From the NCBI GenBank assembly GCA_902801985.1, contig CADCKD010000013.1, forward strand, positions 1 to 46,878: a stretch of DNA of 46,878 nucleotides, read 5' to 3'. The notes below the pieces were generated by a model, which worked only from the letters and a program-made list of their open reading frames with translations, was not told the DNA's origin and searched no databases. This document shows positions 1 to 46,878 of this stretch, piece by piece. The stretch comes from an uncultured bacterium. GTDB taxonomy: Bacteria; Cyanobacteriota; Vampirovibrionia; Gastranaerophilales; Gastranaerophilaceae. The translations under genes were made by a program, and so were the position numbers. Each line of letters starts with the position of its first letter. The stretch's first letter is position 1.

Positions 1-36
1 GCTCGTTCTGAACCTAATTTGTTCCGAAATTTTGAC

Positions 37-70
37 AAAAAAATAAGCCCAACAAGTGGACTTTATTTTT
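37..70 (-). terminator. Intrinsic terminator downstream of tRNA-Asp
   Basis: On the minus strand an imperfect AT-rich hairpin (arms around 41-50 and 59-70) is followed by a U-tract made by the run of A at 37-43. It lies directly after the 3' end of tRNA-Asp. The stem has a bulge, so this is a moderate call. A similar hairpin follows rplT. Confidence 0.55.
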
Positions 71-77
71 TCGTAAA

Positions 78-155
78 TGGCGGGAACGACGAGGCTCGAA
101 CTCGCGACCTCATGCGTGACAGGCATGCGCTCTAACCAAACTGAGCTACGCTCCC
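78..155 (-). tRNA. tRNA-Asp (anticodon GTC)
   Basis: The reverse strand folds as a full cloverleaf. The acceptor GGGAGCG pairs with CGTTCCC with one G-T wobble. The anticodon stem CATGC/GCATG encloses loop CTGTCAC with anticodon GTC, and the T-loop TTCGAGC is present. The discriminator is G at 81, and CCA is encoded in the DNA at 80-78. The tRNA-Ser in this window has no encoded CCA. Confidence 0.95.
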
Positions 156-229
156 ATACACTGGTTACCTATTTATTATATTTGCTGATTTTTTTTTTGC
201 AAGAGGTTTTAGCAAATATATCATAAAAA

Positions 230-264
230 ATTATAATAAAATGCCCTAGTTATGTAACTAAGGC
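230..264 (-). terminator. Terminator of the GH57 branching enzyme gene
   Basis: On the minus strand the hairpin at 243-264 has arms GCCtTAGTTA and TAACTAgGGC, near-perfect. It is followed by a T-rich tract at 242-225. It lies about 40 nt after the stop codon of the GH57 gene. Confidence 0.7.
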
Positions 265-301
265 TTGTAATATAAAATGAATTGTAAAAATTTTAAGCTT
301 T

Positions 302-2029
302 TTAATCTTGATATAAAGGCGCAAGTTTCTTAGATTGTTGTGGTATTACACCTTCTTCAATTGATAGGTATACTCTGTAATCAATATCAGAGAAACAATT
401 ATCGATACTTTCGATTTCTTTGAGCTTACCGTCATCTATATTGCCGGAATCTATCATATCCGCTATGAACTCAAATCTGTCAACGTGCTCTCTAAATCTG
501 TCTGTTGCATAATCCTTAGCCTGCCATGTTGTAATTAAAAATGGCCAATCAGAACTTTGCAATAACAAATTCTCTCTTGCTAATTGATTTAATGCTCTAT
601 GCAATAATTTGTTTTCAGGAATTGTTTGGTACCTGTCTGCTATTTCTGTTATACGTTTTTCACAAGAATGAATAATCGGCCACATCCATTCTGTTAAATG
701 GTTATTCCATACATAGAAGTGTCCGCCTTGTCCCCATGAAGATTCCGGGATTTGGATTGCTTCTACCGGAGGATGTGCTTTTAAGTATTCTCCTGCTGTC
801 ATTCTTTCGATTTGCGGTAAGAAATTATTTAATTTTCTAACTACTTGTTTAATAAACTCAATACCTTCAAACCACCAGTGACCATATAATTCTGTATCAA
901 ATGATACCATTATCAACCCCTCTTTACCGTTGTGAGATTGTTTATAATCATTCAATAAATGGTAAAGCATTGTCGTATAATGGTCAGAGTTTGAATTAAC
1001 CTGATTTAGCGCAAGTACCGGATCATAAAGCATCTTGTCACCCAAATCAGTAGTAGAAGAAGTTATTCTCCAATAATTCATACCCGATTTATCATCTTTT
1101 TTATGAAACTCTCTGTAACATCCGTCTCCGGGATATCCGTCAGCTGCTGACCAAACTTGATAACCTGCTCTGTCGTTTCTTCCCATAACTGCAACTTGTG
1201 CATCAGGAAGCCAATATGCAGAATATGTGTCGTATCCTGTCGGTTCTCTGTCAGGCAGAGGAATATATTCTATATTCCCATATATACCAACAACACGTCT
1301 GCAACCGATTGAATTTCCACCCTCGATTACGTGGGATTCTGTGAAGAAGTATTCAATATCGTTGTTCTGTAATGTTACTTCTATTGCCGGTCTCCAATGT
1401 TTTTTACCGTCTTTACCTACATATTCATAACCTTGACGATATGCACATTCAGGAAGCCAAGCACCTTGTGCTTTCTTGCCAAATAATCTCTTTGTTGTGT
1501 CAGAACCTACTTTGAATTGAGCATTCAAGTTATTATCTGTTGCAAGTAACGGAGAAAATCCGTGTGTTGCTCCCGATGTTGTAATTTCTATACAACCAAG
1601 GTCCTGAAGTTTTCTGAATTGCGAAATTAAATCCTTATGATATTTATTAACAAAAGAATTTCTTATATTTGAATACCAGTCAAAATAATATTTTGCAAGA
1701 TATTTTAGGTGCTGTGAATATGGAACTTTCGGATCAGGGTATCTTTCTAAATCTTTAGATACACTTTTGATCTTTTCATCCAAATATTTAACAAAACCAT
1801 TTTGTAAGTGTTCATCATTAAGTTGTTCTGCTAAGATTGGAGTAATACCAACAGTAAGCTTTGCCTTGATACCTTCTTCGTAATACAATTCAGAGATTGC
1901 ATTTACCAGCGGAACGTACGTTTCTGCCATACATTCATACAAGTTTTCTTCACCGAACGGCCACATCCCCGCTTTTCTGTAAAACGGTAAATGGCTGTGT
2001 AACATAAAAACAAATTGTCCTACTGACAT
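302..2029 (-). CDS. GH57 family 1,4-alpha-glucan branching enzyme
   Basis: Predicted to form alpha-1,6 branches in glycogen-like glucan in the cytoplasm. The 575-residue protein carries the conserved GH57 regions in order: HSHLPF near the N-terminus, GATHGF, GAWLPEC with the expected nucleophile Glu194, FDTELYGHWW with the expected acid/base Asp378, and SSWGQGGH. The last motif and the helical C-terminal part match the branching-enzyme branch of GH57 rather than amylopullulanases. The length is close to the roughly 530 residues usual for this group. The start is the ATG at 2029, preceded by a strong GGAGG five bases upstream; a TTG four codons earlier overlaps that ribosome site and is rejected. 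The gene appears monocistronic, with its own terminator. No other glycogen gene is in the window. Substrate specificity is inferred from the motifs. Confidence 0.9.
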   Translation of the reverse strand: MSVGQFVFMLHSHLPFYRKAGMWPFGEENLYECMAETYVPLVNAISELYYEEGIKAKLTVGITPILAEQLNDEHLQNGFVKYLDEKIKSVSKDLERYPDPKVPYSQHLKYLAKYYFDWYSNIRNSFVNKYHKDLISQFRKLQDLGCIEITTSGATHGFSPLLATDNNLNAQFKVGSDTTKRLFGKKAQGAWLPECAYRQGYEYVGKDGKKHWRPAIEVTLQNNDIEYFFTESHVIEGGNSIGCRRVVGIYGNIEYIPLPDREPTGYDTYSAYWLPDAQVAVMGRNDRAGYQVWSAADGYPGDGCYREFHKKDDKSGMNYWRITSSTTDLGDKMLYDPVLALNQVNSNSDHYTTMLYHLLNDYKQSHNGKEGLIMVSFDTELYGHWWFEGIEFIKQVVRKLNNFLPQIERMTAGEYLKAHPPVEAIQIPESSWGQGGHFYVWNNHLTEWMWPIIHSCEKRITEIADRYQTIPENKLLHRALNQLARENLLLQSSDWPFLITTWQAKDYATDRFREHVDRFEFIADMIDSGNIDDGKLKEIESIDNCFSDIDYRVYLSIEEGVIPQQSKKLAPLYQD

Positions 2030-2178
2030 TTCTGCCTCCAATCTTATGAACTATATTATTTAATATAATTCATTTGTGTATAAAATATATATACCACAAA
2101 CGGATAAAAAATATAATACTATTTAACTAATTCCACTGAATAATGTTACATTTTGCAATATATATTTTTTAGCAGTAA

Positions 2179-2206
2179 AAAGACCCTTGCTCAGGGTCTT
2201 TTTTGT
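2179..2206 (-). terminator. Terminator of the lytic transglycosylase gene
   Basis: Nearly perfect hairpin (AAGACCCT / AGGGTCTT around loop TGCTC, 2180-2200), flanked by A-runs on one side and T-runs on the other. It could act in both directions. The nearest gene end is the transglycosylase stop at 2234 on the minus strand. Confidence 0.8.
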
Positions 2207-2233
2207 AAGTATTCTTTTGATTTAATATTTAAA

Positions 2234-2998
2234 CTACATTTCAATAGATTGAAGTTGGATATTAGAATTTATATTCAAATCTGTTTTTCTTGAAAAGTGT
2301 CCTGATTTTGGTACAGGAGCTTTTTTAGTTGTGTTTGCAACGTATGGTGAAGCATCGTTGTTTTGTTGTAATTGTGGTGAATTAAGTTTTTGTTGTACGT
2401 TTGCAACTACTTTTGCAGCTTCTTCATCCTGAACTTTTGCTGTTACTACAAAATCCTTTTGTGGTAATTTTTGTTCAGTAGTTTTTTGCGTCGCAATATT
2501 TTCTTTTTCCTTTAAGCTCTTTTGGTATGCCAATACTGCCGGGTCTGTATGAGCTTTTAGGTAATGATAGTTTGTCATAATTTTGGTTACAAATCTTTTT
2601 GTTTCTGCAAACGGTGGAACTGCGTTATAACGTTTTACGTTTGCCGGTCCTGCATTGTATGCTGCTATTGCAAGCTGCATAGAACCAAACATTTTGTACA
2701 TAGACTTGTAATACATTATGCCGCCTTTGATATTATCATCAAGTGAGTAAGGGTTTAGCCCCATTCTTCTCGCTGTTGAAGGCATAAGTTGGAAAACTCC
2801 CACTGCTCCGTGTGAGCTTCTTGCTTCATGTCTGTAACCTGATTCTGCTTTTGCAATACTTAATGTTATTGCCGGATCAACACCCATTTCAATAGAATAC
2901 TTTACTATTGCAGCTTTTACGGTGTCTACACTTGCTGCTTGCACTTGTGAAAAGAACATTAGCACAAATGCCGTAGTTAATAGTAGTAATTTTTTCAA
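2234..2998 (-). CDS. Secreted lytic transglycosylase (SLT / Slt70-like domain)
   Basis: Cleaves peptidoglycan glycan strands outside the cytoplasmic membrane. The 254-residue protein has an N-terminal signal peptide (KK, hydrophobic core, cleavage near QVQA-AS at about residue 22). A compact SLT domain follows: AKAESGY with the catalytic Glu near 52, GAVGVFQLMPSTARRMG, the NIKGG motif and AIAAYNAGP. The C-terminal 90 residues are Gln/Lys-rich, low complexity and of unknown role. The start is a TTG supported by AGAGGA eight bases upstream; the ATG inside that spacer is in another frame and soon stops. A promoter is readable at 3099-3126, giving a leader of about 95 nt. A 19-codon frame in the leader (3054 to 2995) ends in TTGA overlap with this start. 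Confidence 0.92.
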   Translation of the reverse strand: MKKLLLLTTAFVLMFFSQVQAASVDTVKAAIVKYSIEMGVDPAITLSIAKAESGYRHEARSSHGAVGVFQLMPSTARRMGLNPYSLDDNIKGGIMYYKSMYKMFGSMQLAIAAYNAGPANVKRYNAVPPFAETKRFVTKIMTNYHYLKAHTDPAVLAYQKSLKEKENIATQKTTEQKLPQKDFVVTAKVQDEEAAKVVANVQQKLNSPQLQQNNDASPYVANTTKKAPVPKSGHFSRKTDLNINSNIQLQSIEM

Positions 2999-3248
2999 AA
3001 CATAAATCCTCTAGTTGTAAATTGGATATCCTCAAAAGTTACTCCTCTACACATTTTTTTATTGTAAATTTTCCCTCAATCGGATATTTTATGAAACCAT
3101 TATATTACAAAAAATTAAAATTTCAACCCTTACAAGATTGATTGTATACTTTAGGTATTTTGAAACTCTTGTCGTTACTGAGTTCTGGGGTTTATGAATT
3201 AGTGTAAAAAGTACATTAATTTTGTAAAGTCTAATGATTTTTTAATAA
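2999..3248 (-). other. Intergenic region with transglycosylase promoter and leader
   Basis: The 250-nt gap between ComEC and the transglycosylase contains the promoter at 3099-3126, a leader of about 95 nt with a possible 19-codon reading frame, and AT-rich sequence after the comEC stop without a convincing terminator hairpin. Confidence 0.5.
3099..3126 (-). promoter_or_regulatory. Sigma70-type promoter of the transglycosylase gene
   Basis: On the minus strand: TTGAAA (complement of 3121-3126), 16-nt spacer, then TATAAT (complement of 3099-3104). The predicted transcription start is near 3092. Confidence 0.6.
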
Positions 3249-5642
3249 TTATTTTGTTTTAAAAATTTCTTTCATTTTATATTTTCTATCGTGGGAATCG
3301 TAGGAATAAATTTTGTAGAATTCTCCATTTGTAGAAATTTTTATAGAATTTAGCATATCTGTTCGCAGAATTGTGGTTTTTCTGAGGGTATCAAGTGTTC
3401 CTTGGTTCGGGTGCCCGAAAGAGTTTATTCCGGTCGAAATTATAGAAATATCATTATTAAGGTGTTCTATCATTTTATTGTTTACAACCTGAGGTCCACC
3501 GTGGTGACCGACTTTTAGAATTTCAATGTTGGAAGGTATGTAATTTTTTATTTGTTCAAATGATGTAATTCCCGCATCTGCCATAAATAGCATTTCAAAA
3601 TCTTTATATTTAAGCAGTGTTATAGTGGAAGAATCGTTGCTTTCGTTTTTCCCTGAGATATTTGTTTTAAATGTTGTAATTGCCAAATCTTTTTCTTTAT
3701 AAATCTTGGAATTATTTTGGGTAATTATAATCGATTGATTTATTTCTTTTGCTGTATTGAAAATAGATTGAGCTGTTTCAGTGTTTGTTTGGGTTGTATT
3801 AAGATAAAGTTTTTTTACTTTTAAATTACTTATCAAATCGACTGTACCTCCGGAGTGGTCATTATCAAAATGCGTAACGATTATTCCTTCTATATTTTTT
3901 ATTCCTCTATCTTTTAAGTATTTAAGCATAATAATTTTAGCTTGAGTGTTACCACTTTTGTATGCATTTTTACCTGTATCGATAAAGAAATATTTATTCT
4001 GCGGAGTTTTAATTAAAAAGCAATCGGCGTTTCCAACATCAAAAGTTATAATTTCTAAATCTTTTGATGTTGTATGGACTGTTGTTAAAAGAAGAATAAA
4101 GGATGTTATCAATATTGTTTGGAGAGCTTTTTTGTATTTGTCATATTTAATAAGGTATGTCGCACCAATAATCATAGAATAATAAATGAGCATTTGTATG
4201 ATATTTGGATGTGTAGTTTGCAATACGCAGTGAGGCATATTAGAAAAGAAATTTGATATGTATACAAGTAAATTTAAAAAATAATTGAGGTAGAAATCAA
4301 ATGTCATACATATAAATTCTGAGATTGGTTTGATTATTGCAATGAGTGAACTTACAAACCCTGAGAAACTAATAACACTTAAAATGCTTGCAATCGAAAC
4401 ATTTGCAAAAATTGAATACAAACTGATAGTGTTAAAATAATACATTTGTATCGGGATTACCCATAATTGGGCAATAATAGGAATTATTACGGGTGCTTTT
4501 ATCCAGTTAGGGATATTTGGTAATTTTTGAATAATAACATTTGCAGTTGTTATTAAACCAAAGGTTACCATGAATGAAAGTTGAAAGCTGATATCGTTAA
4601 TGTATGCAGGGTTATATAAAAGCATGAGTACCGCTACGAGTGCAAGTAGTGATATGCTATGTGCATCTCTGTCAATGAGTTTACCGATTAATATAAATAT
4701 AAGCATTAAAGCTGCCCTTATTACTGAAGCTCCAAGGCCTGTCATAAAAGTATATACAATAATTGCCGCAATCCCTGATATGACCCGAACTTTGTATGGG
4801 AATTTAAAAAATTGCATTATATAGAACAAAAATGTATAGATGAACGCAACATTCATTCCTGATGCTGCGAGTATATGCAGAAGTCCCGAATTTATAAAAG
4901 AGTTTTTAATATCTTCCGGAGGAGTAACTGCGTCATTCCCGAATATAATTCCGCCTAGAATTTCTAAATTCGGGCTTTTTAAATAATGTGAATGAATTTC
5001 TAAAATGTCATTTCTTATATTATTCAGAGTTTGCAGGAATTTCCATTTAAAGTTCAGATTATTATCCAAACTTTTTGTTATTCCGTCGTTGTTATATAAA
5101 ACCGTAAAAATATTGTAGTTTTTGAGGTAAGAAGAATAGTCAAATTGTGAGGGGTTAGTTGAGTGAAACGGTTGTCTGAGGCTTCCGGTTATTTCTATTC
5201 TTTGTCCAATTTTCAAGGCCGCTGTTGTATCATTTTTAGGTATAGAAACAAAAGTTTTACCTCCGGCATTTTGGTTTTCTATTTGTTCTATTTCCATTAT
5301 GAATTTTAATTTTTCATTATCCGAAGATGTTGGTATACTTATAATCCTACCTGTGAAAATACTATTAATTGGTGCGAGAGGTAATAAATCATCCGAATTT
5401 TTTATTTTTAGCATTGTAATAAAAAATCCGAAATAAAAGATAAAAATTAAAACAAGAATTCTTTTTATGGTGAAAATATTGAAAATTATTGTAAGTATCA
5501 AAAATGCCGTTATTATAGATGCGCAAATAAGCGGATTTGGGCTAAAATATGCTAAGATTCCACACATAAAAATTAGGGATGTAAAAAACATTACAAAATT
5601 TTTATTTTGAATAATTTCTTGTATATTTTCTTTTTCAAACAT
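3249..5642 (-). CDS. comEC: ComEC/Rec2 family DNA-uptake channel
   Basis: Predicted inner-membrane channel that carries single-stranded DNA into the cytoplasm during natural transformation. The 797-residue length is typical. It has an N-terminal membrane segment pair with an OB-like DUF4131 region (about 20-190), the multi-helix Competence domain (about 225-510, starting at LLHILAASGMNVAF), and a C-terminal metallo-beta-lactamase domain with FDVGNADCFLI, THFDNDHSGG and ILKVGHHG. The start ATG at 5642 has no ribosome-binding site, but TAAAAT sits six bases upstream, suggesting a leaderless mRNA. It is divergent from pilT, whose product retracts type IV pili; the two could serve the same uptake process, though that is inference from proximity. 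No ComEA or ComF is in the window. Confidence 0.9.
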   Translation of the reverse strand: MFEKENIQEIIQNKNFVMFFTSLIFMCGILAYFSPNPLICASIITAFLILTIIFNIFTIKRILVLIFIFYFGFFITMLKIKNSDDLLPLAPINSIFTGRIISIPTSSDNEKLKFIMEIEQIENQNAGGKTFVSIPKNDTTAALKIGQRIEITGSLRQPFHSTNPSQFDYSSYLKNYNIFTVLYNNDGITKSLDNNLNFKWKFLQTLNNIRNDILEIHSHYLKSPNLEILGGIIFGNDAVTPPEDIKNSFINSGLLHILAASGMNVAFIYTFLFYIMQFFKFPYKVRVISGIAAIIVYTFMTGLGASVIRAALMLIFILIGKLIDRDAHSISLLALVAVLMLLYNPAYINDISFQLSFMVTFGLITTANVIIQKLPNIPNWIKAPVIIPIIAQLWVIPIQMYYFNTISLYSIFANVSIASILSVISFSGFVSSLIAIIKPISEFICMTFDFYLNYFLNLLVYISNFFSNMPHCVLQTTHPNIIQMLIYYSMIIGATYLIKYDKYKKALQTILITSFILLLTTVHTTSKDLEIITFDVGNADCFLIKTPQNKYFFIDTGKNAYKSGNTQAKIIMLKYLKDRGIKNIEGIIVTHFDNDHSGGTVDLISNLKVKKLYLNTTQTNTETAQSIFNTAKEINQSIIITQNNSKIYKEKDLAITTFKTNISGKNESNDSSTITLLKYKDFEMLFMADAGITSFEQIKNYIPSNIEILKVGHHGGPQVVNNKMIEHLNNDISIISTGINSFGHPNQGTLDTLRKTTILRTDMLNSIKISTNGEFYKIYSYDSHDRKYKMKEIFKTK

Positions 5643-5648
5643 AGTATT

Positions 5649-5654
5649 ATTTTA
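5649..5654 (-). promoter_or_regulatory. -10 box of comEC placed for leaderless transcription
   Basis: TAAAAT on the minus strand ends six nucleotides before the comEC ATG. No clear -35 box is visible. Together with the missing Shine-Dalgarno this suggests the transcript starts at or next to the start codon. Confidence 0.4.
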
Positions 5655-5677
5655 GCAAATAAAAATTTAATATATAG

Positions 5678-5706
5678 TTGTGCAAAATTACAAATAATGT
5701 TATACT
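5678..5706 (+). promoter_or_regulatory. Promoter of pilT
   Basis: TTGTGC (5678-5683), 17-nt spacer, TATACT (5701-5706). The ATG at 5731 is preceded by a strong GAGGAGAG ribosome site, so this gene has a normal short leader. Confidence 0.65.
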
Positions 5707-5730
5707 GTGTAAAAATAAAGAGGAGAGTTT

Positions 5731-6828
5731 ATGGCGGATACGGGTTTTTATATAGAAGATTTTTTAAGGCAGGCTGTTTCTGTTGGGGCTTCTGATATAC
5801 ATTTGAGTGATGGAGAACGCCCTGCAATAAGAGTATCAGGACAAATTATGAGAATTAATGTTCCGGCATTAACTTCTGAAGATATTGAATTTATTCTAAG
5901 GTCAATAGCACCTAATAATTTAAAGGACAAGATTTCGAAATTTTTTGATATTGACTTTTCTTATGAAATAGAAGGTTGTTCAAGATTTCGTGTAAATTTA
6001 AGCCATCAACTTGGAAAAACAGCAATGGCATTCCGTGTTATTCCTTATTATATAAGAACATTTGATGATTTGATGGTGCCTGAAGATTTAAAAGAATTTG
6101 CAGGTTTTAATAATGGGTTGGTTCTTGTAACAGGGCCGACCGGTTCCGGAAAATCTACTACTATTGCGGCGTTAATTGATTATATCAATATGAATACTGC
6201 AAAGCATATAGTTACAATTGAGGACCCTGTTGAATATATTTTTACGAATAAAAAATCTATTGTTTCTCAAAGACAGCTATTAATTGATACCCCGTCTTTT
6301 GCAGATGGTATAAAATATTCCCTAAGACAGGACCCTGATGTTATATTTATCGGGGAAATCCGTGACAGAATTACGGTTGAAGCTGCGTTGAATGCTGCTG
6401 AAACGGGTCACTTTGTTGTATCAACAATTCATACAAATGATGCTGTTCAAACTGTATCAAGAATTATAAACCTTTTCGAAGCAACTGACAGAGATTTTAT
6501 CCGCGGTCAGATTGCAAGTAATTTAAGAGGTACTGTTGCTCAAAAACTTGTTCCTTCGGCGGATGGCAAGACCAGATATCCTGCTGTTGAATTGTTACAA
6601 GTTACTTCGACTGTTAAAGATTTTATCCAAAAAGATGAACTTGATTCAATTTATGAACTTGTTAAAAATGGTTCGTTTAATAAGATGATTACGATGAATA
6701 TGTCTTTATTTAAGTTGTATCAGGAAGGAAAAATCAGCAAAGAAACGGCTATTGATTATTCTGATAACAAGTCTGAAATTGAACAAATGATGCGCGGTGT
6801 ATATCACGGTACAGGTACTAAACACTAA
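5731..6828 (+). CDS. pilT: Type IV pilus retraction ATPase PilT
   Basis: Cytoplasmic hexameric ATPase that powers retraction of type IV pili (twitching, DNA uptake). The 365-residue protein starts with the PilT N-terminal domain (DFLRQAVSVGASDIHLS). The secretion ATPase core follows: Walker A GPTGSGKST at 135-143, the Asp box IEDPVEYIF, RQDPDVIFIGEIRD around the Walker B, and the His box TGHFVVSTIHTND. The usual C-terminal part with AVELLQVT follows. The start is set by GAGGAGAG four bases before the ATG. recO follows after 16 nt and is probably cotranscribed. No pilin or assembly gene lies in the window. PilT versus PilU cannot be settled by eye, but the close match to the PilT motif pattern favours PilT. 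Confidence 0.93.
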   Translation: MADTGFYIEDFLRQAVSVGASDIHLSDGERPAIRVSGQIMRINVPALTSEDIEFILRSIAPNNLKDKISKFFDIDFSYEIEGCSRFRVNLSHQLGKTAMAFRVIPYYIRTFDDLMVPEDLKEFAGFNNGLVLVTGPTGSGKSTTIAALIDYINMNTAKHIVTIEDPVEYIFTNKKSIVSQRQLLIDTPSFADGIKYSLRQDPDVIFIGEIRDRITVEAALNAAETGHFVVSTIHTNDAVQTVSRIINLFEATDRDFIRGQIASNLRGTVAQKLVPSADGKTRYPAVELLQVTSTVKDFIQKDELDSIYELVKNGSFNKMITMNMSLFKLYQEGKISKETAIDYSDNKSEIEQMMRGVYHGTGTKH

Positions 6829-6844
6829 TAAAAATTAAATAAAT

Positions 6845-7618
6845 ATGCAAAATAATTTTGTGACAGATGCAATCAATCTTAAGTCATATAATCTTAGTGA
6901 ATCAGACAAAATTATTGTTATGTATTCAAAGGATAAAGGGCTTATAAGGGGAGTAGCTAAAGGTGTAAAAAAACCTAAAAGCAAATTGGGAGCGAGAATG
7001 GATATGCTTGTTGCCAACAAAATTATGCTGCATAAAGGTAAAAATTTGGATACAATATGCCAAGCGGATGTTTTGAATACATTTAATAAAACAAGGAATG
7101 ATTTAGATAAGATTTTTTATTCGATGTATGTAACCGAGGTTGTTAATAATTTCGGTTTGGAAGAAGATCCGGGGGCTGCTGAGATTTATGATATTTTGTA
7201 TAAGGCTCTTAATTCTATTTCCGAGGCTAAAAATGAAGTTGAACTATTGATTTCTGTTATAAAATTTCAACTGAAGATGATGAAAGAGTCAGGTTTTTGT
7301 GTAGAATTAGACAGATGTTTGCATTGCCATAAAAAAGTTGAAGATGAGTCAATGTACTTTGTTTCCGGCTTGGGCGGAATTATATGTAAGGATTGCTACG
7401 ATTTTGTCCCTCATAATAAAAGGCTTATGCCGTATAAACTGCGTGACTTTTTTAAGCAGATGACTCTCAATGATTTTGATACTGTCGGCGAGTATGAACA
7501 AAAGGCAAATAAACAGGTATGTCTTGTAACTTATAATGTTTTAAAAGATTATATTGAAAAAAAATCTCCAAAGAAAATGAAAACATCTTCTGTTTTTCAA
7601 GATTTATCCCTTGTATAA
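6845..7618 (+). CDS. recO: DNA repair protein RecO
   Basis: Mediator that loads RecA onto SSB-coated single-stranded DNA in the RecFOR pathway. The 257-residue protein has the N-terminal OB-fold region (DAINLKSYNLSESDKIIVMYSKDKGLIRGVAKGVKK), the helical middle and a zinc motif with CxxC at 158-161 (CLHC) and CxxC at 181-184 (CKDC). The length is normal. No clear ribosome-binding site precedes the ATG, which lies 16 nt after the pilT stop. Its TAA stop overlaps the first two bases of the left inverted repeat of the 7617-8165 element, so that element begins exactly at the gene end. Confidence 0.92.
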   Translation: MQNNFVTDAINLKSYNLSESDKIIVMYSKDKGLIRGVAKGVKKPKSKLGARMDMLVANKIMLHKGKNLDTICQADVLNTFNKTRNDLDKIFYSMYVTEVVNNFGLEEDPGAAEIYDILYKALNSISEAKNEVELLISVIKFQLKMMKESGFCVELDRCLHCHKKVEDESMYFVSGLGGIICKDCYDFVPHNKRLMPYKLRDFFKQMTLNDFDTVGEYEQKANKQVCLVTYNVLKDYIEKKSPKKMKTSSVFQDLSLV

Positions 7619-8165
7619 ATTATATTATCGGAAGTTTTTGTGGTTAAATCTCAAAATCTTCCTTATGCCCCATTTCTTTGACCGCAAAGAAATGGGGCGC
7701 AAAGAAACTCCCCGACCTGCACTTCGCTTGCTAATAAATTGTAATTGCTCTGCCCCAAGCGGGCAAACTCACTTCGTTCAAACAATGCCCGCTTTGACCT
7801 TGCAGAACAAAACATTTATTGCTCGCTTCGTAAAGGTCGGAGGGGGTAAATGTACATCCAAATGGTTGCGTTTGTTCCCTATCATTGCGTGTGGGTGGGG
7901 GGGGATATAATTCCTCCTCGCCCCTTTGGGGAGAGGGTAGGGTGAGTGGCTATGCGAACCGTTATTTAGGTTCGCCCAAGATTTTTGCCTGTAAGGCAAA
8001 AACGTATTAACAAATTATACTGATATTTTGTGAACGGAACGATGCCGAAGGCAGCGTAGAAATCTGTGTGTTTTTCTTTTCGGTTCACTTTTCTTTTTAC
8101 GTCACAATTAAAAAGAAAAGTGAACTATTAGTGGAGAATTATAAAATCTTCCGATAGTATAATTT
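7617..8165 (+). repeat. 549-bp non-coding element with terminal inverted repeats (MITE-like)
   Basis: This gene-free stretch between recO and cca begins with AAATTATATTATCGGAAG (7617-7634) and ends with the inverted copy AAATTATACTATCGGAAG (read backwards from 8165), each followed by T-runs. Inside are strong hairpins: a perfect 14-bp stem GCCCCATTTCTTTG/complement with a 4-nt loop at 7667-7698, a 9-bp stem AAGCGGGCA at 7757-7765 with 7786-7794, inexact inverted arms around 7709-7718 and 7834-7845, and a perfect 16-bp stem starting GTTCACTTTTC at 8083-8098 with 8110-8125. It also contains a GC-rich block related to the repeats at 20378 and 36587. No transposase and no target duplication is visible. 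A 99-codon frame inside is not credible as a gene. Confidence 0.6.
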
Positions 8166-8186
8166 GCGGGTTGTAATCTATAAAAC

Positions 8187-8215
8187 TTGTGCAAATCAAA
8201 AATTTACTATAAAAT
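8187..8215 (+). promoter_or_regulatory. Promoter of cca, placed for leaderless mRNA
   Basis: TTGTGC (8187-8192), 17-nt spacer, TAAAAT (8210-8215). The ATG at 8222 follows after only six bases, where transcription would start. No ribosome-binding site is present. Confidence 0.6.
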
Positions 8216-8221
8216 TACCGT

Positions 8222-9310
8222 ATGGAAATTAAAGACGAAAAATTGTACTATATTGGCGGTGTCGTTCGTGATGAGCTTTTAGGGAAAAAAAGCTTTGATA
8301 TAGATTTGACTTATGACGGAGATGCAATAAGTTTTGCAAAAAATATCAAAGATGCCGAAATATTGCGAATTAATGAACCATTTGGTACTGTCAAAATAAA
8401 ATATAATAATGAAGAAATTGATATAGCATCAACTCGTTCTGAAATATATCCGCAAAAAGGTCATTTGCCTGTGGTAGAAAAAATCGGCTGCAGTTTAAAA
8501 GAAGATGTTTTGCGCAGAGATTTTACAATAAATGCGATGGCAAAATCCACTTTAACAGGCGAAATAATTGATTATACCGGCGGACTCGAAGATATAAAAA
8601 ATAAGAAACTTCGAGTGCTACACGATAATAGTTTTATTGATGACCCGACAAGAATTGTTCGTGCTTTAAAATTCTCTGTTCGATTTGGTTTTGATTTGGA
8701 TGAACATACACAAAAACTTCAAGAGTCTTATCTTGCAAATATAAATTATGATATGTCATATAAGCGTTTGCAAAAAGAGTTAAAAGAAACTTTTGATTTG
8801 AATATTTGGGCTGCTTTTGATAAGTTTGTAGAACAAAAAATATATAAATTGCTTGCTTTGCAAGATTTTTCTCTGCCCTCGTATGATTTTTCAAAACTGA
8901 TAGAAGAATATAAACCAGAGAATATTTGGATTATTTATATCGGTTTATTGCCGGAAATTTCCAATCTTCCGTTAACGAAAGCTGAAGTAAAAATTGTTGA
9001 GGCTTACAATGCGATAAGCCTTAGTTCTGATGCTGAAGATTACGAAGTTTATAAAACGTTTAAAAATATTCCTATTGAATCTGTAATTATGTATTCTGTG
9101 AAGAATTCAAAATTAGTTGAGAATTATTTGTCAAAGTTAAAAGATATTGAATTGCAAATAAGCGGAAATGATATTCAAAGTCTGGGTATTGCCCCAAGCG
9201 AAAAATACCAGCAATGTTTTGACTATGTATTAAAAGAAAAAATTTCATCACCGAATATGAAATTTGAAGATGAAATTTCTTTAGCACGAGAATTTTTTAG
9301 TATTAATTAA
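8222..9310 (+). CDS. cca: CCA tRNA nucleotidyltransferase / poly(A) polymerase family
   Basis: Adds or repairs the 3' CCA of tRNAs using CTP and ATP. The 362-residue class II nucleotidyltransferase has GGVVRD at 12-17, the metal-binding pair Asp26 and Asp28 in FDIDL, RRDFTINAMA at 98-107 and the DPTRIVRALKFSVRFGF ligand-recognition region. It is shorter than enzymes with an HD domain and appears to lack one. Sequence alone does not separate CCA-adding from A-adding or poly(A) enzymes. CCA addition is needed here at least for the tRNA-Ser, whose gene has no CCA. The start ATG is six bases after a TAAAAT box, suggesting leaderless expression. map follows after 35 nt. Confidence 0.88.
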   Translation: MEIKDEKLYYIGGVVRDELLGKKSFDIDLTYDGDAISFAKNIKDAEILRINEPFGTVKIKYNNEEIDIASTRSEIYPQKGHLPVVEKIGCSLKEDVLRRDFTINAMAKSTLTGEIIDYTGGLEDIKNKKLRVLHDNSFIDDPTRIVRALKFSVRFGFDLDEHTQKLQESYLANINYDMSYKRLQKELKETFDLNIWAAFDKFVEQKIYKLLALQDFSLPSYDFSKLIEEYKPENIWIIYIGLLPEISNLPLTKAEVKIVEAYNAISLSSDAEDYEVYKTFKNIPIESVIMYSVKNSKLVENYLSKLKDIELQISGNDIQSLGIAPSEKYQQCFDYVLKEKISSPNMKFEDEISLAREFFSIN

Positions 9311-9345
9311 GGGTTTTGTGCTATTATTTAGTCAAGGAGAGAATT

Positions 9346-10092
9346 ATGATAAACAGAAAATCACGAGATGAAATAAAAAAAATGATACATGCAGGGCATA
9401 TAGTTGCTTTAGTGCATGAAAAAATGAAAGAAGTTTTAGAGCCGGGAATTTCGACCAAAGAACTCGATAATTATGCAATGAAGGTTATAAAAGAAAATCG
9501 TGCAATACCTACATTTTTAGGCTATTCAGGCTTTCCGGCATCTATTTGTACATCAATTAATGACCAAGTTGTCCATGGTATTCCGTCAGAAGATGTTATT
9601 GTAAAAGAGGGTGATATCATTGCAATAGATGTTGGAGCTACATATGGCGGTATGGTGGGCGATAGTGCTTGGTCTTATGAAGTTGGAAAAGTATCAGATG
9701 AAGTGCATAAGTTGATGCTTACAACGGAAGAATCTTTGTATGCAGGAATTGCGCAAATGAAGCCAGGCAATGTTCTTGATGATATTTCAAAAGCAATAGA
9801 AGAAGTTGCTGTAAAAGGCGGATATGGAATTGTTCGTCAATATGGCGGTCACGGAGTTGGACATGTTATGCATGAGGATCCGTTTTTGTACAATTACAGC
9901 GTAGGGGATAGAACTTTAATCAAATCTAACATGGCAATAGCGATTGAGCCGATGTTGAATTTAGGCGGGGATGATGTTGTTGTTGCATCTGACGGTTGGA
10001 CAGTAAGTACTGCAGACGGAAAACCATCAGCACATTTTGAACACACAGTTATTGCAACTGATGACGGCCCGATTATTACAACAAAATTGTAG
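9346..10092 (+). CDS. map: Methionine aminopeptidase, type I
   Basis: Removes the initiator methionine from new proteins in the cytoplasm. The 248-residue protein carries the five expected metal ligands, Asp95, Asp106, His169, Glu201 and Glu232, spaced almost as in the E. coli enzyme, plus His77 in VVHGIP. There is no N-terminal zinc or SH3 extension, so it is the short type Ia. The start is the ATG at 9346, because AAGGAGAG sits five bases upstream; an ATG ten codons earlier lacks any ribosome site. It lies between cca and an unknown gene on the same strand with short gaps, a likely operon. Essential and conserved; confidence is high. Confidence 0.96.
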   Translation: MINRKSRDEIKKMIHAGHIVALVHEKMKEVLEPGISTKELDNYAMKVIKENRAIPTFLGYSGFPASICTSINDQVVHGIPSEDVIVKEGDIIAIDVGATYGGMVGDSAWSYEVGKVSDEVHKLMLTTEESLYAGIAQMKPGNVLDDISKAIEEVAVKGGYGIVRQYGGHGVGHVMHEDPFLYNYSVGDRTLIKSNMAIAIEPMLNLGGDDVVVASDGWTVSTADGKPSAHFEHTVIATDDGPIITTKL

Positions 10093-10107
10093 GAGAATTT
10101 ATAAATA

Positions 10108-10770
10108 ATGAATTATTATATAGGTTTATCTTTAGCGTCAAGTTCGGGGATGGATTCAGGTGTTGCCGTTGTTGATGAGGAAAATAATTTAATTTTACTT
10201 GATAAACTTTATAAGATGGATGATATAATTTATTTTTTTGAGAACTTTAGCTCTTTGAAAAATTCCAAAATATGCGTCTCTGTTCCTTATGACAGGACTA
10301 TGCTGGAGGGTAAATGGAGAATTCTTGGCAAATCTTATCAAGCGGTTGCGACAAATGAAAATATTCCAAACCGTGATAATTGGACTCAAAGACATTCCAC
10401 AAGAGGTTCGGAATATTTTAAAAGTTTGACGGAAAAAGGAATTACGGTCACCCGTTTTGATATATATATGACAAGACAGAGTTTGCATCTGAATTCTTGT
10501 TATAAAGACAGATCTCCTGCTGATTGTAAATTTCTTCAACAAGCATTAAAATATGAATGGGGGTTTGCGGATTTGCCGTCAAATATGATGCCGATGTCGC
10601 ATATGGAAGCAATATTAGGCGCAATTTTGGCCAAAGAAAATGAAAAAAATCCTCAAAAAATGCGAACTCTATACACATTCAGGGAGTTGGATGTTATTGA
10701 TATCAAAGAAATTCTTAATATTTCTTCTGATGTTTATAACTTTGAAAACGAATGTGCAATTTCAAATTAG
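10108..10770 (+). CDS. Uncharacterised protein, possible RNase H-like (DUF429-type) fold
   Basis: 220 residues with no signal peptide or membrane helix. The N-terminus (YIGLSLASSSGMDSGVAVVDEENN) has the look of the first strand and turn of an RNase H/actin-like fold, as in DUF429 proteins. A second hydrophobic strand with acidic or polar ends follows (ICVSVPYDRT near 53). A His/Arg-rich middle (RDNWTQRHSTRGSEYF) and a helical segment with SHMEAILGAILA near 170 follow. The fold assignment is inference and I cannot place catalytic acids with confidence. GGAG lies 12 bases before the ATG, a rather long spacing. It sits 15 nt after map and 12 nt before a TPR membrane protein, so the three are probably cotranscribed. 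No function can be given. Confidence 0.7.
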   Translation: MNYYIGLSLASSSGMDSGVAVVDEENNLILLDKLYKMDDIIYFFENFSSLKNSKICVSVPYDRTMLEGKWRILGKSYQAVATNENIPNRDNWTQRHSTRGSEYFKSLTEKGITVTRFDIYMTRQSLHLNSCYKDRSPADCKFLQQALKYEWGFADLPSNMMPMSHMEAILGAILAKENEKNPQKMRTLYTFRELDVIDIKEILNISSDVYNFENECAISN

Positions 10771-10782
10771 GTATGAGTATTT

Positions 10783-11994
10783 ATGAAATTAAAAACTATA
10801 TTATATAAATTAGGCGATACACATTTATTTTATACAGACAAATCCGGCAATTCCGTATTTAAAAACTATAATTTATTTTCAGATGACGGTTGTCTTTATA
10901 AAACAAAATATTCTATGCCTGAGGTGGGTAAGGTTTTAGAGTATAGATTTGATTTAAATCGTTATGCAAATTTCGCAAAAATATTAGCATTCATATTGGT
11001 ATATTTGATATTTATTCGTATGCGATTGTCGTTATTTAGTGTAATTTTAGCCATATCATTGTTTTTTGCTTTGTGCTTCGTTTTTCGATTAGTGTGTGGA
11101 TATTTTTATGATAGGAAATTATTGATTACTTTTGGCTCATACAAGCTTATAAATTTTGAACCGCAATTGTCCCCTGAAAAAAAGAAAGAGTATGCTGCCA
11201 ATTATAGATCTATGCTTATTTTAGCTATGAGTGCACTTTTTATACTAATGCTGCCTGCGCTGGTGATGTATGGTTTTATAAGACTGAATGTCCGTTCTCA
11301 AAAACCTAATTTTAAAGCTATTGTTCAGGTTTCAAAAATGTATACAAAAATTTATCCTAAAACTCCTTTAGTTTATGACATAAGCGCCTATGCACGTTAT
11401 GCAACGGAGGACTATGAGGGTGCATTGAAAGATTATGAAACAATATTTAAAATTACCGGCAAAAATTTTGAATCTCGAGATTTAACCCGTTTTGCTAATG
11501 TATTATTTCTGGGCAAACGTATATATGGTGCTCAAGAAGCTGTTGATAAATTTAATGAATACACTACCGAAAAAAGTACTTCGCTTTTCGAACAATCTCA
11601 GCTTTTATGGATAAAATCCATGTTCAGTGTAAAGAACGATGTAATTGATGCGATTGAACAAGATTATGAGGATTTATTAATTTCTATACCTGAATCTGAT
11701 TTAAAAAATAAATTTTATATATTATGTGACAAGGCTTATATGTATTACTTGATGGATGAATACGAATTTGCAGTGCGCACATACGATAAAGCTATTGCTC
11801 TGGCTATGCAAATAGGTGGAGTGAGCCAGGCAGAAATAAATAATTTGTACGCAGAACGCGGATATACAAGGACGAAATTAAAAGATCTTCCGGGGGCGAA
11901 AGACGATTTTGAGCAATCAAGATATTCTCAAGATGAACTGCCAAATCATGAACCAAAAGAAGCCGGACAAGGGTTTATTATAGACAAATTTTAA
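10783..11994 (+). CDS. Membrane-anchored TPR protein of unknown function
   Basis: 403 residues. A short cytoplasmic N-terminus of about 65 residues is followed by a hydrophobic pair near 66-105 (ILAFILVYLIFIRM, LFSVILAISLFFALCFVF) and a third membrane segment near 142-165 (LILAMSALFILMLPALVMYGF). The C-terminal 230 residues contain tetratricopeptide-like helix pairs (YARYATEDYEGALKDYETIF near 200, ADKAYMYYLMDEYEFAVRTYDKAIALA near 330 and a last one near 375). Proteins of this kind usually scaffold complexes at the membrane; the partner is not recognisable. It is probably the last gene of the cca-map run, ending one base before the stop of the convergent HD-domain gene. Confidence 0.75.
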   Translation: MKLKTILYKLGDTHLFYTDKSGNSVFKNYNLFSDDGCLYKTKYSMPEVGKVLEYRFDLNRYANFAKILAFILVYLIFIRMRLSLFSVILAISLFFALCFVFRLVCGYFYDRKLLITFGSYKLINFEPQLSPEKKKEYAANYRSMLILAMSALFILMLPALVMYGFIRLNVRSQKPNFKAIVQVSKMYTKIYPKTPLVYDISAYARYATEDYEGALKDYETIFKITGKNFESRDLTRFANVLFLGKRIYGAQEAVDKFNEYTTEKSTSLFEQSQLLWIKSMFSVKNDVIDAIEQDYEDLLISIPESDLKNKFYILCDKAYMYYLMDEYEFAVRTYDKAIALAMQIGGVSQAEINNLYAERGYTRTKLKDLPGAKDDFEQSRYSQDELPNHEPKEAGQGFIIDKF

Positions 11995-11995
11995 A

Positions 11996-12802
11996 TTACA
12001 AATAGCATTTGCGTTCTTCGCCTTCCACTCCGGCGTATAATTCAACGTATTTTTTTGCAGGACTTGCATTTATTTTTTCCAATAAAACTTCTTCTATTTG
12101 GAAAAATCCTACTTCTGCGGTCATTTCTATATCAATTTTAATAGGTAATCTTTCACCGTGGTGAATACCTATCCATTTAATAGCATTTGCCGAATATTTG
12201 TGGATATCTCCGACTTTTGGAGTTGTATTTATAGCCAAAGGAATTCTTGCTCTCCCTTTTGTCATATCACATCCGTCTGCAATTAATAAAATGCCTGCTT
12301 CTGTGGAATGAATTTTGTGGGAAGACATATGCCCAATAATAGCTTCTGTTGCCATTGCTTTTATTACCACACGTTTATGAAGATCATCAGGGAAAAGGTG
12401 CGTTAAAGCTCTTTGAATTATCGGTTGAGCAAGGAGGGCAGACATTTCTTCGTGGCTTTGACGCCCGATAGACATACCCATATCGTGCATCAATCCTGCT
12501 AATATCACAGCACACATACTATCTTCAAAAGTCCCTACTTCTTCCTCTTCTAAAGATGTTTTTATTCCGAAGTCGTGTAAGATATTTAGCATTTTTATTG
12601 CATTATTGACAACCTGCCTCATATGCACAGGACCGTGGTCATTGTATCCTAATCTCTTTATCGAAACGTTATTTGCGTACTCTTGAATTTCTTGTAATTC
12701 TTCATCATTAAACAGATAATTAACCAACTCTAAACATATTGGTCTGTCTTTTAACCGATTTAAAATTTTGGTTTCTGTTGCCATTTCTTTTACTGATTTC
12801 AT
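11996..12802 (-). CDS. HD-domain metal-dependent phosphohydrolase
   Basis: 268 residues with a clear HD fold: His in NDHGPVHMRQV, the HD pair in LAGLMHDMGMSIGRQSHEE, a following His in IIGHMSSH and Asp in LLIADGCDMTKGRAR. Such enzymes hydrolyse phosphate mono- or diesters such as nucleotides or cyclic dinucleotides; the substrate cannot be read from sequence. The C-terminal domain (IDIEMTAEVGFFQIEEVLLEKI) looks like a small alpha-beta sensing or dimer module. The start is the ATG at 12802, because AGGAAGGA lies eight bases upstream; a longer frame reaching 12901 has no ribosome site and a poor N-terminus. It ends tail to tail with the TPR membrane gene, one base apart. Confidence 0.82.
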   Translation of the reverse strand: MKSVKEMATETKILNRLKDRPICLELVNYLFNDEELQEIQEYANNVSIKRLGYNDHGPVHMRQVVNNAIKMLNILHDFGIKTSLEEEEVGTFEDSMCAVILAGLMHDMGMSIGRQSHEEMSALLAQPIIQRALTHLFPDDLHKRVVIKAMATEAIIGHMSSHKIHSTEAGILLIADGCDMTKGRARIPLAINTTPKVGDIHKYSANAIKWIGIHHGERLPIKIDIEMTAEVGFFQIEEVLLEKINASPAKKYVELYAGVEGEERKCYL

Positions 12803-12945
12803 TAGATTAAATCCTTCCTGTGCTATATTTATATAATAACCTATATTTTGAAAAAAGTTAAGTGTTTTATTAAAAAAGCAAATAAATTTCCCTTTTCTCA
12901 ATATTTGTTGTAATCTTATATTGTAACCCTAAATTAAAAGATGTA

Positions 12946-14250
12946 ATGAAAAGATTTTTGGTATTTTTTATTTTAATATTATGTATAAATTCCCCTGCAT
13001 TTGCCGTGGATGAAGTTGATTTGGAATTTGACAGAGATTTTCAAAAACATTCTTTAAATATTGTTTCAACGGAAGAACTTGCGGCAAAAAGTAAAGAAGA
13101 TCTGTCCGAATCCGTTGATGACGAACCAAAAGATGTAGAGGATATTGATATATTAAATTTGCCCCTGCCGGAAATTGTTGTAACAGAAGAAACCGCTCCG
13201 CTTACTTTTTATTCCAAAATTCAAAAAGAAATTACAAAAACTATGAAGGATATTTATAAACTTCCGATAGAAGATACTGAAACGATTACTCCTTTATTTA
13301 AAGAAAGACTTACTGCGCATTATGCAAAAGGTCCTATTTCAAGTTTGTATACAAGAGCGATTGTTCAAAGTAATTTTGATTTATTTATGCCGCAAGATGG
13401 TGATGAGTACGGAAAATTTAATGTTAATTTAGTAAACGTGTTATTCGATGCGAAAACAAGAAGCGGCAAAGATATGTTTAGGGTTATGATAGATCCTTCT
13501 CACCAACATAATTTATCTTTTATGCAAAACTTTTTTAAAGATTTATTTATTGAAACAAAAAGAATTCCTCACCATTCGATTTTAATCGGTAATTCTCGTG
13601 TCGGAACAGGTTTAGAAGGTTTGCAATCTGCGTATACGCTTCCTTTTATGTTCAGATCTCAGATTTCCAGAAATTTTTCTAATGTAAGAAAAATCGGAGT
13701 TCGTGTCAGGGGGGATTATAAATATGTTGATTATGATTTTGGCGGATACAGTTCGGATACATTTTTTACGGATTTTATGCCGGGAGGTGAATTTAACAGT
13801 TGGGTTGAAGTTAAACCTTTTGCCAAAACTAAAGGTAAATATGGGGATTTGAGAACCGGTACAGGTATTTCAGCCGGTAAAAGGAACTCAACGGGTTATG
13901 TAGTTGGAGGAGTAGGGTTAAAATACTCATACAAAAAAATGTGGACTCAAATGGAATATTCTGTTGCCAACGGTTCAAATGGAGCGACAGGTTTAAGTTC
14001 AAAACACCGCCAGGGCTGGTATGTCACTTTAGGGTGTAAACTAACTAAAAAACTGGAATTTTTGGCTCGTTATGATGAATTTGATCCGGATAAATCTGTT
14101 GGTCACAATAATAGAAAAGAGTATACGACAGGTATAAATTATTATATTAAGGGACAGGCTCTAAAACTTGTTTTGAATTACATATACTGCCATAATAAAG
14201 GTCTTTCAAACAGTCACAGATTTATGGTTGGAGCTCAGATAGCAATATAG
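12946..14250 (+). CDS. Exported protein with probable outer-membrane beta-barrel
   Basis: 434 residues. A signal peptide is clear (residues 1-20, ending in SPAFA-V). An acidic, poorly ordered stretch to about residue 75 is followed by a helical piece (FYSKIQKEITKTMKDIYKL). From about 130 to the end there are alternating short amphipathic strands with aromatic residues and Gly/Asn turns, for example RKIGVRVRGDYKYVDYDFGGY, GGVGLKYSYKKMWTQMEYSVANG and LKLVLNYIYCHNKG, ending in RFMVGAQIAI. This pattern suits a 12-16 strand outer-membrane barrel such as a porin-like channel, but no family is recognised. The ATG at 12946 has only a weak ribosome site. It is divergent from the HD-domain gene. Function unknown. 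Confidence 0.75.
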   Translation: MKRFLVFFILILCINSPAFAVDEVDLEFDRDFQKHSLNIVSTEELAAKSKEDLSESVDDEPKDVEDIDILNLPLPEIVVTEETAPLTFYSKIQKEITKTMKDIYKLPIEDTETITPLFKERLTAHYAKGPISSLYTRAIVQSNFDLFMPQDGDEYGKFNVNLVNVLFDAKTRSGKDMFRVMIDPSHQHNLSFMQNFFKDLFIETKRIPHHSILIGNSRVGTGLEGLQSAYTLPFMFRSQISRNFSNVRKIGVRVRGDYKYVDYDFGGYSSDTFFTDFMPGGEFNSWVEVKPFAKTKGKYGDLRTGTGISAGKRNSTGYVVGGVGLKYSYKKMWTQMEYSVANGSNGATGLSSKHRQGWYVTLGCKLTKKLEFLARYDEFDPDKSVGHNNRKEYTTGINYYIKGQALKLVLNYIYCHNKGLSNSHRFMVGAQIAI

Positions 14251-14256
14251 AAAAAG

Positions 14257-14285
14257 AAAGAGAAAGGTTATACTTTCTCTTTGTA
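14257..14285 (+). terminator. Weak terminator after the exported barrel-like protein
   Basis: A perfect 10-bp hairpin AAAGAGAAAG / CTTTCTCTTT (14257-14282) lies a few bases after the stop codon. The following U-tract is short, so termination may be leaky. Confidence 0.5.
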
Positions 14286-14392
14286 ATGTACAGTTATTAG
14301 TTTATTGTGGGTTGTAAAATAAGGTTTGTTAACTGCACCTAACACTATAGCTATAAAAAATAATTTAAGTTAATACATATATACTCCTAAGT

Positions 14393-14803
14393 TTAATCAT
14401 CTGATGAATTTTGTTCTTTCAGATATATTTCCGTAAAATTCGATATTTTGTTAATTATATTTTCCGAAATTATGTGTTCTATTTTGCAAGCATTTTCACT
14501 TGCTTCCTTTTTATTTATTTCTAACACTTTTTCAAAAAAAAGTTCAAGGATATGATGTTTATTATAGACTTTTTGTGCTTCTGTTATACCGGTTTTTGTT
14601 ATAGAGATTGCCTCATAGCTGTTATAATTTATAAGTTTTTTACTGACAAGTCTTGCCAATGCTTCTGAAACAGAAGCTCTTGATACATTTAGTTCTCTGG
14701 CAAGTTGTGCCCCTTTTAAAGGTTTATTATTAAGGTGAGCAACGTATATTGCCTCTAAATAGTCTTCAAGTCCTGATGTTAAGTTTTTTTCTTCTATAAC
14801 CAT
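14393..14803 (-). CDS. DtxR/MntR family metal-dependent repressor
   Basis: 136-residue transcription factor. An N-terminal winged helix (EDYLEAIYVAHLNNKPLKGAQLARELNVSRASVSEALARLVSKKLI, about 13-60) is followed by the helical dimer and metal-binding domain with HHILELFFEKVL and CKIEHIISENI. There is no SH3-like third domain, so it is MntR-sized rather than DtxR-sized. Family knowledge predicts Mn2+ (or Fe2+) dependent repression of metal transporters, none of which is in the window. AAGGA lies six bases before the ATG. Its own promoter is near consensus, and a palindrome fills the spacer, arguing for self-regulation. Whether it senses manganese or iron cannot be told from sequence. Confidence 0.88.
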   Translation of the reverse strand: MVIEEKNLTSGLEDYLEAIYVAHLNNKPLKGAQLARELNVSRASVSEALARLVSKKLINYNSYEAISITKTGITEAQKVYNKHHILELFFEKVLEINKKEASENACKIEHIISENIINKISNFTEIYLKEQNSSDD

Positions 14804-14822
14804 ACTTATCCTTTACTTGTTT

Positions 14823-14851
14823 ATTGTAAGGCATGCCTAACAATTTGTCAA
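14823..14851 (-). promoter_or_regulatory. mntR-like promoter with palindromic operator
   Basis: On the minus strand: TTGACA (complement of 14846-14851), 17-nt spacer, TACAAT (complement of 14823-14828). A 22-bp near-palindrome at 14823-14844 centred on AGGCATGCCT covers the -10 box and nearly all of the spacer, with a single mismatched pair. The position is ideal for steric repression, and the core resembles DtxR/MntR-type boxes with AGGC half-sites. Confidence 0.75.
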
Positions 14852-14859
14852 GAAAAAAT

Positions 14860-14950
14860 TTGACGATAAAAAAAACAGGCTGCATAATGTCGGTGATGTC
14901 TCTTTTACTGAACTAATCCTGCTGTTACTCCTTTGGGCAGGATTTTTTTT
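14860..14950 (+). ncRNA. Candidate small RNA or orphan transcript ending in a strong terminator
   Basis: No coding frame fits here, yet the plus strand has a hairpin AATCCTGC / GCAGGATT (14915-14944) followed by eight T: a typical intrinsic terminator with no gene in front. Upstream, TTGACG (from 14860) with an ATAATG about 18 nt later could be a promoter, giving an RNA of roughly 55 nt. This is inference; the family is not recognised. Confidence 0.35.
14914..14950 (+). terminator. Plus-strand intrinsic terminator without an obvious gene
   Basis: 8-bp GC-rich stem AATCCTGC/GCAGGATT with a 14-nt loop and a run of eight T. On the minus strand there would be an A-run, so it acts only on plus-strand transcription, where no gene precedes it. 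Confidence 0.7.
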
Positions 14951-14984
14951 GAGCAAATAAAAAGCCGGAAAATATATTCCGGCT
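14950..14984 (-). terminator. Terminator of the Gly/Met/Cys-rich protein gene
   Basis: Perfect 8-bp stem AGCCGGAA / TTCCGGCT (14963-14984), with a T-rich tract on the minus strand. It lies about 50 nt past the stop of the gene at 15033-15896. Confidence 0.8.
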
Positions 14985-15032
14985 GTGGGTTTTACACTAT
15001 TTATACTTCACACTAGGTTAATTATTTCGTTT

Positions 15033-15896
15033 TTAATCGGCTGATGATGTCATCTTGCCTGTTATAAATGCCAGAGCCATAGCTGCAGCGCCTGCAATTA
15101 AGCCGATTTTTCCTGCTTTACCTTTTAGTGCAGCTTTTGCTCCGTTTGTAATTGTTTTTGTATTGGCTGCTATAAATTTAGTTAATCCGTAAGCTATTCC
15201 GCCAACTGTTGCCGCACCTGCAACTCGGCCTATGTTTTGTTTTGCTTTTTCACCTGTCGGAACTGATTGGCCTGTAATTTTTGCAATGTTGTCTTCTGCG
15301 GAATTTATTGCGTATAAGCCTAATGTTAATGCTTGGATAAAGCCTTGAACTTCTGAACTGTGTCCGTGTTCTCTTAGGTCTTGGATTAAACTCCTGCCGC
15401 TAATTTGGTTATACATCGCAAGTGCTCTGCTGTTGATTTCTTCTTTTGTTCCGTCGCCATACGTATGTTTTACACTTTCAATGTATTTGTTATATGCTTC
15501 TACAATCTGATCTTGTTCGTTATGTTCTATTTTATCTTTCAAATTTTCAGCGTGTTCGCGTATTGCTTCCATTGGGCCATTGATTTGTAAATCTGCGTTG
15601 CGCTGCATTTTTTGCTGATCTATGTTGTATTGATTATAAAACTGTTGGTATTCTTTCATATTATTGAAGTAATTTTGTGTTGAATACCCTGTACCTGTTC
15701 CGCTGCACCCTCCGAATGGTAACGGCCCGAATATACTTCCGTTCATTCCCATTGGGTTGCCGCACATTCCCATACCCATAGGATACATGCTGTAATCAAT
15801 ATCCAAATAGTCAAAATCTGAACCACAACATGACATTGCATAAGGATTATATTGGAATGTTCCTACCGGTTGTGTTGCGCATATGTTACTTGACAT
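15033..15896 (-). CDS. Unknown protein with Gly/Met/Cys-rich N-terminus and hydrophobic C-terminus
   Basis: 287 residues, no family recognised. Residues 1-80 are rich in Gly, Met, Cys, Tyr and Pro, with GMGMCGNPMGMNG as the core; this resembles neither a signal peptide nor a folded domain. Residues 80-165 look helical and charged (NNMKEYQQFYNQYNIDQQKMQ, AIREHAENLKDKIEHNEQDQ), with coiled-coil character. The end carries two glycine-rich hydrophobic stretches (GAATVGGIAYGLTKFIAA near 230, IGLIAGAAAMALAFITG near 268) that could insert in a membrane. The start is the ATG at 15896, preceded by GGAGG five bases upstream; a codon four triplets earlier overlaps that site. It is monocistronic with its own terminator. 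The Met/Cys-rich head might bind metal and a DtxR/MntR-type regulator lies next door, but a link is speculative. Confidence 0.75.
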   Translation of the reverse strand: MSSNICATQPVGTFQYNPYAMSCCGSDFDYLDIDYSMYPMGMGMCGNPMGMNGSIFGPLPFGGCSGTGTGYSTQNYFNNMKEYQQFYNQYNIDQQKMQRNADLQINGPMEAIREHAENLKDKIEHNEQDQIVEAYNKYIESVKHTYGDGTKEEINSRALAMYNQISGRSLIQDLREHGHSSEVQGFIQALTLGLYAINSAEDNIAKITGQSVPTGEKAKQNIGRVAGAATVGGIAYGLTKFIAANTKTITNGAKAALKGKAGKIGLIAGAAAMALAFITGKMTSSAD

Positions 15897-16067
15897 ACTA
15901 ACCTCCAAAATAAATTAACCTTTAACCTACCTTACTTATATAAAAAAATTTGTTCTTCAATAATTGCTTAACTTAAAAAATATTGTAAAGATTTTGTTAC
16001 ATTATTTGGTTGATGTATTAAAGCTGAAAATAATTTATTATAAGTCTGTATAACGAGGTATTGTCTT

Positions 16068-17150
16068 TTGAAAAAGTTATTAAAAGCATTATTCCCAATA
16101 ATTGTAATTGCGCTTATTGCGGCTGCAGTTTATTTTAATCAGAGCTTTTTAAAGGCTCAATACAGAAAGGCGCAAGGTGTCTTTTGTGTATTTCAAGGGG
16201 ATGAAGCTTTTAGGCATATGGATATGATTGAGGCAATTAAGCATTATCAAAAAGGGTTAAAATTATATCCTAAACATTATAGTGCCTGGTATAATTTAGG
16301 GAATATATATGTAGCGTACGAAGATTATTATTCAGCATTATATGCTTATTCTCAAGCGTTTAAATATAATCCCAAGATGATGACGGCAAGAATGAATTAT
16401 GGTGTTGTCGCTTCAAGTAAACTTGGAAATTTTGATATTGCAATAGAACAGTTTAAAGAAATTATAAAAACAAAAAGAAAAATTATATCTATACCGAAAA
16501 TTTTTAGTAACAAGTTCAGTACAAAAGAGAATAAGGCAATAGCTTATTATAATATGGGTCTTACATATAGAATGAAATCTTTATATGCTGCGGATGATTG
16601 GGAAAAACAGAGAAGATTTCTTGCAGAGGCTATAAGAGCTTATCAAAAATCTATTGAAATATCTCCAAAACGCTATGATACTTGGTTTAATTTAGGGTTT
16701 GCATATCATATTTCAGATAATTATCTTGAAGCCGGCAGATGTTATTGTCAGGCAATTAAAATACAGCCTTTAAGTTATGAAGCGCATTTTAATTTGGCTG
16801 TGTTACTTCGTCGTATGCGTCACTATAAAGAGTCTTATGATGAAATTGAAAAGGCATCTATTCTTGTAACAGCATTGGATGACAGTCCTGCGGCACAGCA
16901 ATATGTTGCAATTGTTATGAATGATATAACAAAGAATTTATACCAAAATGAACAGTATCGTGATCAATTGAAGAACGAGTTAGCTGCAGAAAAATCAAAA
17001 TCAGAAGAAAACATTAAAAATAATAAAGGCAAAAAAAATAAAAAAGATAAGAAAAAATTATCTGAAAAAGAAGAAGATAAAGTCTTGATGAGCAGCTTTG
17101 GCGCTTGCCCTTCTATGGAATATTTTACATATAGTGACGAAGAAAATTAA
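16068..17150 (+). CDS. Membrane-anchored TPR repeat protein
   Basis: 360 residues. An N-terminal anchor or uncleaved signal (KKLLKALFPIIVIALIAAAVYFNQ, 2-25) is followed by several tetratricopeptide repeats: AIKHYQKGLKLYPKHYSAWYNL, ALYAYSQAFKYNPKMMTARMNY, AIRAYQKSIEISPKRYDTWFNL and AGRCYCQAIKIQPLSYEAHFNL. These have the family pattern of small and large residues and Pro at turns. Residues 300-345 are a very Lys-rich linker, possibly disordered. The topology places the repeats outside the cytoplasm. The start is a TTG, supported by GAGG eight bases upstream and the clean N-terminus. A scaffold role is likely but the partner is unknown. The downstream HNH-like gene appears to have its own TATAAT. 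Confidence 0.8.
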   Translation: MKKLLKALFPIIVIALIAAAVYFNQSFLKAQYRKAQGVFCVFQGDEAFRHMDMIEAIKHYQKGLKLYPKHYSAWYNLGNIYVAYEDYYSALYAYSQAFKYNPKMMTARMNYGVVASSKLGNFDIAIEQFKEIIKTKRKIISIPKIFSNKFSTKENKAIAYYNMGLTYRMKSLYAADDWEKQRRFLAEAIRAYQKSIEISPKRYDTWFNLGFAYHISDNYLEAGRCYCQAIKIQPLSYEAHFNLAVLLRRMRHYKESYDEIEKASILVTALDDSPAAQQYVAIVMNDITKNLYQNEQYRDQLKNELAAEKSKSEENIKNNKGKKNKKDKKKLSEKEEDKVLMSSFGACPSMEYFTYSDEEN

Positions 17151-17214
17151 AGTTTTCTACGATTTGTGCCGATATATAAAAAGAGTTGTATAATCTTTTA
17201 AAAGAGAATGAAGT

Positions 17215-18558
17215 ATGAAAGTATCGGCAGTATCGGCATTAAACGGAGTTAATTTGCGCCATCAAATATCAAAGCATGGTGATTCTTTTGATGCGGCTTC
17301 TGTTATTCAAGATTACCGGCGAATACAAGATATTTCCGGAATGCCTTATGTCTATCCGATAACCTTTACTTCAATACAAAATTCTTCAAAGCTACGTCAA
17401 CTTTTTGCATACGGCTTACCTTGTATGTATAGCGGTTTGCCGATGGTGGATCCAAAGCAGCTTTCCAGAATGCTTAAAAACCAAACATTCCTTCATCCTT
17501 CAAATGAGGTCATTTCTGCTCTGTCTAAGCATAAGGACAGTTTTGCGGGAATGGAATTACAACTTTTTGAAATTTTGTCAGAACGTTCAAAAGTTCATCC
17601 TGAACAAACATTGAGCGAGTTGATGCGCGGAATTGAACCGATATATAGAAAAGATTTATATAAAAAACAAGCTCCGATATTTTATGATTTGAAAAAAGAA
17701 TTTTCACAACTTTCTCCTCAGCTTCAAGAACAATTTGCGTCTTTGATGGAAGAAACAGATAAAAGGTTGTCAAAACAACCTGTGATAATGCCATTTTCTG
17801 CGTATGAATTTAAATATAAACTTTCAAAAATTAAAGAAGATGTTTTAAAAATTGATCATCCAAAAGCTAAAAAAGTGATGAATAAATTAATAAAAGAATC
17901 GAAAAGGCTTTCTAATTCTACAAATCCAACCACAATTGATTTACAAAAACGTGTTATGCGTATGATGGATTGGATATTAAAAAAATCTGTTTTAAAAGAT
18001 AATCAACAATTAAGAGAATTAATAGATATTTCGAATGCGCGTTTAAGTAATACCGAAGTAATAGTTCCATTTTCAAGAAAGTCGTTTTTATATGATTTGG
18101 CAAAAATGATAAATCCTGTTGAAGATAAGAAACTTCAAGATAAAATAATGAAAATTGCACAGAAACTTCCTACATCTGCTCAAGATTTTTCTGCGTACTT
18201 TTTAAAACTTTCTTGTGAACCTTCTGAAAAAATCGGTTCTCGTTTAATGTGGCCATCTTTGGCTTCTGTTGAACATATTGTTCCACGCTCTTGCGGCGGA
18301 GCTGATGAAATGGCGAATTTCGGGGGCGCAAGGACAGTAGAAAATTCTGACAGAAAAAGTATTGATTTTATGGAACAATTGAAACGTCGTCCAAACACTC
18401 CAAAATATTGCCAAATGTATGTTGATAGGTTGATTGATTTATATCATGAAGGAGTTTTTGCGAAGCACAGAGTTAATCCAAAGTATATAGAAGATTTTAA
18501 AAATACTATTTTCAAAGTTTCACAGGGAACTATTGATTTGGATATTTCAAGAATGTAG
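17215..18558 (+). CDS. Helical protein with C-terminal HNH-like nuclease motif
   Basis: 447 residues. The first 340 are mainly helical with two similar blocks, KQPVIMPFSAYEFKYKLSKI near 200 and NTEVIVPFSRKSFLYDLAKM near 278, which look like an internal duplication. The C-terminus contains VEHIVPRSCGG (His354), Asn368, Asn377 and Lys381, matching the HNH pattern EHIxPxSxGG...N...N..K. However, the zinc-binding CxxC pairs common in HNH enzymes are absent, so activity is uncertain. Near the N-terminus PITFTSIQNSSKLRQLF resembles the P-x-F tag of other unknown proteins here. The start ATG has a weak AGAG. TATAAT lies about 23 nt upstream. There is no signal peptide and no adjacent immunity-like gene. 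Confidence 0.6.
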   Translation: MKVSAVSALNGVNLRHQISKHGDSFDAASVIQDYRRIQDISGMPYVYPITFTSIQNSSKLRQLFAYGLPCMYSGLPMVDPKQLSRMLKNQTFLHPSNEVISALSKHKDSFAGMELQLFEILSERSKVHPEQTLSELMRGIEPIYRKDLYKKQAPIFYDLKKEFSQLSPQLQEQFASLMEETDKRLSKQPVIMPFSAYEFKYKLSKIKEDVLKIDHPKAKKVMNKLIKESKRLSNSTNPTTIDLQKRVMRMMDWILKKSVLKDNQQLRELIDISNARLSNTEVIVPFSRKSFLYDLAKMINPVEDKKLQDKIMKIAQKLPTSAQDFSAYFLKLSCEPSEKIGSRLMWPSLASVEHIVPRSCGGADEMANFGGARTVENSDRKSIDFMEQLKRRPNTPKYCQMYVDRLIDLYHEGVFAKHRVNPKYIEDFKNTIFKVSQGTIDLDISRM

Positions 18559-18605
18559 CTTATTAAACTCTTGACTCATATTAAATAGGGTGGGATAATC
18601 TATTT

Positions 18606-19478
18606 ATGTTTAAGTATTATGGAAAGTTTGCACCGTATTTGTTTATTGCGCCTGCGGGGGTAATATTATTAATTTTCTTTTTTATTCCGTTTTTTCAAAC
18701 TATTGGGTTAAGTTTTTTTGATTATTCAAACAGTATTTATCAGCCTAATTTTTCGGGAATTCAGAATTATTTGGACATCTTAAAAAATCCTATTTTCTAC
18801 AAGGTTATGTGGAATACGGTTTTGTATTTGGTGGTTGCGGTTCCGATACTTGCAATTTTTCCTTTATTTTTGGCGGTTTTGATTAACCAAAAAATCAGAG
18901 GGATAACTTTATACAAAATTTTGATTTATCTTCCTGTAATTGTTTCGATTGTTGTTGCTGCGATTGCGTTCAAGTGGTTATATGCACAAGACGGGATATT
19001 GAATTATTTTATGCAGTTATTCCATTTGCCAAAGATTGGCTGGTTGACTGATCCTAAATATGCGATTTATTCGGTTATTATCGTTACGATATGGAAGGGT
19101 ATCGGATATTATATGATGATTTATTTGGCATCTTTGATGAGTGTGCCAAAAGAGCTTTATGAGGCTTGTGATATTGATGGCGCAAACTTTTGGCAAAAAC
19201 ATTTAACTGTAACGGTGCCACATTTGATGCCTACAATTGCTTTGGTTACAACGATAAGTTCAATTTCGGCGATGAAAATTTTTGCGGAAATCTATGTTAT
19301 GACAAAAGGTGGCCCGCTGAATTCTACCAAAACGATTGTGTATTATATTTATGAAAAAGCGTTTGAAAACTTGGATTTAGGTTATGCAAGTGCAATGGCT
19401 GTAATTCTTTTGGTTATTGTAATGATATTTTCACTATTAAATATTTTTGTATTTGAACGGGGGAAATATAAAATATGA
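18606..19478 (+). CDS. Carbohydrate ABC transporter permease (MalF/UgpA type)
   Basis: Inner-membrane subunit of a binding-protein-dependent sugar importer. The 290-residue protein has six predicted membrane segments. The EAA loop for contact with the ATPase is present (ELYEACDIDGANFWQKHLTVTVPHLMP, near 185). The N-terminal FAPYLFIAPAGVILLIFFFIPFFQTI is typical for this subfamily (CUT1). AGGGTGGGA lies about 11 bases before the ATG, slightly far. It overlaps the next permease by an ATGA junction, so the two are translationally coupled and probably form a heterodimer. No substrate-binding protein, ATPase or glycosidase is adjacent, so the substrate cannot be named. Confidence 0.9.
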   Translation: MFKYYGKFAPYLFIAPAGVILLIFFFIPFFQTIGLSFFDYSNSIYQPNFSGIQNYLDILKNPIFYKVMWNTVLYLVVAVPILAIFPLFLAVLINQKIRGITLYKILIYLPVIVSIVVAAIAFKWLYAQDGILNYFMQLFHLPKIGWLTDPKYAIYSVIIVTIWKGIGYYMMIYLASLMSVPKELYEACDIDGANFWQKHLTVTVPHLMPTIALVTTISSISAMKIFAEIYVMTKGGPLNSTKTIVYYIYEKAFENLDLGYASAMAVILLVIVMIFSLLNIFVFERGKYKI

Positions 19479-20311
19479 AACTCAAAAACATACCGATTCA
19501 TTTTGTGTTGATTGTGGTGTCGATATTATCGATATTCCCGTTTATTTGGCTTTTGTCGACATCTTTGAAAGGTGCGGGTGAAAATATTTTTGCGTATCCT
19601 CCGACGATAATTCCGCAGGATTTTACTTGGGATAATTATGTTGGAGTTTGGAAAAGAGTTGATTTAATGCGATATTTTGTCAATTCAATGATAGTTGCGG
19701 GGGCAACTGTATTGTTGAACTTGATATTGTCTTCTCTTGCTGCGTATCCGCTTGCAAGGATGGAGTTTAGGGGGAAAAAGATTACGTTTTTTGCTATTCT
19801 TGCAACAATTATGATACCTTTTCAAGCGATAATGCTTCCTGTTTATTTAATAACATTAAAATTACATCTTGTTGATGCGTATGGAGACGTGTTGGGATTT
19901 ATCGGTCTTGTAATGCCGTTTGCTGTCAGTGCGTTTGGAATTTTCTTGATGCGGCAAGCGTTTTTGGCAATTCCGAGAGAAATGGAAGAAGCTGCGATTG
20001 TTGACGGATGTAACGTTTTTCAAGTGTTTTGGAAAGTGCTTTTGCCGATGGTTAAGCCGTCTTTGGCTGTTTTGGCAATATTTACGTTTATCGGGTCGTG
20101 GGGAGAATTTTTGTGGCCGAGTATTGTGCTTACAAAAGAGGCTATGTATACGCTTCCGGTTGGGGTTAATAATTTGCAGGGAATGTTTTCGTCTAATTGG
20201 CGATTTATTGCTGCGGGTTCAATAATTTCAACTATTCCGATTATAGTATTTTTCCTTGCGATGCAGAGGTATTTTATTTCCGGTGAAAACGAAGGCGCAG
20301 TCAAGGGCTAG
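19475..20311 (+). CDS. Carbohydrate ABC transporter permease (MalG/UgpE type)
   Basis: Second permease subunit, 278 residues and six membrane segments. The EAA loop reads EEAAIVDGCNVFQVFWKVLLPMVKPSL near 170, and an ending such as MQRYFISGENEGAVKG is characteristic of the MalG-like branch. Its start overlaps the stop of the preceding permease in ATGA, so the pair is coupled. The gene is followed by a 431-nt repeat-rich gap with no further transporter gene, so the ATPase and binding protein must be encoded elsewhere or be shared. In CUT1 systems a single MsmK-like ATPase serving several permease pairs is known; that explanation is inference here. Confidence 0.91.
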   Translation: MKLKNIPIHFVLIVVSILSIFPFIWLLSTSLKGAGENIFAYPPTIIPQDFTWDNYVGVWKRVDLMRYFVNSMIVAGATVLLNLILSSLAAYPLARMEFRGKKITFFAILATIMIPFQAIMLPVYLITLKLHLVDAYGDVLGFIGLVMPFAVSAFGIFLMRQAFLAIPREMEEAAIVDGCNVFQVFWKVLLPMVKPSLAVLAIFTFIGSWGEFLWPSIVLTKEAMYTLPVGVNNLQGMFSSNWRFIAAGSIISTIPIIVFFLAMQRYFISGENEGAVKG

Positions 20312-20445
20312 GGGTAAATATAGTGTCATTCTGAACTCGTTTCAGAATCTCCCATTGTGCAAATTATACCACACCCCAACCCACCTAACCTCCCGCAAGG
20401 GGCGGGGATAAATGTAGTTTACATTTTTTGCGCATTTGTTCCCGT

Positions 20446-20541
20446 GTCATTGCGAGCGGAAGCGAAGCAATCCAGCTGTTTTGAATTCTTTTGTACTATC
20501 TAGATTGCCGCGTTGTCACTACCGTTCCTCCTCGCAATGAC
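20446..20541. repeat. Palindromic intergenic repeat, copy 1 (96 bp)
   Basis: Outer arms GTCATTGCGAG (20446-20456) and CTCGCAATGAC (20531-20541) are perfect inverted copies; inner arms GCAATC and GATTGC also pair. The middle ATCTAGATTGCCGCGTTGTCACTACC is shared with the two copies at 36269 and 36457. Confidence 0.85.
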
Positions 20542-20706
20542 AATCCTACCCCACCCCCTACCCCCTCCCGCAAGGGGCGGGGAAATAGTTACGTCATTAT
20601 GAACCTGATTTGTACTTATCAAACTTATCAAACTTCTCAAACCTATCAATGCCCTCAGCCATTATGAGAGTGGAAAGAGGAATTTATATATTACCGAAGT
20701 TAGTAA

Positions 20707-20735
20707 TTTACATTTTTTTTATTAATATTTATAAC
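20707..20735 (+). promoter_or_regulatory. Promoter of the ACT-like small gene, placed for leaderless mRNA
   Basis: TTTACA (20707-20712), 17-nt spacer, TATAAC (20730-20735). The ATG at 20743 is seven bases later and has no ribosome-binding site. Confidence 0.55.
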
Positions 20736-20742
20736 CTGAAAT

Positions 20743-20973
20743 ATGAGAGCAATAATAGGTATAAAAGTAGGTAACAGGCTACAAGAAGCACTAAAATTAC
20801 AAGAAATATTAACCGAATACGGATGTGAAATTCAAACCCGAATCGGTCTGCACCCAATTGGAGAATACAAATGCAATAATTATGGAGTTGTACTTATCGA
20901 AGTTATAAATAAAATAAATGAAATTTATGATGTGCTTGCAAGGGATTGGGATATACAGATTATGAAATTTTAA
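20743..20973 (+). CDS. Small ACT-like protein, TM1266 / hydrogenase-regulator type
   Basis: 76 residues with the compact pattern of the TM1266-like group: an opening strand RAIIGIKVGNR, a helix LQEALKLQEILTEYGC, a strand QTRIGLHPIGEYKC, the segment YGVVLIEVI and a closing helix and strand ending DIQIMKF. The group has a ferredoxin-like (ACT-type) fold. In some anaerobes it is annotated as an iron-only hydrogenase system regulator. No hydrogenase or hydrogenase-maturation gene is in the window, so the role here is unknown. The two Cys (28 and 44) are of unclear role. The start has no ribosome site; a TATAAC box seven bases upstream predicts a leaderless mRNA. Confidence 0.65.
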   Translation: MRAIIGIKVGNRLQEALKLQEILTEYGCEIQTRIGLHPIGEYKCNNYGVVLIEVINKINEIYDVLARDWDIQIMKF

Positions 20974-21046
20974 ATAATGTAAAAATATATCTCAGGGATA
21001 TAGCCAAAAAATTCTTTATGTGATTTTATACATAAGGGTCCCTTTT

Positions 21047-22537
21047 ATGATAAATTCTACGCCAAATACCGGAAATATCAAAACAAGCATTTTTTATATA
21101 AATGATTATCATGGCAAAACAATTAATATGGAGCGAGCAGTTGCAGCATCTAATGATTTTGATTACAGGGCAAAGGTTAAATATAAAGACACTGACTCTT
21201 TGAAATTGTCTTCGGGTGATATTATGCTGGGTGAAGATGTTCATATTAACAAGGCTGCAGTATTATTTCAAAATTTTATAAATATAACAGCGAGTGCTGT
21301 CGGAAACCATGAACACGATATTGCAAATAATGCTTCTGAAGTTTTACCGCTAATCAAATTTAATATGCTTGCTAATAATTTGAAAATCAACCCCAGAAAT
21401 CCTTGGTCAAAACTTATCAAATCTTCAACAATTCAAGAGGTGAACGGGCATAAATACGGTATTATTGGTACAACTCCGGTAGATTTGTTTACAAGGAGCA
21501 AAGTTAGTAATTTGAGTAAAGATATAAGTGTTGATAACGAAAGACAAACACTTGAAGATATTCAAATAGAAATTGATAAATTAAAAAAACAAGGAATAAA
21601 TAAAATAATTTTGCTTTCACATTTAGGTCGTACAATGGACAAAACTATTGCTCAAAAAACTTCAGGATTAGATGTAATTTTGGGCGGACATTCTCACGAC
21701 TTTATAAAAGATGTCAAACGAGGTGAAAATCTTTTTTATAACAAAAATGGCGAGCCTGTTGTGATTACACAGGCAGACAAAGACGGGAGTCATTTTGGAA
21801 TTTTAAATCTGGAATTTGATAGTAACGGCGTTATAAAAAAAGTTCAGAATAATATTGGAGATACTAGTGATTTTCGCAGGAATATGCCGGTTAAATATAT
21901 TTTTGATAAATTATTTACCAATAATAAAATCTTGGGAACAATAAATTCCGCCCCAAATGAGCCTGATCATTATTTAATATCTGCAAACCCGCACGGGTAT
22001 TTTATAGCTGATTGTATGAAAAAAGATTTGGATGCCGATATTGCGCTAATTCAGGCTGCGAATATAAGAGGTTTTTTTGAAAAAGGACAGTTAGACCAAA
22101 GAACTTTATCTGATATTTTACCGTTCAAAAATAAACTCTATAAAGTAAATTACAGCGAAAAAGATATTGTTGATGCCATAAAATTTGCGGCAAAAAATTC
22201 ATTCACAAAACCTGATAATAAGCCGGGAATTTTTTATGCATCAGGATTAAAATATGAAATATCTTCAGCTGGTGATGTTCAATCTATATCTATTGTTGGG
22301 AAAGGCGGTAAAGAATATTCGGTTGACATAAATAATCCGCGGCAAGATAAATATTATTCAACAATAATAAACGATTATTGTGCTCAAGGAAATGACAATT
22401 TTACAATGCTGAATAAGCCCCAAAAAATTGTAAAAAAATACGATTTTGATGCGACAAAATGTGTTGAAAATATTGTAAGCAAAAATTCTTCAGGAATTGA
22501 TATAAAAGATGACGGGCGAATTAAAATTAATGGCTGA
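21047..22537 (+). CDS. 5'-nucleotidase / cyclic phosphodiesterase-like metallophosphoesterase
   Basis: 496 residues with the two-domain architecture of UshA/5'-nucleotidases. The metallophosphatase domain has INDYHG (Asp20, His22), SSGD, GNHEHD, LLSHLG and LGGHSHDF. The C-terminal substrate domain (from about 290) includes LIQAANIRG, KVNYSEKDIV and GNDNFTML. It would release phosphate from nucleotides or similar esters. The family is usually exported, but no signal peptide is visible: the protein begins MINSTPNTGNIKTSIFYIND. The start is the ATG at 21047, with AAGGG about eight bases upstream; a GTG nine codons earlier adds no hydrophobic leader. It is convergent with the membrane protein gene, two bases apart. 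Confidence 0.85.
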   Translation: MINSTPNTGNIKTSIFYINDYHGKTINMERAVAASNDFDYRAKVKYKDTDSLKLSSGDIMLGEDVHINKAAVLFQNFINITASAVGNHEHDIANNASEVLPLIKFNMLANNLKINPRNPWSKLIKSSTIQEVNGHKYGIIGTTPVDLFTRSKVSNLSKDISVDNERQTLEDIQIEIDKLKKQGINKIILLSHLGRTMDKTIAQKTSGLDVILGGHSHDFIKDVKRGENLFYNKNGEPVVITQADKDGSHFGILNLEFDSNGVIKKVQNNIGDTSDFRRNMPVKYIFDKLFTNNKILGTINSAPNEPDHYLISANPHGYFIADCMKKDLDADIALIQAANIRGFFEKGQLDQRTLSDILPFKNKLYKVNYSEKDIVDAIKFAAKNSFTKPDNKPGIFYASGLKYEISSAGDVQSISIVGKGGKEYSVDINNPRQDKYYSTIINDYCAQGNDNFTMLNKPQKIVKKYDFDATKCVENIVSKNSSGIDIKDDGRIKING

Positions 22538-22539
22538 TA

Positions 22540-23298
22540 TTATAAATCTTCAGATTTTGTAATTTCTACAATTCCTTGTATATTTATAAGATTAACTGTG
22601 TTGGCAAAATAAATGCAGCAAGTTAAAAATAACAATCTCATCGCATGTTGCAAGTTTGTGTTTGCAACATTGTTAGATATGACAAATAGTTTATATAAAA
22701 TCACAAAAATTATTCCTAAAATAATAGCACATTTTGCTGTTAAAATTACAACCGGCACAAATGTTTTGTGTAAAATTTTGAATAAGTTAATCGGATTGAA
22801 CAAATACATACTTGTTTCAAATTTTTTGGAATAAAGTACATATAAAACATTTATAAAAGGAATAAGGCAACCCAGTAAAACGTAATATAGCATCATCTTG
22901 ATAAAATCTTCCTGAATATTAAATAATATCAGTCCCAAAAAGACTAAAATAGTAATATTTATTCCCCAAAACAAAAGTATAGGTATCATTTTAAAAAATG
23001 CTAAATATGCATCCATTTTAACTTCAGGCAATAATAAAGATTCCTCTTTGTATAATATGTGCGAATAATTATACAAATACCCGGGTATGTACATCGAAAT
23101 CATAATAACCAAAAATGTGCATATATTTATTACCCATTCAGAAGCGGGTAAATATCCGAAATAAAAACTATTTAAATAATGAGCACAACATTTTCCCCAA
23201 GAAATTGCCCAAATACCGCTCAAAGAAAATAAGATTATATTATTCAATATATTATCTTTTCCGCAGTAAATATTTTTTAAATAGTTAATAATTCCCAT
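22540..23298 (-). CDS. Multi-pass membrane protein of unknown function
   Basis: 252 residues with about six hydrophobic segments (NNIILFSLSGIWAISWG, VINICTFLVIMISMYIPGYL, MIPILLFWGINITILVFLGLILF, MMLYYVLLGCLIPFINVLYVLY, VVILTAKCAIILGIIFVILY, LLFLTCCIYFANTV). Loops are short and no catalytic motif is visible. Several Cys fall in or near membrane segments. The layout resembles small permease-like DUF proteins but I cannot assign a family. There is no ribosome-binding site; TATAAT ends seven bases before the ATG at 23298, so a leaderless mRNA is likely. It is divergent from rpmI, with 154 nt between the starts. Confidence 0.7.
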   Translation of the reverse strand: MGIINYLKNIYCGKDNILNNIILFSLSGIWAISWGKCCAHYLNSFYFGYLPASEWVINICTFLVIMISMYIPGYLYNYSHILYKEESLLLPEVKMDAYLAFFKMIPILLFWGINITILVFLGLILFNIQEDFIKMMLYYVLLGCLIPFINVLYVLYSKKFETSMYLFNPINLFKILHKTFVPVVILTAKCAIILGIIFVILYKLFVISNNVANTNLQHAMRLLFLTCCIYFANTVNLINIQGIVEITKSEDL

Positions 23299-23305
23299 AC
23301 ATAAA

Positions 23306-23311
23306 ATTATA
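23306..23311 (-). promoter_or_regulatory. -10 box of the membrane protein gene, placed for leaderless mRNA
   Basis: Perfect TATAAT on the minus strand ends seven bases before the ATG; TTGTTA lies 16 nt further upstream as the -35. No Shine-Dalgarno precedes the start. Confidence 0.55.
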
Positions 23312-23452
23312 TGACAAAATCAAATATTAACAAATATTTAACTACCACTTGCAAAATAAAATCTTTCATACTACTATAAACATAGCCGAAATTTATGGGC
23401 TTTGGTATGCCTGTGAATTTTTAGTACTACTTTAAACAAAAAGGAGAAGAAA

Positions 23453-23662
23453 ATGCCAAAAATGAAAACACACAGATCGGCTGCAAAACGTTACAAAGTA
23501 ACAGCAACCGGCAAAATTATGAAAAGACAAGCAGGTATAGGCCACTTGCTCCAACACAAATCAGGTTCAAGAAAACGTAGAATCTTTAAAATGGTTGACG
23601 TTTCACCTTCACATGTAGAACTGGTATCTAAAGAGTTACCATACAAGAAGTATTCAAGATAG
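23453..23662 (+). CDS. rpmI: 50S ribosomal protein L35
   Basis: 69-residue basic protein of the large ribosomal subunit. It begins MPKMKTHRSAAKRYKVTATGKI and has the conserved RRAGIGHLL-like region (KRQAGIGHLLQHKSGSRKRR) and the end KELPYKKYSR. AAGGAG lies six to seven bases before the ATG. It forms the usual pair with rplT, 12 nt apart; infC, which often precedes them, is absent here. A promoter TTGCAA, 17 nt, TACTAT is visible around 23350-23380, leaving a leader of roughly 75 nt that could hold the L20 autoregulatory site known in other bacteria; I could not define such a structure. Confidence 0.97.
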   Translation: MPKMKTHRSAAKRYKVTATGKIMKRQAGIGHLLQHKSGSRKRRIFKMVDVSPSHVELVSKELPYKKYSR

Positions 23663-23674
23663 GAGCAATGAATT

Positions 23675-24019
23675 ATGAGAATAAGACGTGGCAGTGCCGG
23701 AGTTAAAAGACACAAAAAAATATTAAAGCTTGCAAAAGGATTTGTAGGCGCAAGATCAAGAATCTTTAAAGTTGCTAATATAGCAGTTATGAAAGCATTA
23801 AAATATGCTTACAGAGACAGACGTACTACAAAACGTAATATGAGAAGATTATGGATTGTAAGAATTAATGCAGCTGTAAGACAACGCGGAATGAGCTATT
23901 CAAGATTTGTTAATGCTTGCAAAAAAGCTAACATTGTTGTTAACAGAAAAATGCTTGCTGATTTAGCAGTAAGAGATTCTGAAGCTTTTGATGTATTATT
24001 TGAAACTATTTCAAAATAA
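23675..24019 (+). CDS. rplT: 50S ribosomal protein L20
   Basis: 114-residue rRNA-binding protein needed for early assembly of the large subunit. The sequence is fully typical: [75 protein letters not shown] lies before the ATG, with a slightly long spacing. It is cotranscribed with rpmI. In several bacteria L20 represses its own operon by binding the leader or the intergenic mRNA; that is family knowledge, not shown here. A strong terminator follows. Confidence 0.98.
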
Positions 24020-24040
24020 TTATCAAATAAAATTTATTTA

Positions 24041-24080
24041 AAAATAAGTCCTAACCAATGTGTTGGGGCTTATTTTTTTA
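24041..24080 (+). terminator. Terminator of rpmI-rplT
   Basis: Hairpin AAATAAGtCCtAAC / GTTgGGgCTTATTT with loop CAATGT, followed by a run of seven T. It is similar in sequence to the terminator after tRNA-Asp at the window start. Confidence 0.8.
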
Positions 24081-24100
24081 TTTTATGTTAGTATTAATTT

Positions 24101-25411
24101 ATGTTTGATGTTAGGCGATATGCAAAAGAACTTTTAAATATAGCTGCCCCGATAATTATGGGGAATATTGGCTTTATTTTGATAGGTGTCGGAGATATAA
24201 TTGTCGCCGGCAGACATTCGACAGATACATTTGCGGCAATCAGTATTGCCGCTGCGATAGTGAACTGTATTATGACAATCGCAATAGGTCTAACTTCTAG
24301 TATATCGCCATTATTATCGAATTATAGAGGTCAAAGGAAACCGATAAAAAGGTATTTTTATCCGTCAATAAGGTTTGCGGGAATTTTGGCAATAATTACA
24401 GGATTTATTATCATCGCTTTTATTCCTCTTATTGCAAAAATGGGATTTGAACAACATTTGGTAAAACCTATTCAACAGTATATGTTTATTAGTGCATTGA
24501 GTACATTTGGCGGTAGTTTGCATCATTCAATGAAAGAATTTTTGCAAGCGTTTGAAATCGTTTTATTTCCAAATTTGTTGACTATATTTAGTGTATTTTT
24601 GAATTTAATTTTAAATATAATATTTGTATTCGGTTGGGGGGTAATTCCTTCAATGGGTGCAGTGGGGCTTGCAATTGCCAGTTTGATTGTTCGCTATTTT
24701 ATGGGATTTTCACTGCTGATATATTGCAGAATGATTATGAGAGTTGATAACTATCATGAAAAAGGATATTATTTCAGCCTTGTAAAAATAGGGCTGCCGA
24801 TTGCTTTGGCTATACTTGTAGAATTCTTTGCGTTTAATATAATTGCAATACTTATGGGCAGAATTGCCGGAGTGTATGCTGCAGCTCAAAATCTGATATG
24901 TACGATTACTACAACGTCATTTATGATTCCGTTTGCTATTTCAAATGCAATAGCTGTAAAAGTAGGATTTTCAAACGGAGCTAAGAATTATGTTGATTTA
25001 AAAAGGTATGCTGTTACAGGAACTGTAATGTCTGAGATATTTATGGCGTTTAGCGCTCTTATTTTCTTACTTTTCCCAAAATTCATAATAGGGATATTTA
25101 CAAAAGATGTTGAACTTATAAATATTGCACTGCCTGTAATGTTTGTTCTTGTTGTATTTCAATTATTTGACGGGCTGCAGATTTCTCTATCAGGCATATG
25201 CAAAGGAGTAAAGCAAACTAAGATTATATTACTTGCAAATTTTGTTGCATATTGGTTAATTTCTATACCTCTGGGTTATACGCTTGGATTGAAATACAAT
25301 TTAAAACTAGTAGGATTTTGGATAGGATTGGTATCTTCTGCAGTTATATTGTGCTTGATTATGACAATTCAACTTAAAAGGTATTTTGTAAAGAAATATT
25401 GCAGTGAATAG
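24101..25411 (+). CDS. MATE family efflux transporter
   Basis: 436 residues and about 12 membrane segments, typical length for the multidrug and toxin extrusion family, which exports cationic compounds in exchange for Na+ or H+. The N-terminal half starts with ELLNIAAPIIMGNIGFILIGVGDIIVAGR, the classic MATE opening; the second half repeats the fold (KIGLPIALAILVEFFAFNIIAILMG). Substrates cannot be predicted. No ribosome-binding site is visible. TAGTAT lies six bases before the ATG but without a good -35, so a leaderless start is only a weak suggestion. The next gene follows after about 50 nt and could be cotranscribed. Confidence 0.9.
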   Translation: MFDVRRYAKELLNIAAPIIMGNIGFILIGVGDIIVAGRHSTDTFAAISIAAAIVNCIMTIAIGLTSSISPLLSNYRGQRKPIKRYFYPSIRFAGILAIITGFIIIAFIPLIAKMGFEQHLVKPIQQYMFISALSTFGGSLHHSMKEFLQAFEIVLFPNLLTIFSVFLNLILNIIFVFGWGVIPSMGAVGLAIASLIVRYFMGFSLLIYCRMIMRVDNYHEKGYYFSLVKIGLPIALAILVEFFAFNIIAILMGRIAGVYAAAQNLICTITTTSFMIPFAISNAIAVKVGFSNGAKNYVDLKRYAVTGTVMSEIFMAFSALIFLLFPKFIIGIFTKDVELINIALPVMFVLVVFQLFDGLQISLSGICKGVKQTKIILLANFVAYWLISIPLGYTLGLKYNLKLVGFWIGLVSSAVILCLIMTIQLKRYFVKKYCSE

Positions 25412-25463
25412 CAAAAAATTTTTTCATATATTTTATAGAGATAAAAAAAAGAAGATTTTGACA

Positions 25464-25928
25464 ATGAATTTAAATATTTATCCCGTAAGAATGAACAATA
25501 GTTACATGAATGTAAGAAAAGAATCTGAACCGCAAAAACCGATTGAAAATGCTCCGGCTTTTCAAGGAAATATCAGAAAACCGTTACTTGCTTTAGTTGC
25601 CGGCACGCTTATTGGCGCAGGGGCTGTATCTTGTACAAATAATAATAAAGCACAGCAAGATACTTTTTTATCTGAACATGATGGCGGAGAAGAAAAATCT
25701 GACAAGTTAGGACGTTTGAAAGTTGATGCAGATGGTACAGAATACTTCTATAAAGGCGACAGCGAAGAAGCTTATAAAACCGTAGAAACAAAAGATGGCT
25801 GTCAACATGTAACAATATATGGTGAAGGTGGTGCGCTTGCTAATACTGACAATATCCTGGAAGAATACTTTATTGCAAAAGATGGCACAAAAACAGATGC
25901 AAGTGTACTAAATGAAATCAAATGGTAG
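25464..25928 (+). CDS. Unknown P-x-F-x-G-tagged protein with lipobox-like segment
   Basis: 154 residues, no family recognised. The N-terminus (1-39) is polar and contains APAFQG at 30-35. A hydrophobic stretch RKPLLALVAGTLIGAGAVSC follows, where AVSC resembles a lipobox, though about 35 residues before the hydrophobic core is unusually long for a lipoprotein signal. The rest is acidic and hydrophilic with a repeating strand-turn look (DGTEYFYKGDSEEAYKTVETKDG). The start is taken as the ATG at 25464; a GTG at 25404 overlapping the MATE gene would add a basic extension without a ribosome site. The following gene starts seven bases after its stop and carries the same type of tag, so both probably share an mRNA. 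Confidence 0.65.
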   Translation: MNLNIYPVRMNNSYMNVRKESEPQKPIENAPAFQGNIRKPLLALVAGTLIGAGAVSCTNNNKAQQDTFLSEHDGGEEKSDKLGRLKVDADGTEYFYKGDSEEAYKTVETKDGCQHVTIYGEGGALANTDNILEEYFIAKDGTKTDASVLNEIKW

Positions 25929-25934
25929 TATAAT

Positions 25935-26513
25935 ATGCAAATACAACAGACCAATACTAATCCCGTTTTTAGAGGTTATGCCGGTGCTCAGTTAAAAAGA
26001 TTAATTAATGTCAATGTAACAAAAGAGTGCACTGCCAGTGTGAAATATCATCTAAAACGTAAAGAGAAACCAAGTATGCACGTTATATGGATGATGAATA
26101 ACTTTGGTAAAGATATGCTAAACGGGCTTGGCAGATATATGAACAAATTGCATTCCAAAACGTATTTAACTGTAATTAAAGGTTCTGATAGTAATTATAT
26201 TGCTCTGAAAAATCCAATAACCCGAAAGAATTTCTTTATTGTTAAAAATAATTCAGGTGAGTTATCAATATCTCAGACTCCTAAGGACAGCATAGGAAAA
26301 TTTTCAGAAAAAACATTACCCTTTGGAATTCTTGAGCAGGTTTTAGAATTTATGGATAGTTTGGTAACAATGAATCCTAAAAAAATAGACAAAGCCATAT
26401 TAGCTGCTGTTGACAAACCTGCTTCGGAGACTTTTCCAAATATGATTACAAGGTTAAAAACCAAAATAAGAACAAGCAGGATTGAAAAATATAAACAGGA
26501 AATAAATAGATAA
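25935..26513 (+). CDS. Unknown P-x-F-x-G-tagged protein
   Basis: 192 residues, no family recognised and no signal peptide or membrane segment. The N-terminus reads TNTNPVFRGYAG (the tag is at 10-14). The rest is basic (many Lys and Arg), with a helix around NNFGKDMLNGLGRYMNKLHS, strands around TYLTVIKGSDSNYIALKNP and RKNFFIVKNNSGELSIS, and a basic C-terminal helix (RLKTKIRTSRIEKYKQEINR). It follows the preceding tagged gene by six bases without a clear ribosome site, so translation may depend on coupling. A good terminator closes the unit. Confidence 0.65.
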   Translation: MQIQQTNTNPVFRGYAGAQLKRLINVNVTKECTASVKYHLKRKEKPSMHVIWMMNNFGKDMLNGLGRYMNKLHSKTYLTVIKGSDSNYIALKNPITRKNFFIVKNNSGELSISQTPKDSIGKFSEKTLPFGILEQVLEFMDSLVTMNPKKIDKAILAAVDKPASETFPNMITRLKTKIRTSRIEKYKQEINR

Positions 26514-26517
26514 TACG

Positions 26518-26550
26518 AACGGCTCTTTTTAATAAGGGCCGTTTTTATTT
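26518..26550 (+). terminator. Terminator after the tagged gene pair
   Basis: Hairpin AACGGCtCTT / AAGGGCCGTT (26518-26542) followed by TTTTTATTTT. The convergent histidine kinase gene ends at 26556. Confidence 0.8.
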
Positions 26551-26555
26551 TAATT

Positions 26556-28229
26556 TTAAGCAAGATCCAGTGTAATTGCTGCACAGAAACCAAATTCATC
26601 ATCTGAAGATAATTTTATTGTGCCCCCCATTGCTTCAACAAGACCTTTGACAATAAATAAGCCAAGTCCTGTTCCTCTCGTTGTTCTTGTCATTTCATCA
26701 TCAAGTCTTACAAATTTGTCAAATAAAGTGGCAAGTTTTTTAGGGGGTATTTTGTCGCATTTATTTTTGACTGTGATTATAGCTTTTCCTTTTTTTAATT
26801 TTGTATCAACAGTAATAGGTGTTTCAGGGTATGAATATTTTACTGCATTTTCGTACAAGTTAACAAAGACTTGTTCTAATCGCCCTTTATCTGCAATGAC
26901 TTGAGGAAAATTCTCATCTATATTTACAATAATTTCGTGACCGTCATGTTTTCTTAAAAGTAATTCTGATTGCTCAAATACTTCAGGCAGCCATACGTTT
27001 GAATTTACTGTTCTAAGTCTCATGCCTTCGATATCAGGTATTGTCAAAAGATCTTCAATAAGTCGTTTCAAACGTTCGGATTGCTCTTTTATTATACGTA
27101 AAGATTTTTGTTTTGTTTCTTCATCTATTACTATATCTTGTCGCATAAGTCTTGAGGTGTAGCCCTGAATACTTGTTAAAGGTGTTCTTAATTCGTGACT
27201 AACTGTGTCTATGAGGTTTGAGCGGAATTCATTTAATTGTTTTAACTCTTTATTTTTTTGTTTAAGTTCCAAGTATGATTTATGAATTTCTGAGGCCATT
27301 GTGTTAAATTCTTTTGCCAGAAATACTATTTCATACGGGGTGAAAGATGTTTTTAAAAGTCGTATTTGGTGTTCATAATTACCTTTGGACAGTGCCATAA
27401 TAGCTTTGAATAATTGTCTTACGTTAATATACAAATAAAACATATAAAATCCGATAACTATCATTGTTGCAAGGATAGTTGCCAGAACAGAAAGTATTAT
27501 CTTTATACGGTTATCTATAATTGCTTTTTTGGCAATACCTTTTGTTGTTCTTACGATTATTGTGTAATCCGGATTAGATTGTTTTAGATATACAATCGGT
27601 TGGTTTTTTTCATCTCCGAAAATTACAGGATTATCTTCAATCATTTCGCTGCTATTCGGAAGCATATCTATTGTTTCTTTGAAAACGTCCGGGGTAAAGT
27701 TGTGGGATGCAATCAAATGGCGATTGTTGTCCATTATATATATTTGCCTGTTGTCTTCCGCTAAAGATTGAAATATTTTTACATTCGCATCATTAGATGA
27801 ATATGTAACAACAAGGAAAGAACCGTCTTTCATTTGAGTTGTAAGTATCGGCTGTTGGTTTAATCTTGCGTTATCGGTGATTTTTTCTAATTCTTTTTGT
27901 GAACGAACAATAGATATTTTATCGCAATGAGGATATTTTTTGGTTACTTCTTTTATGTATTTTTGTTTTTGAGCATTTGGGGGTAAAAATTCTAATGTAT
28001 CTGCTATTTGGGTGAGTGTCATTTGGTTTGATTGGATTAAAAAATCCATTTCATCAGACACCATGCTGGTTATTAAAATTGCAGATTCTCTTAATTGGTG
28101 TCTAACGGATTGTTGGTTAATATTATTGATAATAAAACCGCTTATAGACATCGGAATTACAACTGCAAAGAAAAATACTATTGCAATCTGTTCAATTATT
28201 TTTAATCTTTGAAATTTAATTTTGAGCAT
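26556..28229 (-). CDS. Membrane sensor histidine kinase
   Basis: 557 residues: first membrane helix about 13-35 (IAIVFFFAVVIPMSISGFII), an extracytoplasmic sensor region of about 200 residues with a PAS/Cache-like look, a second membrane helix about 243-268 (IILSVLATILATMIVIGFYMFYLY), HAMP linker, HisKA domain with the phosphoacceptor His345 in DTVSHELRTPLTSIQGY, and HATPase domain with the N box (YENAVKYSYP) and GTGLGLFIVKGLVEAMGG. It should autophosphorylate in response to an unknown external signal and pass the phosphate to the regulator encoded just upstream on the same strand, 21 nt away. The ribosome site is weak. The gene order (regulator then kinase) is typical of OmpR-class pairs. 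Confidence 0.93.
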   Translation of the reverse strand: MLKIKFQRLKIIEQIAIVFFFAVVIPMSISGFIINNINQQSVRHQLRESAILITSMVSDEMDFLIQSNQMTLTQIADTLEFLPPNAQKQKYIKEVTKKYPHCDKISIVRSQKELEKITDNARLNQQPILTTQMKDGSFLVVTYSSNDANVKIFQSLAEDNRQIYIMDNNRHLIASHNFTPDVFKETIDMLPNSSEMIEDNPVIFGDEKNQPIVYLKQSNPDYTIIVRTTKGIAKKAIIDNRIKIILSVLATILATMIVIGFYMFYLYINVRQLFKAIMALSKGNYEHQIRLLKTSFTPYEIVFLAKEFNTMASEIHKSYLELKQKNKELKQLNEFRSNLIDTVSHELRTPLTSIQGYTSRLMRQDIVIDEETKQKSLRIIKEQSERLKRLIEDLLTIPDIEGMRLRTVNSNVWLPEVFEQSELLLRKHDGHEIIVNIDENFPQVIADKGRLEQVFVNLYENAVKYSYPETPITVDTKLKKGKAIITVKNKCDKIPPKKLATLFDKFVRLDDEMTRTTRGTGLGLFIVKGLVEAMGGTIKLSSDDEFGFCAAITLDLA

Positions 28230-28250
28230 ATCCTAATTCCGATTTTTTAA

Positions 28251-28961
28251 TTAAGCAAACGGTGTTAATTTATAACCGACATTTGTTACTGTGTGCAAGT
28301 ATTTTGGAGTCTTTGCGTCAGGTTCTATTTTGTTTCTTAAGCCGCCAACATGAACTCTTAGCATTCTTACATCTTCATTACTATCATATCCCCAAACTTC
28401 ATCAAGTAATGTTGCAAGTGTTACAGGATGGTTGAAATGCTGCATTAAGCAATACAAAATTTCAAATTCAGTAGGAGTTAATTTTACTTTTTTATTAACA
28501 ATAACAGCTTCCAATGATTCCGGAAATATTTCGATGTCTCCGCTTTTTAAAACTTCATTAGACAATGGTGTTGTTTCTGTGTTGATTTCATTTCTGCGAA
28601 GTAAAACTCTTATACGCAGCAAAACTTCTTGTACATCAAAAGGTTTTACTAAATAATCATCTGCACCGCAGTCAAAACCACTTGTTTTGTCTTCAATTGT
28701 GCCTTTTGCAGTAAGCATAAGAATAGGTATTGAAAGCTTTGCGCTTCTGATGTTTTTGCATACGTCAAAACCGTTCATTTTTGGCATCATAACATCAAGC
28801 AAAATTAAATCATAAGTGTTATTTAGTGCTTTATTCAAACCTTCAAGCCCGTCTTTTGCGCTGTCCACAAAATAACCGCTTGAGCGTATATCAAATTCCA
28901 ATAATTCTCTTATTTCATCATCATCATCTACTATTAATATTCTTTTTTGTCCTTCAACCAT
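28251..28961 (-). CDS. OmpR/PhoB-family response regulator
   Basis: 236 residues. The receiver domain has the acidic pocket VDDDD at 11-15, phosphoacceptor Asp56 in LLDVMMPKMNG, conserved Thr in MLTAKG and Lys in YLVKPF. The C-terminal winged helix (about 135-235) includes LTPTEFEILYCLMQHFNHPVT and VRMLRVHVGGLRNKIEPD, the DNA-recognition pattern of the family. GGAG lies six bases before the ATG. It is probably cotranscribed with the downstream kinase gene. The Mla-type transporter and rseP lie upstream on the same strand; whether the pair controls them is not shown by sequence. Confidence 0.95.
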   Translation of the reverse strand: MVEGQKRILIVDDDDEIRELLEFDIRSSGYFVDSAKDGLEGLNKALNNTYDLILLDVMMPKMNGFDVCKNIRSAKLSIPILMLTAKGTIEDKTSGFDCGADDYLVKPFDVQEVLLRIRVLLRRNEINTETTPLSNEVLKSGDIEIFPESLEAVIVNKKVKLTPTEFEILYCLMQHFNHPVTLATLLDEVWGYDSNEDVRMLRVHVGGLRNKIEPDAKTPKYLHTVTNVGYKLTPFA

Positions 28962-28984
28962 GAAGTACTCCTTTTGTTTTTATT

Positions 28985-29704
28985 CTATGCTTTCATTTGC
29001 ATTGGGCCTTCTAAAGATGCCGTAACAAACTGTTTGGTGTACGGATTAGTTTGTTTGAGGAGTTCTTTCGGAGTTCCTTCAAAAACAATACCTCCGTCGT
29101 ATAGCATTATTACTCTGTCGGCAGTTCTTGTAATTGTTGACATTTGGTGCGTTACAACTATGGATGCCGAATTTGTTTCATTTTTTAATCTGACAATATA
29201 ATCTTCTATAAGTGTTGATGACATTGGGTCAAGTCCGGCTGTCGGTTCATCATATAGAATTGTATTAGGATTGGTAACTATTGCCCTTGCAAAACTTACA
29301 CGCTTTTGCATACCTCCTGAAAGTTCTGACGGAAATTTATTTTCTATCCCGCTCAAACCTACTAATTCAAGTTTTTGGGCAACAATTTTTTGCAAATCTT
29401 TCATTGAATATTTGTGTTTTAAATCTTTCCTTTCCTGAAGTGCAAATGAAATATTATCAAATACATTTAAAGAATCAAAAAGCGCTGAGTATTGGAAAAC
29501 CATTGCAATATCGCCATCAGAGGTTATTATTTCCCCGCTATCATAAGGTATAAGACCGGAAATTACTTTTAATACAGTACTTTTCCCCGAGCCTGAGAAC
29601 CCCACAATCGCAAGGATTTCCCCATTATTAACGTGAAAGGAAATATCGTTAATAACCACTTTATCATCAAATTTTTTTATTAAATTTCGAACTTCAATAC
29701 TCAT
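28985..29704 (-). CDS. mlaF: ABC transporter ATPase, MlaF / Ttg2A type
   Basis: 239 residues. Walker A is GFSGSGKST at 35-43, followed by the Q-loop region MVFQYSALFDSL, signature LSGGMQKRVSFARA, Walker B ILYDEPTAGLDP and switch His in VVTHQMST. The QYSALFDS and SGGMQKR patterns are characteristic of MlaF-like ATPases that drive phospholipid or other hydrophobic cargo transport between the membranes. AAAGGA lies eight bases before the ATG. It follows mlaE on the same strand after 30 nt. The MlaD-type substrate-binding partner is not in the window, and no MlaB or MlaC is seen. Confidence 0.9.
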   Translation of the reverse strand: MSIEVRNLIKKFDDKVVINDISFHVNNGEILAIVGFSGSGKSTVLKVISGLIPYDSGEIITSDGDIAMVFQYSALFDSLNVFDNISFALQERKDLKHKYSMKDLQKIVAQKLELVGLSGIENKFPSELSGGMQKRVSFARAIVTNPNTILYDEPTAGLDPMSSTLIEDYIVRLKNETNSASIVVTHQMSTITRTADRVIMLYDGGIVFEGTPKELLKQTNPYTKQFVTASLEGPMQMKA

Positions 29705-29734
29705 AAATTTATCCTTTAATAATTTTTTTATTCT

Positions 29735-30544
29735 TTAGAAGAAGAATAATATTGCAAAAACCATATCCCAAATAACTATTGAGATAAATGACCACACAAC
29801 CGCTTGTGTCGTTGCAATCCCAACGCCCTTTGCGCCGCCTTTTGCGTTATAACCGAAAGCACAACTTATAAGTGCAATCGTACCGCCAAATGCTGCTGCT
29901 TTGAGTAAGCTTACCAAAAAATCTTTCATATATAATCCGAGCCATACAGATGAAAAATATGCCCTATATGATAGCCCTGCAAATAAGTTTGATGTAAAAG
30001 CCCCGAGTAAAACCCCAACAAATGAAGCAATAATAACTATTACAGGCATCATTAAAATGCCGGATAATACCCTTGGAATAAATAAATGCCCGACAGAATC
30101 AACTCCCAAAACATCTATTGCGTCAATTTGTTCGGTCACTCTCATAGTAGCAAGTTCTGATGCCAAAGAAGAACCAATCATTGACGTGATTGCAAAGCCT
30201 GACATTACTGCTCCGACTTCTCTTACAATCAATATTGTCATTAACATTCCGACAAAATCAGCTCCGCCTTGTTTTACCATTTCATTTGCAACTTGTGAAG
30301 AAACGATTATAGATGTCATACCTACGATAGACAATGTTATAGGCAATGAGCTTATCCCGAATCGTTCACATTGTGCTGAAAGCTCTTTAAAAGATATCCC
30401 GTCTTTAAAAATTCGTGTAACAAAACGAAATCCCAATTGAAGTATCCCGCCAATGGTGTCAAGAAATTGTACAACCTCTCCAAGTATGGTTGTAAACAAT
30501 TTATATGTCGCAGATTTTTTAAAATATTGAGCAATCATTACCAT
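29735..30544 (-). CDS. mlaE: ABC transporter permease, MlaE family
   Basis: 269 residues, five to six membrane helices. The family signature is present: AQCERFGISSLPITLSIVGMTSIIVSSQVANEM, REVGAVMSGFAITSMIGSSLASELATMRVTEQIDAIDVLG and PRVLSGILMMPVIVIIASFVG. It partners MlaF in lipid transport across the envelope; in cyanobacteria and chloroplasts the relatives are the TGD1-like permeases. The ATG at 30544 has no ribosome-binding site but an extended -10 TGGTATAAT ends six bases upstream, so mlaE-mlaF may have their own leaderless promoter inside the cluster. It lies 29 nt after rseP. The direction of lipid transport cannot be told from sequence. Confidence 0.92.
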   Translation of the reverse strand: MVMIAQYFKKSATYKLFTTILGEVVQFLDTIGGILQLGFRFVTRIFKDGISFKELSAQCERFGISSLPITLSIVGMTSIIVSSQVANEMVKQGGADFVGMLMTILIVREVGAVMSGFAITSMIGSSLASELATMRVTEQIDAIDVLGVDSVGHLFIPRVLSGILMMPVIVIIASFVGVLLGAFTSNLFAGLSYRAYFSSVWLGLYMKDFLVSLLKAAAFGGTIALISCAFGYNAKGGAKGVGIATTQAVVWSFISIVIWDMVFAILFFF

Positions 30545-30550
30545 ATCAGA

Positions 30551-30559
30551 ATTATACCA
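30551..30559 (-). promoter_or_regulatory. Extended -10 of mlaE, placed for leaderless mRNA
   Basis: On the minus strand TGGTATAAT (30559-30551) ends six bases before the mlaE ATG. The -35 is weak (TTTTAA at 17 nt). No ribosome-binding site is present. Confidence 0.55.
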
Positions 30560-30573
30560 AAAACTTTTAATTT

Positions 30574-31956
30574 TTAAAATTTATGTTGTATAAGTGCGTA
30601 TATATCGTTAAATATTATAAATACCATAAGTACAATTAAAAGTATAAAAAAGAACGAGCTTATTTTGTTTACGGTTTCTTCTTTCACCGGTTTGCCTGTG
30701 ATTTTTTCAATTACTAAAAACATAAAATGTCCGCCATCCAAAGCCGGAATAGGCAAAAAGTTAATCAATGCAAGGTTCATAGATATGATAGCCGTTAATA
30801 AAAGACCTGAGAATAACCCGTTATTTTGTATAATATCTCCCCCAACTTTTGCTATTAAAACAACTCCGTGTAGTTCGGATGCTTTAACTTTTCCGCTGAA
30901 TATTGTCCATAAACCGTAACACATCATATATGTTTGATAATATAAGTAGTCATATGCACCTTTTATTATAGTTACCGGATTTTTGGTTTCCATAAGTTTT
31001 TGTTTGGAGGATAACATTATTCCCATAAGTCCGTCTTGATTTGGGTATATCGGTTTTAAATCAACTGTTTTCCCATCTCTTAAAACGGTTATATTTACGG
31101 GGTGCACAGTATCTGAAACTGCGAATGCCAAATCCTCCAAAGTAACGTCTTCTGCAAGAGTATATGTTTGTTTCCCTTCTAGAGTGTTTCTTAATTTTAT
31201 TTGTTGTTCGCTTAATTTTGTTCTTGTATCGCCTTCATATTTGTCATTAAAAAGCTGCATACTAAACAAATCTTTATCCGGAATTTTAATCGCAGGTTCA
31301 ATAATATTCTGTGGCAAAATTATTTGTGTACCTGATTTTATATTCCCTTCTTTTGCAATACTTGGGTTCAACTTTTTTAATAGCTCAATATTTTCTTTTG
31401 CAAATTCAGGGTCTACTTTTCCGTCAAATTTTGCACTATTTTTTGCATAGAGTGAAATTGCATAACTTGTTAAAATGTCAGAACCGTTTATTTTGAATAT
31501 TTGATCTCCCTCTTTTAATCCGCTTTGCCAAATAGATTCTGTTTTCGCCGCTGAGATTTTGTCTGCAAAAACCTGGAATTGCCCTGAAGGTAATTGCCCC
31601 CAAACCGCAGCTGTTAATATTACAAGTACAAAAGCAGTTATAACATTTGAAATTACCCCTGCTGAAATTACAATCATTCTTTGCCATACCGGACGATTTG
31701 CAAATCTGTCTTTAGAGTCAAGAGGCAAATCAGAGTCTTTGTCATCATCCGGAAACGCAACATATCCGCCTAAAAGACAGGCATGAACTAAATATTCTAC
31801 ATCCCCTATTTTTTTGCTCCATAGTGTAGGCCCGATCGGAAATCCGAGAGCAAATCTTGAAACTTTTATCCCAAGAGCTCTGGCGGACAAAAAATGGCCT
31901 AATTCGTGTACAAAAATTAATAGCCCGATTAGTAAAATCATTATAATTATTGACAT
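30574..31956 (-). CDS. rseP: RIP metalloprotease RseP (site-2 protease family)
   Basis: 460-residue intramembrane zinc protease. HELGH at 17-21 sits in the first membrane helix and NLALINFLPIPALDGGHFMFLVIE near 405-428 gives the third zinc ligand (LDG motif). Between them lie GFPIGPTLW, a PDZ-like region (GLKEGDQIFKINGSDILTSYA) and a long soluble part that includes an unusually extended insertion. The family cleaves anti-sigma factors and remnant signal peptides in the membrane. AAGGAA lies seven bases before the ATG. It is downstream of pheS by 33 nt and upstream of mlaE, so it probably belongs to one envelope-related transcription unit. Confidence 0.92.
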   Translation of the reverse strand: MSIIIMILLIGLLIFVHELGHFLSARALGIKVSRFALGFPIGPTLWSKKIGDVEYLVHACLLGGYVAFPDDDKDSDLPLDSKDRFANRPVWQRMIVISAGVISNVITAFVLVILTAAVWGQLPSGQFQVFADKISAAKTESIWQSGLKEGDQIFKINGSDILTSYAISLYAKNSAKFDGKVDPEFAKENIELLKKLNPSIAKEGNIKSGTQIILPQNIIEPAIKIPDKDLFSMQLFNDKYEGDTRTKLSEQQIKLRNTLEGKQTYTLAEDVTLEDLAFAVSDTVHPVNITVLRDGKTVDLKPIYPNQDGLMGIMLSSKQKLMETKNPVTIIKGAYDYLYYQTYMMCYGLWTIFSGKVKASELHGVVLIAKVGGDIIQNNGLFSGLLLTAIISMNLALINFLPIPALDGGHFMFLVIEKITGKPVKEETVNKISSFFFILLIVLMVFIIFNDIYALIQHKF

Positions 31957-31989
31957 GTTTGTTTCCTTCTTATTAAGCGGTTTTATTTA

Positions 31990-33027
31990 TTATTTAAATT
32001 GTTGTGAAAATCTGACGTCATTGTTGAAGAATAGACGGATATCATCTACTGCATATTTTAGCATTGCCATTCTTTCAACTCCCATACCGAACGCAAATCC
32101 GGAGTACACATCAGGATCTATACCAACCCCTTTTAATACATTAGGATCTACCATTCCTGCACCCAAAATTTCCAACCAGCCTGTACCGGAACAAGTTCTG
32201 CATCCTTTACCTTGGCACATAATGCATTGAACATCAATTTCCGCAGATGGTTCGGTGAATGGGAAGAAGCTGCTTCTAAATCTTGTAGGGCGACTTTCTC
32301 CAAAATATATTCTGATAAATTCGTTTAAAACTCCTTTCAAATCTCCGAAAGTAATATTTTTATCAACATATAACCCCTCGATTTGATGGAAGAAATTATT
32401 TTTTCTTGAATTGATATTTTCGTTTCTGTAAACTCTACCCGGTGCAACCATTCTAATTGGAGGTTTTTTAGCTTCCATTGCGTGTATTTGTGCACCTGAG
32501 GTTTGGCTTCTTAACACAACATTTGGTGCAATGTTTGTGAAAAACGTGTCTTGAACATCGCGAGCAGGATGATCCTTTGGCACATTCAACATATCAAAGT
32601 TGTAATATTCTGTTTCTACTTCCGGAGCGAATTCATCGGGTACAACCGAAAAACCTAAACTTTGGAATATTGAGCATATCTCTTCGGTTGTAGAAGTTAA
32701 AAGATGCGTGTGTCCCTTTGGAATAAATTGCCCCGGTAAGGTTACATCAATTCTATCTTTTTGGAGTTTTTCATTCAATTCTTTTTCATAAAATAATTTG
32801 AACTTATCTGCGATTGCTTTTTCAAGTTTTTGGGTAATTTCATTTGCCAAAGAACCGATAACTTTTTTATCTTCAACAGATAAATCCTTTAGTCCTTTTT
32901 TTATTTCGTTGAATTCCCCTTTACGGCTTAAGTATGTGTTTTTTATTTCTTCTAAATCCTTAACGCTTGTTGCTTTTTCTATTGCATTTGATGCGTCTGA
33001 ATAAATTTTTTCTAATTGTTCTTTCAT
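31990..33027 (-). CDS. pheS: Phenylalanyl-tRNA synthetase alpha subunit
   Basis: 345 residues, normal length. It charges tRNA-Phe as an alpha2-beta2 enzyme. An N-terminal coiled-coil arm (about 1-90) is followed by the class II core: VAPGRVYRNE (motif 2), the FRSSFFPFTEPSAEIDVQC strand, the Cys cluster CIMCQGKGCRTCSGTGW and motif 3 GFAFGMGVERMAMLKY. AGAGGA lies six bases before the ATG. The partner pheT is not in the window, whereas pheST is a common operon. Just upstream lies a pair of interleaved inverted repeats that place a hairpin directly before the ribosome-binding site. Confidence 0.96.
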   Translation of the reverse strand: MKEQLEKIYSDASNAIEKATSVKDLEEIKNTYLSRKGEFNEIKKGLKDLSVEDKKVIGSLANEITQKLEKAIADKFKLFYEKELNEKLQKDRIDVTLPGQFIPKGHTHLLTSTTEEICSIFQSLGFSVVPDEFAPEVETEYYNFDMLNVPKDHPARDVQDTFFTNIAPNVVLRSQTSGAQIHAMEAKKPPIRMVAPGRVYRNENINSRKNNFFHQIEGLYVDKNITFGDLKGVLNEFIRIYFGESRPTRFRSSFFPFTEPSAEIDVQCIMCQGKGCRTCSGTGWLEILGAGMVDPNVLKGVGIDPDVYSGFAFGMGVERMAMLKYAVDDIRLFFNNDVRFSQQFK

Positions 33028-33040
33028 ATTTATCCTCTGA

Positions 33041-33115
33041 TTTTAAGATTCTTCGGCTTTACTATTGTCATTCTGAGCGAAGCGAAGAATCTTAAAATTT
33101 ACGCCTCAGAATGAC
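33041..33115. repeat. Two interleaved inverted repeats upstream of pheS
   Basis: Arm A is TTTTAAGATTCTTCG (33041-33055), pairing perfectly with 33083-33097. Arm B is GTCATTCTGAG (33067-33077), pairing perfectly with 33105-33115. The order A, B, A', B' means the two stems are nested in a pseudoknot or mutually exclusive way. The B arms resemble widespread intergenic palindromes of the GTCATTCTGAG type. Confidence 0.7.
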
Positions 33116-33120
33116 GTATA

Positions 33121-33750
33121 TTATATTTTATTTATTTCGTTGAATTGTTTTTCAAATTTTACTGTGGTTTTGCAACCGTGTCCCGGCAAAACGACTGTTT
33201 CTTCCGGTAGGTTAAATATCTTTTCTTTTACGCTGTTTTTTAGCTTATTAAAATCACCGCCTAAAAAATCTGTTCTTCCTACACTCCCATGAAACATTGT
33301 ATCTCCTGAGAACAAAGTCCCTTCATTTGTTAAAAAACACATTCCGCCTTCAGTATGCCCGGGAGTAGATATAGCTTTTAGTTCAATATCCCCGAGTTTA
33401 AATATATCACCTTCTTTTATCGTGTGATTGACGCTTGTAACTTCAGGAATTCTTACTCCTCCAAGCATCATTGTCATTTCTGGGGCGTATTCTATTTGGG
33501 ACTTATCAGCTTCTCCCACATAGATATCTGTTCCGAAGGTATTATGAAACTCATTACAGCCTAAAATATGGTCAAAATGCCCGTGAGTTAACAAAATGTA
33601 TTTAAGATTAACTCCTGTGTTTTTAATTTCTTCTATATAATCACTGTCAGGGGCAGAACAATCAATTAATGCAGCTTCTTTTGAATTCTCATCAATAACA
33701 AGATAATTATTTGCATCAATCGGCCCTTTGACAAATGTTTTTATTTGCAT
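33121..33750 (-). CDS. Metallo-beta-lactamase-fold hydrolase (glyoxalase II-like)
   Basis: 209 residues. The metal motif is THGHFDH, with His56, His58, Asp60 and His61; further ligands are in TPGHTEGG, LFSGDTMFHGSVGRTD and LPGHGCKT. The length and order match the short glyoxalase II/YcbL-type hydrolases that cleave thioesters such as S-lactoylglutathione or related compounds; the true substrate is unknown. GAGGTC lies before the ATG. Its ATG directly follows the kdsA stop (TAAATG), so the two are translated as a coupled pair, although a functional link to Kdo synthesis is not known to me. Confidence 0.88.
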   Translation of the reverse strand: MQIKTFVKGPIDANNYLVIDENSKEAALIDCSAPDSDYIEEIKNTGVNLKYILLTHGHFDHILGCNEFHNTFGTDIYVGEADKSQIEYAPEMTMMLGGVRIPEVTSVNHTIKEGDIFKLGDIELKAISTPGHTEGGMCFLTNEGTLFSGDTMFHGSVGRTDFLGGDFNKLKNSVKEKIFNLPEETVVLPGHGCKTTVKFEKQFNEINKI

Positions 33751-34581
33751 TTATTCTTGACCTCTTAAAAGTTCATATATGCCTTTGCATACAGAGAACA
33801 ATTTTTTTGCATCTTTAAGGGCAATCATATTTGCGCCGTCACAGAGTGCTTTATCAGGATCAGGATGAATTTCAAAAAATAGAACATTTGCACCTGCAGC
33901 CATTGCAGATCTTGCGAGTGTCGGAACAAATCTTCTATCGCCACCTGAACTGGTTCCGTTTGCACCTGGGAGCTGAACGCTATGAGTTGCATCAAAGACT
34001 ACAGGGTATCCGTATTTTTGCATTATAGGAATACCTCTCATGTCAACAACTAAATTGTTGTACCCAAAAGAAGTTCCTCTTTCCGTAATAAGAATGTTGT
34101 GGTTCCCTGATTCCTCAACTTTGTTTATCAAACTTTTCATTTGTTCCGGTGCTAAAAATTGACCTTTTTTAATATTGATAATTTTGTTTGTATGACCTGC
34201 AGCAACAAGCAAATCTGTTTGTCTGCACAAAAATGCAGGGATTTGTACTATATCAGCAACTTGTGCTACTCGTGCCGCTTGTTCCGGCATGTGAATATCG
34301 GTTACAATCGGGACATCATATTTATCTTTAACTTCTTTGAGCATAACAAGGCCTTTTTCCATTCCCGGTCCTCTATAAGAGTTTATTGAAGAACGGTTTG
34401 CCTTATCAAAAGAAGATTTAAAGACAAAATTAATTCCGAGTTCATCTGTTATTTCTTTTAATCCCGCTGCTGTTTCATCAAGTATTGATCTGCTTTCGAT
34501 TGCACACGGTCCGGCAAGTATAGTCAATCTATCCCCGCCTATTTCAAAATCCCTTAATTTAATTTTTTTAACTTCATTCAT
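33751..34581 (-). CDS. kdsA: 3-deoxy-D-manno-octulosonate 8-phosphate synthase
   Basis: 276 residues. It condenses arabinose 5-phosphate and phosphoenolpyruvate to Kdo 8-phosphate, the precursor of the inner core of lipopolysaccharide. Motifs are LAGPCAIES, FKSSFDKANRSS, GPGMEKGL, DIHMPEQA, IPAFLCRQTDLL, TERGTSFGYNNLVVDMRG and DATHSVQLPG. The Cys in AGPCAIES marks the metal-dependent class of the family. Presence of kdsA supports an outer membrane with Kdo-containing lipid. No ribosome site is seen; a near-perfect promoter ends six bases before the ATG, so this gene is one of the best leaderless candidates. The downstream hydrolase is coupled to it. Confidence 0.96.
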   Translation of the reverse strand: MNEVKKIKLRDFEIGGDRLTILAGPCAIESRSILDETAAGLKEITDELGINFVFKSSFDKANRSSINSYRGPGMEKGLVMLKEVKDKYDVPIVTDIHMPEQAARVAQVADIVQIPAFLCRQTDLLVAAGHTNKIINIKKGQFLAPEQMKSLINKVEESGNHNILITERGTSFGYNNLVVDMRGIPIMQKYGYPVVFDATHSVQLPGANGTSSGGDRRFVPTLARSAMAAGANVLFFEIHPDPDKALCDGANMIALKDAKKLFSVCKGIYELLRGQE

Positions 34582-34587
34582 ACGTTG

Positions 34588-34616
34588 ATTATAGTAAAAA
34601 TACTTCTAAAATACAA
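34588..34616 (-). promoter_or_regulatory. Promoter of kdsA, placed for leaderless mRNA
   Basis: On the minus strand: TTGTAT (complement of 34611-34616), 17-nt spacer, TATAAT (complement of 34588-34593), then CAACGT and the ATG. Transcription would begin at the start codon. Confidence 0.7.
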
Positions 34617-34651
34617 GTGAGGGTAAATATATTTAATAATTAAAAAAGTTG

Positions 34652-34681
34652 TTGCTAATGTTTGGTAAAATAATGTATAAT
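34652..34681 (+). promoter_or_regulatory. Promoter of the flavodoxin gene
   Basis: TTGCTA (34652-34657), 18-nt spacer, TATAAT (34676-34681). The gene has a GGAG ribosome site and a normal short leader. Confidence 0.6.
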
Positions 34682-34715
34682 ACGTATGTAGTTTTAAGAT
34701 AATAGGAGTTTGGTT

Positions 34716-35192
34716 ATGGCAAAAACATTAGTTGCTTATTTTTCGGCAAGTGGAGTTACAAGACAGGTAGCCTTAAATCTTTCAAAAGTATTAGGTGCAG
34801 ATAATTACGAGATAAAACCTGCAGTGCCTTATACAAATGCGGACTTGAATTGGACAGATAAAAATTCCAGAAGTTCAATTGAAATGGACGATAAAAATTC
34901 ACGTCCGGAAATGGTTGAAGATGATTTTTCTGTCGAGGAATATGATACAATCTTTTTAGGATTTCCGATTTGGTGGTATATTGCACCGACTATTATTAAT
35001 ACTTTTTTAGAAAAACACGATTTTTCGAATAAAAAAATTATATTATTTGCGACATCCGGAGGCAGCGGTTTTGGCGGAACGGTTGAAAATCTACGCAGAA
35101 GTGTTGATTCTTCGGCGCAAATTGTTGAAGGGAAGTTATTAAACCATAATCCGTCTTTGGAAGATTTAAAAAGTTGGGTTGAAACATTGTAA
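34716..35192 (+). CDS. Flavodoxin family protein
   Basis: 158-residue FMN-binding electron carrier or quinone/flavin reductase-like protein. The N-terminal strand and phosphate loop KTLVAYFSASGVTRQVA (the usual T/S-x-T/S-G-x-T motif is altered to SASGVT), FLGFPIWWYIAPTIINTFLE that forms one flavin wall, and ILFATSGGSGFGGTVENLRR that forms the other. These match the short flavodoxin-like proteins common in gut anaerobes. The start is the ATG at 34716, with GGAG seven bases upstream; a TTG two codons earlier is too close to that site. It is monocistronic between its own promoter and terminator, divergent from kdsA. Confidence 0.9.
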   Translation: MAKTLVAYFSASGVTRQVALNLSKVLGADNYEIKPAVPYTNADLNWTDKNSRSSIEMDDKNSRPEMVEDDFSVEEYDTIFLGFPIWWYIAPTIINTFLEKHDFSNKKIILFATSGGSGFGGTVENLRRSVDSSAQIVEGKLLNHNPSLEDLKSWVETL

Positions 35193-35197
35193 TAAAA

Positions 35198-35227
35198 AAA
35201 GGAGCCTTATTCAGGCTCTTTTTTTTA
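35198..35227 (+). terminator. Terminator of the flavodoxin gene
   Basis: Hairpin AAGGAGCCT / AGGCTCTT with loop TATTC (35199-35220) followed by a run of T. Confidence 0.8.
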
Positions 35228-35306
35228 TTAAATTTTGTAAAAATAGTTATGTTTTTTTATTCAAATATATATTTATGTGATTTATTTGAAATTGAAGGAA
35301 AACAAT

Positions 35307-35999
35307 ATGGACAGCATAAACAAAATTACCCCTGTATCATTTGGCGCAAGACATGTTTCCAGCATTAGTGTAAACTTGGGCTCTGTGATGAACAGGTATC
35401 GCATATATGAACTGAATAAAGGTGATGATGAGTTTGTTCAAAAATTGGTTCAGGCGGTAGACTTGAAAAAACTTATGCCGACGATATCTGATTCTCATTT
35501 ATTAAATGTATGGAATTCTATTTTTAAAGCTGCGGTAACTCAAAGTAATGATTTTTTAGGCAAGGGTGTAAAGAATTATCTTTTAGTAAATGGTGATAAC
35601 AAACCTTGTGGTGCGATGTCTATCTTCAAGTATTTGAATTCCATATATGATAAATACAAATTGAGGTATATTTGTACGTGGCCGACATCTGTCGGGCATA
35701 GAGAGCCTTATGCAGGGAAATCTCTGATATTGAGTTTGTTTAACAAAATACTTGGGAATGACAATCCGAGCAGTAAAATCGAACTTGAAGCATTGAATAA
35801 TGGTTTATTTAGTCCTGTTTCAAAGTATTTGGAGATGGGTTTTTCAATTTCGGGCGGGGATAACCATACTACGGATATGCGTATATTAAGAAATAAAATG
35901 CCAAAGATTATTGAAAAGTTCAAGGATATTTTGACGGTTGAACGTGTAAAAGAACCTGAGGATGTTGATTTGTCGCAGGTTTTGGATATTTCGTATTAG
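35307..35999 (+). CDS. P-x-F-x-G-type tagged protein with GNAT-like domain
   Basis: 230 residues. The N-terminus reads KITPVSFGARHVSS, the tag seen in other unknown proteins of this window. From about 90 the sequence resembles an acyltransferase (GNAT) core: NYLLVNGDNKPCGAMSIFKYL, a strand RYICTWPTS, REPYAGKSLILSLFNKIL in the place of the acetyl-CoA loop and helix, IELEAL, and SKYLEMGFSISGG like the C-terminal YxxxGF motif. The acetyl-CoA loop R/Q-x-x-G-x-G/A is not clear, so activity is uncertain. The start is the ATG at 35307, with AAGGA seven to eight bases upstream. No partner gene is adjacent; tRNA-Ser follows after 46 nt. Confidence 0.6.
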   Translation: MDSINKITPVSFGARHVSSISVNLGSVMNRYRIYELNKGDDEFVQKLVQAVDLKKLMPTISDSHLLNVWNSIFKAAVTQSNDFLGKGVKNYLLVNGDNKPCGAMSIFKYLNSIYDKYKLRYICTWPTSVGHREPYAGKSLILSLFNKILGNDNPSSKIELEALNNGLFSPVSKYLEMGFSISGGDNHTTDMRILRNKMPKIIEKFKDILTVERVKEPEDVDLSQVLDISY

Positions 36000-36045
36000 G
36001 AATTGAGTTTTGGGGAGAGTTGTATTAGTATAGATGTGTAACTAA

Positions 36046-36132
36046 GGAGAGATGTCCGAGTGGTTTAAGGTGACGATCTCGAAAGTCGTTGTAGGGGTGA
36101 CTCTACCATGGGTTCGAATCCCATTCTCTCCG
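36046..36132 (+). tRNA. tRNA-Ser (anticodon CGA)
   Basis: Acceptor GGAGAGA pairs with TCTCTCC. Anticodon stem ACGAT/GTCGT encloses loop CTCGAAA, giving CGA. The long variable arm (GTAGGGGTGACTCTAC) is typical for serine. T-loop GGTTCGAATCC is present. The discriminator is G at 36132 and CCA is not encoded. Confidence 0.95.
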
Positions 36133-36136
36133 AATA

Positions 36137-36168
36137 AAAAACTTCTTACTTTTGTAAGGAGTTTTTTA
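36137..36168 (+). terminator. Terminator of tRNA-Ser
   Basis: Hairpin AAACTtCTTAC / GTAAGgAGTTT (around loop TTTT) followed by a T-run, a few bases after the tRNA end. Confidence 0.7.
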
Positions 36169-36268
36169 TATTGCGGTATTTGGTTATTCCCCAAGAACCA
36201 CAAGGCTTATGCCTTGTCTGGTTCGAGCGTGAGTAAATGTTGTTTATATTTTGCGCATCTGTTCCCAT

Positions 36269-36364
36269 GTCATTGCGAGCGACAGCGAAGCAATCCAGCC
36301 GTTTTGAGTTCTTTTGAACTATCTAGATTGCCACGTCGTCACTACCGTTCCTCCTCGCAATGAC
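36269..36364. repeat. Palindromic intergenic repeat, copy 2 (96 bp)
   Basis: Arms GTCATTGCGAG (36269-36279) and CTCGCAATGAC (36354-36364). The middle is nearly identical to copy 1 (GAAGCAATCCAGC, CTATCTAGATTGCC, GTCACTACCGTTCCTC). Confidence 0.85.
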
Positions 36365-36456
36365 AATTGCCCACTCGTTCCTTAGGGGAGGAGTAATCTC
36401 ATGTCATTGCGTGTGGGTAAATGTTGTTTACATTTTTTTTGCGCATCTGTTCCCAT

Positions 36457-36551
36457 GTCATTGCGAGCGCAGCGAAGCAATCCAGCTATTTTGAATTTTA
36501 TTGTGCTATCTAGATTGCCACGTCGTCACTACCGTTCCTCCTCGCAATGAC
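36457..36551. repeat. Palindromic intergenic repeat, copy 3 (95 bp)
   Basis: Arms GTCATTGCGAG (36457-36467) and CTCGCAATGAC (36541-36551), with the same interior as copies 1 and 2. It lies in tandem with copy 2, about 92 bp further on. Confidence 0.85.
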
Positions 36552-36732
36552 AATTGCCCACTCGTTTCTTAGGGGAGGAGAAATGCCTTACCCCACCCCC
36601 TACCCCCTCCCGCAAGGGGCGGGGATAAACCTTACCCCACCCCCTACCCCTCAGGGGAGGAGTGCAAAAAGAAATAAAAATATTACGAAATGTAAATATT
36701 TATTATATATTTTTTCTATAATGGCTTTAATT

Positions 36733-36761
36733 TTGATATTTATTTTTTTTTATGCTAGAAT
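36733..36761 (+). promoter_or_regulatory. Promoter of the giant surface protein gene
   Basis: TTGATA (36733-36738), 17-nt spacer, TAGAAT (36756-36761) with an upstream TG at the extended -10 position. The leader would be about 34 nt. Confidence 0.6.
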
Positions 36762-36801
36762 ATTCGTGTGTACACTTTGAGAGATATGGTTTTAAGAGAG
36801 T

Positions 36802-39800
36802 ATGAATAACAAAAAATCGATGTTAAAATGCATTTTAGCATCCGCTGTTGCGGTTAGCAGTTTAGGAACACTAGCTTCTGCGCAAGATATGTCTGCGCCT
36901 TGTATTAATGAAGATGTGAGCAAAAAATTAAGCTCACCGTTTGAACAAACCCCGTTTTTAGTAAAAGCTAAGAGTATAGCAAAAGGCACTCGTGTAGTTT
37001 TGGCAAAGAAAAAATCAACCCCGACAGGTGCTGCTGCAAATATTCCTGATAATCTTACATCAAAAACAAGCAGAACAAACCAAACTACCGGTTCCTTAAG
37101 TTCCGATAGAACAAACTATAACAATATAAAGTATTCTTCTTCATGGTCATTATTAAGTCCTGCTCCCACGTTAGGTGGTGCGATTCATTCTGAAGTTAAT
37201 ACTACAATAACAAATTCAATTTTTAGAAATAATGAGGCTGAAGGCAGATATATAATTAGAAGCAATCCATCTTATGGTGGTGGAATGTATATAGAGGGTA
37301 ATCGTATAACTGCGACTATTGATAATGTTTTATTTGATTCTAATACAGCATCAAGTGGTTCTGGAGGTGCAATATATTCAGCAGGTGGAGATAGCAATGA
37401 TAACGTCCTTACTTTTAACATTACAAATGCAACATTTACAAATAACTCTGCAACAGAATTAAATAATAATCATGGTGATGGTGGGGCTATTTATTCTAAT
37501 GGTTATACAAGTCTTACTATAACCGATACCGATTTTACTTCAAACTCTGCTGAGGGTGACGGTGGCGCTATATACAACAATGCAAATAATGTAATGTCTA
37601 TTGTAGCATCCGGTTCTGATGTCAATTTCTCCGGCAACAGTGCATCTGGTAATGGTGGCGCTATATATAACGCTTCAGGTAAAACAATCAATTTCTCAAC
37701 AAGTAATGACAAGACTATAAACTTTTTAACTTCATCCGACAATGATATATACAATGTCGGAACAATAACTATTAACGGTGATGTTAAAGTAGAAACAAAT
37801 ATTTCCGGTAACGGAACATTAAATTTAAATTCCGGTACATTTTATGCTAAACAGCTTTCTCAAGGTAGACTTAACTTAAATGGCGGCACTCTTAGCTTCC
37901 AAGAATCAGATGCAAAAACTCAAAATCTGCCTGTGGCTTATTCTTCAAGTTCTGTTACAACTTTAAGCGGTTCAGGGAATTTAAAAATTGATGTAAATAT
38001 GGCAAATGGCTCATCTGATACGCTATCTGTTAATAGTGCCAACGCCGGTACTACGCTGAATTTGTCATCAATTAATGTTGGTGCAGATTACGCAGGTTCA
38101 TACGATTCTTTAGTCGACTATATCTCATATGTTACAGGCAGAGGTAGAAATAATATCACATACACAATAAATGGCTCCAGCACAGGTCAGCTTGTTACAC
38201 AATCTTCTACTGGTGTGAGTTATACTTTTACTCTTGGTTCAAACGGTAAATTAACTGTAGGGGATATTCACGAAACTGATGAAGGTTTGAAAGAGTTTAT
38301 TCGCGGTACATTGACTACAAATACGGATAATTTCTCATTCACAGATGATTTACAGCTTGATTATGACGAAGCGGTCGGAACGACTGATAACTCTACATAT
38401 ACCACTTTGAATATGGAGATGAACGGTCATAACTTGACCGGTGAAGAACTTGACGGTATTACTGTTGCTGATGGCTATACTTTGAACGTAAACGGTCAAG
38501 CCGGCACTCCGTCTGTTATTTCCAATTTCGCAAAAGCGTTTGTAAACGAAGGGATATTGAATGTTGCAAATATTACGTTTAACGATGATAACGTTGCAAT
38601 AGATAACTCAAATGAGTTGAATTTGTCAGGCAATAATACATTCCAATCTGCTGTCAGCGGCAGCGGCTCAACTTCTATTGACGATGGTGTAACTACTATT
38701 GGTTCCGGTGTTAATTTTACGCAGGGTGAAATTACCGTTCAAGACGGTGCACAACTTTTAAATTCAGGGAATGTTACTGTTAGTGATAAATTTGATAATT
38801 TTGGCACGGTTCAAGGTGGTACAATTACTCTAGACAGTGCTGAATTTAATCTGAAAAATGGCGGAAGTTTATCAACATCTGCCTTTACAACAACAGGTTC
38901 AACATCAAGTACCCTCAATGCACTAAATAATGCTATAGATAATATTGTTCTTGGTAATACGACACTCAGCGCAAATTTGAATACAAAAATTGATATCAAC
39001 CAAGATACAGGTACATTTGATACTATTTCGATTAATGCTCCGTCTTCAGGCACATCCGGAAACATTTATATTAATAATATAAATTTCTTAGGTTCTTCTG
39101 AGTTGACAAAAGACAGTAAGTTTAAAATTTTGACAGGTGCGAATGGAACGGTTCAACTAGAGTCGGCATCCTCTCTTGCGGATGATATTGTGGAAGTAAC
39201 GACTGCCGAATGGGATGATGATATCATCGCAAATATCAAATGGGATAAAGAATTTAATCATAACGAACAAGAATATACCGATACTTATAAATTCGGTGCG
39301 GTAAAATCTGCCGGCTCCGAATATAATGACAGTTTGGGATATAGTTTAGATTCCCATGAAGGCGGAGAAATAACTTCAACAAGTCTTGGTGATACATTAA
39401 AAATCTTAAATCAATTTGAAACAAATACAGACAGAAGTTTCACCGCTAACAGTGCGAGTGATATATATAATGTCGGAGAAAATTTAGGGGCAACTGCCTC
39501 CGGGAAATTAGTAATTAACGGGCTTCCTGGGGGTGCAACTTCCGGTCAATCAACAATAAACGGACAAGGTCACAGTTTATTTGAACTAACAAATGCAAAT
39601 ACTCAGGTAGAAATTAATAATACACAAATTCTTAATGCCGTACATGTTGCAACTGTGGGCGCAGACAATGCCCTTACTCTTAACAATGTAATAATAAGCG
39701 GTTCAACAGATAAAGCAATTACTTCCTCCGGTGCAATGAGTGTGCACGACTCCGCATTTATAAACAATACATCTGCAGATGACGGCGGTGCAATATATCT

Positions 39801-42800
39801 TTCTAAAATCCCTGGTACAACAGAATTTAAAAATGTTCTGTTCCAAGGAAATACCATTGAAACAAATACGGCAAATAACAACGGTTTCTGTGGCGGCGTA
39901 ATATATATAAATGCTGCCGAAGCAACAGGCACAAATCCGACAGATAGTGTTTACAGTTTTGACAATGTTACTTTTGACAGCAACGGTATAACCAATAGCC
40001 AATCTACTGGTCGTGGCGGTGCTATATATATAATGGAACCTACCACTGATAAAAACAACGTTGTTGAAATAAAAAACAGTTCTTTTGTTAATAATTACCT
40101 TAATATTAAAGCTAACGGGAAGTTTGCATCCGGTGGTGCTATATACAACAATGGTAAAATATCCAAGATATCAGGAACAACATTTGAAGGTAATTATGCA
40201 TCGGCGTATAGTAATATTTCATACGGCGGTGCCTTATGTAATAACAAAGATGCAGTAATATCATCGATTGAAGATACCGTATTTACCGGTAATCGTGCGG
40301 GTGGAAATGAAGGTCGTGGCGGTGCAGTACAAAATAGCGGTTCGATTACATTCAACGGTACAAACACATTTACGAATAACACGGCGAATGCTAGCTCTAA
40401 GGGATTTGGCGGTGCTATATACAACGATAGTGCGATTGTATTTAATGGTACAACAACATTTACGGGTAACTCGGTTACAGCTAACAGTGGAGACGGCGGA
40501 GCAATATACAATGGTTTCGCTGATAGTAATAATAATAAAAATGTTATACTTACATTTAACGGTACAGCTACATTTAGTGAAAACAAAGTTAACGGTGTTC
40601 TCAATGATATCTACAATAAAGGTGTAATAAATTTTGGTGCGAATTCAACGACAACATTGAATGGCGGTGCCAACGGCGATAACGGTACAATGAATATGGC
40701 CTCCGGTGCTGTTCTTAATCTTGGCGGAGTTATATCGGACAACACAATAAAAATGTCCGGCGGTACAATCAACTTGGGTACTTATACACCGGTTGGAAGT
40801 TCTGATGTGAATTACGGTAATCTGAATCTTATAGGTTTAACTACAACATCAGGAACAAATATAATAAATGCAATAAACGATTCAATACAAAATATTGGGC
40901 TTGGAACAGCTACGCTTACAGCCGGATTAAATGCAAATCTTGATATAACTTCAACTGGAATTGATCATTTTACGGTAACAGACGGTTCGACAGGTACAAT
41001 AAGTGTGACATTGTCTGATGTTACTGCACCTGTTTTGAATACTGTATATCAGGTAATTTACGGAGATGACAGTAACCAAGTTTCTATATCTTTAGCGAGC
41101 GCTGTTGCTGATTATGTTTATAGCTGGACAGATTATGATCTTGAGGATTCTGTTTATGCTGTTCATAATTGGGGTGATGTAAGAGGTATTTATAATCAGG
41201 ATGAAGCTGATACATACCATTTTGAAGTAGTCGATAATAATCACAGTTTGGCTTATGTCATAGATGAGTCAATGCATTATGTTGGAGATAAAGAATATAC
41301 AACATATTATGACCTTTTGCATAGAATAAATACTCCCGAAACTGATTCGGATAGAGAATTTAATGCATCTTCAGCTACAGAAACCTATACGGTTGGGGCA
41401 AATATTGACCCTCAAAAAGGTGAAAGTATTACAGGTTTGGGTACGACATCACGTGGTAAGTTGACGATTAATGGGGTTGCTGAAGGTAATAGCAAATCAA
41501 CAATAGACGGCAACGGTAAAACTCTTTTTGAACTAACTCTGGCTAAAGACGGTGATACAAATACTCAAGTTATTATTAACAATACAAAAATTATTAATGC
41601 CGCAAAAGTTGCAACTGTTTCTGCGGATAATGAATTAACTCTTAATAATGTCGAAATTAGCGGAAATACTTCCGGTATTACGAATAACGGAGATTTAATC
41701 TTTACAGGTAATAATACTATTGCAAATGTGATTGACGGAAATAACGGTGCTGCAAGTGTTAATAGCGGTATTACGACATTATCTGCTGACTTGACGCAGG
41801 GTACTCTTGATGTTTTGGATTCTGCGCAGATAGTAAATAATGCTAATATTCGTGCAACTGTTACAAATGCAGGTACTATTACCAATAACTCTGCAATTTA
41901 TACATTAAATGGCTCAAATAGCGGAACTATTTCTGGCGGAAGACTCAATATATCAGGTACTTTTGATAACTCAGGTGTGTTGTCAAATTCTGTTGTGAAT
42001 GTTGAAAATTCTTCTCAATTGAATTACGCTACTAATTCGGCAAATGCTTCATTTAGCAGCACTTTAGTCGGTTCAAATACTGCTAAATTTAACAAATCAG
42101 GTTCAACTGAACTTCAAATAAGCGGTAATCAATCAGGCTTTGAGGGGACTGTAAATATTAATGAAGGTGCTCTTACTTATTTAGAATCTTCTGATAACAG
42201 ATTCTTTGATAGCTCCGCTATTATCAACGTTGATAATACTGCTAATGCAGATTCAACTCTAAAATATACATCTATTAGTGGTAAAACATTGACAAATGGT
42301 GTTTTACCTGCCATAAATCTGAAAAATGGTGCAACCTTTGAATATAATGCGGGTACAGGCGAAACTGTTATAGGTAACGGTTTCTACAATTCGGTTTCCG
42401 GTAGTAATAATTTAATATTCAACGGTGGAAATTCCGATAGAGTTGTCCTAAATTCTGATTTTAATTCAAACGATACTGCAACATTCAAAGGTGCAAATCT
42501 CGTTCTTGGTTCCGGTTTGAGTACAATTGCAAGTTCTATAATTCTTGATAATACTTCGCTAAATCTCATGAATTCAAGTGTTGCGGATTATACAATAAAT
42601 GGTTTGTCATCATTAAATAATTCTAAAGTTAATGTGGATGTTTCTTTGGGCGCTGTTTCGGCAGGTGACAGATTACTGGTTGAAAATGGCAGCGGCGTAT
42701 TAAATATTTCTCAATTTAGAATTGTAGATGATAACGGTTTATTTACGACTGATGATAGTTCAAAAACTGTTCAAATCATTAAAAATGGTTCTAACAGCTC

Positions 42801-45800
42801 TTTGAGTTTGGGTTCTGCAGGGGCAACTATTGATGGCGCTTGGTCTACCAATGTATATGAATATCAAATTTCATCTGCAAAAACCGATACAGATAATGAT
42901 TCATTGAAATTCACCGGAGTTGATGTTTCTGATGCAAATTCTTTGAAGAAGATGAATAATTATGACAATTCAACAGAACAGAATATCAGAGGTTTTTCTG
43001 TTGTTAGAGGTGCTTCACCTTATCATATCGGAGAAGATTTGGGCAAAACTGAACACGGAACTTTTGTAGTAAACGGTGTTTCAAAGGATGAAAGCGTAAT
43101 TTCAGGTGTTCGTGCAGAAGGTGATTGGACTTCTGCCGGTGAAAAAGGTTCTATGTTTGAACTTACCGAAACTGAAAAAACTACTGATTTCAATTTGAGC
43201 AATGTTACTGTTGAAGATGCTCAAGTTTCTTCAAGAGGCGGTGCAGTTGTTTATTCAACGAGTGACAAGGCTGATATAACTATTTCGGATGTAATTATTC
43301 AAAATAACACTTCAAGCGGCAGAGGCGGAGCTTTTGATATTGAAAATGCTCATAGTGTAAGTATTTCAAATTCAGAATTCAAGGGTAATGCATCAGATGG
43401 TTTGGGTGGCGCAATATACAGTGCTGTTGATTTATCAGTTTCAAATACTGATTTTTCTAATAATACTGCTCAAAATTCCGCAAATGATATTTATCTTGCT
43501 AATGGTGCTGATTTGTTATATACAACAGGCGCACAGGCAAATACTATCTCAGGCGGTATCTCAAGTGAAATTTCGCAAAGTGTATTTACCAAACTCGGTT
43601 CTTCTGATTTGAATATCAGTGGTTCAAATTCAGGGTATAAAGGTAGTGTTAATATCAATGAAGGGAATCTGAACTTTGTTGCTACATCTGCGCAAGATAG
43701 TTTATTTGATACTTCTGATTCTTCAATAAATATTGCACAAAACTCTAAATTCAATATTGATGATAAAGGACTTACAAATCTTGCAACTTCAAATCTAAAC
43801 GGCAAAGGTACGATAGATAAAAATGGTGCAGGAGTACTTAATGTTACAGGCGATAATGATAATTTCATAGGTGTTGTAAATATTAAATCCGGCGAAATTT
43901 CTTATAAAGAACAGGGTGAAGGTGCTTCATTCTTCGACGCAAGTGCGATTAATATGTCTGCTAATACCGTTTTGAGTGTTGAAACAACAAGCCAAAATAA
44001 TATTCAAGGCGGAAATATTTCTTCATCGGGTTCAGGTACTGTATTTAATAAATCAGGCAGCGGTAGTTTTGATTTAACCGGAAAAAATACGGTAGGTTCT
44101 GTTAATGTTCAACAAGGCATTTTAAATGTTGCTGATAATGCTGCCGGTACAAGAACATATAATGCAGGTGCTACTTCTATTTCCGAAAATGCGACATTAA
44201 ATTATACCGTTGATAAAAATTCTGAACTAACTAATTTGTCAGGTAATGGTAATCTGGTAAAACAGGGCGGTTCAAAATTAGAGTTATCTGATTATACATT
44301 TAGTGGTTTAGCTCAGGTGCAAAACGGTATTTTGGATGTTACAAGCTCAAGTGAAAATGCTACTGATCTAGATTTCAATGTTGAAGTATATGGTAATTCT
44401 GAATTTGATTATAATGCCGGTACAAATGCACAGTTAACATTAAATAATAAGGGTAAGTTTGCTTTTGATACTGATGCTTCAGGAGCCAAGGCCGTATTTA
44501 ACAATGCAAAAATAAATTTAGGCGAAATTGCTAATGTTGCGGGTAATACGGTTGTTATTAATAATAGCTCTGAGATTGCTTTAACTGCTTCAAATTATTT
44601 AGGTTCTTATGAGTTTACGAACTCTGTATTAGATGTTATGGATTCAGATGTATCTTTGACTGATGCATTAAAAACATACACATTTAATAATTTAACAGTA
44701 AATAATTCTGATTTAACTATTGATGTTTCATTAGGTAATAACAGCGGCAGTGATGTTTTAAATATTGTTGACGGCAGTGGCAATTTGCGCTTGACAAAAC
44801 TTGCAATAACAGAAGATAACGGTATTTTTGATAATGAAGAAAAAACAAAAACATTCCAAATTATAAACAATACAAATGGTTCTGTTGGTATTTCTTTATT
44901 GGCTGGAGATCCGAAACTTGCAGATTGGTCAACAACTATTTATGAATATGAGATAAATGCAGTAAAATCTGATGATCAAAATGATTATTATGATTCTGTT
45001 GAATTCAAGGGTATAAGAATTGCTTCTCCTGATACTTTGAGAATAATGAACCACGAACGTAATGGTTCAAGAGGTTTTAGTGTTGTTGGTTCAAATATTT
45101 ATCATATAGCAAGAGATTTGGATGAAACTCTTGAAGGTGATTTTGTTGTTATTGGTAACGGCAAGGACGTTAGTACAATTTCTGGTAACAGAGTTAGTTA
45201 TACAAGAAAAGATGATGGTACTATAGATATTTCTGCGCCTATCGAGGGAGAGTATGGTTCATTCTTTGAATTAACAAAAAATAATACAAAATTAACAGTT
45301 CAAGATTTAACAATACAAGAAGCACAAAGAAAAGATCAGGCAATTAAAGACGGTTCTGTTTTATATCTAAATAATGGTAAGTCAGAAGCAGTGCTTAATA
45401 ATGTTGTGTTTAAAGACAGCTCAGCTGCTAATGGCGGTGCTATCGCAAATATTAATAGTAAGTCTTTAGCTATTACAAATTCAGACTTTACAGGTAATAG
45501 TGCAAGTGCAAACGGCGGTGTTATTTATAATACATCAACAGGTACAAGCCTGACAAATATTACTGCAGATGGTAATAAAGCTGATGGCAAAGGTGGTGCA
45601 ATCTACACTAATGCTGATATGCTTATTACAAATTCTGCTTTTGGAGCAAATTCAATCAACCAGCACAAAAATGGGAATGATGAATACGCTGCTAATGATA
45701 TTTACATTGATGGCGAAAATGCTAAAGTTACATTCAACGCAACAGGTAATTCAAGTTTAATCAACAGTGGTATTGCCGGAAATGGTACTTTAGAAAAAAC

Positions 45801-46878
45801 AGGTGACGGAGTTCTAAATCTTCACGGTAATAACGCAGATTTCGGCGGAGTATTAAAAGTTTCAAACGGTGAAGTTTTATTCTCTCAAAATTCTGCAAAT
45901 GATACTTATATAACCGGTACAACAAATGTTGCTAATGGTGCAAAAGTAACATTAGACAACGATGCTGCGGACATATCAGGCGGTAAATTCGCAGGTAATG
46001 GTGAAATAAGTCAGACAGGTTCAAAAAATATTATCTTGACTGAAGATAATTCAGGTTTCCACGGCAGTGCAAATATTACCGGCGGTAATTTAGTTGTAAA
46101 TGATAATAGCTTCTTTGCATCAGATTCTAATACAACTATTTCTAATGTTATAGAGTTTAATACTTCTTCCGGTAAAGAAATATCTATAAATAACGATGGC
46201 GACTTGATTTCAGGTTCGGGTTCGTTAAGAAAATCTGGAGCAGGAAAATTAATTTTATCAGGTAATAATTCAGCATTAACAGGCGGAACACTTATTCAAG
46301 CTGGCACATTAGAATACGATGCCTCAGGCAATAATACTGATTCAATGGTTGGCGGCGGAATAAATGTAAACGGTAATACGTTCATTGTAAAAAATACTGC
46401 AAACTCAATATTTGATTTAAATAATGATATAAGCGGCAACGGTACATTTAACGTTAAGGGAAAAGTTTCTATCTCCGGTGATGATTCGCAATATACCGGA
46501 ACAACAAATATCCTTTCTGATTCAGTTTTATCTTTTGAAAAAACAGATGATAATTCATTTGTCGGCGGCTTGGTAAATGCTGTTGGTAATTTGGAATATA
46601 CAACAAGTAAGACAAATCAAGATGTTATTCAAAATGTTATCGGTTCAGGTAATGTTTCAAAATTAGGTTCAGGTAATCTTGTAATTAATAATACTGTTAA
46701 CGGTAATGACAGATTTACAGGTCTATTTGATGCAATAAATGGGACTTTGACTATCAATGCTCAAGCTCAAGCTCAAGAAGGTGTATTTGATTATAGTGCA
46801 GTAGTTTCAAACGGTTCTGTTCTGAACTATAATTCTTCAGCAAATGACAATTATAGTATAAATGGTAATTCAAAATTC
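36802..46878 (+). CDS. Giant modular surface protein (Pmp-like / autotransporter passenger), 3' truncated
   Basis: Open for 3,359 codons and cut by the window end. A signal peptide (1-30, ending LASA-QD) is followed by a basic linker. Two repeat classes fill the rest. Pmp-like motifs: FxxN together with GGA[IVL]Y, for example FTSNSAEGDGGAIYNN, FTNNTANASSKGFGGAIYND and FTGNSASANGGVIYNT; about 15-18 sites at 37363-37668, 39784-40512, 43231-43422 and 45433-45606. Autotransporter-associated beta-strand repeats from about 42100 on: GTLEKTGDGVLNLHGNN, GSLRKSGAGKLILSGNN, NLVKQGGSKLELS. A longer header module recurs (see findings). A beta-helix passenger on the cell surface is likely; no beta-barrel translocator is in the window, so type V secretion is inferred. 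There are almost no Cys. A weak GAGAG precedes the ATG; M7 is an alternative start. Confidence 0.85.
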   Translation, partial: MNNKKSMLKCILASAVAVSSLGTLASAQDMSAPCINEDVSKKLSSPFEQTPFLVKAKSIAKGTRVVLAKKKSTPTGAAANIPDNLTSKTSRTNQTTGSLSSDRTNYNNIKYSSSWSLLSPAPTLGGAIHSEVNTTITNSIFRNNEAEGRYIIRSNPSYGGGMYIEGNRITATIDNVLFDSNTASSGSGGAIYSAGGDSNDNVLTFNITNATFTNNSATELNNNHGDGGAIYSNGYTSLTITDTDFTSNSAEGDGGAIYNNANNVMSIVASGSDVNFSGNSASGNGGAIYNASGKTINFSTSNDKTINFLTSSDNDIYNVGTITINGDVKVETNISGNGTLNLNSGTFYAKQLSQGRLNLNGGTLSFQESDAKTQNLPVAYSSSSVTTLSGSGNLKIDVNMANGSSDTLSVNSANAGTTLNLSSINVGADYAGSYDSLVDYISYVTGRGRNNITYTINGSSTGQLVTQSSTGVSYTFTLGSNGKLTVGDIHETDEGLKEFIRGTLTTNTDNFSFTDDLQLDYDEAVGTTDNSTYTTLNMEMNGHNLTGEELDGITVADGYTLNVNGQAGTPSVISNFAKAFVNEGILNVANITFNDDNVAIDNSNELNLSGNNTFQSAVSGSGSTSIDDGVTTIGSGVNFTQGEITVQDGAQLLNSGNVTVSDKFDNFGTVQGGTITLDSAEFNLKNGGSLSTSAFTTTGSTSSTLNALNNAIDNIVLGNTTLSANLNTKIDINQDTGTFDTISINAPSSGTSGNIYINNINFLGSSELTKDSKFKILTGANGTVQLESASSLADDIVEVTTAEWDDDIIANIKWDKEFNHNEQEYTDTYKFGAVKSAGSEYNDSLGYSLDSHEGGEITSTSLGDTLKILNQFETNTDRSFTANSASDIYNVGENLGATASGKLVINGLPGGATSGQSTINGQGHSLFELTNANTQVEINNTQILNAVHVATVGADNALTLNNVIISGSTDKAITSSGAMSVHDSAFINNTSADDGGAIYLSKIPGTTEFKNVLFQGNTIETNTANNNGFCGGVIYINAAEATGTNPTDSVYSFDNVTFDSNGITNSQSTGRGGAIYIMEPTTDKNNVVEIKNSSFVNNYLNIKANGKFASGGAIYNNGKISKISGTTFEGNYASAYSNISYGGALCNNKDAVISSIEDTVFTGNRAGGNEGRGGAVQNSGSITFNGTNTFTNNTANASSKGFGGAIYNDSAIVFNGTTTFTGNSVTANSGDGGAIYNGFADSNNNKNVILTFNGTATFSENKVNGVLNDIYNKGVINFGANSTTTLNGGANGDNGTMNMASGAVLNLGGVISDNTIKMSGGTINLGTYTPVGSSDVNYGNLNLIGLTTTSGTNIINAINDSIQNIGLGTATLTAGLNANLDITSTGIDHFTVTDGSTGTISVTLSDVTAPVLNTVYQVIYGDDSNQVSISLASAVADYVYSWTDYDLEDSVYAVHNWGDVRGIYNQDEADTYHFEVVDNNHSLAYVIDESMHYVGDKEYTTYYDLLHRINTPETDSDREFNASSATETYTVGANIDPQKGESITGLGTTSRGKLTINGVAEGNSKSTIDGNGKTLFELTLAKDGDTNTQVIINNTKIINAAKVATVSADNELTLNNVEISGNTSGITNNGDLIFTGNNTIANVIDGNNGAASVNSGITTLSADLTQGTLDVLDSAQIVNNANIRATVTNAGTITNNSAIYTLNGSNSGTISGGRLNISGTFDNSGVLSNSVVNVENSSQLNYATNSANASFSSTLVGSNTAKFNKSGSTELQISGNQSGFEGTVNINEGALTYLESSDNRFFDSSAIINVDNTANADSTLKYTSISGKTLTNGVLPAINLKNGATFEYNAGTGETVIGNGFYNSVSGSNNLIFNGGNSDRVVLNSDFNSNDTATFKGANLVLGSGLSTIASSIILDNTSLNLMNSSVADYTINGLSSLNNSKVNVDVSLGAVSAGDRLLVENGSGVLNISQFRIVDDNGLFTTDDSSKTVQIIKNGSNSSLSLGSAGATIDGAWSTNVYEYQISSAKTDTDNDSLKFTGVDVSDANSLKKMNNYDNSTEQNIRGFSVVRGASPYHIGEDLGKTEHGTFVVNGVSKDESVISGVRAEGDWTSAGEKGSMFELTETEKTTDFNLSNVTVEDAQVSSRGGAVVYSTSDKADITISDVIIQNNTSSGRGGAFDIENAHSVSISNSEFKGNASDGLGGAIYSAVDLSVSNTDFSNNTAQNSANDIYLANGADLLYTTGAQANTISGGISSEISQSVFTKLGSSDLNISGSNSGYKGSVNINEGNLNFVATSAQDSLFDTSDSSINIAQNSKFNIDDKGLTNLATSNLNGKGTIDKNGAGVLNVTGDNDNFIGVVNIKSGEISYKEQGEGASFFDASAINMSANTVLSVETTSQNNIQGGNISSSGSGTVFNKSGSGSFDLTGKNTVGSVNVQQGILNVADNAAGTRTYNAGATSISENATLNYTVDKNSELTNLSGNGNLVKQGGSKLELSDYTFSGLAQVQNGILDVTSSSENATDLDFNVEVYGNSEFDYNAGTNAQLTLNNKGKFAFDTDASGAKAVFNNAKINLGEIANVAGNTVVINNSSEIALTASNYLGSYEFTNSVLDVMDSDVSLTDALKTYTFNNLTVNNSDLTIDVSLGNNSGSDVLNIVDGSGNLRLTKLAITEDNGIFDNEEKTKTFQIINNTNGSVGISLLAGDPKLADWSTTIYEYEINAVKSDDQNDYYDSVEFKGIRIASPDTLRIMNHERNGSRGFSVVGSNIYHIARDLDETLEGDFVVIGNGKDVSTISGNRVSYTRKDDGTIDISAPIEGEYGSFFELTKNNTKLTVQDLTIQEAQRKDQAIKDGSVLYLNNGKSEAVLNNVVFKDSSAANGGAIANINSKSLAITNSDFTGNSASANGGVIYNTSTGTSLTNITADGNKADGKGGAIYTNADMLITNSAFGANSINQHKNGNDEYAANDIYIDGENAKVTFNATGNSSLINSGIAGNGTLEKTGDGVLNLHGNNADFGGVLKVSNGEVLFSQNSANDTYITGTTNVANGAKVTLDNDAADISGGKFAGNGEISQTGSKNIILTEDNSGFHGSANITGGNLVVNDNSFFASDSNTTISNVIEFNTSSGKEISINNDGDLISGSGSLRKSGAGKLILSGNNSALTGGTLIQAGTLEYDASGNNTDSMVGGGINVNGNTFIVKNTANSIFDLNNDISGNGTFNVKGKVSISGDDSQYTGTTNILSDSVLSFEKTDDNSFVGGLVNAVGNLEYTTSKTNQDVIQNVIGSGNVSKLGSGNLVINNTVNGNDRFTGLFDAINGTLTINAQAQAQEGVFDYSAVVSNGSVLNYNSSANDNYSINGNSKF
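39403..45370 (+). repeat. Header modules repeated within the giant protein
   Basis: Four related segments of about 105-125 residues begin near 39403, 41296, 42940 and 45034. Shared order: a short helix ending in L-x-x-x-N or M-N, a D/S-R-x-F or R-G-F-S-V element, Y-x-[IV]-[GA]-x-[DN]-[LI], G-x-[FL]-V/T-[IV]-[NI]-G, S-T/V-I-x-G, [SG]-x-[LF]-F-E-L-T, then a strand [LI]-x-[NIQ]-x-T-I. The two later copies are closer to each other (RGFSVV, YHI, GSMFELT/GSFFELT). A fifth, more distant copy may lie near 38260-38620. Confidence 0.6.

What the first reader, a model, noticed from the sequence alone, without database searches (positions are those of the whole stretch)
36802..46878. Giant Pmp-like plus autotransporter-repeat surface protein, over 3,350 residues
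Seen: one open frame to the window end with a signal peptide, repeated FxxN and GGA[IVL]Y motifs, and many repeats of the form G-x-[LI]-x-K-x-G-x-G-x-L-x-[LI]-x-G-x-N. Known: GGA[ILV]/FxxN pairs define chlamydial polymorphic outer membrane proteins, and the second repeat is the autotransporter-associated beta strand. Inference: a very large adhesin or phase-varied surface antigen in a non-chlamydial, probably gut-dwelling lineage, built by mixing two passenger types in one chain.
Basis: partly seen in the sequence, partly recalled or inferred. Interest (0 to 1): 0.8.

Follow-up and report, generated by a model that had tools for sequence, protein, structure and literature searches.

The report
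Giant Pmp-like autotransporter of gut cyanobacteria
This is one huge surface protein (about 5,250 residues once its missing end is found on a second contig) of a gut-dwelling, non-photosynthetic relative of cyanobacteria, built like known self-secreting adhesins and part of a large, mostly overlooked family in that group, some of whose members carry what look like on/off DNA switches.

Summary
The window is a whole contig (C13) that ends inside the gene. Its last 33 bases are the first 33 bases of contig C7, in frame and nowhere else in the genome, and C7 supplies 1,895 further residues and the stop. The joined protein has 5,254 residues: signal peptide, at least seven tandem passenger modules (five begin in the window) and a C-terminal 12-stranded barrel.
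A passenger module is predicted as one continuous right-handed beta-helix running from the Pmp-type block into the PATR block. A relative's barrel matches solved type Va autotransporter translocators (NalP, EspP, AIDA-I).
The organism belongs to the Gastranaerophilales (non-photosynthetic gut Cyanobacteria). The barrel family occurs in 148 of 192 sampled genomes of the order, often in many copies, and hardly outside it.
Mixing Pmp and PATR repeats is not new (E. coli YfaL has both), nor is giant size by module duplication (BigE, 10,429 aa). New, as far as I could search, are the lineage, the paralogue expansion, and poly-G tracts just before the signal-peptide core of 8 of 53 paralogues: a phase-variation layout. 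This gene itself has only a T9 tract in a putative promoter spacer, which proves nothing. Adhesin function is inferred.

The parts
36270..36363 (.). Palindromic intergenic repeat (about 94 bp, ends TCATTGCGAG / CTCGCAATGA), copy 1 upstream of the gene
   Evidence: Pattern search: 8 places in the genome, three in the window; folds as a hairpin, z -3.62
36458..36550 (.). Second copy of the same palindromic repeat
   Evidence: z -1.87
36733..36761 (+). Promoter-like site TTGATA-17-TAGAAT with extended TG; its spacer holds a T9 tract (36743-36751)
   Evidence: Consensus scan, 10 of 12 matches; the number of sites found is at the chance level; tract length
36802..36882 (+). Sec-type signal peptide, residues 1-27, predicted cleavage ASA|QD
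   Evidence: Read from the translation; no signal-peptide program was available
36802..46878 (+). 5' part (3,359 codons) of the giant autotransporter gene; continues on contig C7:34-5721 to 5,254 residues
36883..39240 (+). Passenger module 1 (residues 28-813) with the first Pmp-type GGAI/FxxN block (residues 125-314)
39241..41124 (+). Passenger module 2 (residues 814-1441), Pmp block at residues 995-1268
   Evidence: Self-similarity to module 3 (32-57% in tiles), anchor at residue 878
41125..42840 (+). Passenger module 3 (residues 1442-2013)
   Evidence: anchor at residue 1518
42841..44925 (+). Passenger module 4 (residues 2014-2708): Pmp block, NDIY boundary, then PATR block
   Evidence: anchor 2063, NDIY 2228; up to 51% identity to the module on C7
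44926..46878 (+). Passenger module 5 (residue 2709 to the window end; ends on C7)
   Evidence: anchor 2757, NDIY 2965; PATR best stretch 3142-3171
44899..46341 (+). Fragment folded: continuous right-handed beta-helix through Pmp block and PATR block
   Evidence: AlphaFold2 mean pLDDT 94.3, pTM 0.91; pertactin Z 19.1 over model residues 10-475
46846..46878 (+). 33-base overlap with the start of contig C7, which carries the last 1,895 residues, including the 12-stranded barrel

Best explanation
The gene encodes a giant monomeric (type Va) autotransporter of a Gastranaerophilales bacterium. Inferred route: the signal peptide sends the chain through Sec; an Omp85 (BamA-like) protein inserts the C-terminal 12-stranded barrel, with a helix through its pore, into the outer membrane; the passenger crosses and stacks outside into a very long right-handed beta-helix built from at least seven tandem modules, each with a Pmp-type (GGAI/FxxN) block, followed in the later modules by a PATR block. 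It most likely stays on the surface and acts as an adhesin for gut mucus, food particles, other microbes or host cells. The gene grew by duplication of whole modules. It belongs to a lineage-specific family in which many paralogues are kept, and in part of which poly-G tracts probably set the reading frame of the signal peptide (phase variation). Shown: reading frame, overlap with C7, repeats, module structure, predicted folds, family distribution, selection on the barrel, tract placement. Inferred: secretion, surface anchoring, adhesion, switching.
For: Open frame and repeats. Join to C7, supported by an internal paralogous alignment that crosses the join (tile 3301-3500 against 2500-2688, E 3e-7) and by unbroken relatives whose matches span it (for example L052, query 2404-3897). 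Barrel of the relative L047 (82% identical over 312 residues): pLDDT mostly above 90, 12 strands and a helix; NalP Z 30.5 / 1.9 A over 268 residues, EspP 29.1, AIDA-I 28.9; Foldseek top hits are EspP, AIDA-I, BrkA and Hbp. NCBIfam autotrans_barl hits 31 of 43 relatives; PF03797 passes its cut-off in 28 of 117 genomes of the order, several of these loci being members of the same barrel family. Passenger beta-helix. Barrel under purifying selection against L047 (pS 0.658, pN 0.104). Two Omp85 proteins in the genome. Family in 148 of 192 genomes of the order. Diderm envelope with lipid A genes reported for the lineage (PMC4040986).
Against: The own barrel itself misses PF03797 and autotrans_barl; membership rests on relatives and on a model of a relative, since the own barrel lies outside the window. 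The join was not sequenced through: it is a 33-base overlap between two draft contigs, and a second barrel 3' end at the edge of contig C15 shows that this assembly breaks inside such genes. No TamB was found with Pfam. Nothing was measured on expression, secretion or binding.
Confidence: 0.82

Rival explanations
1. Same architecture, but the passenger is not an adhesin: it is an enzyme scaffold or polysaccharide-binding/degrading beta-helix, as in alginate epimerases, lyases and tailspikes.
For: The highest Z matches of the passenger model are the alginate epimerase AlgE6 and a tailspike (Z 21.0 and 20.8), and the rumen/gut habitat of relatives is rich in polysaccharide.
Against: The repeats are N/G/S/T-rich beta-helix coils; no enzyme family passes its cut-off in Pfam or NCBIfam. 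Pertactin is within two Z units (19.1) and aligns over more of the model. A shared beta-helix does not show activity.
Confidence: 0.12
2. It is an antigenic decoy: a phase-varied surface coat whose value lies in variation rather than in binding.
For: Large paralogue sets; poly-G switch layout in 8 of 53 paralogues, about 0.07 expected from the density of such tracts elsewhere; variable module number between relatives (L047 lacks the stretch between 2548 and 3680); T9 in a promoter-like spacer here.
Against: No poly-G tract in this gene; promoter-like sites are at chance level; T tracts of 7 or more are common in this AT-rich window (24); relatives' upstream regions do not share a spacer tract. 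Tract length variation within a population was not seen.
Confidence: 0.25
3. The C13-C7 join is wrong: the window's gene ends elsewhere, and C7 carries the tail of another paralogue.
For: Draft assembly with 74 contigs; another barrel end is cut at the edge of C15.
Against: Exact 33-base overlap, unique in the genome and in frame; the internal paralogous segment aligns through the join; relatives of 4,800-6,200 codons exist unbroken.
Confidence: 0.06

Closest known systems
E. coli YfaL/EhaC (AIDA-I-type putative autotransporter adhesin)
   Same: One chain with Chlam_PMP repeats, PATR repeats and a C-terminal autotransporter barrel; NCBIfam gives a weak partial match of the C7 part to the YfaL model, far under its cut-off.
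   Different: 1,250 aa against 5,254; a typical AC_1 autochaperone and a PF03797 barrel, which the window gene's barrel does not reach; Proteobacteria.
Chlamydial polymorphic membrane proteins (Pmp)
   Same: Many GGA[ILV] and FxxN tetrapeptides, paralogous family, autotransporter layout; Pmps act as adhesins through these motifs (PMC2997323), and homopolymer phase variation has been hypothesised for Pmps (PMC4514472).
   Different: Different phylum; PATR blocks between Pmp blocks; no ChlamPMP_M domain listed; far longer.
BigE (largest autotransporter in PMC3419190, 10,429 aa)
   Same: A giant autotransporter made by replication (eight-fold) of a passenger unit.
   Different: Grouped with BrkA and related to beta-proteobacterial proteins; that survey reports autotransporters from Proteobacteria, Fusobacteria and Chlamydiales, and the word Cyanobacteria does not occur in it.
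NalP, EspP and AIDA-I translocator domains
   Same: 12-stranded barrel with a helix in the pore; Z 28.6-30.5.
   Different: Only 9-14% sequence identity; most relatives here carry a lysine-rich tail of about 15-200 residues beyond the last strand.

Membership tests
Type Va (classical) autotransporter | N-terminal Sec signal peptide | tested here: met
   n-, h- and c-regions read from residues 1-27; not scored by a program
Type Va (classical) autotransporter | C-terminal 12-stranded single-chain barrel with pore helix | tested here: met
   Model of the relative L047 (82% identical barrel): 12 strands and a helix; NalP/EspP/AIDA-I Z 28.6-30.5
Type Va (classical) autotransporter | Sequence match to PF03797 or TIGR01414 over cut-off | tested here: inconclusive
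   Own barrel: none. Relatives: PF03797 over cut-off in 28 of 117 genomes of the order, TIGR01414 in 31 of 43 at E up to 0.1
Type Va (classical) autotransporter | Beta-helical passenger N-terminal to the barrel in the same chain | tested here: met
   the single chain depends on the 33-base join
Type Va (classical) autotransporter | BamA-dependent export of the passenger | not testable with these tools
   Two Omp85 genes present; export itself needs an experiment
Chlamydial Pmp family | Multiple GGA[ILV] and FxxN repeats; Chlam_PMP over cut-off | tested here: met
Chlamydial Pmp family | Pmp middle domain (ChlamPMP_M, PF07548) | tested here: not met
   Not listed for either half of the protein
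Chlamydial Pmp family | Encoded in Chlamydiae | tested here: not met
   Closest relatives are Gastranaerophilales/Melainabacteria MAGs
PATR-bearing autotransporters | PATR (PF12951) over cut-off in the passenger | tested here: met
   32.6 bits in the window part, 79.9 bits in the C7 part
Phase-variable contingency gene | Hypervariable tract placed to switch frame or promoter, with length variation observed | tested here: inconclusive
   This gene: only T9 in a putative spacer. Paralogues: poly-G layout; no population data

The most novel reading that the evidence does not exclude
Gastranaerophilales keep a large, phase-variable repertoire of Pmp-like autotransporters as their main surface-variation system, reached independently of Chlamydiae, with single members over 5,000-6,000 residues; the window gene is one of them and is itself tuned by the T9 tract between its -35 and -10 boxes.
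Probability: 0.3. Interest if true: 0.6.

Novelty: new variant of a known kind. Interest (0 to 1): 0.42.

Why it matters
Classical autotransporters are known mainly from Proteobacteria, Fusobacteria and Chlamydiae. Here a large family of them, with Pmp-like passengers, sits in the non-photosynthetic gut Cyanobacteria, whose contact with host and neighbours is little known; the papers I could search do not mention it. Because the own barrel escapes the usual Pfam model, a PF03797-based survey would not count this genome at all. The poly-G switch layout in paralogues offers a direct test of phase variation in a mostly uncultured gut lineage.

Tried and rejected
Chance explanation of the motifs: rejected by shuffles. 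Stop or frameshift artefact: none found; the open end is a contig end. Mixing of two repeat types as the novelty: rejected, E. coli YfaL has both. Record size: rejected, BigE is larger (PMC3419190), and G120 has a relative with a 6,185-codon frame. Entirely new barrel: rejected, relatives hit PF03797 and the fold is classical. Conserved promoter tract: relatives' 5' ends show no shared poly-T spacer. Operon partners: neighbours on either side (DAHP synthase, flavodoxin, glycosyltransferase, MscL) are not consistently next to the relatives. Plasmid origin: no plasmid match to the barrel. Passenger dN/dS against L047 came out meaningless because my slice was out of frame; only the barrel value is used. 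A direct pairwise alignment of the join region to two relatives printed nothing; the join evidence rests. Literature on Gastranaerophilales with autotransporter or phase variation: no paper in the library held.

Full report
What was claimed and what is there. All of it is there. The frame has 3,359 codons without a stop. Pfam puts Chlam_PMP (10 stretches) and PATR (5 stretches) over their curated cut-offs; NCBIfam does the same with its own two repeat models. GGA[ILV] occurs 23 times in the joined protein against 1.0 in shuffles, and FxxN 42 times against 24.4.

The missing end. The window is the whole of contig C13 of a 2.135 Mb, 74-contig, 99.9% complete genome. Its last 33 bases equal the first 33 bases of contig C7, on the same strand, and match nowhere else in the genome. 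C7 continues in the same frame for 1,906 residues (11 of them in the overlap) to a stop at C7:5721. The joined protein has 5,254 residues. The join is an inference from overlap. It is supported by an internal paralogous segment that aligns through it and by unbroken relatives with frames of 4,800-6,200 codons. A second barrel 3' end, cut at the edge of contig C15, shows that at least one paralogue exists in this genome and that the assembly breaks inside such genes.

Anatomy. After the signal peptide come at least seven modules. Six of them carry a recognisable anchor (residues 878, 1518, 2063, 2757, 3540, 4269; spacing 545-783 aa), and modules share up to 51-57% identity in tiles. In most modules a Pmp-type block ends at a conserved NDIY; in the later modules a PATR block follows. 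A fragment spanning both block types (window 44899-46341) was predicted with mean pLDDT 94.3 as one continuous parallel beta-helix. Its best matches in the PDB are right-handed beta-helix proteins, with pertactin aligned over model residues 10-475 (Z 19.1). The Pmp and PATR blocks are therefore two styles of coil in the same predicted helix, not two separate domains.

Barrel. The C7 end carries about 275 residues of barrel preceded by a helix. The model of the relative L047 (82% identical barrel; 43 sequences in the alignment) has 12 strands, and most of the barrel is above pLDDT 90. It superposes on NalP, EspP and AIDA-I with Z 28.6-30.5. The own sequence does not reach the Pfam or NCBIfam barrel models, but relatives in the same family do, so it is a diverged member of the known superfamily. 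Against L047 the barrel shows pS 0.658 and pN 0.104, which indicates purifying selection on a working protein. Most relatives have a lysine-rich tail after the last strand, often with a KKVIK-like motif; its role is unknown.

Who has it. Named relatives are Gastranaerophilales/Melainabacteria MAGs, several of them from ruminant guts. The barrel family is in 148 of 192 genomes of the order. A wider profile search hit 159 of 289 in the class, one listed hit being outside the order, and 142 of 386 in the phylum, none listed outside the order. The lineage is diderm with lipid A genes (PMC4040986), and this genome has two Omp85 proteins.

Switches. In 8 of 53 distinct paralogues with a readable 5' end, a G tract of 8 or more lies within 150 bases upstream of the signal-peptide core; about 0.07 are expected from the density of such tracts elsewhere in the same loci (Poisson p about 1e-14, not corrected for relatedness). 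The tract sits between a leader ATG and the signal peptide, and in most deposited copies the leader and the signal peptide are out of register. A giant relative of about 4,160 codons in G167 has a G12 tract at the same place. The window gene has no such tract. [quoted passage not shown]

What is known already. Chlamydial Pmps are adhesins through FxxN/GGA motifs (PMC2997323). E. coli YfaL combines Chlam_PMP, PATR and a barrel. BigE is larger and also built by replication (PMC3419190). So the kind is known; the lineage, the module layout and the family-wide expansion with switches are, as far as the held library shows, not described.

Verdict. A real, intact-looking giant type Va autotransporter, most likely an adhesin, and a new variant of a known kind. 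The more interesting result is the family around it.

Noticed in passing
L102 6838, L103 6916, L104 6526, L109 81, L112 8046, L113 7829, L114 422, L122 7768, L142 2192, L154 3618: Poly-G tracts (G9-G17) between a leader ATG and the signal-peptide core of paralogous autotransporter genes, mostly out of register: a layout for phase variation.
   Followed up: partly
window 36270-36363, 36458-36550, 20447-20540: Palindromic intergenic repeat of about 93 bp, 8 exact-ended copies in the genome, two of them directly upstream of this gene; a MITE- or REP-like element. ORF 36052-36363 overlaps it and is probably not a gene.
   Followed up: partly
L047-L125, 3' ends of barrel genes: Most relatives carry a lysine-rich tail of about 15-200 residues after the final barrel strand, often with a KKVIK-like motif; a few end right at the strand.
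   Followed up: partly
L130 8000-8247 (edge of contig C15 of the same genome): 3' end of a second barrel gene cut off by the contig edge, so this genome has at least one more paralogue.
   Followed up: partly
L008 5761-6138 (contig C7): Small predicted secreted protein (125 aa) directly downstream of the autotransporter; no relative among the fetched loci.
   Followed up: no
window 7897-7904: G8 tract, the only G or C run of 7 or more in the window, in a stretch without a Pfam match between recO-like and polyA-polymerase-like genes.
   Followed up: no
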